Origin: Enterobacter kobei
Lineage (GTDB): Bacteria; Pseudomonadota; Gammaproteobacteria; Enterobacterales; Enterobacteriaceae
Assembly (NCBI RefSeq): GCF_001729765.1
Contig: NZ_CP017181.1
Location: 1,612,001 to 1,676,000 of the forward strand
Reading direction: 5' to 3'
Length of the DNA stretch: 64,000 bases
Shown here: in pieces, positions 1-64,000 of the stretch
Layout of the letters: each line of letters begins with the position of its first letter
How positions within the stretch are numbered: the first letter of the stretch is position 1
Program-made: the position numbers and the translations under genes
Notes under the pieces: generated by a model
Seen by the model: the letters and a program-made list of their open reading frames with translations, nothing else
The model's database searches: none
Told to the model about the DNA's origin: nothing

Positions 1-105
1 ATAGTTAACCCTGATGGCAGCATAGAGGCTCACACAATAGATTCCAACGGTGATGCTTGTCATAGCACTGTCAGTATATTTGGAGGGGAAACAGTCTGTG
101 ACTAA
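1..105 (+). CDS. C-terminal end of an unrecognised small prophage gene (partial)
   Basis: Frame 1 is open from the left edge to TAA at 103-105 and gives 34 residues rich in Asp, Ser and Thr, with two cysteines (DACHS and ETVCD). The gene ends 37 bases before tail gene I and is AT-rich compared with the host. I do not recognise the family. Its place among the K/I tail genes is where lambdoid prophages such as Gifsy-2 often carry extra cargo genes, so a cargo (moron) gene is possible, but this is inference. Confidence 0.45.
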   Translation: MVNPDGSIEAHTIDSNGDACHSTVSIFGGETVCD

Positions 106-142
106 TTTATATTGCTCTAATTAGTCAATTTTCGAGGTTCAT

Positions 143-751
143 ATGACAGAAAATATGACTCAAATTGAACTCGGAGGCATTCTGGGTAAAACATTTGGGA
201 AAATGCACTATCGGCTTATTAGTAAAACCAGCGAGGCTACTCTCAGTTTGGCGGCAACATTAGACGGTTTTGAGAAGTTCATGATCTCCAGCCAGCGGAG
301 GGGATTAACATATGCTGTTTTTAAAGGTAAGAAAAATATAGGTCTGGATGATCTAGGCTTTCCCGTTTCTGGTGAAGTGATCCGGATTGTCCCTGTAGTA
401 ATTGGAGGTAAAAAAGCTGGTCTTTTGCAGACGATCTTGGGGGCCGTGCTTATTACTGCAGCTGTGTTGACTGGCCCCGGCGGTATTGGCGCTGCTTTCG
501 CTGCTGGTGGATTGACGGGGTTTGCTGCAGCAACTGGCGCCTCGTTGGTCCTCGGTGGGGTTATTCAGCTTCTTTCACCACAGCCATCAGGCATAGCCAG
601 CAAACAAAGTGCAGATAACCGCGCTTCCTACGCATTCGGTGGTGTAACAAACACCGCGGCGCAAGGCTACCCGGTACCGCTCCTTTATGGTCGCCGGCGG
701 ATAGGCGGAGCGATTATTTCTGCCGGAATTTATGTCGAAGATCAGCAGTAG
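143..751 (+). CDS. phage tail assembly protein I (lambda GpI-like)
   Basis: This 202-residue protein matches the lambda tail assembly protein I family. That protein acts with K, L and J when the tail tip initiator complex is built and is not thought to stay in the virion. The N-terminal half is a compact domain of about 95 residues. It is followed by a Gly/Ala-rich hydrophobic stretch (roughly residues 96-150) and a C-terminal segment ending near YGRRRIGGAIISAGIY, which is typical of the family. The gene lies directly before J, as in lambda. A strong terminator-like hairpin separates it from J. The name rests on order and these motifs. Confidence 0.85.
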   Translation: MTENMTQIELGGILGKTFGKMHYRLISKTSEATLSLAATLDGFEKFMISSQRRGLTYAVFKGKKNIGLDDLGFPVSGEVIRIVPVVIGGKKAGLLQTILGAVLITAAVLTGPGGIGAAFAAGGLTGFAAATGASLVLGGVIQLLSPQPSGIASKQSADNRASYAFGGVTNTAAQGYPVPLLYGRRRIGGAIISAGIYVEDQQ

Positions 752-770
752 ATAACTAACCTTTTTTCTG

Positions 771-793
771 GCCACCTTCGGGTGGCTTTTTTT
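771..793 (+). terminator. UUCG-loop intrinsic terminator between tail genes I and J
   Basis: GCCACC, a TTCG tetraloop and GGTGGC are followed by seven T residues. It lies inside what is normally a single late transcript, 12 bases before the J start. In an antiterminated (Q-dependent) phage transcript it would be read through. It could also attenuate any uncontrolled transcription into J. Confidence 0.8.
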
Positions 794-804
794 ATGGGCG
801 CAAT

Positions 805-3800
805 ATGGCTACAGATAAAGTGTTAAAGGGCCGCAAGGGCGGCAGCTCCAGTTCACGAACCCCTACCGAACAGCCTGATGATCTGCAATCTGTAGCGAAG
901 GCAAAAATCCTCATTGCGCTTGGCGAAGGGGAGTTTGCAGGGCAGCTAACCGGCAAAGATATCTACCTGGACGGAACGGCGCTGGAGAATGCTGACGGTT
1001 CCCAAAACTTTAGCGGCGTGACGTGGGAGTTTCGCGCGGGAACGCAGGCGCAAAAATATATTCAGGGTATTCCCGGTACCGAAAACGAAATCAGCGTGGG
1101 AACTGAGGTATCAAGCGCTACAGCCTGGACGCGCACGTTTACCAATACGCAGCTTTCAGCAGTTCGCCTGCGTCTGAAATGGCCCTCGCTTTTCAAACAG
1201 GAAGACGACAGCGATCTGGTTGGTTACTCGGTCAATTATGCGATTGACCTGCAGACGGACGGCGGCACATGGCAGACGGTACTCAATACCAGCGTGACCG
1301 GCAAAACGACGTCTGGGTATGAGCGCAGCCACCGTATCGATTTACCGCAGGCTGGCAGCACCTGGACAATACGCCTGCGTAAGATTACCTCTGACGCTAA
1401 CAGCGCGAAGATCGGCGACACGATGACGCTGCAGAGCTTCACCGAGGTGATTGACGCCAAACTGCGCTACCCCAACACCGCGCTGCTCTACATCGAATTC
1501 GACTCAAGCCAGTTCAACGGCTCTATTCCTCAAATTTCATGCGAACCGCGCGGCCGTGTTATCCGCGTTCCAGATACCTACGACCCTGAAACCCGCACTT
1601 ATAGCGGTACATGGACCGGTGCGTTTAAGTGGGCATGGACGGATAACCCTGCGTGGATTTTTTACGACCTGGTTGTTTCTGACCGGTTCGGCCTTGGGCA
1701 CCGTTTGACCGCTGCGAATATTGATAAATGGACTCTTTATCAGGTTGCTCAGTATTGTGATCAGATGGTACCAGACGGCAAAGGGGGCAACGGTACAGAA
1801 CCACGTTATACCTGCAACGTGTACATTCAGGACCGGAACGACGCCTACACAGTCCTGCGTGATTTTGCCGCTATCTTCCGTGGCATGACCTACTGGGGCG
1901 GGGATCAGATTGTGGCCCTGGCTGACATGCCGCGCGATGTTGATTACAGCTATACGCGCGCTAACGTTGTTGGCGGTCGCTTCACCTATTCGAGCAGCAC
2001 CACGAAAAGCCGCTACACCACAGCGCTGGTTTCATGGTCAGACCCGGGTAACGCTTATGCCGACGCGATGGAGCCGGTATTTGAGCAGGCGCTGGTGGCG
2101 CGATACGGCTTCAATCAGCTGGAAATGACAGCTATCGGCTGCACCAGGCAGTCAGAAGCGAACCGAAAGGGGCGCTGGGGTATTCTCACCAACAACAAGG
2201 ATCGCGTTGTTTCGTTTGATGTCGGGCTGGACGGCAACATACCGCAGCCGGGCTACATCATCGCCGTGGCAGACGAGCTGCTTTCCGGAAAGGTTATGGG
2301 TGGCCGCATCAGCGCCGTTAACGGTCGTGTTATCAAACTTGACCGCGTGGCAGATGCAGCAGCAGGTGATCGCCTTATTCTCAACCTGCCTTCCGGAGCG
2401 TCGCAGAGCAGGACCATTCAGGCCGTGAACGGGGAGTCAGTCACAGTCACCACGGCATACAGTGAGACGCCACAGGCCGAAGCTGTTTGGGTGGTTGAAT
2501 CTGACGAGCTTTACGCGCAGCAGTATCGTGTTGTCAGCGTTTCCGATAACGATGATGGCACTTTCTCGATTACCGGCGCATGGCACGACCCGGATAAATA
2601 TGCCCGTATCGATACCGGAGCCATCATTGACCAGCGGCCGGTGAGCGTGATCCCGCCTGGTAACCAGTCGCCGCCTGACAACATCGTGATCAGCTCGTTT
2701 TCCGTGGTGCAGCAAAATATCAGCGTCGAAACGATGCGCGTGAGCTGGGACCAGGCGCAGAACGCTATCGCCTATGAAGCGCAGTGGCGCCGCAACGACG
2801 GGAACTGGGTTAACGTGCCGCGCAGCTCAACCACGTCATTCGACGTCCCGGGGATTTATGCCGGGCGCTACCTGGTGCGCGTGCGCGCAATCAATGCCGC
2901 AGAAATTTCATCCGGATGGGGCTATTCAGAAGAGAAAACGCTGACGGGTAAAGTGGGCAATCCACCGAAGCCGGTTGGCTTCATCGCTTCTGAAAATGTG
3001 GTTTTCGGCATCGAGCTGAACTGGGGATTCCCGGCGAATACCGACGACACGCTGAAGACGGAAATTCAGTACAGCCTGACCGGTACCGAGGACGATGCGA
3101 TGCTGCTGGCCGATGTGCCTTACCCGCAGCGCAAATATCAGCAGATGGGCCTTAAGGCTGGGCAGATTTTCTGGTACCGCGCGCAGCTGGTGGACCGCAG
3201 CGGCAACGAGTCCGGATACACCGACTGGGTGCGCGGACAGGCGAGCATCGATGTTTCCGACATCACCGATGTGATCCTGGAGGAGATTAAAGATTCTGAG
3301 GTATTCAAGGATCTGATTGAGAGTGCCGTAGAAAGTAGCGAGAAACTTGCCGAACTTTCTGATGCGATTAAGGAGAACGCCGATGGTCTGGCTGCAGCAG
3401 TAGGTTCGAATAAGCAGACAGCAGAAGCAATCATTGGCAACGCCCTGGCTATTGCTGATGTTGTTGTGCGCCAGACTGCGCAGCAGGGGGCTAACTCTGC
3501 GAAATTCGAACAGCTCCGGGAGGTGATCGCTACTGAGACGGAAGCGCGCGTCACGGATGTTACTCGTCTAGAGGCGAAAACTGCACAGAATGAAGCGGGT
3601 ATTACTGATGTTCGCCAGGCGTTAGCTACGGAAACTGAAGCTCGCGCTTCTGCGGTAAGTCAATTGACGGCTGCCACTCAGGCCGCATCTGACAAAGCTG
3701 ATTCAGCAGCTGCTGTAGGTGCTCAGAATACAGCATCAATCACTGACCTTAGCCAGGTTGTCACGGACCTCGATTCCTCAATGGCATCACGCCTGGAAGA

Positions 3801-4635
3801 GCTGGGTGCACAAACTGATAAGGCCAGCGGCGGTATTCAGAACAATGCTATCGCGCTGATCACCAGTACGATCGCGCAGGTTAACCAGCGCAACCTCCTG
3901 AGCGTCCAGTATGGAGATAACAAAGCCAGTATCGATCGAGTAGACAATGTGATGGCCGACGCCAGTAAAGCTGTCGCTGAGTCATTGCGCGTTTTGGATT
4001 CCAGCACCGGTGGGAACACGGCGAATGTCACTGACTTGTCGAAGACACTTGCTGATTTTACCCAGGCGTCTGCTACGCAAATCAATTCGCTAAAGGTCAC
4101 GGTTAACGGTCAGTCTGCAGCGATTGTCCAGAACAGCCAGGTATCAGCGGACATCAATAACAACCTGAATGCGATGTACAGCATCAAGGTCGCTGTTGAT
4201 TCTAATGGTAATCAGTATGCAGCAGGGATGGGGATTGGTGTTCAGAATACGCCAGCGGGTATGCAGTCGCAGGTGCTCTTCCTGGCAGACCGCTTCGCTG
4301 TGATGACTCAGGCTGGCGGTACAGTTACGCTGCCATTTGTGATCCAGAACGGACAGACCTTCATCCGGGATACGTTCATCCAGGACGGTACCATCAGCAA
4401 TGCCAAAATAGGAAACTACATTCAGTCTTCAACATGGGACGGCACCGGAAATGTTGGCTGGCACATCAACAAGTCTGGCTACGCGACGTTCAATAATGTG
4501 ACCGTTCGTGGCTCGATTTATGCAACCAACGGTAATTTTTCATTTAACGGGTCCGGGAATACCACAGTCATTAATGGCAACGGCGTCACCATCAATATTC
4601 CGGGTGGTGGCCGGATCGTACTTGGGACATGGTGA
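805..4635 (+). CDS. phage tail tip / host specificity protein J
   Basis: At 1276 residues this is a full-length lambda gpJ homologue (lambda J is somewhat over 1100). It is the central tail-tip protein that contacts the host receptor. The N-terminal 600 residues carry the conserved TipJ region. A fibronectin type III-like segment follows at about 635-715, with a second beta domain to about 815. Next comes a long Ala/Thr/Asp-rich region with heptad character (about 820-1090) that is probably coiled coil. The C-terminal domain ends near residue 1276 with Gly/Asn-rich beta repeats. Host-range differences are usually in the C-terminal part. The gene begins 12 bases after a UUCG-type terminator. 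Confidence 0.93.
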   Translation: MATDKVLKGRKGGSSSSRTPTEQPDDLQSVAKAKILIALGEGEFAGQLTGKDIYLDGTALENADGSQNFSGVTWEFRAGTQAQKYIQGIPGTENEISVGTEVSSATAWTRTFTNTQLSAVRLRLKWPSLFKQEDDSDLVGYSVNYAIDLQTDGGTWQTVLNTSVTGKTTSGYERSHRIDLPQAGSTWTIRLRKITSDANSAKIGDTMTLQSFTEVIDAKLRYPNTALLYIEFDSSQFNGSIPQISCEPRGRVIRVPDTYDPETRTYSGTWTGAFKWAWTDNPAWIFYDLVVSDRFGLGHRLTAANIDKWTLYQVAQYCDQMVPDGKGGNGTEPRYTCNVYIQDRNDAYTVLRDFAAIFRGMTYWGGDQIVALADMPRDVDYSYTRANVVGGRFTYSSSTTKSRYTTALVSWSDPGNAYADAMEPVFEQALVARYGFNQLEMTAIGCTRQSEANRKGRWGILTNNKDRVVSFDVGLDGNIPQPGYIIAVADELLSGKVMGGRISAVNGRVIKLDRVADAAAGDRLILNLPSGASQSRTIQAVNGESVTVTTAYSETPQAEAVWVVESDELYAQQYRVVSVSDNDDGTFSITGAWHDPDKYARIDTGAIIDQRPVSVIPPGNQSPPDNIVISSFSVVQQNISVETMRVSWDQAQNAIAYEAQWRRNDGNWVNVPRSSTTSFDVPGIYAGRYLVRVRAINAAEISSGWGYSEEKTLTGKVGNPPKPVGFIASENVVFGIELNWGFPANTDDTLKTEIQYSLTGTEDDAMLLADVPYPQRKYQQMGLKAGQIFWYRAQLVDRSGNESGYTDWVRGQASIDVSDITDVILEEIKDSEVFKDLIESAVESSEKLAELSDAIKENADGLAAAVGSNKQTAEAIIGNALAIADVVVRQTAQQGANSAKFEQLREVIATETEARVTDVTRLEAKTAQNEAGITDVRQALATETEARASAVSQLTAATQAASDKADSAAAVGAQNTASITDLSQVVTDLDSSMASRLEELGAQTDKASGGIQNNAIALITSTIAQVNQRNLLSVQYGDNKASIDRVDNVMADASKAVAESLRVLDSSTGGNTANVTDLSKTLADFTQASATQINSLKVTVNGQSAAIVQNSQVSADINNNLNAMYSIKVAVDSNGNQYAAGMGIGVQNTPAGMQSQVLFLADRFAVMTQAGGTVTLPFVIQNGQTFIRDTFIQDGTISNAKIGNYIQSSTWDGTGNVGWHINKSGYATFNNVTVRGSIYATNGNFSFNGSGNTTVINGNGVTINIPGGGRIVLGTW

Positions 4636-4639
4636 TAAT

Positions 4640-5605
4640 ATGCCGACAGGGTTATTGATAGAGCTGAACGACGGCGGGAAACGTATGGAGATAACGGCGG
4701 GGCTGAGATGCCCGTCATTTGGAGCAAGTTTTGACAGTGGATATCAGAAAGCCAAGTACGCGGATATTTCCGGTTATGTATCCGGTTCGCAGGTGTTGTT
4801 TATCCCCCACGCGACGGCTTATCTTGATTCAGGGCTGCTTCATAAAATGAACTCGGTCACCATATCGGGAGCGCGAGTCACGCAGAACTCAACGATGAAA
4901 GACAACAGTATCAGCGAACGAGAAAGCACGTACACGTTTCCCGGAAGCCTCTGGCAGATATTTCCGACGGGCCAGCGTAGTGGTGTGGGCTTGCTCATAA
5001 GCGACAGCTCAGATTTCACATCTATAACTAACGCTACTCAGTCAGGCCAGTGTATCTGGAAAGGTACTGTGAATGTTCCAACCGGGGGCTGGGCGGTTCC
5101 GACGATAGCAGGTTATGACAAGTCGAAATATATCGTTTTCGGACGCTGTAATAGCGGTAATACGATTGACTTCGACGGCAACACAGTAAGATTCTTCAGT
5201 CCTCCGTCAACTAATGATGACGCTCCCACAACCGGCACGATAGACATCGTTATCTTCGCCAGTGGCGTAGCGCCGCAGCCGGGAACGGGGCTAAACATCT
5301 TCAATGCAGCCGGGGCCTGTACGTTTTCAACTACAAAGCGACCTTTCGTATACCTCAATCAACTCTGGTCACCTTCCACAAGTGCCGTGAGCATCGGCAG
5401 CGGCTATGTACCGCTGGGCAGATTTGGTCTGATGATTCATATGGTAAATGGCATGTACGTGTATCGGATGTTCGGAATAAAGATACAGAACGGTAGCGCT
5501 TCAGTTCAGGGCGGGAAATACCTTGGACGCGAGCAGTATGCCATATTCGGTAATAACACGATTACTCCGCTCAGCCTTCCCGTCTTGCCTGATATGTACG
5601 TCTGA
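4640..5605 (+). CDS. phage tail-associated protein downstream of J (DUF6453-like)
   Basis: The chosen ATG at 4640 is four bases after the J stop and gives 321 residues starting MPTGLLIELNDGG. An in-frame upstream extension would overlap J by more than 120 bases and is unlikely. The protein is Gly/Ser/Thr-rich with many predicted beta strands and no signal peptide or membrane helix. I associate it with small tail proteins found after J in Enterobacter and Klebsiella lambdoid phages (DUF6453, from memory). The role is unknown; a tail-tip decoration or receptor-binding accessory protein fits the position. Confidence 0.6.
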   Translation: MPTGLLIELNDGGKRMEITAGLRCPSFGASFDSGYQKAKYADISGYVSGSQVLFIPHATAYLDSGLLHKMNSVTISGARVTQNSTMKDNSISERESTYTFPGSLWQIFPTGQRSGVGLLISDSSDFTSITNATQSGQCIWKGTVNVPTGGWAVPTIAGYDKSKYIVFGRCNSGNTIDFDGNTVRFFSPPSTNDDAPTTGTIDIVIFASGVAPQPGTGLNIFNAAGACTFSTTKRPFVYLNQLWSPSTSAVSIGSGYVPLGRFGLMIHMVNGMYVYRMFGIKIQNGSASVQGGKYLGREQYAIFGNNTITPLSLPVLPDMYV

Positions 5606-5627
5606 ATTAACTGTCTATTCAAATCAA

Positions 5628-5649
5628 CCTCGCTCCGGCGGGGTTTTTT
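5628..5649 (+). terminator. UCCG-loop terminator before the tail fibre gene
   Basis: CCTCGC, a TCCG loop and GCGGGG are followed by six T residues. It mirrors the UUCG terminator between I and J and again sits immediately before a tail gene. Confidence 0.7.
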
Positions 5650-5665
5650 ATTGTCTGGAGATAAT

Positions 5666-6802
5666 ATGATTTATACCACTGGCACTATTGCCATCAGCGG
5701 AAATACCCTTACAGGTACGGGAACAAACTTCACTGCAGCTGGCTCGCTGATTCGTAACGGCTGTACCGTCATCGCACTGACCAGCCCCGCTCAGGTATTC
5801 CAGATCACTGCTATCGGCGGGGCAACAAGTCTCACAGTGACTCCTGCGGCAAGTCCTGCAATACCGGCGGGAACGAAGTATTCCATTTTGCTAAGCGACA
5901 GCCTGAGCGTGGATGGCCTGGCGCAGGACATTGCTGAAACCTTCACGATGTACCAGCGCTACATGAGCGGTTTCGCTGATGTGATGAACGGTACTACAGA
6001 CGTCACTATCACGATTAACGGTGTGGCCGTTACCGTACCGGGCCAGAAATCACTGGCGAAGAAAGGGGCTAACAGCGATATAACCAGCCTAAGCGGCCTG
6101 ACTACCGCACTCAGTATCAGCCAGGGCGGAACAGGTGCGAAAAATGCGGCAGACGCCCGCACAAACTTCGGGCTCGGAACCGCAGCACTCAAGAATTATG
6201 TAAGCGGCACGAAAGATGATGTGATGCTTCAGGGTTACGGCAATTTAGTAGTTTTATCGCAGTACAACCCGGGCCTACCGCTCTTGCAAACGGGAGTGTA
6301 TGGAGAATCGTCGCCCGCCGGATGGAAACCAACTACTGCGGGCAGTGGATTCGTTTCGGGTTATGATAGTGTTCGCCGCCAGCAATATTGGATAAGCACT
6401 CAGGGAGGTTTCTACGTACGGCACATTGAGGACGCTGCCTATAATATTAGTGCGACCACTTACCCCTGGACGCAGATGCAGGCCGTCGGCACATCAGACA
6501 TCAACTTTAAAAAAGATATCACTGAACTTGATACGGAAATCGCGCTGGCAAACATCGATGCGATGGAGTTCGTATCGTTCAGGTATAAGGATGACGACAG
6601 TGAAGCAGTACGCCGTGGTGTAATCGCGCAGCAAATTGAAAAGATTGACCCGGAATACGTTCACAGCGCCGAGGGAGTGGGCAAAATGACCCTTGACCTT
6701 AACCCATTGCTTATGGATGCCCTTGCAGCCATAAAGGCACTTAACGCAAAGGTAGCAGAACTTAGTAAACAGGTTGATGAGCTAAAACAGGGTGGAGCTT
6801 GA
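5666..6802 (+). CDS. side tail fibre protein with C-terminal S74 intramolecular chaperone
   Basis: The ATG at 5666 is preceded by CTGGAG with five-base spacing, so it is preferred to the TTG at 5651; the product is 378 residues. The N-terminal 100 residues are a short beta-rich anchoring domain. Residues near 140-170 carry the SQGGTGAKNAADAR motif common in tail fibres. The last 102 residues are a peptidase S74 chaperone domain, which folds the trimer and then cuts itself off. Ser277, followed by Asp278, and Lys282 match the Ser/Lys catalytic pair spacing (five residues) known for endosialidase chaperones. A terminal heptad-rich helix runs from about 350 to 374. Confidence 0.85.
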   Translation: MIYTTGTIAISGNTLTGTGTNFTAAGSLIRNGCTVIALTSPAQVFQITAIGGATSLTVTPAASPAIPAGTKYSILLSDSLSVDGLAQDIAETFTMYQRYMSGFADVMNGTTDVTITINGVAVTVPGQKSLAKKGANSDITSLSGLTTALSISQGGTGAKNAADARTNFGLGTAALKNYVSGTKDDVMLQGYGNLVVLSQYNPGLPLLQTGVYGESSPAGWKPTTAGSGFVSGYDSVRRQQYWISTQGGFYVRHIEDAAYNISATTYPWTQMQAVGTSDINFKKDITELDTEIALANIDAMEFVSFRYKDDDSEAVRRGVIAQQIEKIDPEYVHSAEGVGKMTLDLNPLLMDALAAIKALNAKVAELSKQVDELKQGGA

Positions 6803-6837
6803 TATACCTGAAGACAGCATATTGAAACGCTTTGCTA

Positions 6838-6876
6838 AGAAAACCGCCGCCCGTCTTAAGAAAGAACGGGCGGCGG
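6838..6876 (-). terminator. terminator of the DinI-like gene at the prophage end
   Basis: An 11-base-pair GC-rich stem (CCGCCGCCCGT with ACGGGCGGCGG, 6844-6854 and 6866-6876) is followed on the minus strand by TTTTCTT. It lies downstream of the minus-strand DinI-like gene and also faces the end of the tail fibre gene, so it may stop transcripts from both sides. Confidence 0.65.
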
Positions 6877-6932
6877 CTGGTTGCTCAGTGTTCATGCCCG
6901 AGCAAACGCGGGGAATATTACACGATAGATAG

Positions 6933-7199
6933 TTAAAGCCCAACCTGGCGAACAGCAGGAGACTCAGAGGTCAGCCACATGTCAGAATCTTCAAACATCT
7001 CCTCCAGCATGCGGTTCAGTTTTTCCCGATCGCTTTTGCTGGCATCGCTATTCAGGCCGTTTGCCTGCATCGGCTTCACCTTCACTTCGGCATCAGGAAA
7101 AATCTGGTGCACCCGCTTCGTTAGTTCAGCCAGGATGATCTCTCTGGCCCCTTGGAGCCCTTCAACATTACGCTTGTCATAAACCAGTTCTACGAACAT
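6933..7199 (-). CDS. DinI-like SOS-induced protein (prophage)
   Basis: An 88-residue protein beginning MFVELVYDKRNVEGL is DinI-like. DinI binds RecA and modulates the SOS response; phage-borne copies often tune prophage induction. The start at 7199 is chosen because GGAG lies just upstream and because the longer frame, to 7313, would run through the LexA box. The C-terminus is acidic (EEMFEDSDMWL), like the RecA-contacting helix of DinI. A perfect-ended LexA box is centred about 25 bases upstream. It is the last phage gene before the chromosome and is transcribed against the tail genes. Confidence 0.85.
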   Translation of the reverse strand: MFVELVYDKRNVEGLQGAREIILAELTKRVHQIFPDAEVKVKPMQANGLNSDASKSDREKLNRMLEEMFEDSDMWLTSESPAVRQVGL

Positions 7200-7216
7200 A
7201 CGTGCTCCGCCAATCA

Positions 7217-7232
7217 CTGTTTGAATATACAG
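7217..7232 (-). promoter_or_regulatory. LexA box of the DinI-like gene
   Basis: CTGTTTGAATATACAG is a 16-base CTG-N10-CAG operator with both conserved ends intact. It lies 18 bases from the start codon of the DinI-like gene. LexA cleavage during SOS should therefore switch the gene on together with prophage induction. Confidence 0.85.
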
Positions 7233-7400
7233 TATTTTTGCTTTGGCGGTTTTGTCTGTCAAGGCATGAGCCATTTGTTTTTTAATTTTGGGGAGCTTAC
7301 TGCGGGTGAGCATGCTGCCTCTTTGGCATGCAGGGCCTATGCTGCCTGAGGTTGGCTAAAATTTTCTGTGGGGCATGGGTGGGGCAAAAGTGGTTTGTGA

Positions 7401-7420
7401 AGTTCGTTAAAGTTCGTTAA
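7401..7420. repeat. tandem repeat of AGTTCGTTAA
   Basis: Two exact adjacent copies of the decamer AGTTCGTTAA lie between the last phage gene and pepN. Such short repeats are common as integrase arm sites or at attachment sites. Which of these applies, if either, is not known. Confidence 0.6.
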
Positions 7421-7623
7421 TCAAGCTTTATCTCGATCTCGCTCATCCCTTGTTTAAAGCGCTCCTGGACGATCTTTATCGATTTTAAAAACTATGAGTT
7501 CATATTATACAAATGTAGCGAAAAAGGTGTTTCTGCCTGAAAAGATGAACATTCTGCATAGCGCGTTTTGCGCAACAGGAATATATTGAAACGTTACTCG
7601 ACAAACGATGCATAAGGTTTTCT

Positions 7624-10236
7624 ATGACACAACAGCCACCAGCCAAATACCGCCACGACTACCGTGCGCCGGAATACCTGATTAGCGATATCGACCTGAC
7701 GTTTGACCTGGATGCCACAAAAACCGTCGTGACGGCGGTGAGTCAGGTGACGCGCCACAGTGCGACTGCCGTGCCGCTGCGTCTCGATGGCGAAGACCTG
7801 ACGCTGGTCTCCCTGCATATTAATGATGAACCCTGGTCAGAGTATAAAGAAGAAGGCAACCAGCTGGTCATCGACAACCTGCCGGAACGCTTTACGCTGC
7901 GCATCGTGAATGAAATCAGCCCTTCAGCCAACACGGCGCTGGAAGGGCTTTACCAGTCAGGCGTGGCTCTGTGTACCCAGTGTGAAGCCGAAGGTTTCCG
8001 CCATATCACCTGGTACCTGGACCGCCCGGACGTCCTGGCGCGCTTCACGACGAAAATCATCGCCGATAAAACGCTTTATCCGTTCCTGCTCTCCAACGGT
8101 AACCGCGTCGGTGAGGGCGAACTGGAAAATGGTCGTCACTGGGTGCAGTGGCAGGATCCGTTCCCGAAACCGTGCTACCTCTTTGCGCTGGTGGCGGGTG
8201 ATTTTGATGTGCTGCGCGATACGTTCAAAACTCGCTCCGGGCGTGAAGTGGCGCTGGAGCTGTTTGTTGACCGTGGCAACCTTGACCGCGCACCGTGGGC
8301 GATGACCTCGCTCATCAACTCCATGAAGTGGGACGAAGAACGTTTCGGCCTCGAATACGACCTCGACATCTATATGATCGTCGCCGTCGATTTCTTTAAC
8401 ATGGGCGCGATGGAGAATAAAGGTCTCAACATCTTTAACTCCAAATACGTACTGGCACGTACCGACACCGCTACCGATAAAGACTACCTTGATATCGAAC
8501 GCGTCATCGGCCACGAGTATTTCCATAACTGGACCGGTAACCGCGTCACCTGCCGTGACTGGTTCCAGCTGAGCCTGAAAGAGGGACTGACCGTCTTCCG
8601 CGATCAGGAGTTCAGCTCCGATCTGGGCTCTCGTGCGGTAAACCGTATCAACAACGTCCGCACTATGCGCGGCCTGCAGTTTGCGGAAGATGCCAGCCCA
8701 ATGGCGCACCCAATCCGTCCGGATAAAGTCATTGAGATGAACAACTTCTACACCCTGACGGTGTATGAGAAGGGCGCTGAAATTATCCGTATGATCCACA
8801 CCCTGCTGGGCGAAGAGAACTTCCAGAAAGGGATGCAACTCTATTTTGAGCGTCATGACGGCAGCGCGGCGACCTGTGACGATTTTGTGCAGGCGATGGA
8901 AGATGCTTCTAACGTGGATCTCTCTCACTTCCGCCGCTGGTACAGCCAGGCCGGGACGCCGATTGTCACCGTTAAAGACGACTACAACCCGGAAACCGAG
9001 CAATACACCCTGACCATCAGCCAGCGCACGCCGCCAACCGCCGAGCAGGAAGAAAAACATCCGCTGCACATTCCGTTCAGCATTGAGCTGTATGACAACG
9101 AAGGCAAAGTGATCCCGCTGCAGAAGGGCGGTCACCCGGTACACCACGTACTGAACGTAACCCAGGCAGAGCAGACCTTTATCTTCGATAACGTCTATTT
9201 CCAGCCGGTGCCTGCGCTGCTGTGCGAATTCTCCGCCCCGGTGAAGCTGGAGTACAAGTGGAGCGATCAGCAGCTGACGTTCCTGATGCGTCACGCCCGC
9301 AACGATTTCTCCCGCTGGGATGCCGCGCAGAGTCTGCTGGCGACCTACATCAAGCTGAACGTGAACCGTTACCAGCAGGGCCAGCCGCTGACGCTGCCGG
9401 TGCATGTAGCAGACGCGTTCCGTGCGATCCTGCTGGATGAATCTATTGATCCGGCGCTGGCGGCTGAAATTCTGACCCTGCCGTCGGCAACTGAAATTGC
9501 CGAGCTGTTTGACATCATTGACCCGATTGCCATCGTGGCCGTGCGTGAAGCGCTGACCCGCACGCTGGCTGCTGAACTGGCGGACGAATTCCTCGCCATC
9601 TATAACACCAATAAGCTTGATGCTTATCGCGTTGAGCACGCGGACATTGGTAAACGTTCTCTGCGTAACACCTGCCTGCGTTATCTGGCGTTTGGTGAAA
9701 CCGAGCTGGCGAACACGCTGGTGAGCACGCAGTATCATAAAGCGGACAATATGACCGACGCGCTGGCCGCGCTGGCGGCGAGCGTTGCCGCTGAACTGCC
9801 GTGCCGCGATGCGCTGATGCAGGAGTACGACGACAAGTGGCACCAGGATGGTCTGGTGATGGACAAATGGTTCATTCTGCAGGCGACCAGCCCGGCGGCC
9901 GATGCGCTCAGCAAAGTCCGCAGCCTGCTGAAGCACCGTTCGTTCACCATGAGTAACCCGAACCGCGTGCGTTCCCTGATTGGTGCGTTTGCCAGCAGCA
10001 ACCCGGCCGCGTTCCACGCGGAGGACGGCAGCGGTTATCAGTTCATGGTGGAAATGCTGACCGAACTGAACAGCCGTAACCCGCAGGTGGCGTCGCGTCT
10101 GATTGAGCCGCTGATCCGTCTGAAACGCTACGATGCGAAGCGTCAGGCGAAAATGCGCGCCGCGCTTGAACAGCTGAAAGGGCTGGAAAACCTGTCCGGC
10201 GATTTGTACGAGAAGATCGCGAAAGCCTTAGCGTGA
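7624..10236 (+). CDS. pepN: aminopeptidase N
   Basis: This is an M1-family zinc aminopeptidase of 870 residues, the E. coli length. It is cytoplasmic and removes N-terminal residues from peptides in the final steps of protein turnover. The GAMEN exopeptidase motif is at residues 261-265. The zinc site HEYFH begins at His297, and the third ligand Glu is in the following NEGLT-type segment (KEGLTVF, about residue 320). All catalytic residues appear intact, so the adjacent prophage has not damaged the gene. It keeps its own upstream region after the prophage junction. Confidence 0.98.
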   Translation: MTQQPPAKYRHDYRAPEYLISDIDLTFDLDATKTVVTAVSQVTRHSATAVPLRLDGEDLTLVSLHINDEPWSEYKEEGNQLVIDNLPERFTLRIVNEISPSANTALEGLYQSGVALCTQCEAEGFRHITWYLDRPDVLARFTTKIIADKTLYPFLLSNGNRVGEGELENGRHWVQWQDPFPKPCYLFALVAGDFDVLRDTFKTRSGREVALELFVDRGNLDRAPWAMTSLINSMKWDEERFGLEYDLDIYMIVAVDFFNMGAMENKGLNIFNSKYVLARTDTATDKDYLDIERVIGHEYFHNWTGNRVTCRDWFQLSLKEGLTVFRDQEFSSDLGSRAVNRINNVRTMRGLQFAEDASPMAHPIRPDKVIEMNNFYTLTVYEKGAEIIRMIHTLLGEENFQKGMQLYFERHDGSAATCDDFVQAMEDASNVDLSHFRRWYSQAGTPIVTVKDDYNPETEQYTLTISQRTPPTAEQEEKHPLHIPFSIELYDNEGKVIPLQKGGHPVHHVLNVTQAEQTFIFDNVYFQPVPALLCEFSAPVKLEYKWSDQQLTFLMRHARNDFSRWDAAQSLLATYIKLNVNRYQQGQPLTLPVHVADAFRAILLDESIDPALAAEILTLPSATEIAELFDIIDPIAIVAVREALTRTLAAELADEFLAIYNTNKLDAYRVEHADIGKRSLRNTCLRYLAFGETELANTLVSTQYHKADNMTDALAALAASVAAELPCRDALMQEYDDKWHQDGLVMDKWFILQATSPAADALSKVRSLLKHRSFTMSNPNRVRSLIGAFASSNPAAFHAEDGSGYQFMVEMLTELNSRNPQVASRLIEPLIRLKRYDAKRQAKMRAALEQLKGLENLSGDLYEKIAKALA

Positions 10237-10265
10237 TGTAAAAAGCCCGGTGGGCAGGTAAAAGC

Positions 10266-10293
10266 AAAACGGCAACCCAGGTTGCCGTTTTTT
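10266..10293 (+). terminator. pepN terminator
   Basis: Stem CGGCAAC/GTTGCCG with loop CCAG, flanked by A4 and T6, lies 30 bases after the pepN stop. It is nearly symmetrical and may also serve the convergent ssu operon. Confidence 0.85.
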
Positions 10294-10302
10294 GTGTTTT
10301 CT

Positions 10303-10335
10303 CCCTCTCCCTGTGGGAGAGGGCCGGGGTGAGGG
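10303..10335. repeat. dispersed palindromic repeat (CCCTCTCCC/GGGAGAGGG type)
   Basis: CCCTCTCCC, TGT and GGGAGAGGG are followed by CCGGGGTGAGGG. This GC-rich palindrome is a common intergenic repeat of enterobacteria and other proteobacteria. It sits between the convergent pepN and ssuB genes and almost touches the ssuB stop. Confidence 0.6.
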
Positions 10336-10337
10336 CA

Positions 10338-11108
10338 TCAGGCATTAGCCTTAACTCGCTGTAACTCCGTTCCCCCGCGCTTCATCACCCGATCTAGCAC
10401 TTCTGCCTCCAGCTCCGCCAGTCTTGCCGAACCGACACGACGAGGACGTGGAAGATCCACTGTCAGATCCAGACCAATTTTTCCGTCTTCTATTAACAGC
10501 ACCCGGTCGGCCATCGCCACGGCTTCGCTGACGTCATGCGTGACCAGCAGAACCGTGAATCCATGCGTCTGCCACAGGGATTCAATCAGATCCTGAATTT
10601 CGATCCGCGTTAAGGCGTCGAGCGCGCCGAGCGGCTCATCAAGCAACAGCAGGCCCGGACGATGAATCAACGCCCGTGCCAGCGCCACGCGCTGCTTCTG
10701 CCCACCCGACAGCGCAGCAGGCCATTCACCGGCGCGGTTTTCCAGTCCGACGGCGGCCAGCGCCTGACGGGCTTCATCCCGCCAGTGTCCTTTGAGCCCC
10801 AGCCCGACGTTATCAATCACCGTCTTCCAGGGCAGCAGTCGCGCATCCTGAAACATCATGCGGGTATCGTCCTGAATAGTGGCCAGCGGCGTTGTCCCTG
10901 CCAGAATGTCGCCGCCGTTAGGGGATTCCAGTCCGGCCAGAAGGCGCAGCAGCGTACTCTTGCCGCCGCCGCTGCGCCCGACAATGGCCACAAACTGCCC
11001 GGCGGGAATATGCAGATCCAGCGCGTTAAGAATGGTGTTTTCGCCGTAGCGTTTGGTCACGCCGTTTAACAGTAACGGTGTCCCCTGATTCAGTCGTGCC
11101 GTATTCAT
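10338..11108 (-). CDS. ssuB: aliphatic sulfonate ABC transporter ATPase
   Basis: This is the ATP-binding subunit of the SsuABC importer for alkanesulfonates, used as sulfur source when sulfate is scarce. From the ATG at 11108 it has 256 residues (E. coli 255) and starts [15 protein letters not shown] as in E. coli. Walker A is GRSGGGKST, the signature LSGGQKQR, and Walker B LLLLDEP. The upstream in-frame extension lies within ssuC and is not real. The start overlaps the ssuC stop in an ATGA, showing translational coupling. It is the last gene of the ssuEADCB operon. Confidence 0.96.
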
Positions 11109-11896
11109 GCTTTCGCCTCCTGAAGGGTATACGCCGGGTTCCAGCGTAGCCAGCTGCGTTCCAGCCACTGGGCGCTGACGTCGGCGAGTTTGCCAAGCAG
11201 GGCATAAAGGATAATGGCAACCACCACGACGTCCGTTTGCAGGAACTCGCGGGCGTTCATCGCCAGGTAGCCGATGCCGGAGTTGGCTGAGATTGTCTCC
11301 GCAACAATCAGCGTCAGCCACATCAGGCCGAGGGCAAAACGCACTCCGACCATGATGGAGGGCAGGGCGCCCGGCAGGATCACATGTAGAAAGAGAGAAA
11401 AACCTGACAAGCCATAGCTTCGCGCCATCTCCACCAGGCCGCGATCGATATTGCGGATGCCGTGCCAGGTGTTGATGTAAATCGGGAACAGCGTGCCCAG
11501 CGCCACGAGGAAGATCTTCGCGCTCTCATCAATCCCAAACCACAGAATGACCAGCGGGATCAGCGCCAGATGCGGCACGTTACGCAACATCTGAATGGAG
11601 GTATCCAGCAGCCGCTCACCCCAGCGGGAAAGACCGCTGATCAACCCCAGCGCCAGGCCGATGCTGCCGCCAATAGAGAACCCAATCACCGCGCGCCAGG
11701 AACTGATCGCCAGATGCTGCCACAGCTCACCGCTGACGCTCAGCGACCAGAACGCTTCTACAACGCCCTCAGGAGAGGGCAGAATACGGCTCGACAGCCA
11801 GCCGGTGGACGATGCGAGCTGCCAGAAAGCCACAATGCCGACGGGTAAAAACCACGGCGCGGCGCGCAGCAGCCATTTTTGTGAGGTGGCAGACAT
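11105..11896 (-). CDS. ssuC: aliphatic sulfonate ABC transporter permease
   Basis: Inner-membrane permease of the sulfonate importer, 263 residues, with about six hydrophobic helices and the BPD-transporter EAA loop ([10 protein letters not shown] region). The ATG at 11896 is preferred to the GTG two codons upstream because AAGGAG has the right five-base spacing only to this ATG. It overlaps ssuB by four bases and follows ssuD by nine. Confidence 0.95.
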
Positions 11897-11905
11897 GGTC
11901 ACTCC

Positions 11906-13051
11906 TTAGCTTTGCGCGGCTTTTCGAGGGATAAATTCGTTTGCCACCGCTTCACCCTGCAGCTGAAGCTGCTGTGGCTGCGGAATTTCCGGGATGGCCA
12001 CATCCAGATGCGGGAATAACAGCTCGCCTACTTTGTAGGCCTCCTCCAGGTGCGGATAACCGGAGAGAATAAAGCTGTCGATACCGAGGTCGGCGTATTC
12101 ATTAATCCGCGCTGCCACGGTCGGGCCGTCCCCGACCAGCGCCGTGCCCGCACCGCCGCGCACCAGGCCAACGCCTGCCCACAGGTTCGGGCTGATCTCC
12201 AGCTTCTCGCGCTTGCCGTTGTGCAGGGATGCCATTCGGTGCTGTCCGACGGAGTCGGTTTTGGCAAACGCGGCCTGCGCCTTTGCGATGGTCTCATCGT
12301 CCAGATGGGATATCAGACGGTCTGCCGCCCGCCAGGCCTCTTCAGTGGTTTCGCGAACAATCACGTGCAGACGAATACCGAAGCGCACCTTGCGGCCATG
12401 GGCGGCCGCTTTAGCGCGCACCTGGGCAATTTTCTCTTTCACCAGCTCAGGCGGTTCGCCCCAGGTCAGATACAGATCGACCTGCTCGGCAGCCAGATCC
12501 TGGGCTACATCCGACGACCCGCCGAAATAGAGCGGCGGGCGTGGCTGTTGTACCGGCGGAAAATAGAGTTTCGCGTCACGAACGTGGATATGCTTGCCTT
12601 CGAAGGTGACGGTTTCACCTTCAAGCAGGCGCCGCCAGACGCGGGTGAACTCGGCAGAAGCCTCATAGCGCTCGGTGTGGTCGAGGAACACGCCATCGCC
12701 TGCCAGTTCCTGCGGATCGCTGCCCGTCACCAGGTTAAACAGGGCACGGCCGTTGGAGAGTCTGTCCAGCGTTGCCGCCTGACGCGCTGCCACGGTGGGG
12801 GAGACCACGCCTGGACGTAACGCAACCAGGAACTTCAGACGCTGGGTGACCGGTATCATCGACGCGGCGACCAGCCAGGCATCTTCACATGAACGCCCGG
12901 TTGGGATCAGCACGCCGGTGAAACCGATGCGGTCCGCCGCCTGTGCAATCTGCTGCAGGTAGCCATGGTCAACCGGGCGGGAACCCTCTTCAGTGCCAAG
13001 ATAGTGGCCATCTCCGTGGGTAGGTAAAAACCAGAAAAGATTCAGACTCAT
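11906..13051 (-). CDS. ssuD: FMNH2-dependent alkanesulfonate monooxygenase
   Basis: At 381 residues (the E. coli length) this is a luciferase-like flavin monooxygenase. It uses FMNH2 from SsuE and oxygen to release sulfite from C1-C10 sulfonates in the cytoplasm. The N-terminus [19 protein letters not shown] and the conserved Cys in TGRSCEDAW (residue 54) match the E. coli enzyme. The start overlaps the ssuA stop in an ATGA. Confidence 0.97.
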
Positions 13052-14010
13052 GATTTAGCTCCTTCTTTGCCTGCGGGTTGCCAGATGCGTTCGCGAATAT
13101 CGACCTGTTTTGGCACCAGGCGGTTTTGATAGAAGAGGTCAGCGGTTTGTTGCTGTAGCGCGGCGACGTGCGCATCCACGGGTGAAATGGTGGTCGGCGG
13201 ACGGTGGCTGAGGTAGCTCGCAATCACCGGTTCAGGTAAGCCCATGGTTTTCGCCAGCAGCGCAATACTTTCCTGACGCTGGCTTTGGGTCAGCGTGTCG
13301 GCCTGCGTAAAGGTATCCAGTACGCTCTGAATAAATGCGCCATTCTTTTCCGCGTAAGGACGCGCGGCAAGGTAGAACGAGCCGGTCTGCTTCAGCGTCG
13401 TGCCATCCTTCAGCACACGCACGCCTCCTTGCAGTAATGCTGCGGAGTAGTACGGATCCCAGATAGCCCAGGCATCAACATTCTTCTGCTGGAACGCGGC
13501 ACGAGCGTCGGCTGGAGTCAGGTAAACGGGCTGAATGTCCGTGAATTTCAGCCCGGCCTCCTGTAAAGCGCGCAGCAGCAGGTTGTGTGAACTGGAGTCT
13601 TTCTGAAAAGCGACCTTATGACCTTTTAGGTCGGCAACGCTTTTAATCTCGCTGTTTTCAGGCACCAGAATGACTTCGGCCTTCGGTTTAGGCGGTTCAA
13701 CGCCGACATAAACGAGGTCCGCCCCAGCAGCCTGGGCGAATATCGGCGGAATATCGCCTGTGCTACCAAGATCGATACTGCCTACGTTTAAGGCTTCCAG
13801 CATTTGAGGACCGGCAGGAAACTCGATCCAGGCAAATTTGGTGTCCGGGAAGCGTTTTTCCAGAAGCTGGTGACTTTTTGCCAGCACCATACTGACGCTG
13901 CCTTTCTGATAGCCAATGCGTAAACTGTCCGGCGCTGTTTCTGCGGCCTGAGCCAGCCCGGCCAAGGCCATCAGGCCAGCCAGCCCGAGGCGGGTTAAGG
14001 TTTTAAACAT
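13048..14010 (-). CDS. ssuA: aliphatic sulfonate-binding periplasmic protein
   Basis: Periplasmic substrate-binding protein of the importer. The ATG at 14010 gives 320 residues with a clean signal peptide ([22 protein letters not shown]). A longer frame to 14175 would run deep into ssuE and lacks a signal. The body is an SsuA/THI5-like fold. Its start overlaps the end of ssuE by eight bases and its stop overlaps the ssuD start. Confidence 0.96.
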
Positions 14011-14578
14011 GTGCGACTCCTTGAGGCTGGCCAAACGCAGGTGCCTGGATATCCCGGCGATGCAGCGCGTGCCAGAAGGTTTCCAGCGCAGCATCGAGGC
14101 GCGTTTGCAGATTCGGCGTAAAGTGCGGCTTGTGTTGATAATCAATGACCTGCGAATCGTCCGCGAAAACCCCATGGAGAATCTCTTGTGCTTTCAGGGC
14201 ATTCAGGACCGGTTTCAGGGCATAATCCACCGCCAGTAAATGGGCAACCGTTCCGCCCGTTGCCAGCGGCAGCACCACTTTGCCGTCCAGCGCGCGCTCC
14301 GGCAGTAGATCGAGCAGGGTTTTCAGTGCGCCAGAAAAAGAGGCTTTATAGATCGGTGTCGCCACGATTAAACCGTCTGCCTCTTTCAGTTGCTCTGTGA
14401 GGGTTTTCAGCGCAGGGCTGTCGAAACGGGCGTACAGCAAATCTTCGGGTTCGAAGTTATGCAGATTCCAGTGGCACACTTCCACATCCAGCGCATTGAG
14501 CTTTTCACGGGCATATTCCAGCAGGGCGCTGGAACGCGAAGGGAATCGTGGACTTCCGGCCAGGGTAATGACGCGCAT
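14003..14578 (-). CDS. ssuE: NADPH-dependent FMN reductase
   Basis: This 191-residue flavodoxin-like reductase supplies FMNH2 to SsuD. The N-terminus MRVITLAGSPRFPSRSSALL carries the FMN phosphate-binding loop (GSPRFPSRS). It is the first gene of the operon; GGAGG lies just before the start. The operon is expected to need Cbl and CysB, but I could not point to a specific site in the 249-base divergent region shared with pyrD. Confidence 0.96.
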   Translation of the reverse strand: MRVITLAGSPRFPSRSSALLEYAREKLNALDVEVCHWNLHNFEPEDLLYARFDSPALKTLTEQLKEADGLIVATPIYKASFSGALKTLLDLLPERALDGKVVLPLATGGTVAHLLAVDYALKPVLNALKAQEILHGVFADDSQVIDYQHKPHFTPNLQTRLDAALETFWHALHRRDIQAPAFGQPQGVAHV

Positions 14579-14715
14579 ACTTCCTCCTTATAACCAATTG
14601 TTTGCTTTTATCTAACATTCATAACAATTTTCAGGAGTGTGACACCGCGCGGTTATTCCACTAAATGATTTATCTGCAATTAAAATGCGAAAAAGTGCAT
14701 AAGAAAGAGACCGGG

Positions 14716-14731
14716 AGGTAAACGTTTGCGT
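14716..14731. promoter_or_regulatory. PurR operator upstream of pyrD
   Basis: AGGTAAACGTTTGCGT matches 14 of 16 positions of the PurR consensus, with a perfect AAACGTTTGCGT core. E. coli pyrD is a known PurR target, so purine-dependent repression is expected here too. Confidence 0.8.
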
Positions 14732-14783
14732 TTTACGCTGATTTTTTTGCCGCAGGTCAATTCCTTTTCGCAGCGGGATCGCC

Positions 14784-14812
14784 CATAATCCCCTCCCGGT
14801 TTGCACACCGGG
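14784..14812 (+). promoter_or_regulatory. pyrD promoter -10 and CTP-responsive leader hairpin
   Basis: The -10 box CATAAT (14784-14789) is followed by a run of C and T, the start-site region. Then comes a six-base-pair hairpin CCCGGT/ACCGGG (14795-14800 and 14807-14812) just before the AGGAG of pyrD. In E. coli pyrC and pyrD, high CTP makes transcription start further upstream so that the hairpin forms and hides the ribosome site. The arrangement is conserved here. Confidence 0.75.
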
Positions 14813-14827
14813 AATCCAGGAGAGTTC

Positions 14828-15838
14828 ATGTACTACCCCTTCGTTCGTAAAGCCCTTTTCCAGCTCGACCCTGAGCGCGCTCATGAATTGACATTCCAGC
14901 AATTACGTCGCATTACCGGAACGCCTCTGGCGGCTCTGGTGCGCCAGAATGTGCCGGAAAAACCTGTGCAGTGCATGGGTCTGACCTTTAAAAACCCGCT
15001 GGGTCTGGCGGCCGGTCTGGACAAAAACGGTGAGTGCATTGATGCCCTGGGCGCAATGGGCTTTGGCTCCATTGAAATCGGTACCGTTACCCCGCGTCCA
15101 CAGCCGGGAAATGATAAGCCGCGTTTGTTCCGCCTGGTGGAAGCCGAAGGGCTGATCAACCGCATGGGCTTTAATAATCTCGGCGTTGATCACCTGGTCG
15201 AGAACGTGAAAAAAGCCCATTTCGATGGGGTGCTGGGCATTAATATCGGTAAAAATAAAGACACGCCGGTTGAGCAAGGTAAAGATGACTATCTGATTTG
15301 TATGGAAAAAGTCTACGCCTATGCCGGTTACATCGCGGTGAATATTTCATCGCCGAATACCCCGGGCCTGCGTTCTTTACAATATGGCGAAGCGCTGGAC
15401 GATCTTCTCAGCGCCATTAAAAATAAACAAAATGAACTGCAGGCGATCCACCATAAATATGTTCCGGTCGCGGTGAAGATCGCGCCGGATCTTTCGCCTG
15501 AAGAATTGATCCAGGTTGCCGACAGTTTAGTTCGCCATAATATTGATGGTGTTATTGCGACCAATACGACGCTCGATCGCTCCCTCGTTCAGGGAATGAA
15601 AAACTGTGACGAAGCGGGTGGGTTAAGTGGCCGTCCGGTACAATTAAAAAGCACCGAAATTATTCGTGCTCTGTCTGCAGAATTAAAAGGGCGTTTGCCG
15701 ATTATTGGTGTCGGCGGTATCGATTCGGTCATTGCTGCGCGCGAGAAGATGGCGGCAGGGGCATCGCTGGTGCAAATCTATTCCGGCTTTATTTTTAAAG
15801 GACCGCCGCTGATTAAAGAAATCGTTACGCATATCTAA
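14828..15838 (+). CDS. pyrD: dihydroorotate dehydrogenase (quinone), class 2
   Basis: Membrane-associated FMN enzyme that oxidises dihydroorotate to orotate with quinone, the fourth step of pyrimidine synthesis. The ATG at 14828 (AGGAG upstream) gives 336 residues, equal to E. coli; the longer frame would begin inside the regulatory hairpin. The N-terminal [20 protein letters not shown] is the membrane-binding extension of class 2 enzymes. The catalytic Ser lies in [11 protein letters not shown] (about residue 175). Confidence 0.98.
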
Positions 15839-15855
15839 TCTTTTCTCTTAATCAG

Positions 15856-15890
15856 ACAACCAGGGCTTTATTTCCAGCCCTGGTTGTTTT
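15856..15890 (+). terminator. pyrD terminator
   Basis: A 12-base-pair perfect stem (ACAACCAGGGCT with AGCCCTGGTTGT) around an eight-base loop is followed by TTT. Confidence 0.85.
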
Positions 15891-16003
15891 ATATTCCGTC
15901 ACTGTTGCTTATTTAGACATTCTGGTCTTTTATTAATGATGTTATAAACGAAGCGACAATCAGGACATTTTTAGTACAGGACGTTTGGGGACGGGAGAGA
16001 AAC

Positions 16004-16546
16004 ATGCGAATTAAACCTGACGATAACTGGCGCTGGTATTTTTGCGACGAGCACGATCGTATGATGCTCGATTTAGCCAATGGCATGTTGTTTCGTTCTC
16101 GTTTTGCCCGCCGAATGTTAACCCCGGACGCGTTTTCACCCTCGGGCTTTTGCGTTGACGATGCTGCACTTTATTTCTCCTTTGAAGAAAAATGTCGCGA
16201 TCTGGTGCTCTCTAAAGAGCAGCGTGCCGAGCTGGTATTAAATGCGCTGGTGGCGATTCGTTTCCTGAAACCGCAAATGCCGAAAAGCTGGCATTTCCTG
16301 CCGCACGACATGAACTGGACGCCAGCAACGGGTGATGCGGCCAGCGTCAATCTGAGCGATACCGCCGAAGAGGTGAGTTTGTTAGTGGTGGAGCCGGGCG
16401 AAAATGCTGCGCTTTGTCTGCTGGCGCAACCCGGCGTGACGATTGCCGGGCGCGTAATGCAGTTAGGGGATGCGATCAAAGTCATGAATGACAGGCTGAA
16501 GCCACAGCTGCGTGTCGATTCCTTCAGCCTCGAACAGGCGGTTTAA
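16004..16546 (+). CDS. zapC: cell division protein ZapC
   Basis: This 180-residue cytoplasmic protein starting [14 protein letters not shown] is ZapC, which bundles FtsZ filaments and stabilises the Z ring; length and start agree with E. coli. GGGAGAG precedes the ATG. It is convergent with ycbX and the two stop codons overlap by four bases. Confidence 0.95.
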
Positions 16547-17652
16547 GCTTCCAGCTGTACGGATGTTTTCGGTACGCAGCTACAGCACAGAATTGTGCCG
16601 TCGTTTCCCACTGCCGATTTCTTCAGCGCTGTCACTTCTCCCTCTACCAGCTTGATGCGACAGCATCCGCAGATTCCCGCACGACAAGAATACGGTACGC
16701 GAATACCGGCCTGTTCCAGTTGCTCCAGCAGCACCTGCTGATTGTTGCCACGAATAATTTTGCCCTGCCAGTGAATATCCACGGCAGAGGCGACGTTCGT
16801 CTCAACTTCAACGCTTTCTTCTTCCTGACCGGCGCCGTACACTCTCGCAGGCCCGCGGGCGAGGATTTCGACCTCATCGCCCACGCGGATCACACCGCTG
16901 GAGCGGGGGATCAGGTTCTGGCCGAAATCGACATTGCCGTTATCCTGGGCGGTGCGGAACGATTGCAGCGTTTTCAGCGGTTCGCCAGAGGGGTGCTTTT
17001 GCCCTTTTTCCGGACTCACGGTGGTAAAGATACAGCGGCTGCACGGCTTGACGACATCAAAGATGACGCTACCAATGCGGATCGTTTTCCAGGTGTCTTC
17101 TTCCCACGCATCGGCACCGGTTACCACCAGGTTCGGACGGAACTGCTCCATCTGCACGCTGGCCTTACAGCGGTTTTGTAAATCACGCAGCGACGCCTCG
17201 TTGGTCAGCAGGAACGGGAAGCCGTCGGCGAAGGAGAGTGGAACGGCATCGTGGCGCTTCACGCGGCGCGTCAGTTCAGGCCCCACCCAGCGCAGCTGCA
17301 CGTCGCGGGAAAAGAAGCCGCTTAGCCAGCGGTTAATCTCTTCCGGGGCGATGCGCGCGGTAAAATGGTTACCCCAGACTTCCGTTGGCGCGTCGACGGG
17401 CGCAAAATCAGCAAAGCGAATCACCGTGCTGGAACCGTCCGGCGCGGTCAAATGCAATCCGTCATGAAGCGGGGAAGGGGTAAAGCGAACCATCTGCGGG
17501 AACTGGCGCGCGGTGATGAACGTACCGTCAGGCTCGGTGACCATAAAAATACGATCGAAGGCAAATCCGCTCATGTCTGCCAGTGCGTGAGAAACGCCGA
17601 TGCCGCGCATGGATTTCACCGGATGAATAAAAAGCCTGGATAACGTCGCCAC
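16543..17652 (-). CDS. ycbX: YcbX, MOSC and 2Fe-2S domain molybdoenzyme
   Basis: The GTG at 17652 gives 369 residues starting (M)[18 protein letters not shown], as in E. coli; GGGAG lies six bases upstream. The order is an N-terminal beta-barrel domain, a MOSC domain with the molybdenum-ligand cysteine region [10 protein letters not shown], and a C-terminal 2Fe-2S ferredoxin domain (CRAGICGCC and LCCSC). E. coli YcbX reduces N-hydroxylated bases such as 6-N-hydroxylaminopurine together with CysJ. It converges on zapC. Confidence 0.95.
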
Positions 17653-17689
17653 TGCATACTCCCGCAAATGAAAATAAGCCTTCAACTTT

Positions 17690-17717
17690 ATGACATACAC
17701 GCCATATTAGCTATAAT
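17690..17717 (+). promoter_or_regulatory. rlmL promoter
   Basis: ATGACA (17690-17695) and a consensus TATAAT (17712-17717) are separated by 16 bases, followed by a GCGCGAC discriminator. It drives rlmL and probably the downstream genes. It lies only about 40 bases from the divergent ycbX start. Confidence 0.75.
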
Positions 17718-17750
17718 GCGCGACAATTTTCTAAGAGTAAAAGTGACGAT

Positions 17751-19859
17751 ATGAATTCTCTGTTTGCCAGTACGGCCCGTGGGCTGGAAGAGCTGTTAAA
17801 AACTGAACTGGAAGCCCTGGGTGCGCAAGAGTGCCAGGTAGTTCAGGGTGGTGTCCATTTTGAGGGCGACACGCGGCTTATTTACCAGAGCCTGATGTGG
17901 AGCCGTCTGGCATCGCGCATCATGCTGCCGATGAAGGAGTGCAAGGTCTATAGCGACCTTGACCTCTATACCGGCGTACAGATGATCGACTGGACAGAGA
18001 TCTTCACCCCAAATGCCACCTTTGCGGTGCATTTCAACGGCGTGAACGATGAGATCCGCAACAGTCAGTACGGTGCGCTGCGCGTGAAAGACGCCATTGT
18101 GGACTGCTTCACCCGTAAGAATAAGGAACGCCCTAATGTCGATCGCGAAAATCCGGACCTGCGTATCAACGTCTGGCTGAACGGCGACACGGCGAGCATT
18201 TCTCTCGATCTGAGCGGCGCGGGTTTGCATTTACGTGGCTATCGCGATCGCACCGGGATGGCGCCGATCAAAGAAACCCTTGCCGCAGCCATTGTGATGC
18301 GCTCCGGCTGGCAGCCGGGCACACCGCTGCTCGATCCGATGTGTGGTTCCGGTACGCTGCTGATTGAAGCCGCAATGCTGGCTACCGACCGTGCGCCAGG
18401 GCTGCACCGCGGTCACTGGGGCTTTAAAGGCTGGGCGCAGCATGATGAAGCCCTCTGGAAAGAGGTCAAAGATGACGCGCAGAGCCGTGCGCGTAAAGGC
18501 CTGGCAGAGTACACCTCGCATTTCTATGGTTCGGACAGCGACCCGCGCGTGATTGAACGTGCGCGAAGCAACGCCCGTCGAGCGGGTATCGGTGAGCTGG
18601 TCACCTTCGACGTGAAAGATGTCGCGAACCTGACCAACCCGCTGCCGAAAGGCCCGTACGGTACCGTAATCAGTAACCCGCCATACGGTGAGCGTCTGGA
18701 CAGCGAACCGGCGCTGATCGCCCTGCACAGCCTGCTGGGCCGCAATATGAAAGACTATTTTGGCGGCTGGAATCTGTCTCTGTTCAGCGCGTCGCCGGAG
18801 CTGTTGAGCTGTCTGCAACTGCGCGCCGATCGTCAGTTTAAAGCAAAAAACGGTCCGCTGGACTGTGTGCAGAAAAACTACCATCTGGCAGAAAAAGCGG
18901 CGGACAGTAAGCCAACCGGCGTGGCGGAAGATTACGCCAACCGTCTGCGCAAGAACCTGAAGAAATTCGAGAAGTGGGCGAAACAGGAAGGGATTGAATG
19001 TTACCGCCTGTACGATGCCGACCTGCCGGAGTACAACGTGGCGGTTGATCGCTACGCCGACTGGGTTGTCATTCAGGAATATGCTCCGCCAAAAACCATT
19101 GATGCACAAAAAGCGCGCCAGCGTATGCTGGACGTGATTGCGGCCACCATCGCCGTGCTGGGCATTGCGCCGAACAAGCTGGTGCTGAAAACCCGCGAGC
19201 GTCAGAAGGGCAAAAACCAGTACCAGAAGATGGGCGAGAAGGGTGACTACATTGAAGTGGGCGAATATAACGCCCGCCTGTGGGTTAACCTGACCGACTA
19301 TCTCGATACCGGTCTGTTCCTTGACCACCGCATCGCCCGCCGTATGCTCGGCCAGATGAGCAAGGGGAAAGATTTCCTCAACCTGTTCTCCTATACCGGC
19401 AGCGCGAGTGTGCATGCCGGCCTCGGCGGCGCGCGCAGCACCACTACCGTGGATATGTCGCGTACCTACCTGGAGTGGGCCGAGCGTAACCTGCGTCTGA
19501 ACGGTTTAACCGGGCGCCAGCATCGCCTGATGCAGGCCGACGTGCTGGGCTGGCTGCGTGATACCGATGAACAGTTCGACCTGATCTTTATCGATCCGCC
19601 GACCTTCTCCAACTCTAAGCGCATGGAGGATAGCTTTGACGTTCAACGCGACCACCTGCGCCTGATGACCGACCTGAAGCGCCTGTTGCGTAAAGGCGGC
19701 ACCATTATGTTCTCGAACAACAAACGCGGCTTCCGTATGGATCACGACGGTTTAGCAGCCCTGGGACTGAAAGCACAAGAAATTAGCCAAAAAACGCTGT
19801 CTCAGGACTTCGCCCGTAACCGTCAAATCCATAACTGCTGGTTGATTACCGCGGTCTGA
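17751..19859 (+). CDS. rlmL: bifunctional 23S rRNA methyltransferase (m2G2445 and m7G2069)
   Basis: This fusion of 702 residues equals the E. coli RlmKL length. The N-terminal half has a THUMP domain and the RlmL methyltransferase (SAM motif [13 protein letters not shown], catalytic NPPYGER) that makes m2G2445. The C-terminal half is RlmK ([11 protein letters not shown] and [11 protein letters not shown]), which makes m7G2069. It acts on precursor 23S rRNA in the cytoplasm. uup starts 12 bases downstream, so the two are likely co-transcribed. Confidence 0.97.
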
Positions 19860-19871
19860 AAGGAATAATAA

Positions 19872-21779
19872 ATGTCTTTAATTAGTATGCACGGCGCGTG
19901 GCTCTCTTTCAGTGACTCACCGCTTCTCGATAATGCAGAGCTGCATATCGAAGATAACGAACGCGTCTGTCTGGTGGGCCGTAACGGCGCGGGTAAATCC
20001 ACGCTGATGAAAATCCTCAACCGCGAGCAGGGGCTGGATGACGGCCGCATCGTGTACGAGCAGGATCTGATTGTCTCCCGCCTCCAGCAGGACCCGCCGC
20101 GCCATGTCACCGGCAGCGTGTATGACTTCGTGGCGGAGGGGATCTCTGAGCAGGCGGAATACCTGAAGCGCTATCACGAGATTTCGCATCTGGTCATGAC
20201 CGACCCGAGCGACAAGAATCTCAATGAGCTCGCAAAAGTGCAGGAGATGCTCGATCACCACGGCCTGTGGCAGCTTGAAAACCGCATTAATGAAGTGCTG
20301 GCACAGCTTGGTCTGGAAGCGGATATGGAGCTGTCTGCGCTCTCCGGCGGCTGGCTGCGTAAAGCGGCCCTGGGCCGCGCGCTGGTCAGCGGGCCGAAAG
20401 TGCTGCTGCTGGACGAACCGACGAACCACCTGGATATCGAAGCCATTGACTGGCTGGAAGGGTTCCTGAAAACCTTCAGCGGCACCATCATCTTTATCTC
20501 GCACGACCGTTCGTTTATTCGCAATATGGCGACCCGTATTGTCGATCTCGACCGCGGTAAGCTGGTCACTTATCCTGGCGATTACGATACCTATCTGCTG
20601 GAGAAAGAAGAAAACCTGCGCGTGGAAGAGCTGCAGAATGCTGAGTTTGACCGCAAACTGGCGCAGGAAGAGGTCTGGATCCGCCAGGGCATCAAAGCCC
20701 GCCGCACCCGTAACGAAGGCCGTGTGCGTGCCCTGAAAGCGATGCGCCGCGAGCGCAGCGAACGCCGCGAAGTGATGGGCAGCGCCAAAATGCAGGTTGA
20801 AGAGGCATCCCGCTCCGGCAAGATTGTCTTCGAAATGGAAAACGTTAACTATCAGGTTGACGGCAAAGTGCTGGTAAAAGATTTCTCTGCTCAGGTCCAG
20901 CGCGGCGACAAAATTGCGCTGATTGGCCCCAACGGCTGCGGCAAAACCACATTACTGAAGCTGATGCTGAGCCAGTTGCAGGCTGACAGCGGCCGTATTC
21001 ACTGCGGCACCAAACTTGAAGTGGCCTACTTCGACCAGCACCGCGCGGAGCTGGATCCGGACCGCACGGTAATGGATAACCTCGCTGAAGGTAAGCAGGA
21101 GGTCATGGTAAACGGTAAGCCGCGCCATGTGCTGGGTTACCTGCAGGACTTCCTGTTCCATCCGAAACGTGCGATGACGCCGGTTCGCGCCCTGTCCGGC
21201 GGGGAACGTAACCGCCTGTTGCTGGCACGTCTGTTCCTGAAGCCAAGCAACCTGCTGATCCTCGATGAACCGACGAACGATCTGGATGTCGAAACGCTGG
21301 AATTGCTGGAAGAGCTGATCGACGGGTACCAGGGAACCGTGATGCTGGTCAGCCACGATCGTCAGTTCGTTGATAATACCGTGACCGAGTGCTGGATCTT
21401 CGAAGGGGAAGGGCGAATTGGACAGTATGTGGGCGGGTACCACGATGCAAAAGGGCAGCAGTCACAGTCTCTGGCACTAAAACAGTCAAAGTCCAAAATA
21501 AGTGCTGAACCTGCTGTAACAAAAGCAGAAACAGTCAAGAAAAGCTCGGCTAAACTAAGCTATAACCTGCAGCGCGAACTGGAGGGGCTTCCTCAGCGTC
21601 TGGAAGAGCTGGAGGCGGCGCTTGAAGATCTTCAGGCACAGGTTGCTGATGCCTCATTCTTTACCCAGTCGCATGACTATACTCAGAAAGTACTGGCTGA
21701 ACTGTCCGCGGCTGAAAAAGCCCTGGAAGAAGCATTTGAGCGCTGGGAGTACCTTGAGTCTCTGAAGAACGGCGCATAA
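19872..21779 (+). CDS. uup: ABC-F ATPase Uup
   Basis: This 635-residue soluble ABC-F protein has two nucleotide-binding domains. Walker A motifs are GRNGAGKST and GPNGCGKTT; signatures are LSGGWLRKAALGRAL and LSGGERNRLLLARL. A charged linker lies between them and a coiled-coil C-terminal domain follows (about 540-635). Uup limits precise excision of transposons and works on ribosomes or branched DNA. It follows rlmL by 12 bases and precedes pqiA by 13. Confidence 0.97.
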   Translation: MSLISMHGAWLSFSDSPLLDNAELHIEDNERVCLVGRNGAGKSTLMKILNREQGLDDGRIVYEQDLIVSRLQQDPPRHVTGSVYDFVAEGISEQAEYLKRYHEISHLVMTDPSDKNLNELAKVQEMLDHHGLWQLENRINEVLAQLGLEADMELSALSGGWLRKAALGRALVSGPKVLLLDEPTNHLDIEAIDWLEGFLKTFSGTIIFISHDRSFIRNMATRIVDLDRGKLVTYPGDYDTYLLEKEENLRVEELQNAEFDRKLAQEEVWIRQGIKARRTRNEGRVRALKAMRRERSERREVMGSAKMQVEEASRSGKIVFEMENVNYQVDGKVLVKDFSAQVQRGDKIALIGPNGCGKTTLLKLMLSQLQADSGRIHCGTKLEVAYFDQHRAELDPDRTVMDNLAEGKQEVMVNGKPRHVLGYLQDFLFHPKRAMTPVRALSGGERNRLLLARLFLKPSNLLILDEPTNDLDVETLELLEELIDGYQGTVMLVSHDRQFVDNTVTECWIFEGEGRIGQYVGGYHDAKGQQSQSLALKQSKSKISAEPAVTKAETVKKSSAKLSYNLQRELEGLPQRLEELEAALEDLQAQVADASFFTQSHDYTQKVLAELSAAEKALEEAFERWEYLESLKNGA

Positions 21780-21792
21780 ACAGGGATAACAT

Positions 21793-23046
21793 ATGTGTGA
21801 CCAGCACCATGCCGACAGGCATATATTATGCTCGCAATGCGATATGCTCGTGGCGTTGCCAGAGCTTGGTCACGGACATAAAGCCCTGTGTCCTCGTTGC
21901 GGCGCAACGCTGACGACCGAGTGGGACGCGCCAAGGCAGCGTCCCACTGCTTACGCACTAGCGGCATTATTTATGCTGCTGCTCTCCAATCTCTTCCCCT
22001 TCATCTATATGAAGGTGGGGGGGATGACAAGCCAGGTGGATCTGCTTGAAATCCCGGGCGTGATGTTCTCGGAAGATTACGCCAGCCTCGGCACCTTTTT
22101 TCTGTTGTTTGTCCAGATAGTCCCGGCGTTTTGCCTGGTGGTCATTCTTCTGCTGGTCAACCGCGTCAGGATGCCGACATCACTGAAAATCCGGCTCGCG
22201 CGTGTCCTTTTCCAGCTCAAAAGCTGGGGGATGGCCGAGATCTTTCTGGCCGGGATACTGGTCAGTTTCGTGAAGCTGATGGCGTATGGCGATGTGGGGA
22301 TTGGCAGTAGCTTTGTTCCCTGGTGCCTGTATTGCGTCCTGCAGCTGCGCGCCTTCCAGTGCGTGGACAGGCGCTGGGCGTGGGACGATATCGCCCCGGC
22401 ACCGACGCTTGCACAGACGGTGAAGGTCGGTGTGCCGGGTATCCGCCAGGGGCTGCGTTCCTGTCCGTGCTGTACCGCCGTGCTGCCCGCCGATCTCGAC
22501 GTGTGTCCGCGCTGCGAAACGAAAGGCCACGTCCGTCGCAAGAACAGCCTGCAGTGGACAATGGCGCTGCTGGTGACATCCGTCATGCTGTATCTGCCCG
22601 CCAATATTCTGCCGATTATGATCACCGACCTGCTTGGCGACAAAATGCCCTCGACGATCCTCGCGGGGGTGATCCTGCTCTGGGGCGAAGGATCTTATCC
22701 GGTCGCCGGCGTGATTTTCATCGCCAGTATTATGGTACCCACCCTAAAAATGATCGCCATTGCCTGGCTCTGTTGGGATGCAAAAGGTCACGGAAAGCGC
22801 GACAGCGAACGCATGCACCTGATTTATGAGGTGGTCGAGTTTGTTGGTCGCTGGTCAATGATCGACGTGTTTGTGATTGCCGTTCTTTCTGCGCTGGTGC
22901 GGATGGGCGGTTTGATGAGTATTTATCCCGCGATGGGGGCTTTAATGTTTGCGCTGGTCGTGATTATGACCATGTTTGCGGCCATGACCTTCGACCCTCG
23001 TTTATCGTGGGATCGTGAGCCTGAATCAAGCCATGAGGAAGAGTAA
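21793..23046 (+). CDS. pqiA: intermembrane transport protein PqiA
   Basis: This 417-residue inner-membrane protein has two PqiA modules. Each begins with a zinc-ribbon-like CxxC pair (CSQC with CPRC near residues 15-38, and CPCC with CPRC near 222-240) followed by about four membrane helices. PqiA is the inner-membrane partner of the MCE protein PqiB, which bridges the envelope for lipid traffic. Paraquat/SoxS induction is known in E. coli. Confidence 0.95.
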   Translation: MCDQHHADRHILCSQCDMLVALPELGHGHKALCPRCGATLTTEWDAPRQRPTAYALAALFMLLLSNLFPFIYMKVGGMTSQVDLLEIPGVMFSEDYASLGTFFLLFVQIVPAFCLVVILLLVNRVRMPTSLKIRLARVLFQLKSWGMAEIFLAGILVSFVKLMAYGDVGIGSSFVPWCLYCVLQLRAFQCVDRRWAWDDIAPAPTLAQTVKVGVPGIRQGLRSCPCCTAVLPADLDVCPRCETKGHVRRKNSLQWTMALLVTSVMLYLPANILPIMITDLLGDKMPSTILAGVILLWGEGSYPVAGVIFIASIMVPTLKMIAIAWLCWDAKGHGKRDSERMHLIYEVVEFVGRWSMIDVFVIAVLSALVRMGGLMSIYPAMGALMFALVVIMTMFAAMTFDPRLSWDREPESSHEEE

Positions 23047-23050
23047 GAGC

Positions 23051-24691
23051 ATGGAAAATAAGAGTGGAGAGGCGAAAGTGCAGAAGGTCAAAAACTGGTC
23101 GCCGGTGTGGATTTTCCCCATCGTGACGGCGCTGATCGGTGCCTGGATCCTGTTTTATCATTACAGCCATCAGGGACCGGAAGTGACGCTGATTACCACC
23201 AATGCCGAGGGGATTGAGGGCGGTAAAACGACCATCAAAAGCCGCAGCGTGGATGTGGGCGTGGTGGAAAGTGCAACCCTGACCGACGATTTAACCCATG
23301 TGGAGATCAAGGCGCGCCTGAATGCCGGCATGGAAAAACTGCTGCATGGCGATTCTGTTTTCTGGGTGGTTAAACCGCAGGTGGGGCGCGAAGGGATCAG
23401 CGGCTTAGGAACGTTGCTGTCAGGTGCCTATATTGAACTCCAGCCGGGTACAAAAGGTAACCAGCCGGGGCAATATCAGCTTCTGGATTCACCGCCGCTT
23501 GCTCCGCCGGATGCAAAAGGTATCCGCGTGATTTTAGACAGTAAAAAAGCGGGCCAGCTCACGGCGGGCGATCCGGTGTTGTTCCGCGGTTATCGCGTGG
23601 GTTCGGTTGAGAAAAGCACGTTTGACCCTCAGAAAAGATCCATCAGCTATCAGCTGTTCATTAATGCACCTAACGATCGTCTGGTCACCAGTAATGTCCG
23701 TTTCTGGAAAGACAGCGGCATCGCGGTTGATCTGACCTCGGCGGGCATGCGTGTTGAAATGGGCTCCCTGACAACGCTGTTTGGCGGTGGCGTAAGTTTT
23801 GACGTGCCGGAAGGTCTGGATCTGGGGCAGCCGGTTGCGGAGAACACGGCTTTCCGCCTGTTTGACGATCAAAAAAGCATTCAGGAAGCGCTCTACACCG
23901 ATCACGTTGACTTCCTGATGTTCTTTAAAGACTCCGTTCGTGGCCTGCAGCCGGGAGCGCCGGTTGAGTTCCGCGGCATTCGTCTCGGTACGGTTGGGCA
24001 AGTACCGTTCTTTGTGCCTGGTCTGCAGCAGGTCCTGGATGATGATTACCGCATTCCGGTACTGATTCGTATCGAACCAGAACGTCTGATCAACCAGATT
24101 GGCGAGAACCAGGATATTGCCACGCATATCTCTCAACTGATGGAACGTGGTCTGCGCGGGTCGTTGAAGACCGGCAACCTGGTGACGGGTGCGCTGTATG
24201 TGGATATGGATTTCTATCCAAAAGCGCCGCCGATTACCGGCATTCGTGAATTCGGTGGCTATAAAATCATCCCAACCGTGAGCAGCGGACTGGCTCAGAT
24301 CCAGCAGCGTCTGATGGAAACGCTGGATAAGATTAACAATCTGCCGCTGAACCCAATGATTGAAGCCGCGACAGGTTCGTTACATCAAAGCCAGGCGACG
24401 ATGCAACGCCTGCAAACCACGCTGGATAACATCAATAAGCTCACCGCAAGCCAGAGCATGCAGCAGTTGCCGCAGGATATGCAGAAAACGCTGCGCGAGC
24501 TGAACCGCAGTATGCAGGGCTTCCAGCCAGGCTCGGCGGCGTATAACAAGATGGTGGCAGATATGCAGCGTCTTGATCAGGTCTTGCGCGAACTGCAGCC
24601 GGTTCTGAAAACGCTCAACGAGAAGAGCAACGCGCTGGTGTTTGAAGCGAAAGATAAAAAGGATCCTGAGCCGAAGAGGGCGAAACAATGA
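23051..24691 (+). CDS. pqiB: intermembrane transport protein PqiB (MCE family)
   Basis: The ATG at 23051 gives 546 residues starting MENKSGEAKVQKVKNWSPVW, the E. coli length; an upstream extension would overlap pqiA. One N-terminal membrane helix (about 20-38) is followed by three MCE domains in the periplasm and a C-terminal helical needle (about 425-530). The hexamer forms a syringe-like tunnel between membranes. It lies four bases after pqiA and overlaps pqiC by four. Confidence 0.96.
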   Translation: MENKSGEAKVQKVKNWSPVWIFPIVTALIGAWILFYHYSHQGPEVTLITTNAEGIEGGKTTIKSRSVDVGVVESATLTDDLTHVEIKARLNAGMEKLLHGDSVFWVVKPQVGREGISGLGTLLSGAYIELQPGTKGNQPGQYQLLDSPPLAPPDAKGIRVILDSKKAGQLTAGDPVLFRGYRVGSVEKSTFDPQKRSISYQLFINAPNDRLVTSNVRFWKDSGIAVDLTSAGMRVEMGSLTTLFGGGVSFDVPEGLDLGQPVAENTAFRLFDDQKSIQEALYTDHVDFLMFFKDSVRGLQPGAPVEFRGIRLGTVGQVPFFVPGLQQVLDDDYRIPVLIRIEPERLINQIGENQDIATHISQLMERGLRGSLKTGNLVTGALYVDMDFYPKAPPITGIREFGGYKIIPTVSSGLAQIQQRLMETLDKINNLPLNPMIEAATGSLHQSQATMQRLQTTLDNINKLTASQSMQQLPQDMQKTLRELNRSMQGFQPGSAAYNKMVADMQRLDQVLRELQPVLKTLNEKSNALVFEAKDKKDPEPKRAKQ

Positions 24692-25254
24692 AAAAATGGC
24701 TAGCGATTGCAGGAGCGATGGTCCTTACGGCCTGTAGCTCAGGAAGTGAAACGAAAAGCTACTATCAGCTACCGCTGATGGCGCAGGCAGGTACCCAGAG
24801 TACCGCTTCGCAAGGCAACCGTCTGCTGTGGGTTGAGCAAGTTGCCGTGCCGGACTATCTGGCCGGCAACGGGGTGGTCTACCAGACCAGCGATGTACAG
24901 TACACCATTGCCAACAATAACCTGTGGGCCAGCCCGCTGGATCAGCAGTTGCGCAATACGCTGGTGGCAAATCTGAGCAGCCAGCTTCCGGGCTGGGTTG
25001 TCGCTTCCCAGCCACTGGGTAGCGATCAGGATACGCTGAACGTCACGGTAACGGGCTTCCATGGTCGGTATGACGGTGCCGTTATCATCAGCGGAGAGTG
25101 GCTGCTGAATCATCAGGGACAGCTGATTAAACGTCCTTTCCATCTGGAACTGAAGCAGCAGAAAGATGGCTATGATGAAATGGTGAAAGTCCTTGCTCAG
25201 GGTTGGGCGCAGGAGTCAGCCAGTATCGCCAGGGAGATTTCCCGGCTGCCATAA
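24688..25254 (+). CDS. pqiC: outer-membrane lipoprotein PqiC
   Basis: This 188-residue lipoprotein has the lipobox LTAC (Cys16 after MKKWLAIAGAMV). It is anchored in the outer membrane, where it caps the PqiB needle. The start overlaps the pqiB stop in an ATGA. The body is an ABC-type transport auxiliary lipoprotein (DUF330) domain. Confidence 0.93.
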   Translation: MKKWLAIAGAMVLTACSSGSETKSYYQLPLMAQAGTQSTASQGNRLLWVEQVAVPDYLAGNGVVYQTSDVQYTIANNNLWASPLDQQLRNTLVANLSSQLPGWVVASQPLGSDQDTLNVTVTGFHGRYDGAVIISGEWLLNHQGQLIKRPFHLELKQQKDGYDEMVKVLAQGWAQESASIAREISRLP

Positions 25255-25269
25255 GTAAAATTCATCATC

Positions 25270-25310
25270 AAAAACCGCAATTGGCCTGTCGCTGATTGCG
25301 GTTTTTTTTT
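25270..25310 (+). terminator. pqiABC terminator
   Basis: AAAACCGCAAT and ATTGCGGTTTT form an 11-base-pair stem ending in a run of ten T residues, just after pqiC. Confidence 0.9.
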
Positions 25311-25510
25311 CGTTTTGGCTTCAGGTTGTTACTTGTGCCGGGTCACACTTTTTGTACAAATGATCTTCTGGCTAGCTCACAAATATGACACCCGTATGAA
25401 TTTTGAACATTGACGCTGCAATGAATTCGGGGTATTCGTTATCTGTGCCTGTGCATTGAGTGCAGACACTGTTTTCTTTCCACCAGACAAAAGAATGAGG
25501 GAAACGAGGC

Positions 25511-25678
25511 ATGAAGAGACAGAAACGAGATCGCCTGGAACGGGCTCATCAACGTGGTTATCAGGCCGGCATCGCTGGACGTTCTAAAGAAATGTGTCCT
25601 TATCAGACGATAAATCAAAGGTCACAATGGCTTGGAGGCTGGCGAGAAGCCATCGGCGACAGGGCACTCATTGCCTGA
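25511..25678 (+). CDS. rmf: ribosome modulation factor
   Basis: The 55-residue basic protein (MKRQKRDRLERAHQRGYQAG...) is nearly identical to E. coli RMF until the last few residues (IGDRALIA against MADRVVMA). RMF dimerises 70S ribosomes into inactive 100S particles in stationary phase and is induced by ppGpp. GAGG lies upstream. It stands alone between two terminators, with a 256-base upstream region for its growth-rate-controlled promoter. Confidence 0.97.
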   Translation: MKRQKRDRLERAHQRGYQAGIAGRSKEMCPYQTINQRSQWLGGWREAIGDRALIA

Positions 25679-25697
25679 TAACGTCTCTTTAAAAAAA

Positions 25698-25724
25698 GAA
25701 ACCTCCGCACTGCGGAGGTTTCGC
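25698..25724. terminator. rmf/fabA bidirectional terminator
   Basis: A perfect 12-base-pair palindromic stem, GAAACCTCCGCA with TGCGGAGGTTTC, lies between the convergent rmf and fabA genes. An A7 run on its left gives the U-tract for fabA. Confidence 0.8.
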
Positions 25725-25749
25725 CTTTCTGGGAGGGCCTAACGCAACA

Positions 25750-26268
25750 TCAGAATGCGGAAGTGTCCTGGAACAGGCCTACTTTCAGGTCGTTCGCGGT
25801 ATAGATCAGACGACCATCTACCAGCACTTCGCCATCCGCCAGGCCCATAATCAGGCGACGGTTAACAATGCGCTTGAAGTGAATACGATAGGTCACTTTC
25901 TTCGCTGTAGGCAGAACCTGGCCGGTGAATTTCACTTCGCCCACGCCCAGTGCGCGGCCTTTGCCTTCACCACCCAGCCAGCCCAGATAGAAGCCAACCA
26001 GCTGCCACATGGCATCCAGGCCCAGGCAGCCAGGCATTACCGGATCGCCAATGAAGTGGCAACCGAAGAACCACAGGTCCGGGTTGATATCGAGTTCTGC
26101 TTCTACGTAACCCTTATCGAAGTTGCCGCCGGTTTCGGTCATTTTCACGACACGGTCCATCATCAGCATGTTCGGGGCCGGTAACTGTGGGCCTTTCGCG
26201 CCAAACAGTTCACCGCGACCAGAGGCAAGAAGATCTTCTTTTGTATAGGATTCGCGTTTATCTACCAT
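25750..26268 (-). CDS. fabA: 3-hydroxydecanoyl-ACP dehydratase/isomerase
   Basis: This 172-residue bifunctional enzyme makes cis-3-decenoyl-ACP, the branch point for unsaturated fatty acids. The active-site His lies in [15 protein letters not shown] and the Asp in GLDAMWQL. Length and sequence match E. coli. Its upstream region carries the FadR and FabR sites listed separately. Confidence 0.98.
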
Positions 26269-26310
26269 GTTCTCAGTAAGCCTTATTTTAGTGAAGGACG
26301 CAGGATAGCT

Positions 26311-26340
26311 AACACGTGTACGCTGAACAAGTCCGATCAG
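26311..26340 (-). promoter_or_regulatory. fabA control region: FabR and FadR operators
   Basis: Read on the minus strand, CTGATCGGACTTGTT (26326-26340) is the FadR activator site. It is followed by AGCGTACACGTGTT (26311-26324), the FabR repressor palindrome. Both match the E. coli fabA promoter. The FadR site overlaps the last codons of lonH. Confidence 0.8.
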
Positions 26341-28097
26341 TTTGAATTAAACCAGCCCAGCCAGCGTAACGGCCATGGATAACGGTGGCGAGCATCCTGC
26401 TGTGTCGCCTGAGCAATTCGCTCCTGGATGGTCTGCATCAGGGTCGTCTGCCCCTCGCCATCCCATACCAGGTTTGTCAGTAAGGGTAGTGCATCCTCAA
26501 TCCCTTCGATGGCCCAGATGGCGAATTGTTCCTGCTCAACCGCGTCCAGAATAGCCTGGCTAAGGCTTAAATGGCGTACATTGGGTGCTGGAATAATCAC
26601 ACCCTGTTTGCCGTTTAAACCACGCTGCTGACAGATAGAGAAGAAGCCTTCAATTTTTTCGTTCAGACCGCCAACAGGCTGAGCACGACCGAACTGATCG
26701 ACCGAACCGGTGATAGCGAGGTTCTGGTTGATCGGCACGTCTGCCAGGGCGCTGATTAAGGCGCAGAGCTCCGCCATAGAGGCGCTATCGCCATCCACTT
26801 CGCTATAGGATTGTTCAAACGTCAGCGAGGCGGAGAAGGGGATTTGCTGCTCAAGCTGCAGCTCAGACATCAAAAACGCCTGCATGATCATCATGCCTTT
26901 GGCGTGAATGTTACCGCCCAGCTCGGCTTTGCGTTCAATATCGGTGAACTCGCCATCGCCAACATGCACCACACAGCTGATGCGTGAGGGTTCCCCGAAC
27001 GCGCGCGGGTGGCCAGGGAATTCAATCACTGACAGGGCGTTAATCTGGCCGACGCGTTCACCTTCGGTCTCGACCAGAATTTGTTCCAGCAGAATTTCAT
27101 CCTGCATGCGGTCAGCAAGATAGCCTTCGCGCCACTCACGCTGCGCCAGCATCTGCATGAGCTGTTCGCCAGTAAACGCACCTTTACCGCTGATCGTACC
27201 CACTTCACGCAGCTGCTTGCCTATCCAGAGTGGACTGAGCGGCAGGGTTTCCTGGTCACCGGTATAACGAACCGCTTCGCGGATCAAACCCGGCCACGCG
27301 TCAGCGGCAGGCATTGGCAATGCAAAGCGTTCCGCAACGGCCAGCACCCACTGACACCACTGCGCCATGTCATCAGCATCGGCTACCTGGATGTTGTCTT
27401 CGTATTCGCTGTAAACCGCCAGCTCAGCCAGTTCCGGCTCCATTTCCTGGAAGTCAGCCAGCGATTCACGATCGCCCGTCAGCACGACGGTCAGCGACAG
27501 CGGCATTGACGGCACGGAGACCGGCAGAGGACGAGACTCATCGTAACCGACCCAGTCAAAGCGTTGCTGGGTCACAATCGTTTTCAGGCGCATCCACAGC
27601 AGCGGCTGCGAGAGCAGGGTGCGCAGAGAGATGATCAGCACGCCGCCGTTTGCGCGATGTACCAGACCCGGTTGCAGTGAAAGCTCACCGTTGAACTGAC
27701 GCAGACAGCCAAAGAGTTGTTCAGCCTCGACCCAGTTAGCGGTAATGACTTCACCTGTCGCTGCAAAACGGTCATCGGCCTGGTCCGCCGGTTCGAAGGC
27801 GATCTTATCTCCCGCGATACGATACTGGCCGCCAAAGACCGCGTTCGCTTCCGGGCGCAACTGGCGCATAGCGTCCCCGAGAAGCGTCAGATATTCCGCC
27901 TCTTCGGGGGCTTTCAGCAGCATGAAGGGCGATGTCTCCCATGGGCTTAACGCCTGCTCAAGCGCATAATGCAAACGGGGTTGCGTATCGCTAAGGATGA
28001 ATGGATGTTCTGTTGCGAGTTCGGGCTGTGAAAACAGGTCCTGATAGCTCTCGGTATCCGGAACAAGGTCACGCCATGCAAGTTTCGTAATCGTCAA
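26337..28097 (-). CDS. ycbZ: Lon-related protease LonH (YcbZ)
   Basis: This 586-residue protein has a C-terminal Lon-type S16 protease domain. The catalytic Ser is in [10 protein letters not shown] and the catalytic Lys in [11 protein letters not shown]. The N-terminal region lacks a recognisable Walker A motif, unlike Lon, as in E. coli YcbZ. It may depend on an unusual or inactive ATPase domain. Substrates are unknown. It is divergent from matP and its end reaches the fabA promoter. Confidence 0.93.
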
Positions 28098-28283
28098 AGT
28101 TGATGTTTTTTAGTCAGATGTAAAAGCGTGGAGTATACCGTAAGCGGGGGGATCTACCCAAGCAGGATTGGGTATTTCGACAGCGGGAATGGCTGCATTG
28201 ACTCACAGGATATGATTTCTTTTCAGCAGATTGCCAAAAAACTGATATTCTGAACAGAGTTACGTGGTAACACTGAGATCGCA

Positions 28284-28736
28284 ATGAAATATCAACAACT
28301 GGAAAATCTCGAAAGCGGCTGGAAATGGAAGTACCTGGTCAAAAAGCACCGTGAAGGGGAGCTGATCACCTGCTACATCGAAGCCAGCGCTGCACAAGAA
28401 GCCGTGGATATTTTGCTGACCCTCGAGAATGAACCGGTACAGGTTAACGGCTGGATTGAGAAACACATCAATCCCGCGTTGTTAAACCGGATGAAGCAAA
28501 CGATCCGCGCGCGACGCAAACGGCATTTTAATGCTGAGCATCAGCACACGCGTAAAAAATCAATCGATCTGGAGTTCGTGGTCTGGCAGCGTCTGGCTGG
28601 GCTAGCGCAACGGCGTGGTAAAACGCTGTCGGAAACCATCGTGCAGTTGATTGAGGATGCCGAACATAAAGAGAAGTATGCTAACCAAATGTCGTCGCTA
28701 AAAAACGACCTTCAGGCGTTGCTGGGCAAAAAGTAG
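28284..28736 (+). CDS. matP: macrodomain Ter organiser MatP
   Basis: At 150 residues, starting [18 protein letters not shown], this is MatP. It binds 13-base matS sites, compacts the terminus macrodomain and links it to the divisome through ZapB. The four-helix N-terminal part is followed by a ribbon-helix-helix (about 90-125) and a C-terminal coiled coil. Its presence fits a terminus-proximal location. Confidence 0.97.
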
Positions 28737-28759
28737 ATTTGTGTTTTTCTTCAGACAAT

Positions 28760-28787
28760 AAAAAACCCCGCATTGCGGGGTTTTTTT
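28760..28787. terminator. matP/ompA bidirectional terminator
   Basis: AAAAACCCCGC, ATT and GCGGGGTTTTT lie between the convergent matP and ompA genes, with A and T tracts on both sides. Confidence 0.92.
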
Positions 28788-28800
28788 ATAAGACGATAAC

Positions 28801-29856
28801 TTATGCCGCTGGCTGAGTTACAACGTCTTTAACGCCTTTAACTTCGATCTCTACGCGACGATCTGGAGCCAGGCAGTCGATCAGTGCAGCGCGAGCTTTC
28901 ACGTTGTCACAGGTGTTGCCAGTAACTGGGTTAGATTCGCCCATACCACGTGGGGAGATCTTGTTAGCTGGGATACCTTTAGAGATCAGGTAATCAACAA
29001 CAGACTGAGCACGTTTCTCAGACAGTTTCTGGTTGTAAGCGTCAGAACCGATACGGTCGGTGAAGCCCAGAACCACTACGGAACCGTCTTTAGGATCCAG
29101 GTTGCTCAGCTGGGTGTACAGCTGATCCAGTGCCTGCTGGCCTTCTGGTTTCAGAGTCGCTTTGTTGAAGTTGAACAGAACGTCAGACTTCAGAGTGAAG
29201 TGCTTGGTCTGTACTTCTGGAGCTGGAGCCGGCGCTGGAGCAACAACTGGTGCTGCATCTTCCTGCTGGCCGAAACGGTAGGAAACACCTACGCTCAGCA
29301 TGCCGTTGTCTGGACGAACGCCAACGGTAGCACCGTCGCCAATGTTGTTAACCCACTGGTATTCCAGACGGGTAGCGATGTCACGGGTCATAGCCCACTC
29401 AACGCCACCAGCGAATACTGGGGAAACACCGGTGTCATGGTCGTCGCCAGCGATGCTGTTGCTGGAGTCAGCGCGCCATACCATACCACCCAGACGGGTG
29501 TACACGTCCAGATCGTCAGTTACTGGGTAACCCAGTTTAGCGGTCAGCTGTACGCCTTGAGCTTTAAAAGCGCCATTAACGTTGTCGCCTTTGTATGGCA
29601 TACGACCTAACCAGTCGTAACCCATTTCAAAACCAACATACGGGTTAACCTGATAGCCACCGAACGCACCTGCACCAAGCTGGCTCTCGTGAGTAGGGCC
29701 ATCATTGTTCAGGCTGCTGTTGTACCAGCCGGTGTCGTGGAACTGAGACCAGCCCAGTTTACCACCTGCATACCAGGTATTATCTTTCGGAGCGGCCTGC
29801 GCTACGGTAGCGAAGCCAGCCAGTGCCACTGCAATCGCGATAGCTGTCTTTTTCAT
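28801..29856 (-). CDS. ompA: outer membrane protein A
   Basis: The ATG at 29856 gives 351 residues with signal peptide [21 protein letters not shown]. Residues from about 22 to 200 form the eight-strand barrel, a Pro/Ala hinge ([10 protein letters not shown]) follows, and the C-terminal OmpA domain ([10 protein letters not shown]) binds peptidoglycan. The 24-codon upstream extension is the leader, not coding. Slightly longer than E. coli (346), mainly in loops, which are phage and host contact sites. Confidence 0.98.
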
Positions 29857-29989
29857 TTTTTGCGCCTCGTTATCATCCAAAATTCGCCATGAATGTCTCA
29901 AGTAGAGAATCACGGTTAAATCCTTCACCGGGGGGCGTGGTCAAATATAAATCTACCGATATCTTCGGCTTAGGCCGAGCACCCCTGGC
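29857..29989 (-). promoter_or_regulatory. ompA 5' leader with MicA pairing site
   Basis: The leader closely matches the 133-base E. coli ompA untranslated region, beginning GCCAGGGGTGCTCGG at about 29989. Its 5' stem-loop (GCTCGGCCTAAGCCGAAG) stabilises the mRNA. The ribosome site GGATGATAACGAGGCGC (29862-29878) is the conserved target of the small RNA MicA. The rest of the gap to sulA (29990-30211) holds the promoter and no gene I can support. Confidence 0.8.
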
Positions 29990-30211
29990 GATGTAAAGTC
30001 TACAACGTAGCTGAAAACTTACAAGTGTGAAGTCTGTCAGGCATATGAAAAAAAAAGTTCCGTATACCTATTATTTAACATTTTTAGAACGAATTTTGTG
30101 CAGTAAAATTAAGGAGAACCGCTCCAGACGCGCCTTGCCGCAATTTTGACGCCGGGAACTAAATCCGTATCTTGCGGTCAAAAAAAATTCCAGGAAAAAT
30201 CTTAATTTCGC

Positions 30212-30721
30212 TCAATGATACAAATTTGAGTGAATTTTTAGCCCAGAAAGTTGTCCTCTGCGATAAGAATCTGGACGAACCGGGCGCATGATGAACCCGA
30301 TCGCATTCCCTTCTTCAGCCGCTTCAGTCAGACGAAAATGTTCCTCTTCCGTCAGTTCTTCGGGTAACCAGCCGATCACCACGCTGTAATTTCCAGTGCG
30401 CAACGCGCGAACCATAGACTCAACGGTATCGCAGGGAGAGAGTTGGTTAATCTGCATCACCTTAGCCAGCGGCAGGCCTGCGGACTGAACCCATTCACGG
30501 CTCAATTTTTGCTGTGGCGTCAGCCAGAGCTGCCAGCGCGATTGCTGACCAAGCTGCTGTAATAAAGGCAGTAGCAGGAGTTGGGTCAACAGAGGCTGGT
30601 CTTCACGATAAACCACTTCACTAATAAGCCCCGTCGAAACACCCCCAACGGTGTTGTGCGCGACAGTGCCCGCGGTAGAGGAGAGAGAAGTTGAGCGATT
30701 TGCATAGCCTGAAGTGTACAT
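30212..30721 (-). CDS. sulA: SOS cell division inhibitor SulA
   Basis: The 169-residue protein starting [10 protein letters not shown] inhibits FtsZ during SOS and is degraded by Lon through its C-terminus (KIHSNLYH). The second of two nearby ATGs (30721) is used because it matches E. coli and sits at a proper distance from GGA. A LexA box overlaps its -10 region. It is divergent from sxy. Confidence 0.96.
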
Positions 30722-30743
30722 ATTCATTCCAGCCCTGTAGTTA

Positions 30744-30784
30744 CTGTATGGATATACAGTAACCCCTGTATGCATAAAGATCAA
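30744..30784 (-). promoter_or_regulatory. sulA promoter and LexA box
   Basis: CTGTATGGATATACAG (30744-30759) is a LexA operator with perfect CTGTAT/ATACAG ends. On the minus strand, -35 TTGATC (30784-30779) and -10 TACTGT (30761-30756) are 17 bases apart, and the operator covers the -10 box, as in E. coli. Confidence 0.88.
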
Positions 30785-30789
30785 CCTCA

Positions 30790-30812
30790 TTTTCGGAAAG
30801 CGACTCGCAAAA
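30790..30812 (+). promoter_or_regulatory. possible CRP-S site upstream of sxy
   Basis: TTTT, then a degenerate left half, then CTCGCAAAA resembles the TTTTGCGA-N6-TCGCAAAA sites used by CRP with Sxy. Only the right half is good. E. coli sxy is reported to activate itself through such a site, which makes the call plausible but not secure. Confidence 0.35.
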
Positions 30813-30938
30813 TTCGTTCAATGTTGATGCCCCTCGAAAAATCATCTTGCTCAACGGCGCTAAGTTGCCTATTTTCCTGCTAACGGATCCGCTAGTAAGA
30901 AATTTCGCTGTTACCTTATGATTTAGAAGAGAAATATC

Positions 30939-31565
30939 ACGAAAAAGATATCTTATGAACGGATTTATCAATCCCAGGAATACCTCTCACCGCTAGGAGA
31001 AATTCATCATCGCGCACTGTTCGGTGGCTATACCCTGGCGATAGATGACGCGGTTTTTGCCATGGTGTCAGATGGCGAGCTGTACCTTCGCGCCTGTGAA
31101 GAAAGCGCGAAATACTGTGTAAAAAATGCCGCCTCTTTTTTGACGTTAATGAAACGAGGCCGCCCGGTACTTCTCAACTATTACCGTGTCGATGATGGAC
31201 TGTGGCAAGACAGGGAACGGCTGCTTCAGCTCTCCTCTTTCGCGCTCAATGCGGCGAGGAAAGAGCGCTGTCAGCGCCATCAACGAAACCGGCTTAAAGA
31301 TCTGCCAAACCTGACCTTTCAGCTTGAGGTATTACTTTTTGAAGCTGGCATTACTAACGAAGAGACGCTGCGGGCACTGGGTGCCAGGGAGTGCTGGTTA
31401 AAGATGCGGGCTAAAAATAGGGCACTCGGTATTAAAGTGCTCTTCGCCCTTGAGGGGGCTATTGAGGGTTTGCATGAGGCGGCACTCCCGGCAGGCACTC
31501 GCCGGGAGTTGACGGAGTGGTTTAATGCGCTGCCTGAGCCACAGAAGAATCACTCCTCCAGGTAG
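30939..31565 (+). CDS. sxy: competence regulator Sxy (TfoX), apparently without a standard start codon
   Basis: Sxy works with CRP to activate competence (CRP-S) genes. The frame from 30927 to 31565 translates without a stop. Its region KKISYERIYQSQEYLSPLG, then ALFGGYTLAIDDAVF and MVSDGELYLR, aligns residue for residue with the E. coli N-terminus as I remember it. The position equal to E. coli Met1 is ACG at 30939, giving 208 residues (E. coli 209). No ATG, GTG or TTG occurs in frame between the TAG at 30924 and ATG 31062. Starting at 31062 would lose 41 conserved residues of the TfoX N-terminal domain. It overlaps yccS by 44 bases at the 3' end. Confidence 0.75.
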   Translation, partial: TKKISYERIYQSQEYLSPLGEIHHRALFGGYTLAIDDAVFAMVSDGELYLRACEESAKYCVKNAASFLTLMKRGRPVLLNYYRVDDGLWQDRERLLQLSSFALNAARKERCQRHQRNRLKDLPNLTFQLEVLLFEAGITNEETLRALGARECWLKMRAKNRALGIKVLFALEGAIEGLHEAALPAGTRRELTEWFNALPEPQKNHSSR

Positions 31566-33684
31566 CGATTTGCTGTTGTAACCGGCAAATTTCTGGCAGC
31601 AGAGCGATAAGCAGGCCAATCTGCTGTAGCACCAGCGGCGCTTTGCTGTCGTTTCCTGGCTCAAGACGCGCGATACGTTGAGTCAGTTCATCCAGCGACT
31701 GTCTCACTTTCGGTTCATCGGCTGGCCGGTGATGCAGTGCATCATCGACGTAGCAGACCGCGTCATCCAGCAGGTTGAGTATGCCCGGGTTGACCAGTTT
31801 CTCGCGGTGTGCACCCAGCGTGGAAATATAGCTGGTGAAGGTATGGTTGAGGCAGAGCAACCGGAAAGCCGTCTCACGCATCTCGGCCGTGGCACGAGGC
31901 TCCGTTGACATGTTAGAGACAACCGAAGCCAGTTCAGCATCACTGTTGTGCGCATCGCGGCGGGCTATCCGATAAGCCAGACGGTTATCGCGTCCCTGGT
32001 GGTACTGCTCAAGGATGGCATCCAGGTATCGGCAGTTGGCGTTCAATGCCCTGTCTAACACACGCGGTAAATTACGGAAACGCCAGTCCGGCCAGATAAA
32101 GCTCACCGCTGCCCAGGCAATCGCACAGCCGATCAGGGTATCGAGCACGCGAGGCAGGGCGACCTCGAACCCTTCACCTAGCAGGTTAAAGCAGAGCAGC
32201 ACCAGCAGCGTGATGAACATGGTGGCATGAGCGTACTGCACGTTGCGAAACGCGAAAAACAACACGCCGGTAATCACAATCAGCACCAGCTGCCCTTCAA
32301 CAGAAGGCACGAAGTACAGCACGGGAAGTCCAATCGCGACACCGACCAGCGTACCGATAATACGCAGCGCAAGGCGGTGCCGGGTGGCGTTATAGTTTGG
32401 CTGGCAGACAAACAGGCTGGTCAGCAGGATCCAGTAGCCATGCTGCAAACCGGTTATCTGGATAAAGGCATAACCGACGCATAGCACCAGAGACATTCTC
32501 ACCGCGTGGCGAAAGAGCGCCGACTCTGGCGTAAAGTTGCGGCTCAGCCGTAGCCACATATCGCTAAAGCTATGCACGCTGTCATCAGCCAGCTGATTTT
32601 CCACATCATTACCCGGTTGCGCCATCGCCTGTTCGGATTCGATGGTCGCCAGCTGAGCATCTATAGCCCGCAGGTTGTTGAGCAGAAAACCCAGCGCTTT
32701 GATATGTTCCGGTGATGTTCCGCTGGCCTGAACGCGATCGAGCGCCGCATCAAGATGGCTAAACACGCGTTCGAAACGGGGGTCATGCTGATAGGGCGTG
32801 CGCAGCAGAATGGATCGCGAGAGCTGCTGGCAGGCCAGGGACTGCATGGACAGCAGGCGCTGGAAGCGGAACATCACGTCGCTGTAGCGAAACTTTTCAC
32901 GCAGGGCGGCATACTGAACATGCGAGGAACTGGCGCGTTCATGAATGTCCTGGGCGGCAAAATAGTAGTGTAAGGTTCTTCGCGTTCCACGCTGACCGCG
33001 ATCGCCGCGCAGACGGGTAAGCAGCGAGGCTTTCGTCTGGTTAAGGGTAGTGACCAGCTGACCGTTTGCCAGCGCCAGATCGTAAAGCGGCGCCTGGCTT
33101 TCTTCTTCAATATCCGGGTCAAACAGCCGGGATTTCAGTTCCAGATAATGGGCCAACTGCTCAAAGCTACGGGCAAGGTTATCCTGCAGCGGGCGAACCG
33201 GGAAGATAAGATGGCCGGTTAACGTCAGCAGGTTATACCAGATGGCGCCCAGCAACAGCAGTAGAGGTTGCTGGTACCACTGGTCGTAAAGTGATACGCC
33301 CAGCATGGTATAGATGGCGATCAGTAAGGCGCCGAAGGCGATGGTGGCGTAGCGCTGCCCCAGTCCACCCAGCAAAATAAACCCGCTGGTCGAAAGCGTC
33401 AGGCCCAGCGCAAACAGCCACGGCCAGGGGAAGAGCAACTCAACGGATGCTGACGCAATAAAAAAGCAGACGAGCGTAATCACCAGATTACGCAAACGAC
33501 CGGCCAGGCGATCGTCCAGATCCGCAAGCGCCCCGGCCACCACCCCCAGCGTGAGCGGGATGGTGAGTTTGACGTCATTCAACCACCACGGCAGGGCTAC
33601 CGTGCCGCAAAGCGCGATAAAAATCCTGACGTTGTAAAGCCAGGAACTGTTCCAGGTATAACGGCGAAGCAGTGGGCTTAGCAT
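31522..33684 (-). CDS. yccS: inner membrane protein YccS (FUSC family)
   Basis: This protein of 720 residues has two blocks of about six membrane helices, each followed by a cytoplasmic domain, the layout of fusaric-acid-resistance/aromatic-acid-exporter-like (FUSC) proteins. The function in E. coli is not established. The gene is convergent with sxy and overlaps its last 44 bases. yccF lies 19 bases upstream in the same direction, so they form an operon. Confidence 0.93.
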   Translation of the reverse strand: MLSPLLRRYTWNSSWLYNVRIFIALCGTVALPWWLNDVKLTIPLTLGVVAGALADLDDRLAGRLRNLVITLVCFFIASASVELLFPWPWLFALGLTLSTSGFILLGGLGQRYATIAFGALLIAIYTMLGVSLYDQWYQQPLLLLLGAIWYNLLTLTGHLIFPVRPLQDNLARSFEQLAHYLELKSRLFDPDIEEESQAPLYDLALANGQLVTTLNQTKASLLTRLRGDRGQRGTRRTLHYYFAAQDIHERASSSHVQYAALREKFRYSDVMFRFQRLLSMQSLACQQLSRSILLRTPYQHDPRFERVFSHLDAALDRVQASGTSPEHIKALGFLLNNLRAIDAQLATIESEQAMAQPGNDVENQLADDSVHSFSDMWLRLSRNFTPESALFRHAVRMSLVLCVGYAFIQITGLQHGYWILLTSLFVCQPNYNATRHRLALRIIGTLVGVAIGLPVLYFVPSVEGQLVLIVITGVLFFAFRNVQYAHATMFITLLVLLCFNLLGEGFEVALPRVLDTLIGCAIAWAAVSFIWPDWRFRNLPRVLDRALNANCRYLDAILEQYHQGRDNRLAYRIARRDAHNSDAELASVVSNMSTEPRATAEMRETAFRLLCLNHTFTSYISTLGAHREKLVNPGILNLLDDAVCYVDDALHHRPADEPKVRQSLDELTQRIARLEPGNDSKAPLVLQQIGLLIALLPEICRLQQQIATWRSDSSVAQAAH

Positions 33685-33703
33685 AAACGCGGCCAGTCCT
33701 TAT

Positions 33704-34150
33704 TTACTGAAAACGACGGCGTGCGTTCGCTTCACGCGCCGCCTGGGCCACTTCAACCGGAACAACTCTGCGCCCGACGGGCCAAAGGGCGATGGCGGCG
33801 ATCTTAAAGTTTGCGAGCCCTACCGGAATCCCAATAATTGAGATGCACTGTGCAATACCGGCAAAAATATGCATGATGCATAGCCACCAGCCAAAGAAAA
33901 TCAGCCACAGAATGTTCAGCAGGGTTCCCCCCGTGTTCATCAGGGCGTTCTTACTTTCCGGATTCAGTTCGTCAACGTGGATGGCTTCGTTACCGTAGGG
34001 GATTAACGAGAGTTTGGTGATTTCCCAGCAGGAGCGGGTCAGGGGGAGTGTGAAAATCAGGACGATGCTCACCAGTGTGGCAAAAAGCCAGGAAAGGGTG
34101 GTGGCAAAACCGCCCAGCACAAAATTCAACACATTCAGAACGGTACGCAT
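33704..34150 (-). CDS. yccF: inner membrane protein YccF
   Basis: A 148-residue protein with about four hydrophobic helices (YccF/DUF307 domain, two similar halves with the IWxIxFGWWL pattern). Length and start (MRTVLNVLNFVLGGF) match E. coli. Function is unknown. It heads a yccF-yccS operon and is divergent from helD. Confidence 0.92.
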   Translation of the reverse strand: MRTVLNVLNFVLGGFATTLSWLFATLVSIVLIFTLPLTRSCWEITKLSLIPYGNEAIHVDELNPESKNALMNTGGTLLNILWLIFFGWWLCIMHIFAGIAQCISIIGIPVGLANFKIAAIALWPVGRRVVPVEVAQAAREANARRRFQ

Positions 34151-34273
34151 AAACCCTCACTTCCTTTCGATAAAATTAACGCCCAATGATTGTAACGTTT
34201 TTTTAGGCTGGAGCACCTTAAAACTGGCAGTTAAACTGTCAGGTAAATTATCTCTTCGTGGATTTGGCGGGAC

Positions 34274-36328
34274 ATGGAACTGAAAGCAACTTCATTAGGC
34301 AAACGCCTGGCGCAACACCCCTATGACAGCGTTGTTTTGCTCAACGCCGGGGTGAAAGTCTCCGGAGAACGCCACGAATACCTTATTCCGTTTAATCAGC
34401 TTCTGGCCATCCACTGCAAGCGTGGGCTGGTATGGGGTGAGCTGGAGTTTGTTCTGCCAGACGATAAAGTCGTGCGTCTTCACGGCACCGAGTGGGCGGA
34501 AACCCAGCGTTTTCATCACCACCTGAACGCCCGCTGGCAGCAGTGGAGTCACGACATGAGCGTGATTGCCGCCCAGGTTCTGCACCAGGTGCTGGACGAG
34601 ATCGCCCAGAGCAACGCGCAACAAACGTGGTTGACCCGCCAGCAGACTGCCGGGCTGCAGCAAAAGATTCGCCAGGCTCTCTCGGCCCTGCCGATTGCCG
34701 TAACGCGTCTTGATGAGTTCGACAACTGTCGCGACGCCTGGCGTCAGTGTCAGGCCTGGCTGAACGATAGGGATAAGAGTCGGCTGGCGCATAACCAGGC
34801 CTGGACAGATGCCATGCTGGCCCAGTACGCCGACTTTTTCAGTACGGTGGAATCTTCGCCGCTCAACCCTGCGCAGGCTCGCGCGGTGGTCAATGGCGAG
34901 CAGTCGCTGCTGGTGCTCGCGGGGGCAGGAAGCGGCAAAACGTCGGTACTGGTGGCGCGTGCAGGCTGGCTTCTGACGACCGGCGAAGCGGTTGCCGATC
35001 AGATTCTGCTGCTGGCTTTTGGCCGTAAGGCTGCTGAGGAGATGGACGAACGCATTCAGCAGCGTCTGCATACCCGGGACATTACTGCCAGAACCTTCCA
35101 TGCCCTTGCGCTGCATATCATTCAGCAGGGCAGTAAAAAAGTGCCTTCCGTCAGTAAACTGGAAAATGACACGCAGGCGCGCCAGGCGCTGTTTATCAAA
35201 ACGTGGCGTCAGCAGTGCAGTGAGAAAAAAGCGCAGGCGAAAGGGTGGCGTCAGTGGCTGGAAGAGGAGCTCAACTGGGCAGTGCCGGAAGGCAGTTTCT
35301 GGCAGGATGATAAACTGGCGCGTCGGCTGGGATCGCGTCTTGACCGTTGGGTCAGCCTGATGCGGATGCACGGTGGCTCACAGGCAGAAATGATTGAAGG
35401 TGCGCCAGAGGGGATCCGCGATCTATTTTCGAAGCGGGTCAAACTGATGGCACCGCTCTTAAAAGCCTGGAAAGCCGCGTTGAAGGCGGAAAATGCCGTC
35501 GATTTTTCCGGTTTGAGCCATCAGGCGATCGTCATTCTTGAGAAAGGACGTTTTGTCAGTCCGTGGAAACATATTCTGGTGGATGAGTTTCAGGATATCT
35601 CACCCCAGCGCGCAGCACTGCTCTGTGCGCTACGGGCGCAAAATAAACATACCTCGCTGTTTGCGGTGGGGGATGACTGGCAGGCCATCTATCGCTTCAG
35701 CGGCGCACAGCTTTCACTCACGACCGCGTTCCACCACTATTTTGGTGAAGGGGATCGCAGCGATCTGGACACCACGTATCGCTTCAACTCCCGGATTGGT
35801 GAAATCGCCAACCGTTTTATCCAGCAAAACCCGCATCAGCTGACCAAGCCGCTTAACAGCCTGCGGCCTGGGGATAAAAAAGCCGTCACCCTGCTGGCGG
35901 ATGACCAGCTGGAACCGCTGCTGGACAAGCTCAGCGGCTATGCGAAGCCCGATGAGCGTATCCTGGTGCTGGCGCGTTATCATCACCTTAAACCCGCAGC
36001 GCTGGAAAAAGCCGCTACCCGCTGGCCGAAACTGCAGCTTGAATTTATGACCATTCACGCCAGCAAAGGGCAGCAGGCCGATTATGTGATTGTGATGGGG
36101 CTGAAAGAGGGCAGCGACGGTTTCCCGGCTCCGGCCCGTGAATCGGTGATGGAACAGGTCCTACTGCCGGTGCCGGAAGATTTCCCGGATGCCGAAGAGC
36201 GACGTTTGCTTTATGTGGCAATGACGCGCGCACGTCACCGCGTCTGGCTGCTGTTCAATAAAGCGGAGCCATCCGTGTTTGTCGATATTCTGAAGAGTAT
36301 TGATGTGCCGGTAGCGAGAAAGCCGTAA
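34274..36328 (+). CDS. helD: DNA helicase IV
   Basis: At 684 residues this is a UvrD-like superfamily 1 helicase moving 3' to 5', with a role in recombination. An N-terminal extension of about 190 residues precedes the motor. Walker A GAGSGKT lies near residues 216-222, the DEFQD box near 435, and late motifs MTIHASKGQQADYV and YVAMTRARHRVW are intact. The start MELKATSLGKRLAQHPYD matches E. coli. Confidence 0.97.
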   Translation: MELKATSLGKRLAQHPYDSVVLLNAGVKVSGERHEYLIPFNQLLAIHCKRGLVWGELEFVLPDDKVVRLHGTEWAETQRFHHHLNARWQQWSHDMSVIAAQVLHQVLDEIAQSNAQQTWLTRQQTAGLQQKIRQALSALPIAVTRLDEFDNCRDAWRQCQAWLNDRDKSRLAHNQAWTDAMLAQYADFFSTVESSPLNPAQARAVVNGEQSLLVLAGAGSGKTSVLVARAGWLLTTGEAVADQILLLAFGRKAAEEMDERIQQRLHTRDITARTFHALALHIIQQGSKKVPSVSKLENDTQARQALFIKTWRQQCSEKKAQAKGWRQWLEEELNWAVPEGSFWQDDKLARRLGSRLDRWVSLMRMHGGSQAEMIEGAPEGIRDLFSKRVKLMAPLLKAWKAALKAENAVDFSGLSHQAIVILEKGRFVSPWKHILVDEFQDISPQRAALLCALRAQNKHTSLFAVGDDWQAIYRFSGAQLSLTTAFHHYFGEGDRSDLDTTYRFNSRIGEIANRFIQQNPHQLTKPLNSLRPGDKKAVTLLADDQLEPLLDKLSGYAKPDERILVLARYHHLKPAALEKAATRWPKLQLEFMTIHASKGQQADYVIVMGLKEGSDGFPAPARESVMEQVLLPVPEDFPDAEERRLLYVAMTRARHRVWLLFNKAEPSVFVDILKSIDVPVARKP

Positions 36329-36347
36329 CGACGACGAGCAAGGATGG

Positions 36348-36379
36348 GTAGGCCGGGTAAGGCGAAGCCGCCACCCGGC
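36348..36379. repeat. REP element between helD and mgsA
   Basis: GTAGGCCGGGTAAGGCGAAG followed by CCGCCACCCGGC is a classic enterobacterial REP palindrome, placed between the convergent helD and mgsA genes. Such elements affect mRNA 3' ends and gyrase or IHF binding. Confidence 0.9.
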
Positions 36380-36386
36380 AAAAAAG

Positions 36387-36845
36387 CTACTTCAGTCTCT
36401 CAGAAAGATAACGCTGATAGTCCGGAATCAGGATATCAACTGGCGAATTGAACTGCGGTGATTCGATGATGAAATCCGCCGTCGAGAGGTTTGTCGCCAC
36501 CGGAATATTCCACACCGTCGCCAGACGCAGCAGGGCTTTAACATCGGGATCGTGCGGAACCGCGTTCAGCGGATCCCAGAAGAAGATCAGCACGTCAATC
36601 TTCCCTTCGGAAATCTGCGCGCCGACCTGCTGATCGCCGCCCATCGGGCCGCTCAGCATCGCATTGACCTCCAGACCCGTTTCGCGCTGGATCAGGTTTC
36701 CGGTGGTGCCGGTCGCTGAAAGGGCATGCTTTTCCAGCAAAGACTGATGGCGGCGCACCCAGTTAAGCAGCATTTGTTTACAGTGATCGTGCGCCACCAG
36801 TGCAATGTGTTTGCGTTCAGGCAGCGTGCGTGTTGTCAGTTCCAT
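36387..36845 (-). CDS. mgsA: methylglyoxal synthase
   Basis: This 152-residue enzyme converts dihydroxyacetone phosphate to methylglyoxal, relieving sugar-phosphate stress. Motifs [10 protein letters not shown] (catalytic Asp) and [13 protein letters not shown] (His and Asp) are present. The third nearby ATG (36845) is chosen because MELTTRTLP is the E. coli start. It lies 80 bases after yccT. Confidence 0.96.
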
Positions 36846-36887
36846 AATCATATCCATCAGGTTAACTGACTACACGATGACGGGAAG

Positions 36888-36912
36888 CGCCTGACGCTGC
36901 AAGCGTCAGGCG
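36888..36912. other. perfect hairpin between yccT and mgsA
   Basis: CGCCTGACGCT and AGCGTCAGGCG form an 11-base-pair stem with loop GCA. In the direction of yccT-mgsA transcription there is no T run after it, so it is not a standard terminator. It could protect the yccT mRNA end or lower mgsA expression. Confidence 0.6.
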
Positions 36913-36925
36913 AAAAAAATGTGGC

Positions 36926-37588
36926 TTAGGATGAAGGTTGTTGCTTTGCCCACTGTAAAAATCGGGCCCGCGTGTCGGGATCGGCCTGCTGGAACCAGAA
37001 TTTCAGGCGCTGTTCCGTCAGCGTCTGGGACTGAGGCGGGATAACATCCAGTTCTGATACGCCGGAAAGCAGCGTACTGTCGTCGGCCATCAGGGTGGCA
37101 AACTGCGGAAGGGAGGCGCGTTTACCGGCTTTGTTATAAACCTGCGTAGCCGCCTCGTAATCCGGGCCTTTCGGGGACGTGGTTAATGCCAGAATATCCA
37201 GCTTCACCGGGATCGGCATCGCATCGCCGTCCAGCAGTTCAATGCGCGGCGAGGCGTCAAAGGCCGCCGATTCCTTTTCTGTTTCAAGGCGAGGCAGGGT
37301 AATGTTCACCTGACTGATTTGCCGGGTATTAAAGCTGATAATCAGCGGCGGAGAGATGTACAGTCGTTGCTCATGGTTAGCCAGGCCGATCGATTTTTCT
37401 ACCCGAAAGACCAGTTGATGGGGGCCGTTATCTAATTCGATGCTGTCAGCACCGCGTAATAATGAGCTGGACACTTTTTTTCCGTCCAGTACCAGAAGAT
37501 CAATGTCGCCAGAGAGCCGAAGCGTGGTAGCAAATACGCAAACCGGCATCACTAACGCAATCAGAGCCGTGGCAATACCGGTTTTCAT
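36926..37588 (-). CDS. yccT: YccT family periplasmic protein (curli inhibitor CsgI in E. coli)
   Basis: A 220-residue secreted protein with signal peptide [20 protein letters not shown] and the DUF2057 domain. In E. coli, YccT has been described as an inhibitor of curli assembly (CsgI). No csg genes are visible in this window. It is transcribed towards mgsA, and a hairpin separates the two. Confidence 0.88.
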
Positions 37589-37761
37589 AGGAGGCTCCCG
37601 TCAGACATACTGTCGCCGCATTAATGTATCTAAATTTTTCGATAATCACGTTTACTAACATATAGACATATTTTGCCGTTTTGCCCTCATGCATCTGTAT
37701 GGGATGGATGGTTGAGATGTGCGCTTTGGCGTACACTTTTAAAAAAGCCAGGAGAAAAACC

Positions 37762-38175
37762 ATGAAAGAGAATGATGTTGCTGAGATTTTGACATCCACG
37801 CGGACCATTGCGCTGGTGGGCGCGAGCGATAAACCCGATCGTCCCAGCTATCGGGTGATGAAGTACCTTCTCGATCAGGGTTATCACGTCATCCCGGTCT
37901 CGCCAAAAGTGGCGGGGAAAACGTTGCTGGGCCAGCAAGGGTATGCGACGCTCGCTGACGTACCCGAAAAAATTGATATGGTCGATGTCTTCCGTAATTC
38001 CGAGGCCGCATGGGGCGTAGCGCAGGATGCTATTGCCGTCGGGGCGAAAACCCTGTGGATGCAGTTGGGTGTGATTAACGAGCAGGCGGCCGTGCTGGCG
38101 CGTGAAGCGGGTCTGAAGGTGGTCATGGACCGATGCCCGGCGATTGAGATCCCCCGTCTGGGGCTGGCGAAATAA
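37762..38175 (+). CDS. yccU: CoA-binding protein YccU
   Basis: The ATG at 37762, preceded by AGGAG, gives 137 residues with a Rossmann CoA-binding fold (TIALVGASDKPDRPSYRVM and DMVDVFRN). It matches E. coli YccU in length. The precise function is unknown. It stands alone between the divergent yccT and the convergent hspQ. Confidence 0.92.
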   Translation: MKENDVAEILTSTRTIALVGASDKPDRPSYRVMKYLLDQGYHVIPVSPKVAGKTLLGQQGYATLADVPEKIDMVDVFRNSEAAWGVAQDAIAVGAKTLWMQLGVINEQAAVLAREAGLKVVMDRCPAIEIPRLGLAK

Positions 38176-38176
38176 T

Positions 38177-38206
38177 AAAAAAAAGCCCGTTATCGGGCTT
38201 TTTTTA
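38177..38206. terminator. yccU/hspQ bidirectional terminator
   Basis: A8, GCCCG, TTAT, CGGGC and T7 lie between the convergent yccU and hspQ genes. Confidence 0.9.
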
Positions 38207-38211
38207 CACAC

Positions 38212-38559
<348 letters not shown>

Positions 38560-38589
38560 TTATGTGTGGTCAATATTTCTCTTTTCAAG

Positions 38590-39780
38590 TTACATGACGC
38601 GACAGGCAAACCCTTTCAGATACAGCCCTTCCGGGTAGGTAGCAATCACGGGATGATCGGCTGCCTGACGGAACTGCTCTATAAATTGTACATCACGACC
38701 AGCATCTATTGCGGCATCGGCGATGATTTTCTGAAATAAATCTGTGGTCATCAGACCGGAGCAGGAGAACGTCAGCAGAACGCCACCCGGGTTCAGCAGC
38801 TGGATGGCCAGCATGTTGATATCTTTGTACCCGCGGCAGGCGCCCATCAGCTGGCTTTTATTCTCCACAAACTTAGGGGGATCCATCACGATAACGTCGA
38901 ACTTCTCGCCCTGATCGCGATATTTACGCAGCAGCTTGAAAACGTCGTCGCGTACAAACTCCGCTTTGCTCAAATCCAGCTTGTTTAGCTCGACGTTTTG
39001 TTTTGCCACGTCAAGCGCTTCCTGTGACGTATCCACGCTGACGACCTGCGCACAGCCACCCATCAGCGCCGAAACGGCAAAACCGCCGGTATAGGAGAAG
39101 CAGTTAAGTACGCGCTTGTCGGCGACGTACTGGCGTGTCGCCAGACGGCTGTCGCGCTGGTCAAGGTAATAGCCCGTTTTGTGACCGCCCTGAATATCCA
39201 CCAGCAGCTTCATGCCATGTTCTTCAATGGGCAGCAGGGCTGGCGGCAGTTCGCCCGTTACTGGCCCCTGAGTCAGCTCCATGCCCTCTTTTTTGCGCAC
39301 TGCCACATCGCTGCGGTCGTAAATGGCACACTGCGGGAACAGCGTTTGCAGCGCGCTAATCAGCGCGGCACGCTGGTATTCCGCTCCGGCGCTCAGGAGT
39401 TGCAGCACCAGGAAGTTGCCGAAGCGATCGATGGTCACACCCGGCAGGCCGTCGGACTCACCGGCGATCAGACGATAGCTGTCCAGACCGTCACGCTTTG
39501 CCAGCCACTCACGCCACTGCTGCGCCTGCTGCAGGCGGCGAATGAAGAAGTCGATATCAATGGTTTCATCTTTGTCGAAGGTCCAGACGCGAGCGCGGAT
39601 CTGGGACGCAGGCGAGTATGCGCCTCGCGCTAACCATTTCCCCTGATGGTCCACGATATCAATGGTTTCACCGAGGCTGGCTTTGCCTTCCATGCGGGCA
39701 ACTGCGCCAGAAAAAACCCAGGGATGACGGCGCAGTAAGGATTTCTCGCGCCCTTTGGCTAACACTAAACGTACACTCAT
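38590..39780 (-). CDS. rlmI: 23S rRNA m5C1962 methyltransferase
   Basis: From the ATG at 39780 the protein has 396 residues, the E. coli length. An N-terminal PUA domain ([20 protein letters not shown]) is followed by a SAM methyltransferase domain with [18 protein letters not shown] and the catalytic-loop Cys in TFSCSG. It methylates C1962 of 23S rRNA. A longer frame to 39843 has no supporting ribosome site. Confidence 0.96.
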
Positions 39781-39954
39781 AATTTGCTGTTCTGTCGATT
39801 TCAGGGAAATGGCGCGTAGATTATCACATTCAGCAAGTCGCAATCATCTGTGGATGCCTTTGAGCGTTTCGGCACAAAATCAAATCGCTTAAGCACATTA
39901 CGGTATGGCCGCGTGCCTTACATTGGGGCTTCCCGTTCAGCAAAGGACTCCCCC

Positions 39955-40512
39955 ATGAAAAAGCGCAATGTAATAGTAACAACCGCTCTGGCGGCGATAA
40001 GTTTTCAGGTTTTAGCGGCAACGCCTTTCAGTATCACCAGTCAGGATATCTCCAGGGAGCACCGTTTAGCGCAACAGCAGGTGTTCAACGGTTTTGGCTG
40101 CCACGGTGATAACCAGTCTCCGCAGCTTGCATGGAAACATCCGCCAGCCGGTACGAAAAGTTTTGCCATCACGGTATATGACCCCGATGCCCCCACCGGC
40201 AGTGGCTGGTGGCACTGGACAGTCGCCAATATTCCTGCGAAAACAATGGCACTGCCCGCGGGCGCGGGTAACCCAAAGAGTGAGAAATTACCCGCTGGCG
40301 CGGTGCAGGGGCGTAATGACTTCGGTTATTCTGGATTTGGCGGCGCATGTCCACCTGAGGGAGACAAACCGCACCGTTACCAGATTACCGTCTGGGCGCT
40401 GAACGTGGACACACTGCCCCTTGATAACAATGCCAGCGGCGCGCTGGTCGGTTATATGATAAACAGTCACGTTCTCGGAAAAACGCAGTTAACCGCAACG
40501 TACAGCAGATAA
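39955..40512 (+). CDS. secreted PEBP-like protein (YbhB/YbcL family)
   Basis: The 185-residue protein has a signal peptide (MKKRNVIVTTALAAISFQVLA) and the phosphatidylethanolamine-binding protein fold: DPDAP in the YDPDAPTGSGWWHW loop and GACPPEGDKPHRY. It is probably periplasmic. E. coli YbcL is a relative, but the substrate here is unknown. This gene and the AraC regulator ten bases downstream are absent between rlmI and acyP in E. coli, so the pair is an insertion or a lineage-specific retention. Confidence 0.85.
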   Translation: MKKRNVIVTTALAAISFQVLAATPFSITSQDISREHRLAQQQVFNGFGCHGDNQSPQLAWKHPPAGTKSFAITVYDPDAPTGSGWWHWTVANIPAKTMALPAGAGNPKSEKLPAGAVQGRNDFGYSGFGGACPPEGDKPHRYQITVWALNVDTLPLDNNASGALVGYMINSHVLGKTQLTATYSR

Positions 40513-40522
40513 GGATGACCCG

Positions 40523-41311
40523 GTGCAGGAGTTTTACCTTCAACATAAACAGCTGACGGCGGGCGAAGTCAGTGCCAGCAAAATGCATCGCCTGCACCAG
40601 GTTAAACTTTTTTTTCCAGCCATTTGTCACATTACTCACGGCAGTAAGGTCATTGTTCAGGATGACAAGCGCCTGGTGGCAACGAGGGATGCGCTGATTA
40701 TTATCCCGGCCAATACGTCAATGGAGATTATTAATCAGCCTGCGAACGGCATGTTTCGATCGGACTTGCTGATGTTGTCGCCAGAAATCCTGGCCGAGTT
40801 TAAAGCGCATTACCTGAAATCCTGGCCGGGCACGACGTTACATTCCCTTTGTGTCCCGTTGAGCGAGGGGCTGGCGTTTATGTGGGATAACCTGCTGCAC
40901 GCCGTGCGTCAGGATTTACCGGAGGCGTTACAAAAACATCAGGCCTTCGGTCTTTTGCTGGCATTGCTGCATGAAGGCGTGGCAGGTCCGCTGCTTATTG
41001 AGCGAAGCAGTAACCTGACTGAGCAGGTGCGGCAGTTCATCATGCTATCGCCGGCCAGATCCTGGACTGCGCAGGATATCGCAAGCCGTCTGGCCTTAAG
41101 CGTGCCGACGCTGCGCAGAAAGTTGCGTGAAGAGTCGCAGAGTTTTCGCCAGATCGTGGAAGAGGTGAGAATGGCCGTTGCGCTGTCACAGCTGCAATCG
41201 ACCCGATTACCCATTGGCGAAATCGCATTACAATGTGGGTATCTTTCCAGTTCTCGTTTCACCGCCCGCTTTCGGCAGCACTACGGCTGTTTGCCGAAAA
41301 CGCTACGTTAA
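40523..41311 (+). CDS. AraC-family transcriptional regulator
   Basis: The GTG at 40523 is preceded by AAGGA and gives 262 residues. The N-terminal cupin-like half (to about 155) would sense a ligand. The C-terminal 100 residues carry two helix-turn-helix motifs ([24 protein letters not shown] and [25 protein letters not shown]). It is co-transcribed with the PEBP-like gene and 11 bases ahead of acyP, so all three may share a transcript. Confidence 0.85.
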
Positions 41312-41322
41312 GGAGAAGAAAA

Positions 41323-41604
41323 ATGTCAAAAGTTTGCACTATTGCCTGGGTTCACGGCATCGTTCAGGGCGTCGGGTTCCGCTACAGCACCCAGCGTGAG
41401 GCTCTTCAGCTCGGGATCACGGGCTATGCGCGAAACATGGATGACGGCAGCGTTGAGGTGGTTGCCTGTGGCGACGCGGAGCAGGTAGAAAAACTGATGG
41501 TGTGGCTGAAAGCGGGTGGCCCGCGCAGCGCGCGGGTTGACAGGGTGCTAACAGAACCGCATCAACCCGGCCGGGAATACGAGAGCTTCAGTATTCGTTA
41601 TTAA
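41323..41604 (+). CDS. yccX: acylphosphatase
   Basis: A 93-residue acylphosphatase. The phosphate-binding loop VQGVGFRYS contains the catalytic Arg and [12 protein letters not shown] the catalytic Asn. The ATG at 41323 is preceded by AGGAG. The 3' end overlaps the convergent tusE stop by four bases. Confidence 0.95.
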
Positions 41605-41930
41605 ATGCACTTCACCGGCTTTGGCAGGCCAGCAATTTTGGTGGCCTGTTTTGCCGGGCCTTTCGGAAACAGACGATACAGATAGCGGCTGTTGCCTTTC
41701 TCTTCGCCAAACTTATTGGCCATCGCTTTCACCAGCATGCGGATCGCCGGAGAGGTATTAAATTCGAGATAAAATTCGCGCACAAAACGCACGACTTCCC
41801 AGTGTTCGGGGGAGAGGGTGATACCTTCGTTTTCGGCGATTTTTTCCGCCAGTGGCTCGCTCCATAGCGTGGTATCTTTCAGATAGCCTTCGCTATCGGT
41901 CTCAATTTCCTGGCCTGCAAAAATGAACAT
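41601..41930 (-). CDS. tusE: sulfurtransferase TusE
   Basis: This 109-residue DsrC-like protein takes sulfur from TusBCD and passes it to MnmA for 2-thiouridine in tRNA. The essential Cys108 is the penultimate residue (KPVKCI). Confidence 0.96.
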
Positions 41931-41949
41931 AGTGCTCTGTCGATAAAGT

Positions 41950-41983
41950 AAAAACCGCCCCTAGTCTAGCAAAGAAGGGGCGG
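41950..41983 (-). terminator. terminator of the fimbrial operon
   Basis: On the minus strand, CCGCCCC (41977-41983) and GGGGCGG (41955-41961) form a GC-rich stem followed by TTTTTACTTT. It lies just after the LuxR-type gene that ends the operon. Confidence 0.7.
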
Positions 41984-41999
41984 CATGAGAAACTTCGGT

Positions 42000-42551
42000 C
42001 TACAGAAGAAGCTGTAGCAGATTGTTGGCATTCAGCTTTTTTAACGCGTTGCATTTGTACGTCGAGACCTGTTTTTCGCTCATCTGCGTCATTGTCGCAA
42101 CATGTCTTACCGATTGCCCGTTAACCAGCCTGTCGAGAACATTGAACTCCATGCCCGTCAGGCAACAATTCAGGCTGCGGACCCGACGGGGCTCTTTTGC
42201 AAGCAGATACGCTGCATCCGCGACGGCAATTCTGTCATCAATAATATATGAGGTCAGCGTGGCAAAACGCTTTCGCAGATGCGTGGCCAGCGCCCAGCCT
42301 TTTTCATTGCACACCAGATAAAGCGTTCCTTCCCAGCGGCTGGCCTCTAGCTGAAGCAGAATCTCAACCAGCGCCTGATGCGTCCCGGCGACGGAAAAGC
42401 GGCAGCGCACAACGAGGGTGTCGCAGGCCAATAACGAATGGCGCCACGTTACCGCGCCGCTTTCAACCAGCATTTGAGCGTTACGGCGCAGAAGGGCGTA
42501 GCGTAAACCTTCGGCATAAAAGCGATTATTATCAAGAATAACGTAATTCAC
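42000..42551 (-). CDS. LuxR-type regulator at the end of the fimbrial operon
   Basis: The GTG at 42551, with AAGGAGG five bases upstream, gives 183 residues starting (M)NYVILDNNRFYAEGL. The N-terminal 120 residues look like a degenerate receiver domain; no clear phospho-acceptor Asp is visible. The C-terminal 60 residues are a LuxR/FixJ helix-turn-helix (LTGMEFNVLDRLVNGQSVRHVA and SEKQVSTYKCNALKKL). It begins ten bases after the adhesin gene, so it is co-transcribed with the fimbriae and may feed back on them or on motility. Confidence 0.8.
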   Translation of the reverse strand: MNYVILDNNRFYAEGLRYALLRRNAQMLVESGAVTWRHSLLACDTLVVRCRFSVAGTHQALVEILLQLEASRWEGTLYLVCNEKGWALATHLRKRFATLTSYIIDDRIAVADAAYLLAKEPRRVRSLNCCLTGMEFNVLDRLVNGQSVRHVATMTQMSEKQVSTYKCNALKKLNANNLLQLLL

Positions 42552-42561
42552 GGCGGCCTCC

Positions 42562-43716
42562 TTATAACGTACTGGGTGTGTAGATAATGCGTAGCGTGCC
42601 GGTGTAATCCCCGGCATTTTTGCTGCTGGCAGTAAATGAAGGGGTTTTCAGGATAATAGGGGCTGGCACGCACAGTACGCTCTCGCGTCCGCCGGGCAGG
42701 ACGACCTGACGCAGATACTGCGGATCGTTAGTCCCTTGCCAGACCACGGTTTTACCGTTAGCGACGATGTCTGTTGCGCCTGTGATGGGATGGGTGACAA
42801 AGACCTGATAGTCGAGACGGTCTCGCGCATCGGTCTGGCTTCCTCCGCGTCGCCTGATTGAAAACGCACCTTCAGTACGGCCCGCTGAGGCGAGTCCGTC
42901 GTCCTCAAACCGAAGGTAGGTGCGGGTGCTGGTGCTGTTTTTACCATCGTACGGGCACATATCCAGCGTATTTTCTCCCTGGATCTCACTGCCACCCGGC
43001 CGCCCCGGGAAGTTAGTCAGGTTGAGGTTAACGATGGGCGTGGAGTGCGGAAATGCCGGCAGATAAATCTGCTGATTACCCGGATCGACCACCTCAATGC
43101 GAATGTTTGCCTGCCACCTGGCGATAGTGAGATAGCCAGGACAGCCCACGTTAACATCATTGGCATTTCCGCTACAGCTGCCATTCCCCCATTGACGCAG
43201 GTTTTGCTTCAGCGTTGCGGTCCAGATCCCCGGTAATGCGAGCTTGTCCAGTTCACTTTTTACAATATAGAAATCGAAGTAGGGCTCGCTGTTCCAGGCG
43301 GAGATATCAACATTCCCAGCTGTGACAAAGCTGGCAAAAATATCCACTTTATTGCTAATGAACATATGGTGATCGCCATACACCTTGATATCCACCGTCT
43401 TGCTGGTGAGGGCATGCGTAAAACGTAATGTGATGGCATAAGGCTTGGCTGGGTTCGCCTGAAACCAGACCGGTGAGTCCATGCAAGCTCCGTACGTGGC
43501 GTCGGTCCGGGACTGACAGGTCAGGGCATTACGTCCCCACTTTTGCGGGTCGGCGGTGTCAAAGCCGCCCGATTCATGCAACCAGATATCGAAACGCGCA
43601 GGCGGTGCCGTGCGATCGAAGCTGATCCCAACGCTGGTGTTTCGTCCCGCAGGGGCGCCCGCCAGCGTCTGGCCTGTCCACAGGCTTAACAACAGTAAAA
43701 TAAAGAGGTACTTCAT
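42562..43716 (-). CDS. alpha-fimbrial tip adhesin/minor subunit (CfaE-like)
   Basis: This 384-residue secreted protein starts MKYLFILLLLSLWTGQTLAG. It has the two-domain size of CFA/I-class tip adhesins, with paired cysteines in the N-terminal adhesin part (ALTCQSRTDATYGACM and GSCSGNANDVNVGC) and in the pilin part (DMCPYD and VLCVPAP). It should cap the fibre and bind the host or surface ligand. A GTG one codon upstream is an alternative start. The usher stop is a few bases upstream, so translation is coupled. Confidence 0.82.
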   Translation of the reverse strand: MKYLFILLLLSLWTGQTLAGAPAGRNTSVGISFDRTAPPARFDIWLHESGGFDTADPQKWGRNALTCQSRTDATYGACMDSPVWFQANPAKPYAITLRFTHALTSKTVDIKVYGDHHMFISNKVDIFASFVTAGNVDISAWNSEPYFDFYIVKSELDKLALPGIWTATLKQNLRQWGNGSCSGNANDVNVGCPGYLTIARWQANIRIEVVDPGNQQIYLPAFPHSTPIVNLNLTNFPGRPGGSEIQGENTLDMCPYDGKNSTSTRTYLRFEDDGLASAGRTEGAFSIRRRGGSQTDARDRLDYQVFVTHPITGATDIVANGKTVVWQGTNDPQYLRQVVLPGGRESVLCVPAPIILKTPSFTASSKNAGDYTGTLRIIYTPSTL

Positions 43717-43720
43717 CACA

Positions 43721-46438
43721 TCATTTCCCTTTAGTGAGGTTGTCGGCGTTCATGGCAGTTGGCCCGGCAGGTACCGATCGTCCGGCGAGCATCAGCTGTG
43801 CCTGCTGCTGGATGGCATCCGGCAGGGCCGAGAAGGTTAATTCCCGACAAGGAATTGAGCCGACATAGCGCACCACGTCGCGCATACTTTTCACGTTGAG
43901 TTCGCACTGATAAAACTGCTGCTGACGCACCAGGTAGAGGTTATGCAGCAGGGCATCGCTCTGGGCGCTGAATCCGCCGTTGCCGAGATCGCTCCAGCCG
44001 TTAACGTTCAGCGGCACACCACCGATAAACGGCGAATGACGCTCGTCGGTTAACTGGCCGAGCCAGGTGTAGCTTGCGGTGGTTTGCACATCCCGACGCA
44101 GCAGTTTGCCTGGCACCATAAACAGCGTTCTGCTGCCTGAACCTTGCGTGATCTCACTGCTGGCTCCCCGGGATACATCCAGCGATTCGTTAATCGTCAA
44201 CGTGGTCTGCTGGTAGCCCGGTACGGCGAAGAGGGCGCGGCTATTACCCGGAATGTCTGCGCTCCCGCTGTTATCCAGCGACACGGCAACGCTCGGAGCC
44301 TGGGTATCAGTCGGTGTGGCAACGTTAACCGCGACGGCGGAAGCAGGGCGTCCGTCGCTCCAGCGGCCCAGCCACAGGCCAGAACGCGACAGCGCAAGTG
44401 TCGAGCTGTAGTTGCCGCTGGTGCTCAGCGTATGGCGTCTGTCCTGACGATCCCAGGCGTCGCTGACGGTCAGACTGCCGTTGCCATATCGCCCGCCCTG
44501 GCGCGTATAGGCTGAGGTATTCAGCGAGTCGCTGTTAATGCCTGATGCGCTAAGGCCGTACTCGTTTTCACCGCGTGCATCGCTGTACCAGTTATGCGCC
44601 ACGTTGTAGCTCAGCTGATTTTTTTCACGCTGCTGGTGCTGCCAGGTCGCCCCCAGAGAGGTATAGCTAGACGCATCACCCTGACGGTTATGCGCCATGG
44701 ACAGGCTCACGCTCAGGTAGCCGCCTTTGTCCCTGCCGTCGCGGGCATCATCGTTGCGCATGAAGAGGTTAACGCTGCTGTTAATGTTCAGACCATGGGT
44801 GCTAAAGGCATTGCTCAGGCCTCCCTGCCAGGCCCGCGAGCGCGAGCGGGTCATATAGACCGATTCCCATGGCAAACCCGCATCGTGGCGATCGTCGCTA
44901 TCCGGCAGCTCCCGGCGTGAAACGTACCGTCCTTCGTTGCGGTTATCCGAATAGCCGAGGCTCGCATACCAGGCGCCGACAGGGACGGAAAACATCACCG
45001 AGAGGGTGCGATAACAGCCGTTCACGGCGTCAAACCCGGCGCTTCGGGTGTTGCAGTTTTCCGCTGATAGCGCGTTGCGATAGAGGCTCAGTGAAAAACC
45101 GTCGTTGTAGCTGATTTGCTGAATATTGCCGCGCTGGCCTTCGCTGCCGTAAAGGTAGCTAAACCGGGTACTCAGCACGCCGTCGATCGGGCCCGCGTTG
45201 AAGCCCCGGCTCCAGTCGAGCGCATTTTCCAGGAAGCGCTGGTTTTGCTTTATCGTTGCTCCGCTGGTAAGCGCTAAGGTCTCGGTGACGGGCAGGCGTA
45301 CGCCCGCCTGCGCAACCGCGCTGGGTTCTTCGTTTTGATCGCTATTGTCGGTTTCACCCGCCTGCAGGAACCACTCGACGCGGTCGAATGGCGTAATGCC
45401 GGTTCGGGTAAACGGCACCTGCTCGGTACGCGTTAGCCGGTTATTTTCATAGACCGACAGCGTGACGGTGTAGCTCCCGTCCGGAAACGATCTTGTGTCG
45501 AGAGTTTGCGCCCCGGCATTCAGGTAAAAGCTGGCCAGCAGCTGACTGCCACGGCGGGCATCAATACGCGCGTCATGGGAAAGCAGCACGGTGATAGGGG
45601 TTCCCTTTGACTGCTGAACCGGATTTATCCACGCCCGTGTTGAGCCTGCGCGCAGGCCGCGAATTTTCCCCAGCGGAAGCTGGCTAAGGTTGATATTTCC
45701 ACCGGCATTACTGAACAGATCGCGGGTATCCATTTCGCCCAGCTGGACATAGTACTGGCGCAAGATATCCTGGCGGAACCAGGCATTGTTAACGGTGATT
45801 TCCTGTTGCTGCTGGTGCCTTGAACGCTGTCCCAGCCAGGTCCAGTCGAGGTTAATATAGCCGTCCTGCGTGAGCGCCAGCGCGCCATTGCCCTGCACGG
45901 TGGCTGACTGATAATCCCTGTCGGCAACAAAATTAACATTCTGCTGATGGATAAGCGCATTTTCGGTGTCCTGCGTGGGCTGATACCACTGATTTTCCGC
46001 GGTGGCTTTAGGCAGGAATTTCTTGTCTAAAAACAGGCTAATACGGGCGTTATTCTCGTCATAGATAATGGCCGCGCGGTCGGTATCAATGTAATCGCAG
46101 CCCGCTGCGGAGCTGTTGCTGCTGCAGGCCAGGTTGCCGTTACGGGCAAGCGGAACGGCCAGCGTGGCAGACGCGGTGGCAACGAGAGCAGGGTCGTCGT
46201 TAAACCGTCGTTTGATGGCTGCTACAACGGTTTCAGGTGCGACAAAACTGACCGTTTCAAGCGTGATATCCGTTTCAAACAGGCCAAGTGACTCGCCATA
46301 GAGGTTTACCTCTGTCCACAGGCGCTGGGTTTTCGCCAGATCTTCAAAACCTGCCGGGACGGTCATCCCGGCACAGGCGAGTTGGATGGAAGCGGGTAAC
46401 AAAGCAACAAAGAGGAGAGTATTTCTGTGAAACGCCAT
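43721..46438 (-). CDS. alpha-class fimbrial outer-membrane usher (CfaC-like)
   Basis: The 905-residue usher has the signal peptide MAFHRNTLLFVALLPASIQLACA. It resembles the ushers of CFA/I, CS1 and S. Typhi Tcf rather than FimD. The N-terminal chaperone-docking region is followed by a 24-strand barrel with a plug (about 120-600) and a C-terminal region with two cysteines (FYQCELN and IPCRELTF). It secretes and assembles the fibre. A strong hairpin lies between it and the major subunit gene. Confidence 0.9.
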   Translation of the reverse strand: MAFHRNTLLFVALLPASIQLACAGMTVPAGFEDLAKTQRLWTEVNLYGESLGLFETDITLETVSFVAPETVVAAIKRRFNDDPALVATASATLAVPLARNGNLACSSNSSAAGCDYIDTDRAAIIYDENNARISLFLDKKFLPKATAENQWYQPTQDTENALIHQQNVNFVADRDYQSATVQGNGALALTQDGYINLDWTWLGQRSRHQQQQEITVNNAWFRQDILRQYYVQLGEMDTRDLFSNAGGNINLSQLPLGKIRGLRAGSTRAWINPVQQSKGTPITVLLSHDARIDARRGSQLLASFYLNAGAQTLDTRSFPDGSYTVTLSVYENNRLTRTEQVPFTRTGITPFDRVEWFLQAGETDNSDQNEEPSAVAQAGVRLPVTETLALTSGATIKQNQRFLENALDWSRGFNAGPIDGVLSTRFSYLYGSEGQRGNIQQISYNDGFSLSLYRNALSAENCNTRSAGFDAVNGCYRTLSVMFSVPVGAWYASLGYSDNRNEGRYVSRRELPDSDDRHDAGLPWESVYMTRSRSRAWQGGLSNAFSTHGLNINSSVNLFMRNDDARDGRDKGGYLSVSLSMAHNRQGDASSYTSLGATWQHQQREKNQLSYNVAHNWYSDARGENEYGLSASGINSDSLNTSAYTRQGGRYGNGSLTVSDAWDRQDRRHTLSTSGNYSSTLALSRSGLWLGRWSDGRPASAVAVNVATPTDTQAPSVAVSLDNSGSADIPGNSRALFAVPGYQQTTLTINESLDVSRGASSEITQGSGSRTLFMVPGKLLRRDVQTTASYTWLGQLTDERHSPFIGGVPLNVNGWSDLGNGGFSAQSDALLHNLYLVRQQQFYQCELNVKSMRDVVRYVGSIPCRELTFSALPDAIQQQAQLMLAGRSVPAGPTAMNADNLTKGK

Positions 46439-46461
46439 GAACGAGCCTCGACATCATCCTG

Positions 46462-46489
46462 ACGTCAGAGGGTGGGCACCCTCTGACGT
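46462..46489. other. perfect hairpin between major subunit and usher genes
   Basis: ACGTCAGAGGGTG and CACCCTCTGACGT form a 13-base perfect inverted repeat (46462-46474 and 46477-46489). No T run follows on the minus strand, so it is likelier to protect the subunit mRNA end than to end transcription. This is a common way to make subunit in excess over usher. Confidence 0.75.
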
Positions 46490-46510
46490 TATTCCTTAGG
46501 TGCTGTGGTG

Positions 46511-47017
46511 TTACGCACCGCCTTCCGTGGTCGTCGCTTGCGTCAGCATCAGGCTGACAACGCCGCTGTACTGACCTGTTTTCAGAATGCCTTTGGTGGT
46601 CTGAGAAATGGTCAGCGGCAGTACCGCTGAACCGTTTTCAATGCTCCCCGGGAACAGTTCGGTACCGGTATATTCAACATCGGCGGTAGAGAGGGTTTTA
46701 TCGCCCAGCTTCACCGTCATTGGGATGGACTCAGCACCGTCGGCATTTGCCAGCTTCGCGGCACTCACCAGACGGACTTTCACGTTGCTGGTGGCGGAGT
46801 TAGACCATACCTTGGTATTCAGGCGGTAGCTTTCCAGACCGCGGCCTGGCAGGTACTGCATATCGATGCTTGCCGGCAGCGGCGTATTATCGGCCTGGGT
46901 CATATCCAGCTGTGAATCAACGCTGGCGTTGACGGTAATATCTTTTTGGATCGCCAGCGCGCTAACGGACGTGGTCATCGCGGCAACAATCATCAGGGGT
47001 TTAAAATACTTACGCAT
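46511..47017 (-). CDS. CS1-type major fimbrial subunit (CfaB-like)
   Basis: The ATG at 47017, six bases after GGAG, gives 168 residues with signal peptide MRKYFKPLMIVAAMTTSVSALA. The mature part starts IQKDITVNASVDSQLDM, matching the donor strand of CFA/I and CS1 pilins, and ends SGVVSLMLTQATTTEGGA. There are no cysteines, as in this class. It lies between chaperone and usher. Confidence 0.9.
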   Translation of the reverse strand: MRKYFKPLMIVAAMTTSVSALAIQKDITVNASVDSQLDMTQADNTPLPASIDMQYLPGRGLESYRLNTKVWSNSATSNVKVRLVSAAKLANADGAESIPMTVKLGDKTLSTADVEYTGTELFPGSIENGSAVLPLTISQTTKGILKTGQYSGVVSLMLTQATTTEGGA

Positions 47018-47092
47018 TGATATCTCCATATTTACAAATGAGCACCCTGGCTCTTTAAACAAACCCTTTGGGGTCTTTACGGTAACGTCGTG

Positions 47093-47836
47093 TTATTGCA
47101 CGACGGGTAAATCAGCTTCTTCAGCGGTTTTATTCATCCAGTTGAAGTAGCGGAATTTATATTTATGGCCTTGTGTCTTTGTGAGCGTTTTTAATTTCCG
47201 TTCGGTGTCTGGATAAATCGTCGCGTCTTCTTTAATCCATTTACACGACGAATTTGCGTCACAAATACCGATCTCTCTCAGCGGCACGCGCAGCGTACCG
47301 TTGTTTTTTAACGTCCCCCTGCGAGGGTCTATCGAGAGTGAAACCACACTTTTTTCCGGGGCGAGGTGGATCAGGGCGCCCCAGATGACATTGACGCCCA
47401 ATGTCGCCTTCGCCGCAGCGCTTTCTGCCTGACCTGGAATAATGCTGTCAGGTTGCTTTACCCCTTCAAAATAGACGCGCCAGGTGGTCTCTTTTTCCGG
47501 TGGCGTGAGCGATACCAGACGAACGACGCGCATTGCGCCAGCCGCCAGGGCAAATTTTTCTGGCGTCACAACAACGCCACCTTCTTTCCACGAGGCCACA
47601 TCAATCTCATTTTCCTCGGCAGTGCCGGGATTAAGAATTTTCTTTTGCCTCACCCGAATGAACTGAATATCATCCGTTTTTGAAGCCACTTTTATTTGCG
47701 CCGCCCCGGACTTATCCACGTTAAGTTCCATCGGGTACACGCTCATATTGGCCATTGCCATTTCTGAGAAAAATGGTAATGACAGCGCGGCGACATAAAA
47801 GGCGGTTGTCATGTTCACTCTTTTTTTCTGTTTCAC
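47093..47836 (-). CDS. alpha-fimbrial periplasmic chaperone (CfaA-like)
   Basis: The 247-residue protein resembles CfaA: MSVYPMELNVDKSGAAQIKV, then IQFIRVRQKKILNPGTAEE, WKEGGVVVTPEKF and TTWRVYFEGVKQ. It donates a strand to folding subunits in the periplasm. The GTG at 47836 is preferred because it gives a signal peptide with a basic start (MKQKKR); an ATG at 47812 is the alternative. It is the first gene of the operon. Confidence 0.9.
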   Translation of the reverse strand: MKQKKRVNMTTAFYVAALSLPFFSEMAMANMSVYPMELNVDKSGAAQIKVASKTDDIQFIRVRQKKILNPGTAEENEIDVASWKEGGVVVTPEKFALAAGAMRVVRLVSLTPPEKETTWRVYFEGVKQPDSIIPGQAESAAAKATLGVNVIWGALIHLAPEKSVVSLSIDPRRGTLKNNGTLRVPLREIGICDANSSCKWIKEDATIYPDTERKLKTLTKTQGHKYKFRYFNWMNKTAEEADLPVVQ

Positions 47837-48144
47837 ATTCTGCCTGCCTGCTCTGAGTTCATCGGTGGCGCGTTAACACCAAGACACCGTCTGCTTTCGT
47901 ATCGCTTCAGGGCAGGGAAACTTTAACCAGAACAGCGATTTGTGAAAATTTGTATTAATTAACTCGTTAAATACAGTTTTTTATCCTGCTTTTCTGTCTT
48001 TAAGGTTGTATAGTTAAGCGAAAATACCGCGACCAGGGATGGGAAGAAAATTCCTTCTGATTACAAAATAAGCAGATCAGGAGGTGGTTTTCATGTCGAT
48101 GTACCAGGGATTAAAAAGCATGCGGTAACAGCCGAGAATAAAAG
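47837..48144. other. divergent control region of the fimbrial operon and membrane regulator
   Basis: This 308-base gap has a strongly AT-rich centre (about 47930-48030, with TTGTATTAATTAACTCG and GTTGTATAGTTAAGCG) typical of H-NS-silenced promoters. It also holds the 11-codon upstream frame listed separately. I could not assign individual promoters with confidence. Confidence 0.5.
48093..48128 (+). CDS. possible 11-residue leader peptide before the membrane regulator
   Basis: ATG TCG ATG TAC ... CGG TAA encodes MSMYQGLKSMR. It is preceded by AGGAGGTGG, one of the strongest ribosome sites in the window, and ends 16 bases before the regulator start, which itself has only a weak site. Translation of this frame could control the regulator by coupling or attenuation. 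Confidence 0.45.
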   Translation: MSMYQGLKSMR

Positions 48145-48900
48145 ATGTTTTTTATATGCAATAATTCGTTGTTATTCGATCCTGAAGCACATGCAATAAG
48201 TCTTGTTGGACAACCCGAGTCTGTATTAACGCTTTCGGCACCGGCCGTTCGTCTTTTACAGGAGTTTATTAAGCACAGAGGTCGTGACCTTAGCCGGGAT
48301 GAATTGATCGCGCGCGTGTGGGAAGCGTTCGGCTTTACGCCATCAGGAAATAATCTCAATAAAGCGGTAAGCGAATTACGTAAAAGCTTCCAGTCGCTGG
48401 GAGAGGGGCATGAATTTATCGTGACCGTACCCCGCTATGGATTTCGTTTTGAGGCCGATGTGATTTTTCAGCCTCGGGAGAATATTCAACCCGTTGATTC
48501 TCAGTCTCCGGTTGAACAGCAAGACGTAAAGCCGCGGCGCACGTTCCTGAAAAGGGGGGCGATTACGGCGGTCGCGATCGTCGCTGCACTAGGGGGCTGC
48601 CTGTACTTTAGCCGCCCGCAGGGGATAACCGTTCCGGCGAAACTCACGCCAGTTAAGGAAAAAATTGCGCGTTGCAGTATCTGGATAATTAACGATCATG
48701 GACGGCCGTTAGTGTTATCGAAATTAGCGAAACAGCTGGAGGCGAATAACGTGGCATGCGAGCGAGAAGAGTATAATATTTATTATTTCAGCGCCCGTTT
48801 TGCTATTTCCGCCGCGGATGAGGTTTTCATTGGTGCCTGCCCGGGAAGTAAAACCAGACTGTGCAAAACCATTCGTTATAAAAGCGGGGCTGAAAAATGA
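48145..48900 (+). CDS. ToxR/CadC-like membrane-anchored transcriptional regulator
   Basis: A 251-residue protein with an N-terminal OmpR-type winged helix (about 1-110; LSRDELIARVWEAFGFTPSGNNLNKAVSELR and VPRYGFRFEAD). A linker, one membrane helix (about 134-152, AITAVAIVAALGGCLYF) and a periplasmic domain with four cysteines follow. This is the one-component layout of ToxR, CadC and E. coli YqeI. It is divergent from the fimbrial operon and overlaps a small membrane-protein gene by four bases, like toxR-toxS or yqeI-yqeJ. It is a likely activator of the fimbriae; this is inferred from position. Confidence 0.8.
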   Translation: MFFICNNSLLFDPEAHAISLVGQPESVLTLSAPAVRLLQEFIKHRGRDLSRDELIARVWEAFGFTPSGNNLNKAVSELRKSFQSLGEGHEFIVTVPRYGFRFEADVIFQPRENIQPVDSQSPVEQQDVKPRRTFLKRGAITAVAIVAALGGCLYFSRPQGITVPAKLTPVKEKIARCSIWIINDHGRPLVLSKLAKQLEANNVACEREEYNIYYFSARFAISAADEVFIGACPGSKTRLCKTIRYKSGAEK

Positions 48901-49373
48901 AAATAAAACTTATTTTTGGGCTGAGCGGTGTACTGGTTGGTGGTGCAATAGCGCTTTTTTACTGTTCTGGCGGCCTGGGTAAAAAGGATGTGCTTGCCTG
49001 CAGTACAGAATTTAATTTCACGCGCAATGAGGGAAAAGCAAGTGAGGTGAAGGTCAATACCTTTGCTCAGTTCTATTTTCATCAGGATGGAACCGGGTTG
49101 ACGACTTACAAAGGCGCGGCAAGGGCTGGCGGGCAATGTTTGATCGTTGACAGGGATGTCGACTTTACCTGGGAGCAACGGAAAGATGATAACGTCATTG
49201 TATTGAGCTACACCAAAACCCGGCGTCGACACAATGACAATACCCCGGATGCTCAATGGGGAAGCTTCGCCTATCCGACCGCACGTTACTACCTGACGAT
49301 CTCTGAACTGTCGCCCGCCGTGTGGCTGATTCAGGACCGGCGTTATCCTACCTATATCTGCCGGGGAGAATAA
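48897..49373 (+). CDS. small membrane/periplasmic partner of the ToxR-like regulator
   Basis: The 158-residue protein has an N-terminal hydrophobic helix (MKIKLIFGLSGVLVGGAIALFY) and a periplasmic domain with cysteines at CSGG, ACST, GQCL and YICRG. It overlaps the regulator in an ATGA. The size, topology and pairing recall ToxS, YqeJ and FidL-like proteins, which protect or tune their regulator. I do not recognise a specific family with certainty. Confidence 0.7.
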   Translation: MKIKLIFGLSGVLVGGAIALFYCSGGLGKKDVLACSTEFNFTRNEGKASEVKVNTFAQFYFHQDGTGLTTYKGAARAGGQCLIVDRDVDFTWEQRKDDNVIVLSYTKTRRRHNDNTPDAQWGSFAYPTARYYLTISELSPAVWLIQDRRYPTYICRGE

Positions 49374-49377
49374 GACA

Positions 49378-49411
49378 AAAAAAAGAGAATGCCATGGGCA
49401 TTCTCTTTTTT
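49378..49411. terminator. bidirectional terminator before yccA
   Basis: A-tract, AGAGAATGCC, ATG, GGCATTCTCT and T-tract lie between the small membrane-protein gene and the convergent yccA. Confidence 0.9.
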
Positions 49412-49428
49412 CGTATCAGTGATGCAAA

Positions 49429-50088
49429 TTAATCCCGGCTGGCGAAGCCCAGAATGCTCAGCAGGCTGACGAAGATGTTATACAGCGATACATACAGGCT
49501 CACGGTGGCGCGAATGTAGTTCGTCTCACCGCCGTGAATGATGTTGCTGGTTTCATAGAGGATCGCGCCAGATGACAGCAGGATAAACACCGCGCTAATC
49601 GCCAGATGCAGGGCAGGCAGCTGCAGGAAGATGTTAGCCACCATACCAATCAGCACCACCACGATACCCGCCATCAGCATACCGCCGAGGAAGGACATGT
49701 CCTTACGGGTGGTCAGCACGTAGGCCGAGCAGCAGAAGAACACCAGCGCGGTACCGCCCAGCGCCATGCCAATCACGTCGCCCATACCGGCAGACAGATA
49801 CGCGTTCAGAATCGGCCCCAGGATATAGCCCAGGAAGCCGGTGAAGGCGAACGCTGACAGAATACCGACCGGTTTATCCGCGGTTTTGTAGGTCAGGAAC
49901 ATCAGCCCATACATCCCCACCAGCGTCAGGATCAGCCCCGGAGACGGCAGCATCAGCACGGTGCTGGCGGTGGCAGTGATCGCCGAAAACGCCAGCGTCA
50001 GGCTGAGCATGAAATAGGTATTGCGCAGCACCTTGTGGGTACTGAGTAGCGATGTGCGGTCGCGTGAAGAAGTAATAATACGATCCAT
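49429..50088 (-). CDS. yccA: YccA, Bax-inhibitor-1 family modulator of FtsH
   Basis: This 219-residue protein has seven hydrophobic helices and a short basic N-terminus ([23 protein letters not shown]). YccA is both substrate and modulator of the FtsH protease and protects SecY under jamming. Length and start agree with E. coli. Confidence 0.95.
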
Positions 50089-50357
50089 GAGTCACTCTCT
50101 TATGACAGATGTAATTAGCGGAAAGAATAGGAAACGGCGAGCCAGTCTCAAAGTGGTTTTACCCATCTTTACTCAGCACGTTAGCGAAGGAGATGGTTAT
50201 TTCTTCTGCAGAAATGCATTTCACCAGAATGAACAGCGGTTTGAGAAAATTTACCAGATCAACCTCTTATAGGTTACTGAAAAATATTGCGTTATTACCC
50301 TTAGGGCGCTAAGAGTTATCTCCGGATCGTCATAAAACAGACAATAAGGCGAAGGAC

Positions 50358-51986
50358 ATGAAACCACAAACACGCACGCGCTTTACACTCTCTTTACTTA
50401 CCGCCGGGATCCTGTGCGCCAGTACGGCATCCTGGGCGGCTAACGTCCCGGCAGGAACCGCGCTGGCAGAGAAACAGGAACTGGTCAGAAATAATGGCAG
50501 TGAACCGGCTTCGCTCGATCCGCATAAAGTCGAAAGCGATGTCGAATTCAATATTATCAGCGATTTATTCGAAGGTCTGGTGAGCGTCTCCCCGACGGGT
50601 GAAATTCAGCCCCGGCTGGCGGAAAAGTGGGAGAACAAAGACAATACCGTCTGGACGTTCCATTTGCGGCCGGGCATCACCTGGAGCGACGGGACAGCGA
50701 TTACCGCAGAAGACGTGGTCTGGAGCTGGCAGCGCCTGATCGATCCTAAAACGGCGTCACCGTATGCCAGCTATCCGGGCAACATGCATATTGCCAACGC
50801 GGCCGATATTGCCCAGGGGAAAAAAGCCCCCGATACGCTGGGGGTAAAAGCGATTAACGACACCACCCTGGAAGTGACGCTCACGCAGCCAAACGCGGCT
50901 TTCCTTGCGATGCTGGCGCACCCGTCGCTGGTACCGGTGGACAAAGTGCTGATTGGGCGTTTTGGCGATAAGTGGACCAAGCCGGAGCATTTCGTCAGCA
51001 GCGGGGCGTATAAACTTTCTCAGTGGGTGGTCAACGAACGCATTGTGGCGGAGCGTAACGCGCGCTACTGGGATAATGCGCATACCGTTATCAACAAAGT
51101 GACGTATTTGCCCATCACCTCTGAGGCCTCAGATGTGAACCGCTATAAAGCGGGTGAAATTGATATTGTCTACACGGTCCCCATTAACCAGTTTGCCCAG
51201 CTGAAGAAAACCCTTGGCAGCGAGCTGGACGTTTCACCGCAGCTCGCGACCTATTACTACGAGTTCAACACCACGCGCCCGCCGTTCAACGACGCGCGCG
51301 TGCGTAAGGCGCTGAATATGGCGCTGGATAAAGACATCATTGCCGGGAAAGTGTTAGGGCAGGGGCAGCGTCCGGCGTGGCTGATTAGCCAGCCGGACAT
51401 CGGTGGGGTCAAGCTGCAGAACCCGGATTACGCCAGCTGGCCGCTGGACAAGCGCATCGCGGAGGCGAAAAAACTGCTCAGTGAAGCGGGGTATAACGAA
51501 AGCCATCCTCTGCGCTTCAACCTGCTCTATAACACCTCTGAATCGCACCAGCGTATCGCGATTGCCGCCAGCTCCATGTGGAAGAAAAACCTCGGCGTGG
51601 ACGCGAAGCTGCAAAATCAGGAGTGGAAAACCATGCTGGATACCATGCACACTCACAACTTTGACGCGGTGCGTTACGCATGGATTGCGGACTACGACGA
51701 TGCAGCAACCTTCCTGAACAACTTCCGTACCGGCGACAGCGAAAATACCAGCCAGTACAGCAATCCGGAGTACGACCAGGCCCTGATCAACGCCGCGAAA
51801 GCGAAAACAGCCGGGGAACGGGGTAAATTCTACCAGCAGGCGGAGGATCTGCTTGGCCGTGATGTGCCAGCCATTCCGGTTTATCACTACGTTCGTACCC
51901 ACCTGGTCAAACCGTGGGTAGGGGGATTCACACCGGATAAGCTCGGGTACTATTTCACAAAAGATATGTACATCAAAAAGCACTAA
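50358..51986 (+). CDS. OppA-like peptide ABC transporter periplasmic binding protein
   Basis: A 542-residue SBP_bac_5 protein with a signal peptide (cleavage near SWA-ANVPAG). It begins, after cleavage, AGTALAEKQELVRNNGSEPASLDPHK, and ends GYYFTKDMYIKKH, both close to OppA and MppA. No permease or ATPase genes are adjacent, so it probably uses the Opp or another peptide permease encoded elsewhere, as MppA does. It is not found between yccA and serT in E. coli. The 269 bases upstream hold no other gene I can support. Confidence 0.85.
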   Translation: MKPQTRTRFTLSLLTAGILCASTASWAANVPAGTALAEKQELVRNNGSEPASLDPHKVESDVEFNIISDLFEGLVSVSPTGEIQPRLAEKWENKDNTVWTFHLRPGITWSDGTAITAEDVVWSWQRLIDPKTASPYASYPGNMHIANAADIAQGKKAPDTLGVKAINDTTLEVTLTQPNAAFLAMLAHPSLVPVDKVLIGRFGDKWTKPEHFVSSGAYKLSQWVVNERIVAERNARYWDNAHTVINKVTYLPITSEASDVNRYKAGEIDIVYTVPINQFAQLKKTLGSELDVSPQLATYYYEFNTTRPPFNDARVRKALNMALDKDIIAGKVLGQGQRPAWLISQPDIGGVKLQNPDYASWPLDKRIAEAKKLLSEAGYNESHPLRFNLLYNTSESHQRIAIAASSMWKKNLGVDAKLQNQEWKTMLDTMHTHNFDAVRYAWIADYDDAATFLNNFRTGDSENTSQYSNPEYDQALINAAKAKTAGERGKFYQQAEDLLGRDVPAIPVYHYVRTHLVKPWVGGFTPDKLGYYFTKDMYIKKH

Positions 51987-52089
51987 GAGGGCGGGCTGAA
52001 TGTTATGCTGTTAAAATCGCCGATATGTCGTCAGTTCAACCGATTAAACGCGTTTTGGCTATTTTTACAGCGAACGATTGCAGCCACTC

Positions 52090-52118
52090 TTTACAGCACG
52101 CGGTGAGGTGTTTATAGT
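52090..52118 (+). promoter_or_regulatory. serT promoter
   Basis: TTTACA (52090-52095) and TATAGT (52113-52118) are 17 bases apart, followed by a GC-rich discriminator (TCGCC) typical of stringently controlled tRNA promoters. Confidence 0.7.
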
Positions 52119-52218
52119 TCGCCTCACTTAGGAAGTGTGGCCGAGCGGTTGAAGGCACCGGTCTTGAAAACCGGCGACCCGAAAGGGTTCCAGAGTTCGA
52201 ATCTCTGCGCTTCCGCCA
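52109..52218 (+). repeat. 110-base direct repeat, copy 1 (serT with promoter end)
   Basis: The stretch from TGTTTATAGT to the tRNA CCA end recurs at 57581-57690 with five substitutions and no gaps. The two copies bound the hydrolase-dlt segment. Confidence 0.9.
52131..52218 (+). tRNA. serT: tRNA-Ser(UGA)
   Basis: The 88-base gene includes an encoded CCA end. Acceptor GGAAGTG pairs with CGCTTCC (one T-G pair). The anticodon loop CTTGAAA has anticodon TGA, and a long variable arm (CGACCCGAAAGGGTT) marks class II tRNA-Ser. It matches E. coli serT as I know it and is in the expected place after yccA. Confidence 0.98.
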
Positions 52219-52223
52219 GATAT

Positions 52224-52256
52224 AAACCCCAGCTTACTCGTTAAGCTGGGGTTTTT
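52224..52256 (+). terminator. serT terminator
   Basis: AAACCCCAGCTT, ACTCGTT and AAGCTGGGGTTT, then T residues, lie just after the tRNA. Confidence 0.9.
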
Positions 52257-52284
52257 CTTTTGGCGTGAATTTAAAACCTGACGT

Positions 52285-53121
52285 TTATGAACGGATAAAC
52301 GCAAGAATGTCCGCGTTGATGGTCTCCGCATGCGTGGTGTGCATCCCGTGCGGGAAGCCTGGATAAATTTTCAGCACGCTGTTCGCCAGCAGCTTGTCCT
52401 GCAGAAGGGCGGCATTCTTATACGGTACGACCTGATCGTCATCGCCCTGCATTACCAGAACGGGAACCGTGATGGCTTTTAAGTCCTCCGTCTGGTCAGT
52501 CTCTGAAAACGCCTTAATCCCCTCATAGTGCGCTTTGGCACTGCCAATCATTCCCTGACGCCACCAGTTCTGAATCGTACCCTGTGAAACCTCCGCGCCA
52601 TCCCGGTTAAAACCGTAAAAAGGGCCGCTGGCTACGTCGAGGTAAAACTGCGCGCGATTGGCTGCCAGCGCACTACGGAAGCCGTCAAACACCTCGATGG
52701 GTGTCCCGCCGGGGTTATCCTCTGTTTTGACCATCAGCGGGGGAACGGCGCTGACGAGCACCGCTTTGGCGACGCGCCCCTGCGGCTGGCCGTATTTCGC
52801 TACATAGCGGGCGACCTGGCCGCCGCCGGTAGAGTGACCGACATGCACGGCATTGTGCAGATCCAGGCTTTCAACCACGGCCGACGCGTCGGCCGCATAA
52901 TGATCCATATCGTGACCTTCACTGACCTGATCCGAACGTCCATGACCACGACGATCGATAGCGATAACGCGATAGCCCTCTGCAAGGAAGAAGAGCATCT
53001 GGTTATCCCAGTCATCGGCACTCAATGGCCAGCCGTGATGGAAAACAATGGGTTGAGCTTCTTTCGGACCCCAGTCTTTGTAGTAAATGTTGACGCCGTC
53101 TTTCGTTGTTACGAATGCCAT
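52285..53121 (-). CDS. alpha/beta hydrolase (cofactor-free haloperoxidase/esterase type)
   Basis: The 278-residue protein has the full alpha/beta hydrolase triad: Ser97 in GHSTGGG, an Asp in the MQGDDDQVVP strand region and His in FPHGMHTTH. It follows the haloperoxidase/arylesterase subgroup (YYKDWGPKEAQPIVFHHGWPLS, RRGHGRSDQ). It is soluble with no signal peptide. The true substrate is unknown. It lies 154 bases after dltC in the same direction; a hairpin separates them, so co-transcription is uncertain. Confidence 0.85.
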   Translation of the reverse strand: MAFVTTKDGVNIYYKDWGPKEAQPIVFHHGWPLSADDWDNQMLFFLAEGYRVIAIDRRGHGRSDQVSEGHDMDHYAADASAVVESLDLHNAVHVGHSTGGGQVARYVAKYGQPQGRVAKAVLVSAVPPLMVKTEDNPGGTPIEVFDGFRSALAANRAQFYLDVASGPFYGFNRDGAEVSQGTIQNWWRQGMIGSAKAHYEGIKAFSETDQTEDLKAITVPVLVMQGDDDQVVPYKNAALLQDKLLANSVLKIYPGFPHGMHTTHAETINADILAFIRS

Positions 53122-53223
53122 ACCGCAGACTCCTCTGTTAAAAACAACACGACCCCTAAAGTGTAGGAGAAATCATATCAGCGGTGGGTTTCATTCCCGT
53201 GAAAGGTATTCATTTTGGATTCA

Positions 53224-53250
53224 GGGCTCTGGCGCGGTGCGCCAGAGCCC
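53224..53250. other. perfect hairpin after dltC
   Basis: GGGCTCTGGCG, CGGTG and CGCCAGAGCCC form an 11-base-pair GC-rich stem 26 bases after the dltC stop. No T run follows on the minus strand, so it is either a weak terminator or a 3'-end stabiliser for the dlt mRNA. Confidence 0.6.
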
Positions 53251-53275
53251 CCAGGGCGGGGTCATACAGAGGGGC

Positions 53276-53494
53276 TTAGCGGTTCTCTTCAATATAGCGG
53301 GCGAGATCTGCCGGGGTCTTCAACACCGTCGCTACGTCAGTTGGCGGGATCATACAGCCGTAAACGTCCTGCACTTCCAGCACCATATCGACTGCCAGAA
53401 TAGAGTCGAGAATATCAGATTCAATCAGTTCATCGTGAAAGCCCACTTTACGGGATAATACTTTTTCGAACAGAGCGAGAATTTCGTTTTCCAT
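53276..53494 (-). CDS. dltC: DltC-like D-alanyl carrier protein
   Basis: From the ATG at 53494 (AGGA upstream) this is a 72-residue acidic carrier. The phosphopantetheine site is Ser31 in LDSI, within ESDILDSILAVDMVLEVQ, close to the DltC pattern. The carrier is charged with D-alanine by DltA in the cytoplasm and presents it to the membrane acyltransferase. The frame open to 53551 overlaps dltA and is not needed. It is last in the dlt operon, 16 bases after dltA. Confidence 0.88.
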   Translation of the reverse strand: MENEILALFEKVLSRKVGFHDELIESDILDSILAVDMVLEVQDVYGCMIPPTDVATVLKTPADLARYIEENR

Positions 53495-53510
53495 TATGTT
53501 TCCTGGATAA

Positions 53511-54944
53511 TTAATGAGTGCGGGCGTAAGCGTCCAGCAATTTGCGGTCAATTTTGCCGTTAGGGTTCAGCGGCAACGCGTCTTTTACGATAATTTGTGA
53601 AGGCACCATATAGTGGGGAACCACTTTCGACAGCGAGGTTTTGATCGTATCCGGTGCCATTTCCGTCACGCAGAACGCGGCAATACGCAGCACGCTGCCG
53701 CAGGGTTTCATCAGCGGCATCACTACCGCTTCATTAATGCCGGACATGGCCAGCAGACGGTTTTCGATCTCGTTGATTTCAATACGGTAGCCATTCAGTT
53801 TGACCTGACTATCGTTGCGACCCTGGCAATAGATCATCCCCGCTGCATAACCCAGATCGCCGGTCCGGTAGCCGCGACACGCGTCATCTTCCCGATGCAG
53901 TAATTTTGCCGCGTTCTCCTGCGGCAGGCCGAGGTAGCCGCGCATGACGTTTTTACCCCAGATAATCAGCTCGCCCTCGGCGGAAATGTCCATTCTGCTC
54001 TCCGGCATCATGACCCCCACCGGCAGCACGGCGCTGTCCTGGTTAAGGATCTCATCCGTAATTTCAACCACCGTCGTCGCGATGGTCGCTTCCGTTGGGC
54101 CATAGGAGTTGATGATTTTGGCCTGCGGGAAACGGCGGCGCAGCTGTTTAACCAGCGCTTTATTGAGCACTTCACCAATGAAGATAAAGACGCCGAGTTC
54201 AGGCAAATACTCGCTGTTAAACTGCGGGGACAGCAGCTGCTGGTAGGCAAAAGAGGGCGTGGACACCCAGGCGGAGACCGCGTTGCTTTTGAGTCGCGCC
54301 AGCCAGTTCTCTTTCTGAATATCCTCTTTGGCGTTGAGCACGATGTGTCCGCCCATCGCCAGGTTCGCCAGCAAAGGGATCAGGGAGAGGTCAAAGCTGA
54401 ACACCGCGTGGTTCATCAGCACCGGTTTTGCCGGCAGGGAAAAGTCCTGGCTGACCCATTTCATGAAGTGCCAGACGCTCTCACGTCCAATCTGCACGCC
54501 TTTCGGTTTGCCGGTGCTGCCTGAGGTAAACATGATATAGGCCAGATCCTGCTCTTCCAGGACCTTGCCCGCTTCACCGGTGGCAATAAACTGCCGGGTT
54601 GCCACGTCGTAATAGTAAGGGACACTGGCCAGGCTACAAATCTCCCGGAGCCGCTCCTGCGGGTAGATGCAATCCACCGGGATGTACGGAATGTTGTGCA
54701 ACAGGCAGCTATAAATCGCCACGGCGAACTCGGCCTGCTGATGACCATATAATACGACCGATGTGCCTTCGATAGGCTTGCAGCGTTGATAGCGTTCCGC
54801 CCAGTCCATCACGGCGGCGGAAAGCTGTAGCCAGCTGAGGGTTTCGTCGCTACCCGTGATGGCCAGCTGCTGCGGGGAGGCGGGATCGCGCAATGCCGCA
54901 CGTAAGAAATCCTGCAGTTCCTGCAGATCGGTGTGATTTTTCAT
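53511..54944 (-). CDS. dltA: DltA-like D-alanine-carrier protein ligase
   Basis: A 477-residue adenylate-forming enzyme of DltA length. The phosphate loop SGSTGKPKG is at residues 141-149. YGPTEATIATT, GYRTGDLG and GYRIEINEIE follow, and the catalytic Lys464 is in LNPNGKIDRK. It should activate D-alanine (or another small amino acid) and load it on the DltC-like carrier. The start overlaps the dltB stop (ATGA). Substrate identity rests on context and is not proven. Confidence 0.88.
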   Translation of the reverse strand: MKNHTDLQELQDFLRAALRDPASPQQLAITGSDETLSWLQLSAAVMDWAERYQRCKPIEGTSVVLYGHQQAEFAVAIYSCLLHNIPYIPVDCIYPQERLREICSLASVPYYYDVATRQFIATGEAGKVLEEQDLAYIMFTSGSTGKPKGVQIGRESVWHFMKWVSQDFSLPAKPVLMNHAVFSFDLSLIPLLANLAMGGHIVLNAKEDIQKENWLARLKSNAVSAWVSTPSFAYQQLLSPQFNSEYLPELGVFIFIGEVLNKALVKQLRRRFPQAKIINSYGPTEATIATTVVEITDEILNQDSAVLPVGVMMPESRMDISAEGELIIWGKNVMRGYLGLPQENAAKLLHREDDACRGYRTGDLGYAAGMIYCQGRNDSQVKLNGYRIEINEIENRLLAMSGINEAVVMPLMKPCGSVLRIAAFCVTEMAPDTIKTSLSKVVPHYMVPSQIIVKDALPLNPNGKIDRKLLDAYARTH

Positions 54945-56062
54945 AGAGGAGACATTCCACTAAAGATGTAAAGGGATCCTGCGGCGCTGCCCAGCGTCAG
55001 AATTCGCCCCAAAAACGCCACTGCCGGATACTGCAAACCGCGGTGTAATGCCGGGCTGCGTTTGGCTGACCACAGCAGCATGTTGTGTGCGACAGAAATG
55101 GCGCCAAACAGCGCGCCGCTGATGACATAATGGCGTTCCAGGCCATTCCATGCCCCCATGCAGAACAGGGTGCAAAAAATACCGATATTTTGCGCCAGCG
55201 TTTTGTTCTGACGGAAAAAGTTGAACTTCATCAGGTTCATATAGACGGGCATAAACACCACATCGCGCAGCCATTCAGACAGGCTGATGTGGAAGCGCCG
55301 CCAGAAGTCCTGAGGGTTCTTTGCAAGCAGCGGCATATTGAAGTTTGCCGGAATATTCAGCCCGAATAAGCGCCCGGCACCGATGGCCATATTGCTGTAA
55401 CCCGCAAAATCAAAGTACAGATAGGCGCTGTAAGCAATCGACATCACCACGCCGACGGTCAGCGAAAACGGCTTATGGCTCCAGGGCTGCACCACAAGCG
55501 AATCGATCAGCATGGCAAACAGGAACTTCTGGATGATGCCGGTGACGATCTGCTCTAACGCTGTTAAACATTGTTCACGGTTAAGGGTGAATGCGGGTTT
55601 ATTCACATCGCTCATCCATGTCCGCCAGCGGTACATCGGCCCGGCCAGAATAATAAAGGGCATAAAGAGGTAGCAGAAATAGTGCAGAATATTCTGGCCC
55701 TCTTTTTTACTGCGATACAACAGCACATCCACCGCGCGAAAGGTCATAAAAGAGAGACCGATCATGCCGAGATGGTGATTAAAATGTAATTTCACCAAAA
55801 ACAGTGGCAGCAGCGTTAACACGATCGCCTGCCAGGTTTTTAACCATCCTTTTTCTTTTAACGTGGCGAAAAGATAAAAACAGCCAAAAACGATCGCCGG
55901 AATACGATAATCGCCCTGAAAAATATAGCCCCAGCCCAATGCTGTCAGGACGGCCAAGGACGATAACCAGGTCAGGCGATGGCGCAGCAGGCGATTAATC
56001 AGCGCAAATACCCCTGCCGATGAAAATAAACAGACAAAAAACAGTCCTGAGCTGTACATCAT
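54941..56062 (-). CDS. dltB: DltB-like MBOAT acyltransferase with altered histidine sites
   Basis: A 373-residue polytopic membrane protein of the MBOAT/DltB family: FAGYSNMAIGAGRLFGL, NPQDFWRRFHISLSEWLRDVVF and MGAWNGLERHYVISGALFG are diagnostic. DltB moves D-alanine from DltC across the membrane. In the usual MGxWHG...YGLFHG segment, the two conserved histidines align with Asn306 and Phe319 here. Other nearby histidines (311, 326) could compensate. A second ATG one codon in is an alternative start. It is six bases after the dltX-like gene. Confidence 0.87.
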   Translation of the reverse strand: MMYSSGLFFVCLFSSAGVFALINRLLRHRLTWLSSLAVLTALGWGYIFQGDYRIPAIVFGCFYLFATLKEKGWLKTWQAIVLTLLPLFLVKLHFNHHLGMIGLSFMTFRAVDVLLYRSKKEGQNILHYFCYLFMPFIILAGPMYRWRTWMSDVNKPAFTLNREQCLTALEQIVTGIIQKFLFAMLIDSLVVQPWSHKPFSLTVGVVMSIAYSAYLYFDFAGYSNMAIGAGRLFGLNIPANFNMPLLAKNPQDFWRRFHISLSEWLRDVVFMPVYMNLMKFNFFRQNKTLAQNIGIFCTLFCMGAWNGLERHYVISGALFGAISVAHNMLLWSAKRSPALHRGLQYPAVAFLGRILTLGSAAGSLYIFSGMSPL

Positions 56063-56068
56063 TCGGCC

Positions 56069-56188
56069 TCAGAATTTCTGATATTCAAAATGAAGTTGCA
56101 TACTCATGCTGTCATCGACAGCGGTCCACGCGACGATGGTGATCCCAAGCAGGAGATAAAGGAAAAACAGACGGATCGCGATTTTCAT
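56069..56188 (-). CDS. dltX: DltX-like membrane microprotein ending FEYQKF
   Basis: ATG at 56188 to TGA at 56069 encodes 39 residues: a basic start (MKIAIR), one membrane helix (about 7-24, LFFLYLLLGITIVAWTAV), a short polar linker and the end HFEYQKF. In Gram-positive systems DltX is a single-helix peptide whose C-terminal FxYxxF motif carries D-alanine on its Tyr between DltB and DltD. Tyr36 fits exactly. The start overlaps the dltD stop (TAATG) and dltB follows after six bases, so the gene is translationally embedded in the operon. It is too short for most gene finders. Confidence 0.82.
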   Translation of the reverse strand: MKIAIRLFFLYLLLGITIVAWTAVDDSMSMQLHFEYQKF

Positions 56189-57327
56189 TATTTAAAACTC
56201 TGTGCAATAAAGCGAAGCATAGGCACCCAGGCCAGTTCAGTCGGGTGCAGTCGGTCCCAGTTCCAGCCATTCTGATAAGGCATAGCGTACATATCTAAAT
56301 AAGGGATCTGGTTCTCTTTCAGAATGGATTGAATTTGCTTATCGTACGGGCGGAACGTGTCGGTATGGTAAAGCGCCCACGGGTTAACCGGGTCGACGAT
56401 AGCAATGACCTGCACGTGATGTGCCTTCAGCAGCTGGACGGTTTTCCTGAACGCAGCGAATTGGCCGGGCACCACCGGCGTGTCATCCCACTGCTGCGGC
56501 TTACCGTCCTCTTCGTAAATCGTTTTGTCCATCCACAGGGTCGCCGCGCTTTGCTGGCGAACTTTATTTAATTCACGGGCATTCGCCAGCTCTTTATTCC
56601 AGTCCGGAGTCATGTGGGTGGTTGGCTGTTGCGGCCAGGGTTGCGCCGTCTCAGGCCTGATATTGAGCAGCGACAGCCAGTCGTTTTTTATCAGGGTACA
56701 AAAATTAGCGAACTGGAAACCGATCTCATCCCAAATCAGATCGGGGTGCCAGCCGAAGACACGCATTTGCCCAAAGGTTAAATGGCTTATCTCTTTAGCA
56801 TCAATATGTTTTAAATAATTCACGAGGATCGGACGTGCCTGCGGATCCTTCATCAGGGGATCAAAAACAGAGCCCGGAAAATTATCCGCATAGATAGCGG
56901 GTGGCAGACCTTTTGAGTAAAAGCTGTCAGGTGCCAACAATAAAACCACTTTACTGTTTGCGTTAAGGCTATTTTTAAAACGTGAAAACAGTAAAAATTG
57001 TGTTTCATCATCGACAAACGCATCGCCATACGCCACGACGGGTTGGTGTAATTGCTGATTAAAATAATGATAGACCGCGTAATGTTCATCTTCGGAGGTG
57101 GCAACTTCAGAGGCACCAATGAAGAAAATGGCATTCCCCTCCAGGGCATGGGAAATGGTGGCAATTTTTTCCGCTTGTTCTTTCGGTGTGCCCGCCATGG
57201 ATTTGATCAGCGGCTGGAATTTAAGCGGCGGATCAAAGCTGGTCACCAGCGGGTGAATGCTGAGGAATAAAATGGCCAGGGCTGCCATCAGGATATGTAA
57301 GCAAAACGTATTTTTGATTTTCATCAT
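56188..57327 (-). CDS. dltD: DltD-like extracytoplasmic acyl transferase/thioesterase
   Basis: The 379-residue protein has an N-terminal membrane anchor (about 8-28) and a DltD SGNH-type domain outside the membrane. Ser73 in IGASE is the nucleophile, with Asp358 and His361 in WDRLHPTE near the C-terminus. DltD transfers the D-alanine from DltX to the final polymer. Here it is the first gene of the operon, unlike the usual last place in Firmicutes. The acceptor in a Gram-negative envelope is unknown. Confidence 0.88.
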   Translation of the reverse strand: MMKIKNTFCLHILMAALAILFLSIHPLVTSFDPPLKFQPLIKSMAGTPKEQAEKIATISHALEGNAIFFIGASEVATSEDEHYAVYHYFNQQLHQPVVAYGDAFVDDETQFLLFSRFKNSLNANSKVVLLLAPDSFYSKGLPPAIYADNFPGSVFDPLMKDPQARPILVNYLKHIDAKEISHLTFGQMRVFGWHPDLIWDEIGFQFANFCTLIKNDWLSLLNIRPETAQPWPQQPTTHMTPDWNKELANARELNKVRQQSAATLWMDKTIYEEDGKPQQWDDTPVVPGQFAAFRKTVQLLKAHHVQVIAIVDPVNPWALYHTDTFRPYDKQIQSILKENQIPYLDMYAMPYQNGWNWDRLHPTELAWVPMLRFIAQSFK

Positions 57328-57561
57328 TAACCAGTAAGACTACATGGCGGCAATTTTCTAAAATCCGTTAATAACCGGCTTTATAACAATTACACAACAA
57401 ATGGCCGTCTATTTTGGGGCATTCTATACCAGAGCGATTTAGAAGGATGAGCGTTGCCGTGTAACGGTATGTACAAGTGGGAGAGAGCGACGCGGGGATC
57501 GTGGAATGAGCGATTTTTTGCGCAGTTAAACGCCAGGGCGTAGAAATAGAAAAATTCCTGC

Positions 57562-57590
57562 TTTACAAGGCGCTAATAGATGTTTATAGT
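57562..57590 (+). promoter_or_regulatory. promoter of the second tRNA-Ser
   Basis: TTTACA (57562-57567) and TATAGT (57585-57590) are 17 bases apart, identical boxes and spacing to the serT promoter. The 275 bases between dltD and the tRNA also hold the unassigned dlt promoter. Confidence 0.65.
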
Positions 57591-57690
57591 GCGCCTCACT
57601 TTGGAAGCGTGGCCGAGCGGTTGAAGGCACCGGTCTTGAAAACCGGCGACCCGAAAGGGTTCTAGAGTTCGAATCTCTACGCTTCCGCCA
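57581..57690 (+). repeat. 110-base direct repeat, copy 2
   Basis: Same length as 52109-52218 with five substitutions: one between the -10 box and the tRNA start, one just before the tRNA, and three within the tRNA. Confidence 0.9.
57603..57690 (+). tRNA. second tRNA-Ser(UGA) copy
   Basis: The 88-base gene has anticodon TGA and an encoded CCA end, and is intact. It differs from the first copy at three positions: acceptor T to C (turning a T-G pair into C-G) and a C-G to T-A change at the base of the T stem. All changes keep or improve pairing, so the copy should be functional. Confidence 0.96.
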
Positions 57691-57696
57691 AATTCG

Positions 57697-57728
57697 AAAC
57701 CCAGGTCGTTATGCGACCTGGGTTTTTT
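57697..57728 (+). terminator. terminator of the second tRNA-Ser
   Basis: AAACCCAGGTCG, TTATG and CGACCTGGGTTT, then TTT, form a 12-base-pair stem. The sequence is unrelated to the first serT terminator, so the duplicated unit stopped at the tRNA end. Confidence 0.88.
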
Positions 57729-57744
57729 GTTTGTTAAAACCGCC

Positions 57745-58602
57745 TTAACCGGGAATTCTGGTGCCGGAGTTACTCCGTCGATACTGCAGCGGCGTCTGAC
57801 GCATCATCTTTTTAAAGCAGGTAATGAAATAGGTCACCTCGCTAAACCCCACTGCCAGTGCAATGGCGTCAACAGGCTCATCGCTGTACCGTAACAGATC
57901 GCAGCTGCTTTTAATCCGCCGGGTCAGCAAATATTCGTGGATGCTACCGCCGGTCTGCTGGCGGAAAATGCGTGAGGTATAGCTTCGCGAGAGCCCCAGG
58001 TCGTGCGCTAACCGATCGAGCGAAAACTTGCTGCCATAGTGGGCTTCGACCCAGCTCATTATCCGCGAGGCGACGGTCTGCTGGCGCGGCGGGTAGGGCT
58101 GCGGCTGCTCGGGCAGACATGTCATGAGCTGCATCACCAGAAATGCCACCTCGCAGGCCTCGGTCTGCGCGTTGTCCTCCAGGCGCTGAAACTGTTCAAG
58201 TATTCTCTCAATAAACGCCGCGTGCGTGCTGAGATCGTAAATTTGTGCCGGGAGATTGCTGGCGGCCAGCGAGGCGAAGCGGGCCTGATGGCGCGGAAAG
58301 GTGCTGAGCGCACTTTCGACGACCGATTGCGCAATGTGCATGGTGGTGCGGTGGTAGGGGTTCTTATCGCTATGATCAACCTGCACTTTGTGCAAACGGA
58401 AGGGCGGGAAGACAAATAAACGCCCCGGACGGGCGGTGTAGTGCTGATTGTCCACCACCACGATGCCATAACCGCTGGAAATATAGAGCAATTCAACGCA
58501 CTGATGCCAGTGGTAGTAAACCGCGCTGGTGGTGTACATGCGGTTAAATGAAATGGCCTGCCGATCGAGCGTAATGCGTTCCAGCAGTTGCGTTTCACCC
58601 AT
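57745..58602 (-). CDS. AraC-family regulator of the uronide-use locus
   Basis: A 285-residue regulator with an N-terminal cupin sugar-sensing domain (YYHWHQCVELLYISSGYGIV, FVFPPFRLHKVQ) and a C-terminal pair of helix-turn-helix motifs (FSLDRLAHDLGLSRSYTSRIFRQQ and DAIALAVGFSEVTYFITCFKK). It is divergent from the DUF2264 gene with 228 bases between start codons. GGAGG precedes its ATG. It is probably the inducer-dependent activator of the neighbouring operon. Confidence 0.87.
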   Translation of the reverse strand: MGETQLLERITLDRQAISFNRMYTTSAVYYHWHQCVELLYISSGYGIVVVDNQHYTARPGRLFVFPPFRLHKVQVDHSDKNPYHRTTMHIAQSVVESALSTFPRHQARFASLAASNLPAQIYDLSTHAAFIERILEQFQRLEDNAQTEACEVAFLVMQLMTCLPEQPQPYPPRQQTVASRIMSWVEAHYGSKFSLDRLAHDLGLSRSYTSRIFRQQTGGSIHEYLLTRRIKSSCDLLRYSDEPVDAIALAVGFSEVTYFITCFKKMMRQTPLQYRRSNSGTRIPG

Positions 58603-58830
58603 TTGACCTCCAGGACAACAGATTTAAATTTTTAGACCATCATTTGTAATTTATCCCTCTCTCGATCGACAAAATCCAGCAAAAATGAAATGCCGGTTTA
58701 ATTTTGTGAGTCTGCTCACTCAGCACCGGGAATAAAAGCGGTTACTCTTCATTCAGACGTCGCACTCGTGGCTTTAAAAAGCCAAATAACAATAACTTAT
58801 CTCTACCCTCGTGTTATGCGGGAGGACCCT

Positions 58831-60669
58831 GTGCAACCTGAAAATATTCATGTGGATAACCCACTGACGAGCCGTGATGAGGTACTGCGGCTGGTTAACG
58901 ATATGCTGAACGCGGTGACGCCTTATTTTAAAAAAGACGCCAGCCGCATTGATTTAGCGAACTTTACCGCTCACTACGGCCAGCAGGTCGCGAGCATGGA
59001 AACCTTTTCCCGCCTGCTGTGGGGCATCACGCCATTGTTGGCTGGCGGCAGCGAGCCGCAACACTTCTCTTTCTATTTACAGGCGATAAAAAACGGCACC
59101 AATCCGCAGCATGCTGATTACTGGGGCGATGTCGGCCCTTTCGATCAGCGAATCGTCGAAATGGCGGCTTACGGGTTACTGCTGGCGCTGGCGGGCGAAA
59201 CCGTCTTGGCACATTTCACTGAGACGGAGAAAGAGAATCTATGGCGCTGGCTAAAGCAGTGCGAGACCCAGGATATCCCCGATAACAACTGGCACTTCTT
59301 TCCGATTCTGGTGCAGGTTGGCTTCCATTATTGTGGCATGCCGACCCATCCGCAGGCGCTGGAAAATCATTTCGCTGCCATGGAGCACTACTATCTTGGC
59401 GATGGCTGGTACTCCGATGGTCCGGGCCGGCCGCGCGACTATTACATCTCGATGGGCTTCCATTTCTATGGACTGATTTACGCGAAGCTAATGGCCGATG
59501 TTGATCCAACGCGGTGTGCAACCCTGCGCGATCGCGCCGCGCGTTTCTCCTCTGACTTTATCCATTTCTTTGCCGAAGACGGCGCGGCGATCCCGTTTGG
59601 CCGTAGCCTGACCTACCGCTTTGCCGAGGCGGCGTTCTGGAGTGCGGCGGCTTTCGCCGGGCTGGAGGTCTTTTCGCCTGGCGTGATTAAGGGCATCGTG
59701 CTGCGCCATCTGCGCTGGTGGCTGAAGCAGCCGATATTCGACCGCGACGGCATACTGAGCGTCGGCTACAGCTACCCGAATCTGGCGATGGCGGAAGACT
59801 ACAACGCGCCGGGTTCACCGTACTGGGGCCTGAAGACCCTGCTGGTACTGGCATTAGATGAGGGCGACGCCTTCTGGCAGGCGGCCGAGCTGCCGCTGCC
59901 GCCATTGCCCGCGCAGCACACGATAGCCCACGCGGATCAGGTGGTGGTGCATCAGGCCGATCACCTGTGGATGCTGACGTCCGGCCAGCTGGAGCTGAAC
60001 AACTTCGTGAATACCGAAGCGAAATACTGCAAATTTGCCTATTCCACCCGCTTTGGCTTCACCCTCGAACGCGGGCGCTACGGCCTGAACCATGCCGCAC
60101 CCGATTCGATGCTGCTGCTGGCCGAAAAAGATAACTACTGGCGTGGTCGCCGTGAATGCCAGCACGTGGTCACCGCTGACGGCACCATTTACAGCCGCTG
60201 GCTGCCGTGGCGCGACGTGGTGATTGAGAGCTGGCTGCTGGCGCTGGGCGACTGGCAACTGCGCGTCCATCGTATCAATACTCAACGCGCGCTGGATTGC
60301 GCGGAAGGGGGCTTTAGCCTCGCGAACCGCCCACAGCCGCAGGCGCAGGAGATGGAAAGCGCCTGCTGGTTACGCAATGCCCAGGATGCCTCAGCCATTT
60401 TCTGTTTACATCCGCACGCCCGCCGCGGCGAAACGGTGGTGACGCCGCCAAACAGTAATCTGTTGTTTGCCGAGCGCGCGGCAGTGCCGCTGCTGCGCGG
60501 TGAACTCGACCCCGGCACGCATTTGCTGACAAGCGCGGTGTGGGCGGGAAATGCCGCAGGCTTCGATCCGCAACACTGCCCGCAGGCCTTCATTAGCGAT
60601 GACGCGGTACGCTTCGTGATGGCACGACAAGAAACGACGCTCGTTCTGGCCCCGGAGACATCGCTATGA
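58831..60669 (+). CDS. DUF2264 domain protein (putative glycoside-active enzyme)
   Basis: The GTG at 58831 is chosen because GGAGG lies five bases upstream; it gives 612 residues. Earlier ATG or GTG codons lack such a site. The protein is DUF2264: an N-terminal alpha/alpha-toroid-like part (to about 370; WGITPLLAGG, DNNWHFFPILVQ, DGWYSDGPGRPRDYY) and a C-terminal beta part. There is no signal peptide, so it acts in the cytoplasm on imported sugar. From memory, DUF2264 members have been linked to glucuronidase activity (GH154), which would fit the adjacent GH88. It overlaps the transporter start in an ATGA. Confidence 0.8.
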   Translation: MQPENIHVDNPLTSRDEVLRLVNDMLNAVTPYFKKDASRIDLANFTAHYGQQVASMETFSRLLWGITPLLAGGSEPQHFSFYLQAIKNGTNPQHADYWGDVGPFDQRIVEMAAYGLLLALAGETVLAHFTETEKENLWRWLKQCETQDIPDNNWHFFPILVQVGFHYCGMPTHPQALENHFAAMEHYYLGDGWYSDGPGRPRDYYISMGFHFYGLIYAKLMADVDPTRCATLRDRAARFSSDFIHFFAEDGAAIPFGRSLTYRFAEAAFWSAAAFAGLEVFSPGVIKGIVLRHLRWWLKQPIFDRDGILSVGYSYPNLAMAEDYNAPGSPYWGLKTLLVLALDEGDAFWQAAELPLPPLPAQHTIAHADQVVVHQADHLWMLTSGQLELNNFVNTEAKYCKFAYSTRFGFTLERGRYGLNHAAPDSMLLLAEKDNYWRGRRECQHVVTADGTIYSRWLPWRDVVIESWLLALGDWQLRVHRINTQRALDCAEGGFSLANRPQPQAQEMESACWLRNAQDASAIFCLHPHARRGETVVTPPNSNLLFAERAAVPLLRGELDPGTHLLTSAVWAGNAAGFDPQHCPQAFISDDAVRFVMARQETTLVLAPETSL

Positions 60670-61946
60670 GCACATCATCGTCCGTACGCGCCGCACAGTA
60701 CAAAATGAGTACCTTTATTTTTCTCTACTTCTTCACCTGGTCATCCAGCTTTGGCCTGTACGCCTTGTGGCTGAGCCAGAAAGTGGGCCTCGATAGCATC
60801 ACTATCGGCAGCGTGTTCGCCATCAATGGCGTCTTCGCGGTTGTCCTGAAGCCGGTGTATGGCTACATCATGGACAAAATCGGCATGAGCAAGTGGCTGC
60901 TCTATTTTGTCTGCGCCATTTCTGCGCTGATGGCACCGTTTTTTGCGCTGGTATACCAGCCGCTGCTGGAAAGCCATGCGATGGCCGGGATTATCATCGG
61001 CGCGCTGTATCTGAGCCTGGGCTGGTACGCTGGCGTGGCGGCGTCTGAATCTTACGCTGACCGCTTTAGCCGCCTGTACGGGCTGGAGTTTGGCCGCATC
61101 AGAATGTGGGGTTCGCTGGGCTGGGCGATGGCGGCTTCGGTCTCCGGGCTGTTGTTTAACGTCACGCCGCTGGCCAACTTTCTGCTCAGCAGCGGTACCT
61201 CGGTACTGATGCTGCTGGTGCTGATTAGCCTCAAAATCGGCGATGAGCAGCTGCGTAATAACAGCGTTATTTCCGCCAATAAGATTGTCTTCGCCGATGT
61301 GCTGATGCTCCTGAAAAACCGCAAATTCTGGATGTTCAGCCTCTACGTCGCCGGGGTGGCGTGGATGATGTTTATCGCCGAACAGCAATTCCCGCGCTAC
61401 TTCGTATCATTCTTCGCCACCAAAGAGCAGGGAAATGCCTGGTACGGCTACCTGAGCACCGTCCAGTCGGGTATGGAATTCCTGATGATGATGTGTATCC
61501 CGTGGCTGGTGAATCACTACGGCGCCAAGCGCGGCCTGGTGTTCTGCGGCTGCGTGGTCGGGGCTCGGCTGATCGCCTCCGGACTCACCAGTGACCCGAT
61601 AGTGATCTCTATCATCAAACCGTTTTATGGCGTCGAGATCGCGCTGCTGCTGATCTCGGTCTTTAAATACATCGCCGAACACTTCCATCGTCGGATTAAC
61701 GCCACGATGTACCTGCTGGGCTACCAGGCGATGATTTACGTGGGGTCGATTGTGGTCGCCCCACCTGCTGGCTATCTGTACGACAAGATAGGCTTTGAGC
61801 ATACCTATCTGCTGATGGGCTGCTGCGCCCTGATATTTACGCTGATTTCCGCCTTTACGCTGTCGCGCTGCCAGTCTAAGTGCGATGTCTCACGCCCCTT
61901 TGCTCCGGCATTAGATTCCGCCCCGGTTGAACCGGCCAAACATTAA
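60666..61946 (+). CDS. LacY-family oligosaccharide:H+ symporter
   Basis: A 426-residue major-facilitator protein with 12 hydrophobic helices. The family pattern includes GSVFAINGVFAVVLKPVYGYIMDKIG in the helix 2-3 loop, GRIRMWGSLGWA and a conserved charged residue set in helices 8-10 (KPFYGVEIALLLISVFKY). It should import an oligosaccharide or glycoside for the DUF2264 and GH88 enzymes. Starts inside the DUF2264 stop; GH88 follows after 13 bases. Confidence 0.87.
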   Translation: MSTSSSVRAAQYKMSTFIFLYFFTWSSSFGLYALWLSQKVGLDSITIGSVFAINGVFAVVLKPVYGYIMDKIGMSKWLLYFVCAISALMAPFFALVYQPLLESHAMAGIIIGALYLSLGWYAGVAASESYADRFSRLYGLEFGRIRMWGSLGWAMAASVSGLLFNVTPLANFLLSSGTSVLMLLVLISLKIGDEQLRNNSVISANKIVFADVLMLLKNRKFWMFSLYVAGVAWMMFIAEQQFPRYFVSFFATKEQGNAWYGYLSTVQSGMEFLMMMCIPWLVNHYGAKRGLVFCGCVVGARLIASGLTSDPIVISIIKPFYGVEIALLLISVFKYIAEHFHRRINATMYLLGYQAMIYVGSIVVAPPAGYLYDKIGFEHTYLLMGCCALIFTLISAFTLSRCQSKCDVSRPFAPALDSAPVEPAKH

Positions 61947-61959
61947 TTCAGGAGTTGTT

Positions 61960-63150
61960 ATGACCAAATCTGTTATCACCGAAGCGCTGCGGCCGATCGA
62001 ACTGCATCAGGTCGATCGCCTGGCCCTGAGCCAGAAGCTGGAAGCGGCGTTAACCCGCGTAACGCGCAAGCTCGACAAAAATATTGTTGCCTTCGGCGAT
62101 AAATTCCCCGGCGAAGCCTGTGAGAAGGGCGTCTGGCCGCGCACCGATAACGTGGAATGGACCACCAGTTTTTGGCCAGGCCAGCTGTGGCTGGCGTGGG
62201 AGATGACGGGCAAAGCGCATTATCGTGACGCCGCCGAGCGCTATTTATCGTCGTTCGCCCGGCGTATTGAGCAGCGTATCGACACGGCAACGCACGATCT
62301 TGGTTTTCTCTATTCGCTCTCCTGCATCAGCGCCTGGCGCCTCACCGGCAACGAAGCCGCTCGCCGGTCGGCGCTGCTGGCAGCCGAGCGCCTGATGGAG
62401 CGTTTTAACCCAACGGCCAGGATTATCCAGGCATGGGGTGATTTAAACGACCCGGAGCAGCAGGGGCGAATGATCATCGACTGCAACATGAACCTGCCGC
62501 TGCTGTACTGGGCCAGCGAACAGACCGGGGATCCGCGCTATGCGCAAGCGGCGACGGCTCACGCCGGACAGGCTGCGAACTTTATCGTGCGGGAAGATGC
62601 CTCGACGTATCACACATACTATATGGATGTGCAGACGGGTGAGCCGCGCTTTGGTAATACCCATCAGGGCTACAGCGACACCTCGTGCTGGTCGCGCGGG
62701 CAGGCATGGGGCATTTACGGCTTCCTGCTCAGCTATCAGCACACCGGCGATAAGCAGATGGTTGAGCTGTCACGCAGTCTGGCACATTACTTCCTCAACC
62801 GTTTGCCGGAAGATGATGTGTGCCACTGGGATCTGGCGCTGCTCGGCACCGACGCCGTGCGCGACAGTTCAGCGGCGGCGATTGCCGCTTGCGGTCTGCT
62901 GGAGCTGGTCAAGGCGCTGCCGACGCTCGACGCAAACCGTGCGTATTACGAAGAGATGGCGCTGCGTATTGCGCTGTCGCTGACCGATAACTACCTTGCC
63001 CACGACGACGATCCGACCGAAGGGCTGCTGTAACACTCGGTTTATCATATGGGCAGCGGCAAGGGGGTCGATCAGTGCTGTAGCTGGGGAGACTATTTCT
63101 ATCTCGAGCTGCTGGCGCGGCTGCGACAGATTTGGCACCCGTACTGGTAA
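61960..63150 (+). pseudogene. GH88 unsaturated glucuronyl hydrolase interrupted by an in-frame TAA
   Basis: From the ATG at 61960 (AGGAG upstream) the frame reads 357 codons to TAA at 63031-63033. It continues without a frameshift for 38 more codons to TAA at 63148. The continuation (HSVYHMGSGKGVDQCCSWGD, then YFYLELLARL) is typical of the GH88 C-terminus. Asp113, Asp174 and His218 have exactly the spacing of Asp88, Asp149 and His193 in Bacillus GL1 hydrolase. GH88 cleaves the unsaturated uronate left by polysaccharide lyases. A single base change (for example CAA or TTA to TAA) explains the stop. The enzyme may be inactive or shortened. Confidence 0.8.
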
Positions 63151-63172
63151 CCCTGAAGCCATGGAGAGCAAA

Positions 63173-63772
63173 ATGAAAAGCGTAGCCGTGCTATTGGCCC
63201 CCGGTTTTGAAGAGGGGGAAGCGATCGTCACCATTGATATCCTGCGTCGCCTGAATATTACGGTGCAGACGATTGCCTGCGGCGAGAGCCGCGAAGTGGT
63301 GAGCTATCACGCCATCTCAATGGTGGCGGACAGCACCCTCAAAGCCAGTTTCGATTGCACCTTTGACGCCGTGGTGTTACCGGGCGGCCCGGAGGGCAGC
63401 GTTAACCTGGCGAAAAGCGCGGAGGTCATCGCCTTCGTCCGCCGCCACGATGAAATGGGCAAATATATCTGCCCGATTTGTTCCGCCGCCGCCCGTGTGC
63501 TGGGCGGTAACGGGCTGCTGAAGGGGCGCCGCTACGTCTGTTCCGGCGATCTGTGGAAAACAGTCAGCGAGGGCAGGTACGTCGATGCCGAGGTGGTGGA
63601 AGACGGCAATCTGCTGAGCGGTCGCGGCCTGGGTAACGTATTTGATTTCGCCTTTACCCTGGCGGCGCGATTACAGGGCGATGATGCCCTGGCGCGCGAG
63701 CAGGCCAGCCATATTGAGTACGCGTGGCAGGATAGCGATCCCGTTTACGGGCTGGCAAAAAGCGATGTGTGA
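63173..63772 (+). CDS. DJ-1/PfpI family protein
   Basis: The ATG at 63173, with GGAG six bases upstream, gives 199 residues. Conserved DJ-1 features are GFEEGEA (Glu near residue 16), VVLPGGPEGSVNL and the nucleophile-elbow region CPICSAAARVL. Relatives are deglycases/chaperones such as YajL, or isonitrile hydratase-like enzymes. It follows GH88 by 22 bases and is probably the last gene of the locus; its role there is unclear. Confidence 0.85.
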   Translation: MKSVAVLLAPGFEEGEAIVTIDILRRLNITVQTIACGESREVVSYHAISMVADSTLKASFDCTFDAVVLPGGPEGSVNLAKSAEVIAFVRRHDEMGKYICPICSAAARVLGGNGLLKGRRYVCSGDLWKTVSEGRYVDAEVVEDGNLLSGRGLGNVFDFAFTLAARLQGDDALAREQASHIEYAWQDSDPVYGLAKSDV

Positions 63773-63844
63773 GTTTCGCCCGGCGGCGCTACGCTTGCAC
63801 GGACCTACAATGAATAGTGCAATATATTGATATTGTTACGGATT

Positions 63845-63874
63845 GTAGGCCGGGTAAGCACAGCGCCACCCGGC
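63845..63874. repeat. REP element
   Basis: GTAGGCCGGGTAAGCACAGC followed by GCCACCCGGC is a REP palindrome of the same type as at 36348, with a different loop. It marks the 3' end of the sugar locus, between convergent genes. Confidence 0.88.
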
Positions 63875-63904
63875 AAGAAGGGCCGCTAAAATGTTGATGT
63901 CGTT

Positions 63905-64000
63905 TTACAGCCCAATCACCAGCTCCCCCGAATGGCTCCGCGAGCAGCAGAGCGCCACCTGCTGGTTTGTTGCGCCTTTTTCCGCCTCCGACTGCACGCT
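63905..64000 (-). CDS. C-terminal end of a probable 2Fe-2S oxidoreductase (partial)
   Basis: The minus-strand frame from the right edge to TAA at 63905 gives 31 residues ending VALCCSRSHSGELVIGL. A CCSR motif 13 residues before the end, followed by LVI-L, is typical of the ferredoxin domain at the C-terminus of phthalate-dioxygenase-reductase-like or VanB-like proteins. Only the last part is in the window, so the call is tentative. Confidence 0.5.
   Translation of the reverse strand, partial: SVQSEAEKGATNQQVALCCSRSHSGELVIGL

Follow-up and report, generated by a model that had tools for sequence, protein, structure and literature searches.

The window analyzed here, a 64,000-nucleotide stretch of Enterobacter kobei DNA, carries a five-gene minus-strand operon consisting of dltD, a dltX-like open reading frame (ORF), dltB, dltA, and dltC. 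The operon lies between two copies of a 144-base direct repeat bearing tRNA-Ser(TGA). Its features are the following.

52089..52232, no strand assigned: direct repeat copy 1, holding tRNA-Ser(TGA) at 52131-52218
53276..53494, minus: dltC, carrier protein, 72 aa from ATG; PP-binding PF00550, E 7.7e-09; DltC PRK05087, E 6.9e-05, below cutoff
53511..54944, minus: dltA, amino-acid:carrier ligase, 477 aa; AMP-binding, 3.1e-46; PRK04813, E 5.6e-112, below cutoff
54941..56062, minus: dltB, MBOAT, 373 aa, no fused C-terminal shuttle motif; MBOAT PF03062, 6.8e-11; TIGR04091, E 5.7e-58, below cutoff
55145..55147, minus: DltB Asn306 codon, corresponding in alignments to His336 of Streptococcus thermophilus DltB
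55289..55291, minus: DltB His258 codon, re-entrant loop, corresponding in alignments to His289 of S. thermophilus DltB
56069..56188, minus: dltX-like gene, 39 aa, one predicted transmembrane helix, C-terminal FEYQKF (Phe34, Glu35, Tyr36, Phe39)
56072..56089, minus: codons of the putative FEYQKF shuttle motif, 5 of 6 positions invariant in 52 different sequences
56081-56083, minus: Tyr36 codon of the dltX-like gene
56084-56086, minus: Glu35 codon of the dltX-like gene
56188..57327, minus: dltD, SGNH-type acyltransferase, 379 aa; Pfam DltD PF04914, E 2.3e-22
57561..57704, no strand assigned: direct repeat copy 2, 88% identical, holding tRNA-Ser(TGA) at 57603-57690

The product of dltD has a FIGASE nucleophile block and a DRLH sequence near its C terminus. 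Across the 78 loci compared below, 75 FxGASE matches were found, and DltD had no PDB sequence match at an E value of 0.001. For DltA, the PDB list was headed by the DltA-type chains 3fcc, 3dhv, and 3e7w. Matches of the NCBIfam Dlt models below their cutoffs are what a distant branch would be expected to give; by DltB, the closest named loci belong to Enterobacter species (92 to 94% identity). The ATG of dltC is a presumed start, with a longer alternative TTG start at 53551. The Cys of the STPSFAEMCLM block in solved DltA is linked to d-Ala selectivity. The window has Gln at this position, and the 76 matching STPSF blocks of the compared loci have Lys, Arg, or Gln; 3 more matches appear to lie in other frames. 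The identity of the amino acid used is accordingly provisional.

An alpha/beta hydrolase-like gene (52285-53121, minus; assigned by eye) also lies between the repeat copies. In G981, a genome of the same genus with no DltB match, the two copies start 220 bases from each other; of two other same-genus genomes without dlt, G166 has copies 1.4 kb apart and G248 has one copy. A scan of 18 relatives' loci, with flanks of at most 5 kb in which a second copy can be missed, found the repeat pair in 5 (four Enterobacter, one Lelliottia), a single copy in one Enterobacter, and none in 12. DltB matches are patchy within the family, occurring in 38 of 392 genomes and 13 of 154 genera, and a megablast of the operon against E. 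coli genomes gave no match. In plasmids of Enterobacter cloacae (L031) and Klebsiella electrica (L032), a complete dltDXBAC set is flanked on either side by insertion sequences. The patchy occurrence and the plasmid copies near insertion sequences fit horizontal spread. A scan for PhoP boxes gave a weak signal: the window holds 17 matches versus 9.2 expected, with 3 of 100 shuffles scoring as high, and the 300 bases upstream of dltD hold none.

The dltX-like ORF overlaps dltD by one base and is separated from dltB by six. Its translation (56188..56069, minus) is MKIAIRLFFLYLLLGITIVAWTAVDDSMSMQLHFEYQKF-stop, 39 residues with a single hydrophobic segment (best 19-residue Kyte-Doolittle mean, 2.24). 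By composition, FxYxxF would close one ORF by chance with a probability of about 7e-4. This is the ORF of the original prediction, including its FEYQKF end and both junctions, and the coordinates 57327..56188 (dltD), 56188..56069 (ORF), and 56062..54941 (dltB) agree. In the window, dltB starts in frame with dltX, one stop and two codons downstream (56062-56188); in 31 of 48 loci, the dltX-dltB gap is 7 bases and the frames are different. The peptide had no noteworthy sequence match in the PDB.

The gene had been described as probably unannotated. That was right as to the name, since DltX is among none of the names shown for the peptide's 81 homologues in the protein database, most of which are nameless. 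It was wrong as to the gene itself: plasmid homologues carry the annotation "hypothetical protein" WP_255423173.1, and in three plasmid records the dltX-like gene stands under that label, adjoining a named DltD (two regions inspected). The gene is called in records but without a name. In the plasmid loci, as in the window, it shares an operon with dltA, dltB, dltC, and dltD.

To assess conservation, loci were picked by DltB homology, independently of the ORF. In the first locus set, the tail lay in frame directly before dltB in 48 of 48. The final set of 78 loci (6, plus 2 plasmid loci, plus 40, 25, and 5 from successive searches) contains some genomes twice. All 78 encode [FY]EYQ[KQ]F followed by a stop, and 75, representing 53 different DNA sequences, have an ATG at the right distance. 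The three others (L093, L101, and L124) lack this ATG and have broken N termini, so an unbroken frame was found in most related loci and not in all; their C termini are nevertheless intact, and L101 lies beside a degenerate dltB. Some dlt copies appear to be decaying: besides these three, L100 gave only partial dltB and dltD matches. L093 and L100 are from Symbiopectobacterium and L101 is from Enterobacter sp. EA-1, while L124 shares the broken end of L093.

For the ORF, pN/pS was 0.205 (pS, 0.510; pN, 0.104) over 52 different DNA sequences from 73 loci, a set without the three broken loci and two loci with a two-residue insertion (L128 and L129). pN was lower than pS in 1,325 of 1,326 sequence pairs, which are not independent of one another. 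The other two frames of the minus strand contain 1 to 6 stops in each. Phe34, Glu35, Tyr36, Gln37, and Phe39 were invariant in 52 of 52 sequences, as were seven positions in or near the helix (4, 7, 8, 14, 17, 20, and 21). As anticipated, Tyr36 and the last Phe are conserved in every one of the 78 related loci. The expectation that both flanking Phe residues would be kept held for the last but not for the first, which is Tyr in L128 and L129; these loci end YEYQQF and, judging from a 374-residue DltB, appear to be of Photorhabdus type. A protein search (E up to 10) gave a similar picture. Of its 81 homologues, 73 end in [FY]EYQ[KQ]F, four have one tail residue changed but keep Glu-Tyr, and four stop before the Tyr or end differently, so that the Tyr is kept in 77. 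These results indicate that the dltX-like gene is real and under selection. Because the helix positions are conserved too, selection is not confined to the tail.

The partner DltB is a short MBOAT that has the DltB fold and itself lacks a shuttle motif. A tree of 46 selected rows placed the 22 Gram-negative DltB proteins in one clade (100/100), sister to the eight Gram-positive DltB proteins (99/96). Clade members include DltB from Photorhabdus, Bordetella pertussis, B. bronchiseptica, B. avium, Achromobacter, Paralcaligenes, and Janthinobacterium, and Dickeya DltB (L084 and L092) also lies within it. The mechanism proposed for MBOATs pairs an invariant His on TM6′ with Asn, Asp, or His on a re-entrant loop (PMC12979248). 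The catalytic His is described as invariant (PMC12979248, PMC12148441) and is needed for Tyr acylation in PatA and for the activity of Gram-positive DltB (PMC12148441). His336, His289, and Tyr345 are reported as key active-site residues of solved DltB (PMC11035591).

The window protein differs from solved DltB at two of these three positions. Its block MGAWNG aligns with MGxWHG of solved DltB and of eight Gram-positive DltB proteins (probability, 100), placing Asn306 at the His336 site, as counted along the alignment with solved DltB, and Ser315 at the Tyr345 site. WHG is present in all eight Gram-positive DltB proteins, while WNG is present in 72 of 73 dltB loci, the 73rd being the degenerate L101. 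Among the best 120 of 318 DltB homologues, the MBOAT His site was readable in 115 (five are frameshifted or truncated there; the 198 weaker matches lie outside the count) and held Asn in 113, Asp in 1, Thr in 1, and His in none. Ser occupied the Tyr345 site in 114 of 114 proteins with the motif among the same best 120. The loop His258 was found in 64 of 64 aligned rows, and the loop pattern with His was found in 118 of the best 120 of 318. The two residues are exchanged in this DltB clade, with Asn on TM6′ and His on the loop. Glu309, His311, and His326 were considered as other replacement bases within DltB and rejected clade-wide, as they are variable (35, 29, and 33 of 64 rows, respectively). 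No statement that Gram-negative DltB lacks the catalytic His was found in the partial texts consulted, which does not prove its absence from print.

Bordetella and Janthinobacterium DltB queries for betaproteobacterial dlt loci gave only enterobacterial matches, in 1 of 369 genomes (the window's own) and 6 of 398; a betaproteobacterial 23S signature was present in 0 of 30 and 0 of 16 sampled genomes, and betaproteobacteria may hardly be represented in those samples. No Bordetella-type dlt locus was found in plasmids (40 of 60 records listed) or viral contigs (17 loci). Since the readable loci come from Enterobacterales only, the pairing of Glu35 with Asn306 may reflect one ancestry.

The peptide resembles Gram-positive DltX (PF12459) in being a small dlt-operon protein with one hydrophobic segment, an FxYxxF end, and a short DltB partner. 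It differs from Gram-positive DltX in its tail, FEYQ(K/Q)F rather than FIYNEF, in the position of its gene, between dltD and dltB rather than before dltA, and in a DltB partner without the catalytic His. All five annotated Gram-positive DltX proteins examined end in FIYNEF, with Glu two places after the Tyr. Pfam DltX PF12459 gave no match for the window peptide, the whole genome, or three relatives, while the Listeria and Staphylococcus DltX controls matched at 1.2e-15 and 2.1e-14. An hhalign comparison with five Gram-positive DltX proteins aligned nothing beyond the final 8 columns, which form the tail, and the alignment was not significant (E 0.018; probability, 2.6). The partner DltB clade is nevertheless sister to Gram-positive DltB, which makes membership in DltX by descent probable. 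We describe the peptide as probably DltX-like in function and probably orthologous, lying beyond the present bounds of PF12459.

A dltX in enterobacteria is probably not new. Pandin et al. (2016) reportedly named dltX in the dltDXBAC operons of soft-rot enterobacteria and are said to have proposed no shuttle mechanism and to have made no remark on the DltB active site. The gene described here is the same as dltX of Dickeya and Pectobacterium dltDXBAC and occupies the same position; copies from both genera are among the loci compared.

The Tyr within an FxYxxF tail is also shared with PatA and other fused MBOATs. An acyl-Tyr has been shown for PatA, where the motif is catalytic and which uses acetyl-CoA (PMC12148441). 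Unlike the separate peptide described here, however, the tail of these proteins is part of the MBOAT. In all 60 fused tails inspected, the residue preceding the Tyr is Ile, Leu, or Val, whereas the putative shuttle has Glu there, and the catalytic His is kept in all 67 fused frames, whereas this DltB lacks it.

Four short MBOATs outside the Dlt clade each lie beside a small ORF (L133, 4936-5091; L134, 5187-5330; L135, 2227-2379; L138, 1699-1827). The small ORFs end FIYWDN, FRYAGF, FIYVSF, and LVYKNM, respectively, and an AMP-binding gene is near two of the four pairs. Two other short MBOAT frames (L136 and L137) look frameshifted or cut, so a neighboring peptide was seen for 4 of 6 short MBOATs. 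When the L134 microprotein was used as a query, its own sequence was the sole match. Split shuttle peptides may extend beyond Dlt systems.

We consider the ORF product likely to be a DltX-type acyl shuttle, a microprotein serving an enterobacterial Dlt system. DltA would charge DltC with an amino acid, which by analogy would be d-alanine. The single helix of the peptide would lie beside DltB with its C terminus in the periplasm, and DltB would transfer the acyl group to Tyr36 of the FEYQKF tail. DltD would then take the acyl group from Tyr36 and pass it to an envelope acceptor, perhaps LPS. The shuttle assignment made in the original prediction is supported by Tyr36 and the last Phe in all 78 loci, the intact frame in 75, and a short DltB that has no fused motif and is sister to Gram-positive DltB. 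Its further suggestion of the same relay chemistry is not: with a DltB lacking the catalytic His and Tyr345, and with a FEYQ(K/Q)F rather than a FIYNEF tail, the two systems cannot share every step of their chemistry.

We propose, tentatively and with somewhat more doubt than confidence, an acyl-tyrosine relay run by an MBOAT without the family's catalytic His, in which catalysis has moved to a swapped His258/Asn306 dyad or to Glu35 of the shuttle. The swapped dyad with the loop His258 as the base is the simplest reading; a base borne by the carrier, Glu35, is bolder and less likely. Glu35 directly precedes Tyr36 in 78 of 78 loci, and Glu is absent from that position in the 60 fused tails. The Glu located two places after the Tyr in Gram-positive DltX weakens this contrast. 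DltB of this clade is probably not dead, given the conserved pattern, the presence of other Dickeya DltB proteins in the clade, and the phenotype of a D. dadantii dltB mutant, which is reported to be more sensitive to polymyxin (PMC3544676, PMC5541007). A D. dadantii dltD mutant was reported as resistant as the wild type (PMC5541007), a result at odds with a relay in which transfer to DltD is obligatory. Another SGNH enzyme might replace DltD, or the acceptor might take the acyl group straight from the peptide.

The resistance of the dltD mutant is one of several observations that stand against the acyl-shuttle reading, along with the missing PF12459 match, the tail-only profile alignment, the His-less DltB, the conserved helix positions, and the confinement of the readable dltX loci of this DltB clade to Enterobacterales. 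On a rival reading, the peptide belongs to a DltB-DltD complex as a subunit for assembly or regulation and carries no acyl group, because its His-less DltB partner cannot acylate tyrosine. Asn306 and Ser315 do replace two of three key active-site residues, the seven invariant helix-region positions in 52 sequences are what a docking helix would need, and a 2024 paper leaves a regulatory role for DltX possible (PMC11035591). The densest conservation is in the tail, however, with five of six residues invariant in those sequences. The Tyr and last Phe persist even in the divergent Photorhabdus-type copies, and the motif is catalytic in PatA (PMC12148441), so we regard a nonacylated subunit as quite improbable. 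That the ORF is a functionless translational coupler or a chance ORF is hardly credible: its short length and its overlap with the dltD stop codon speak for this, but its pN/pS of 0.205, a near-invariant tail in 52 different DNA sequences, and the tail plus stop in 78 of 78 loci all argue otherwise.

A different question is whether the shuttle is orthologous to Gram-positive DltX or has an independent origin, such as the detachment of a tail once fused to an MBOAT. Separate origin concerns descent and is compatible with the acyl-shuttle function. It would account for the lack of detectable similarity outside the tail, and short MBOATs with neighboring small ORFs do occur at several places in the tree, where the "split" group needs three changes, although some of these rows have long, unsure branches. 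DltB is sister to Gram-positive DltB, however, which also has a separate DltX, and a common split ancestor is simpler. We therefore consider separate origin rather unlikely.

Dickeya dlt genes help resist cationic peptides, and the working of Gram-negative DltB was not established in the partial texts found. If the relay proposed here holds, a peptide labeled hypothetical in sequence records would be a catalytic part of it. Further, if the whole DltB clade works without the MBOAT His, it would be a natural exception to the catalytic model now accepted for a large enzyme family that also has human members.
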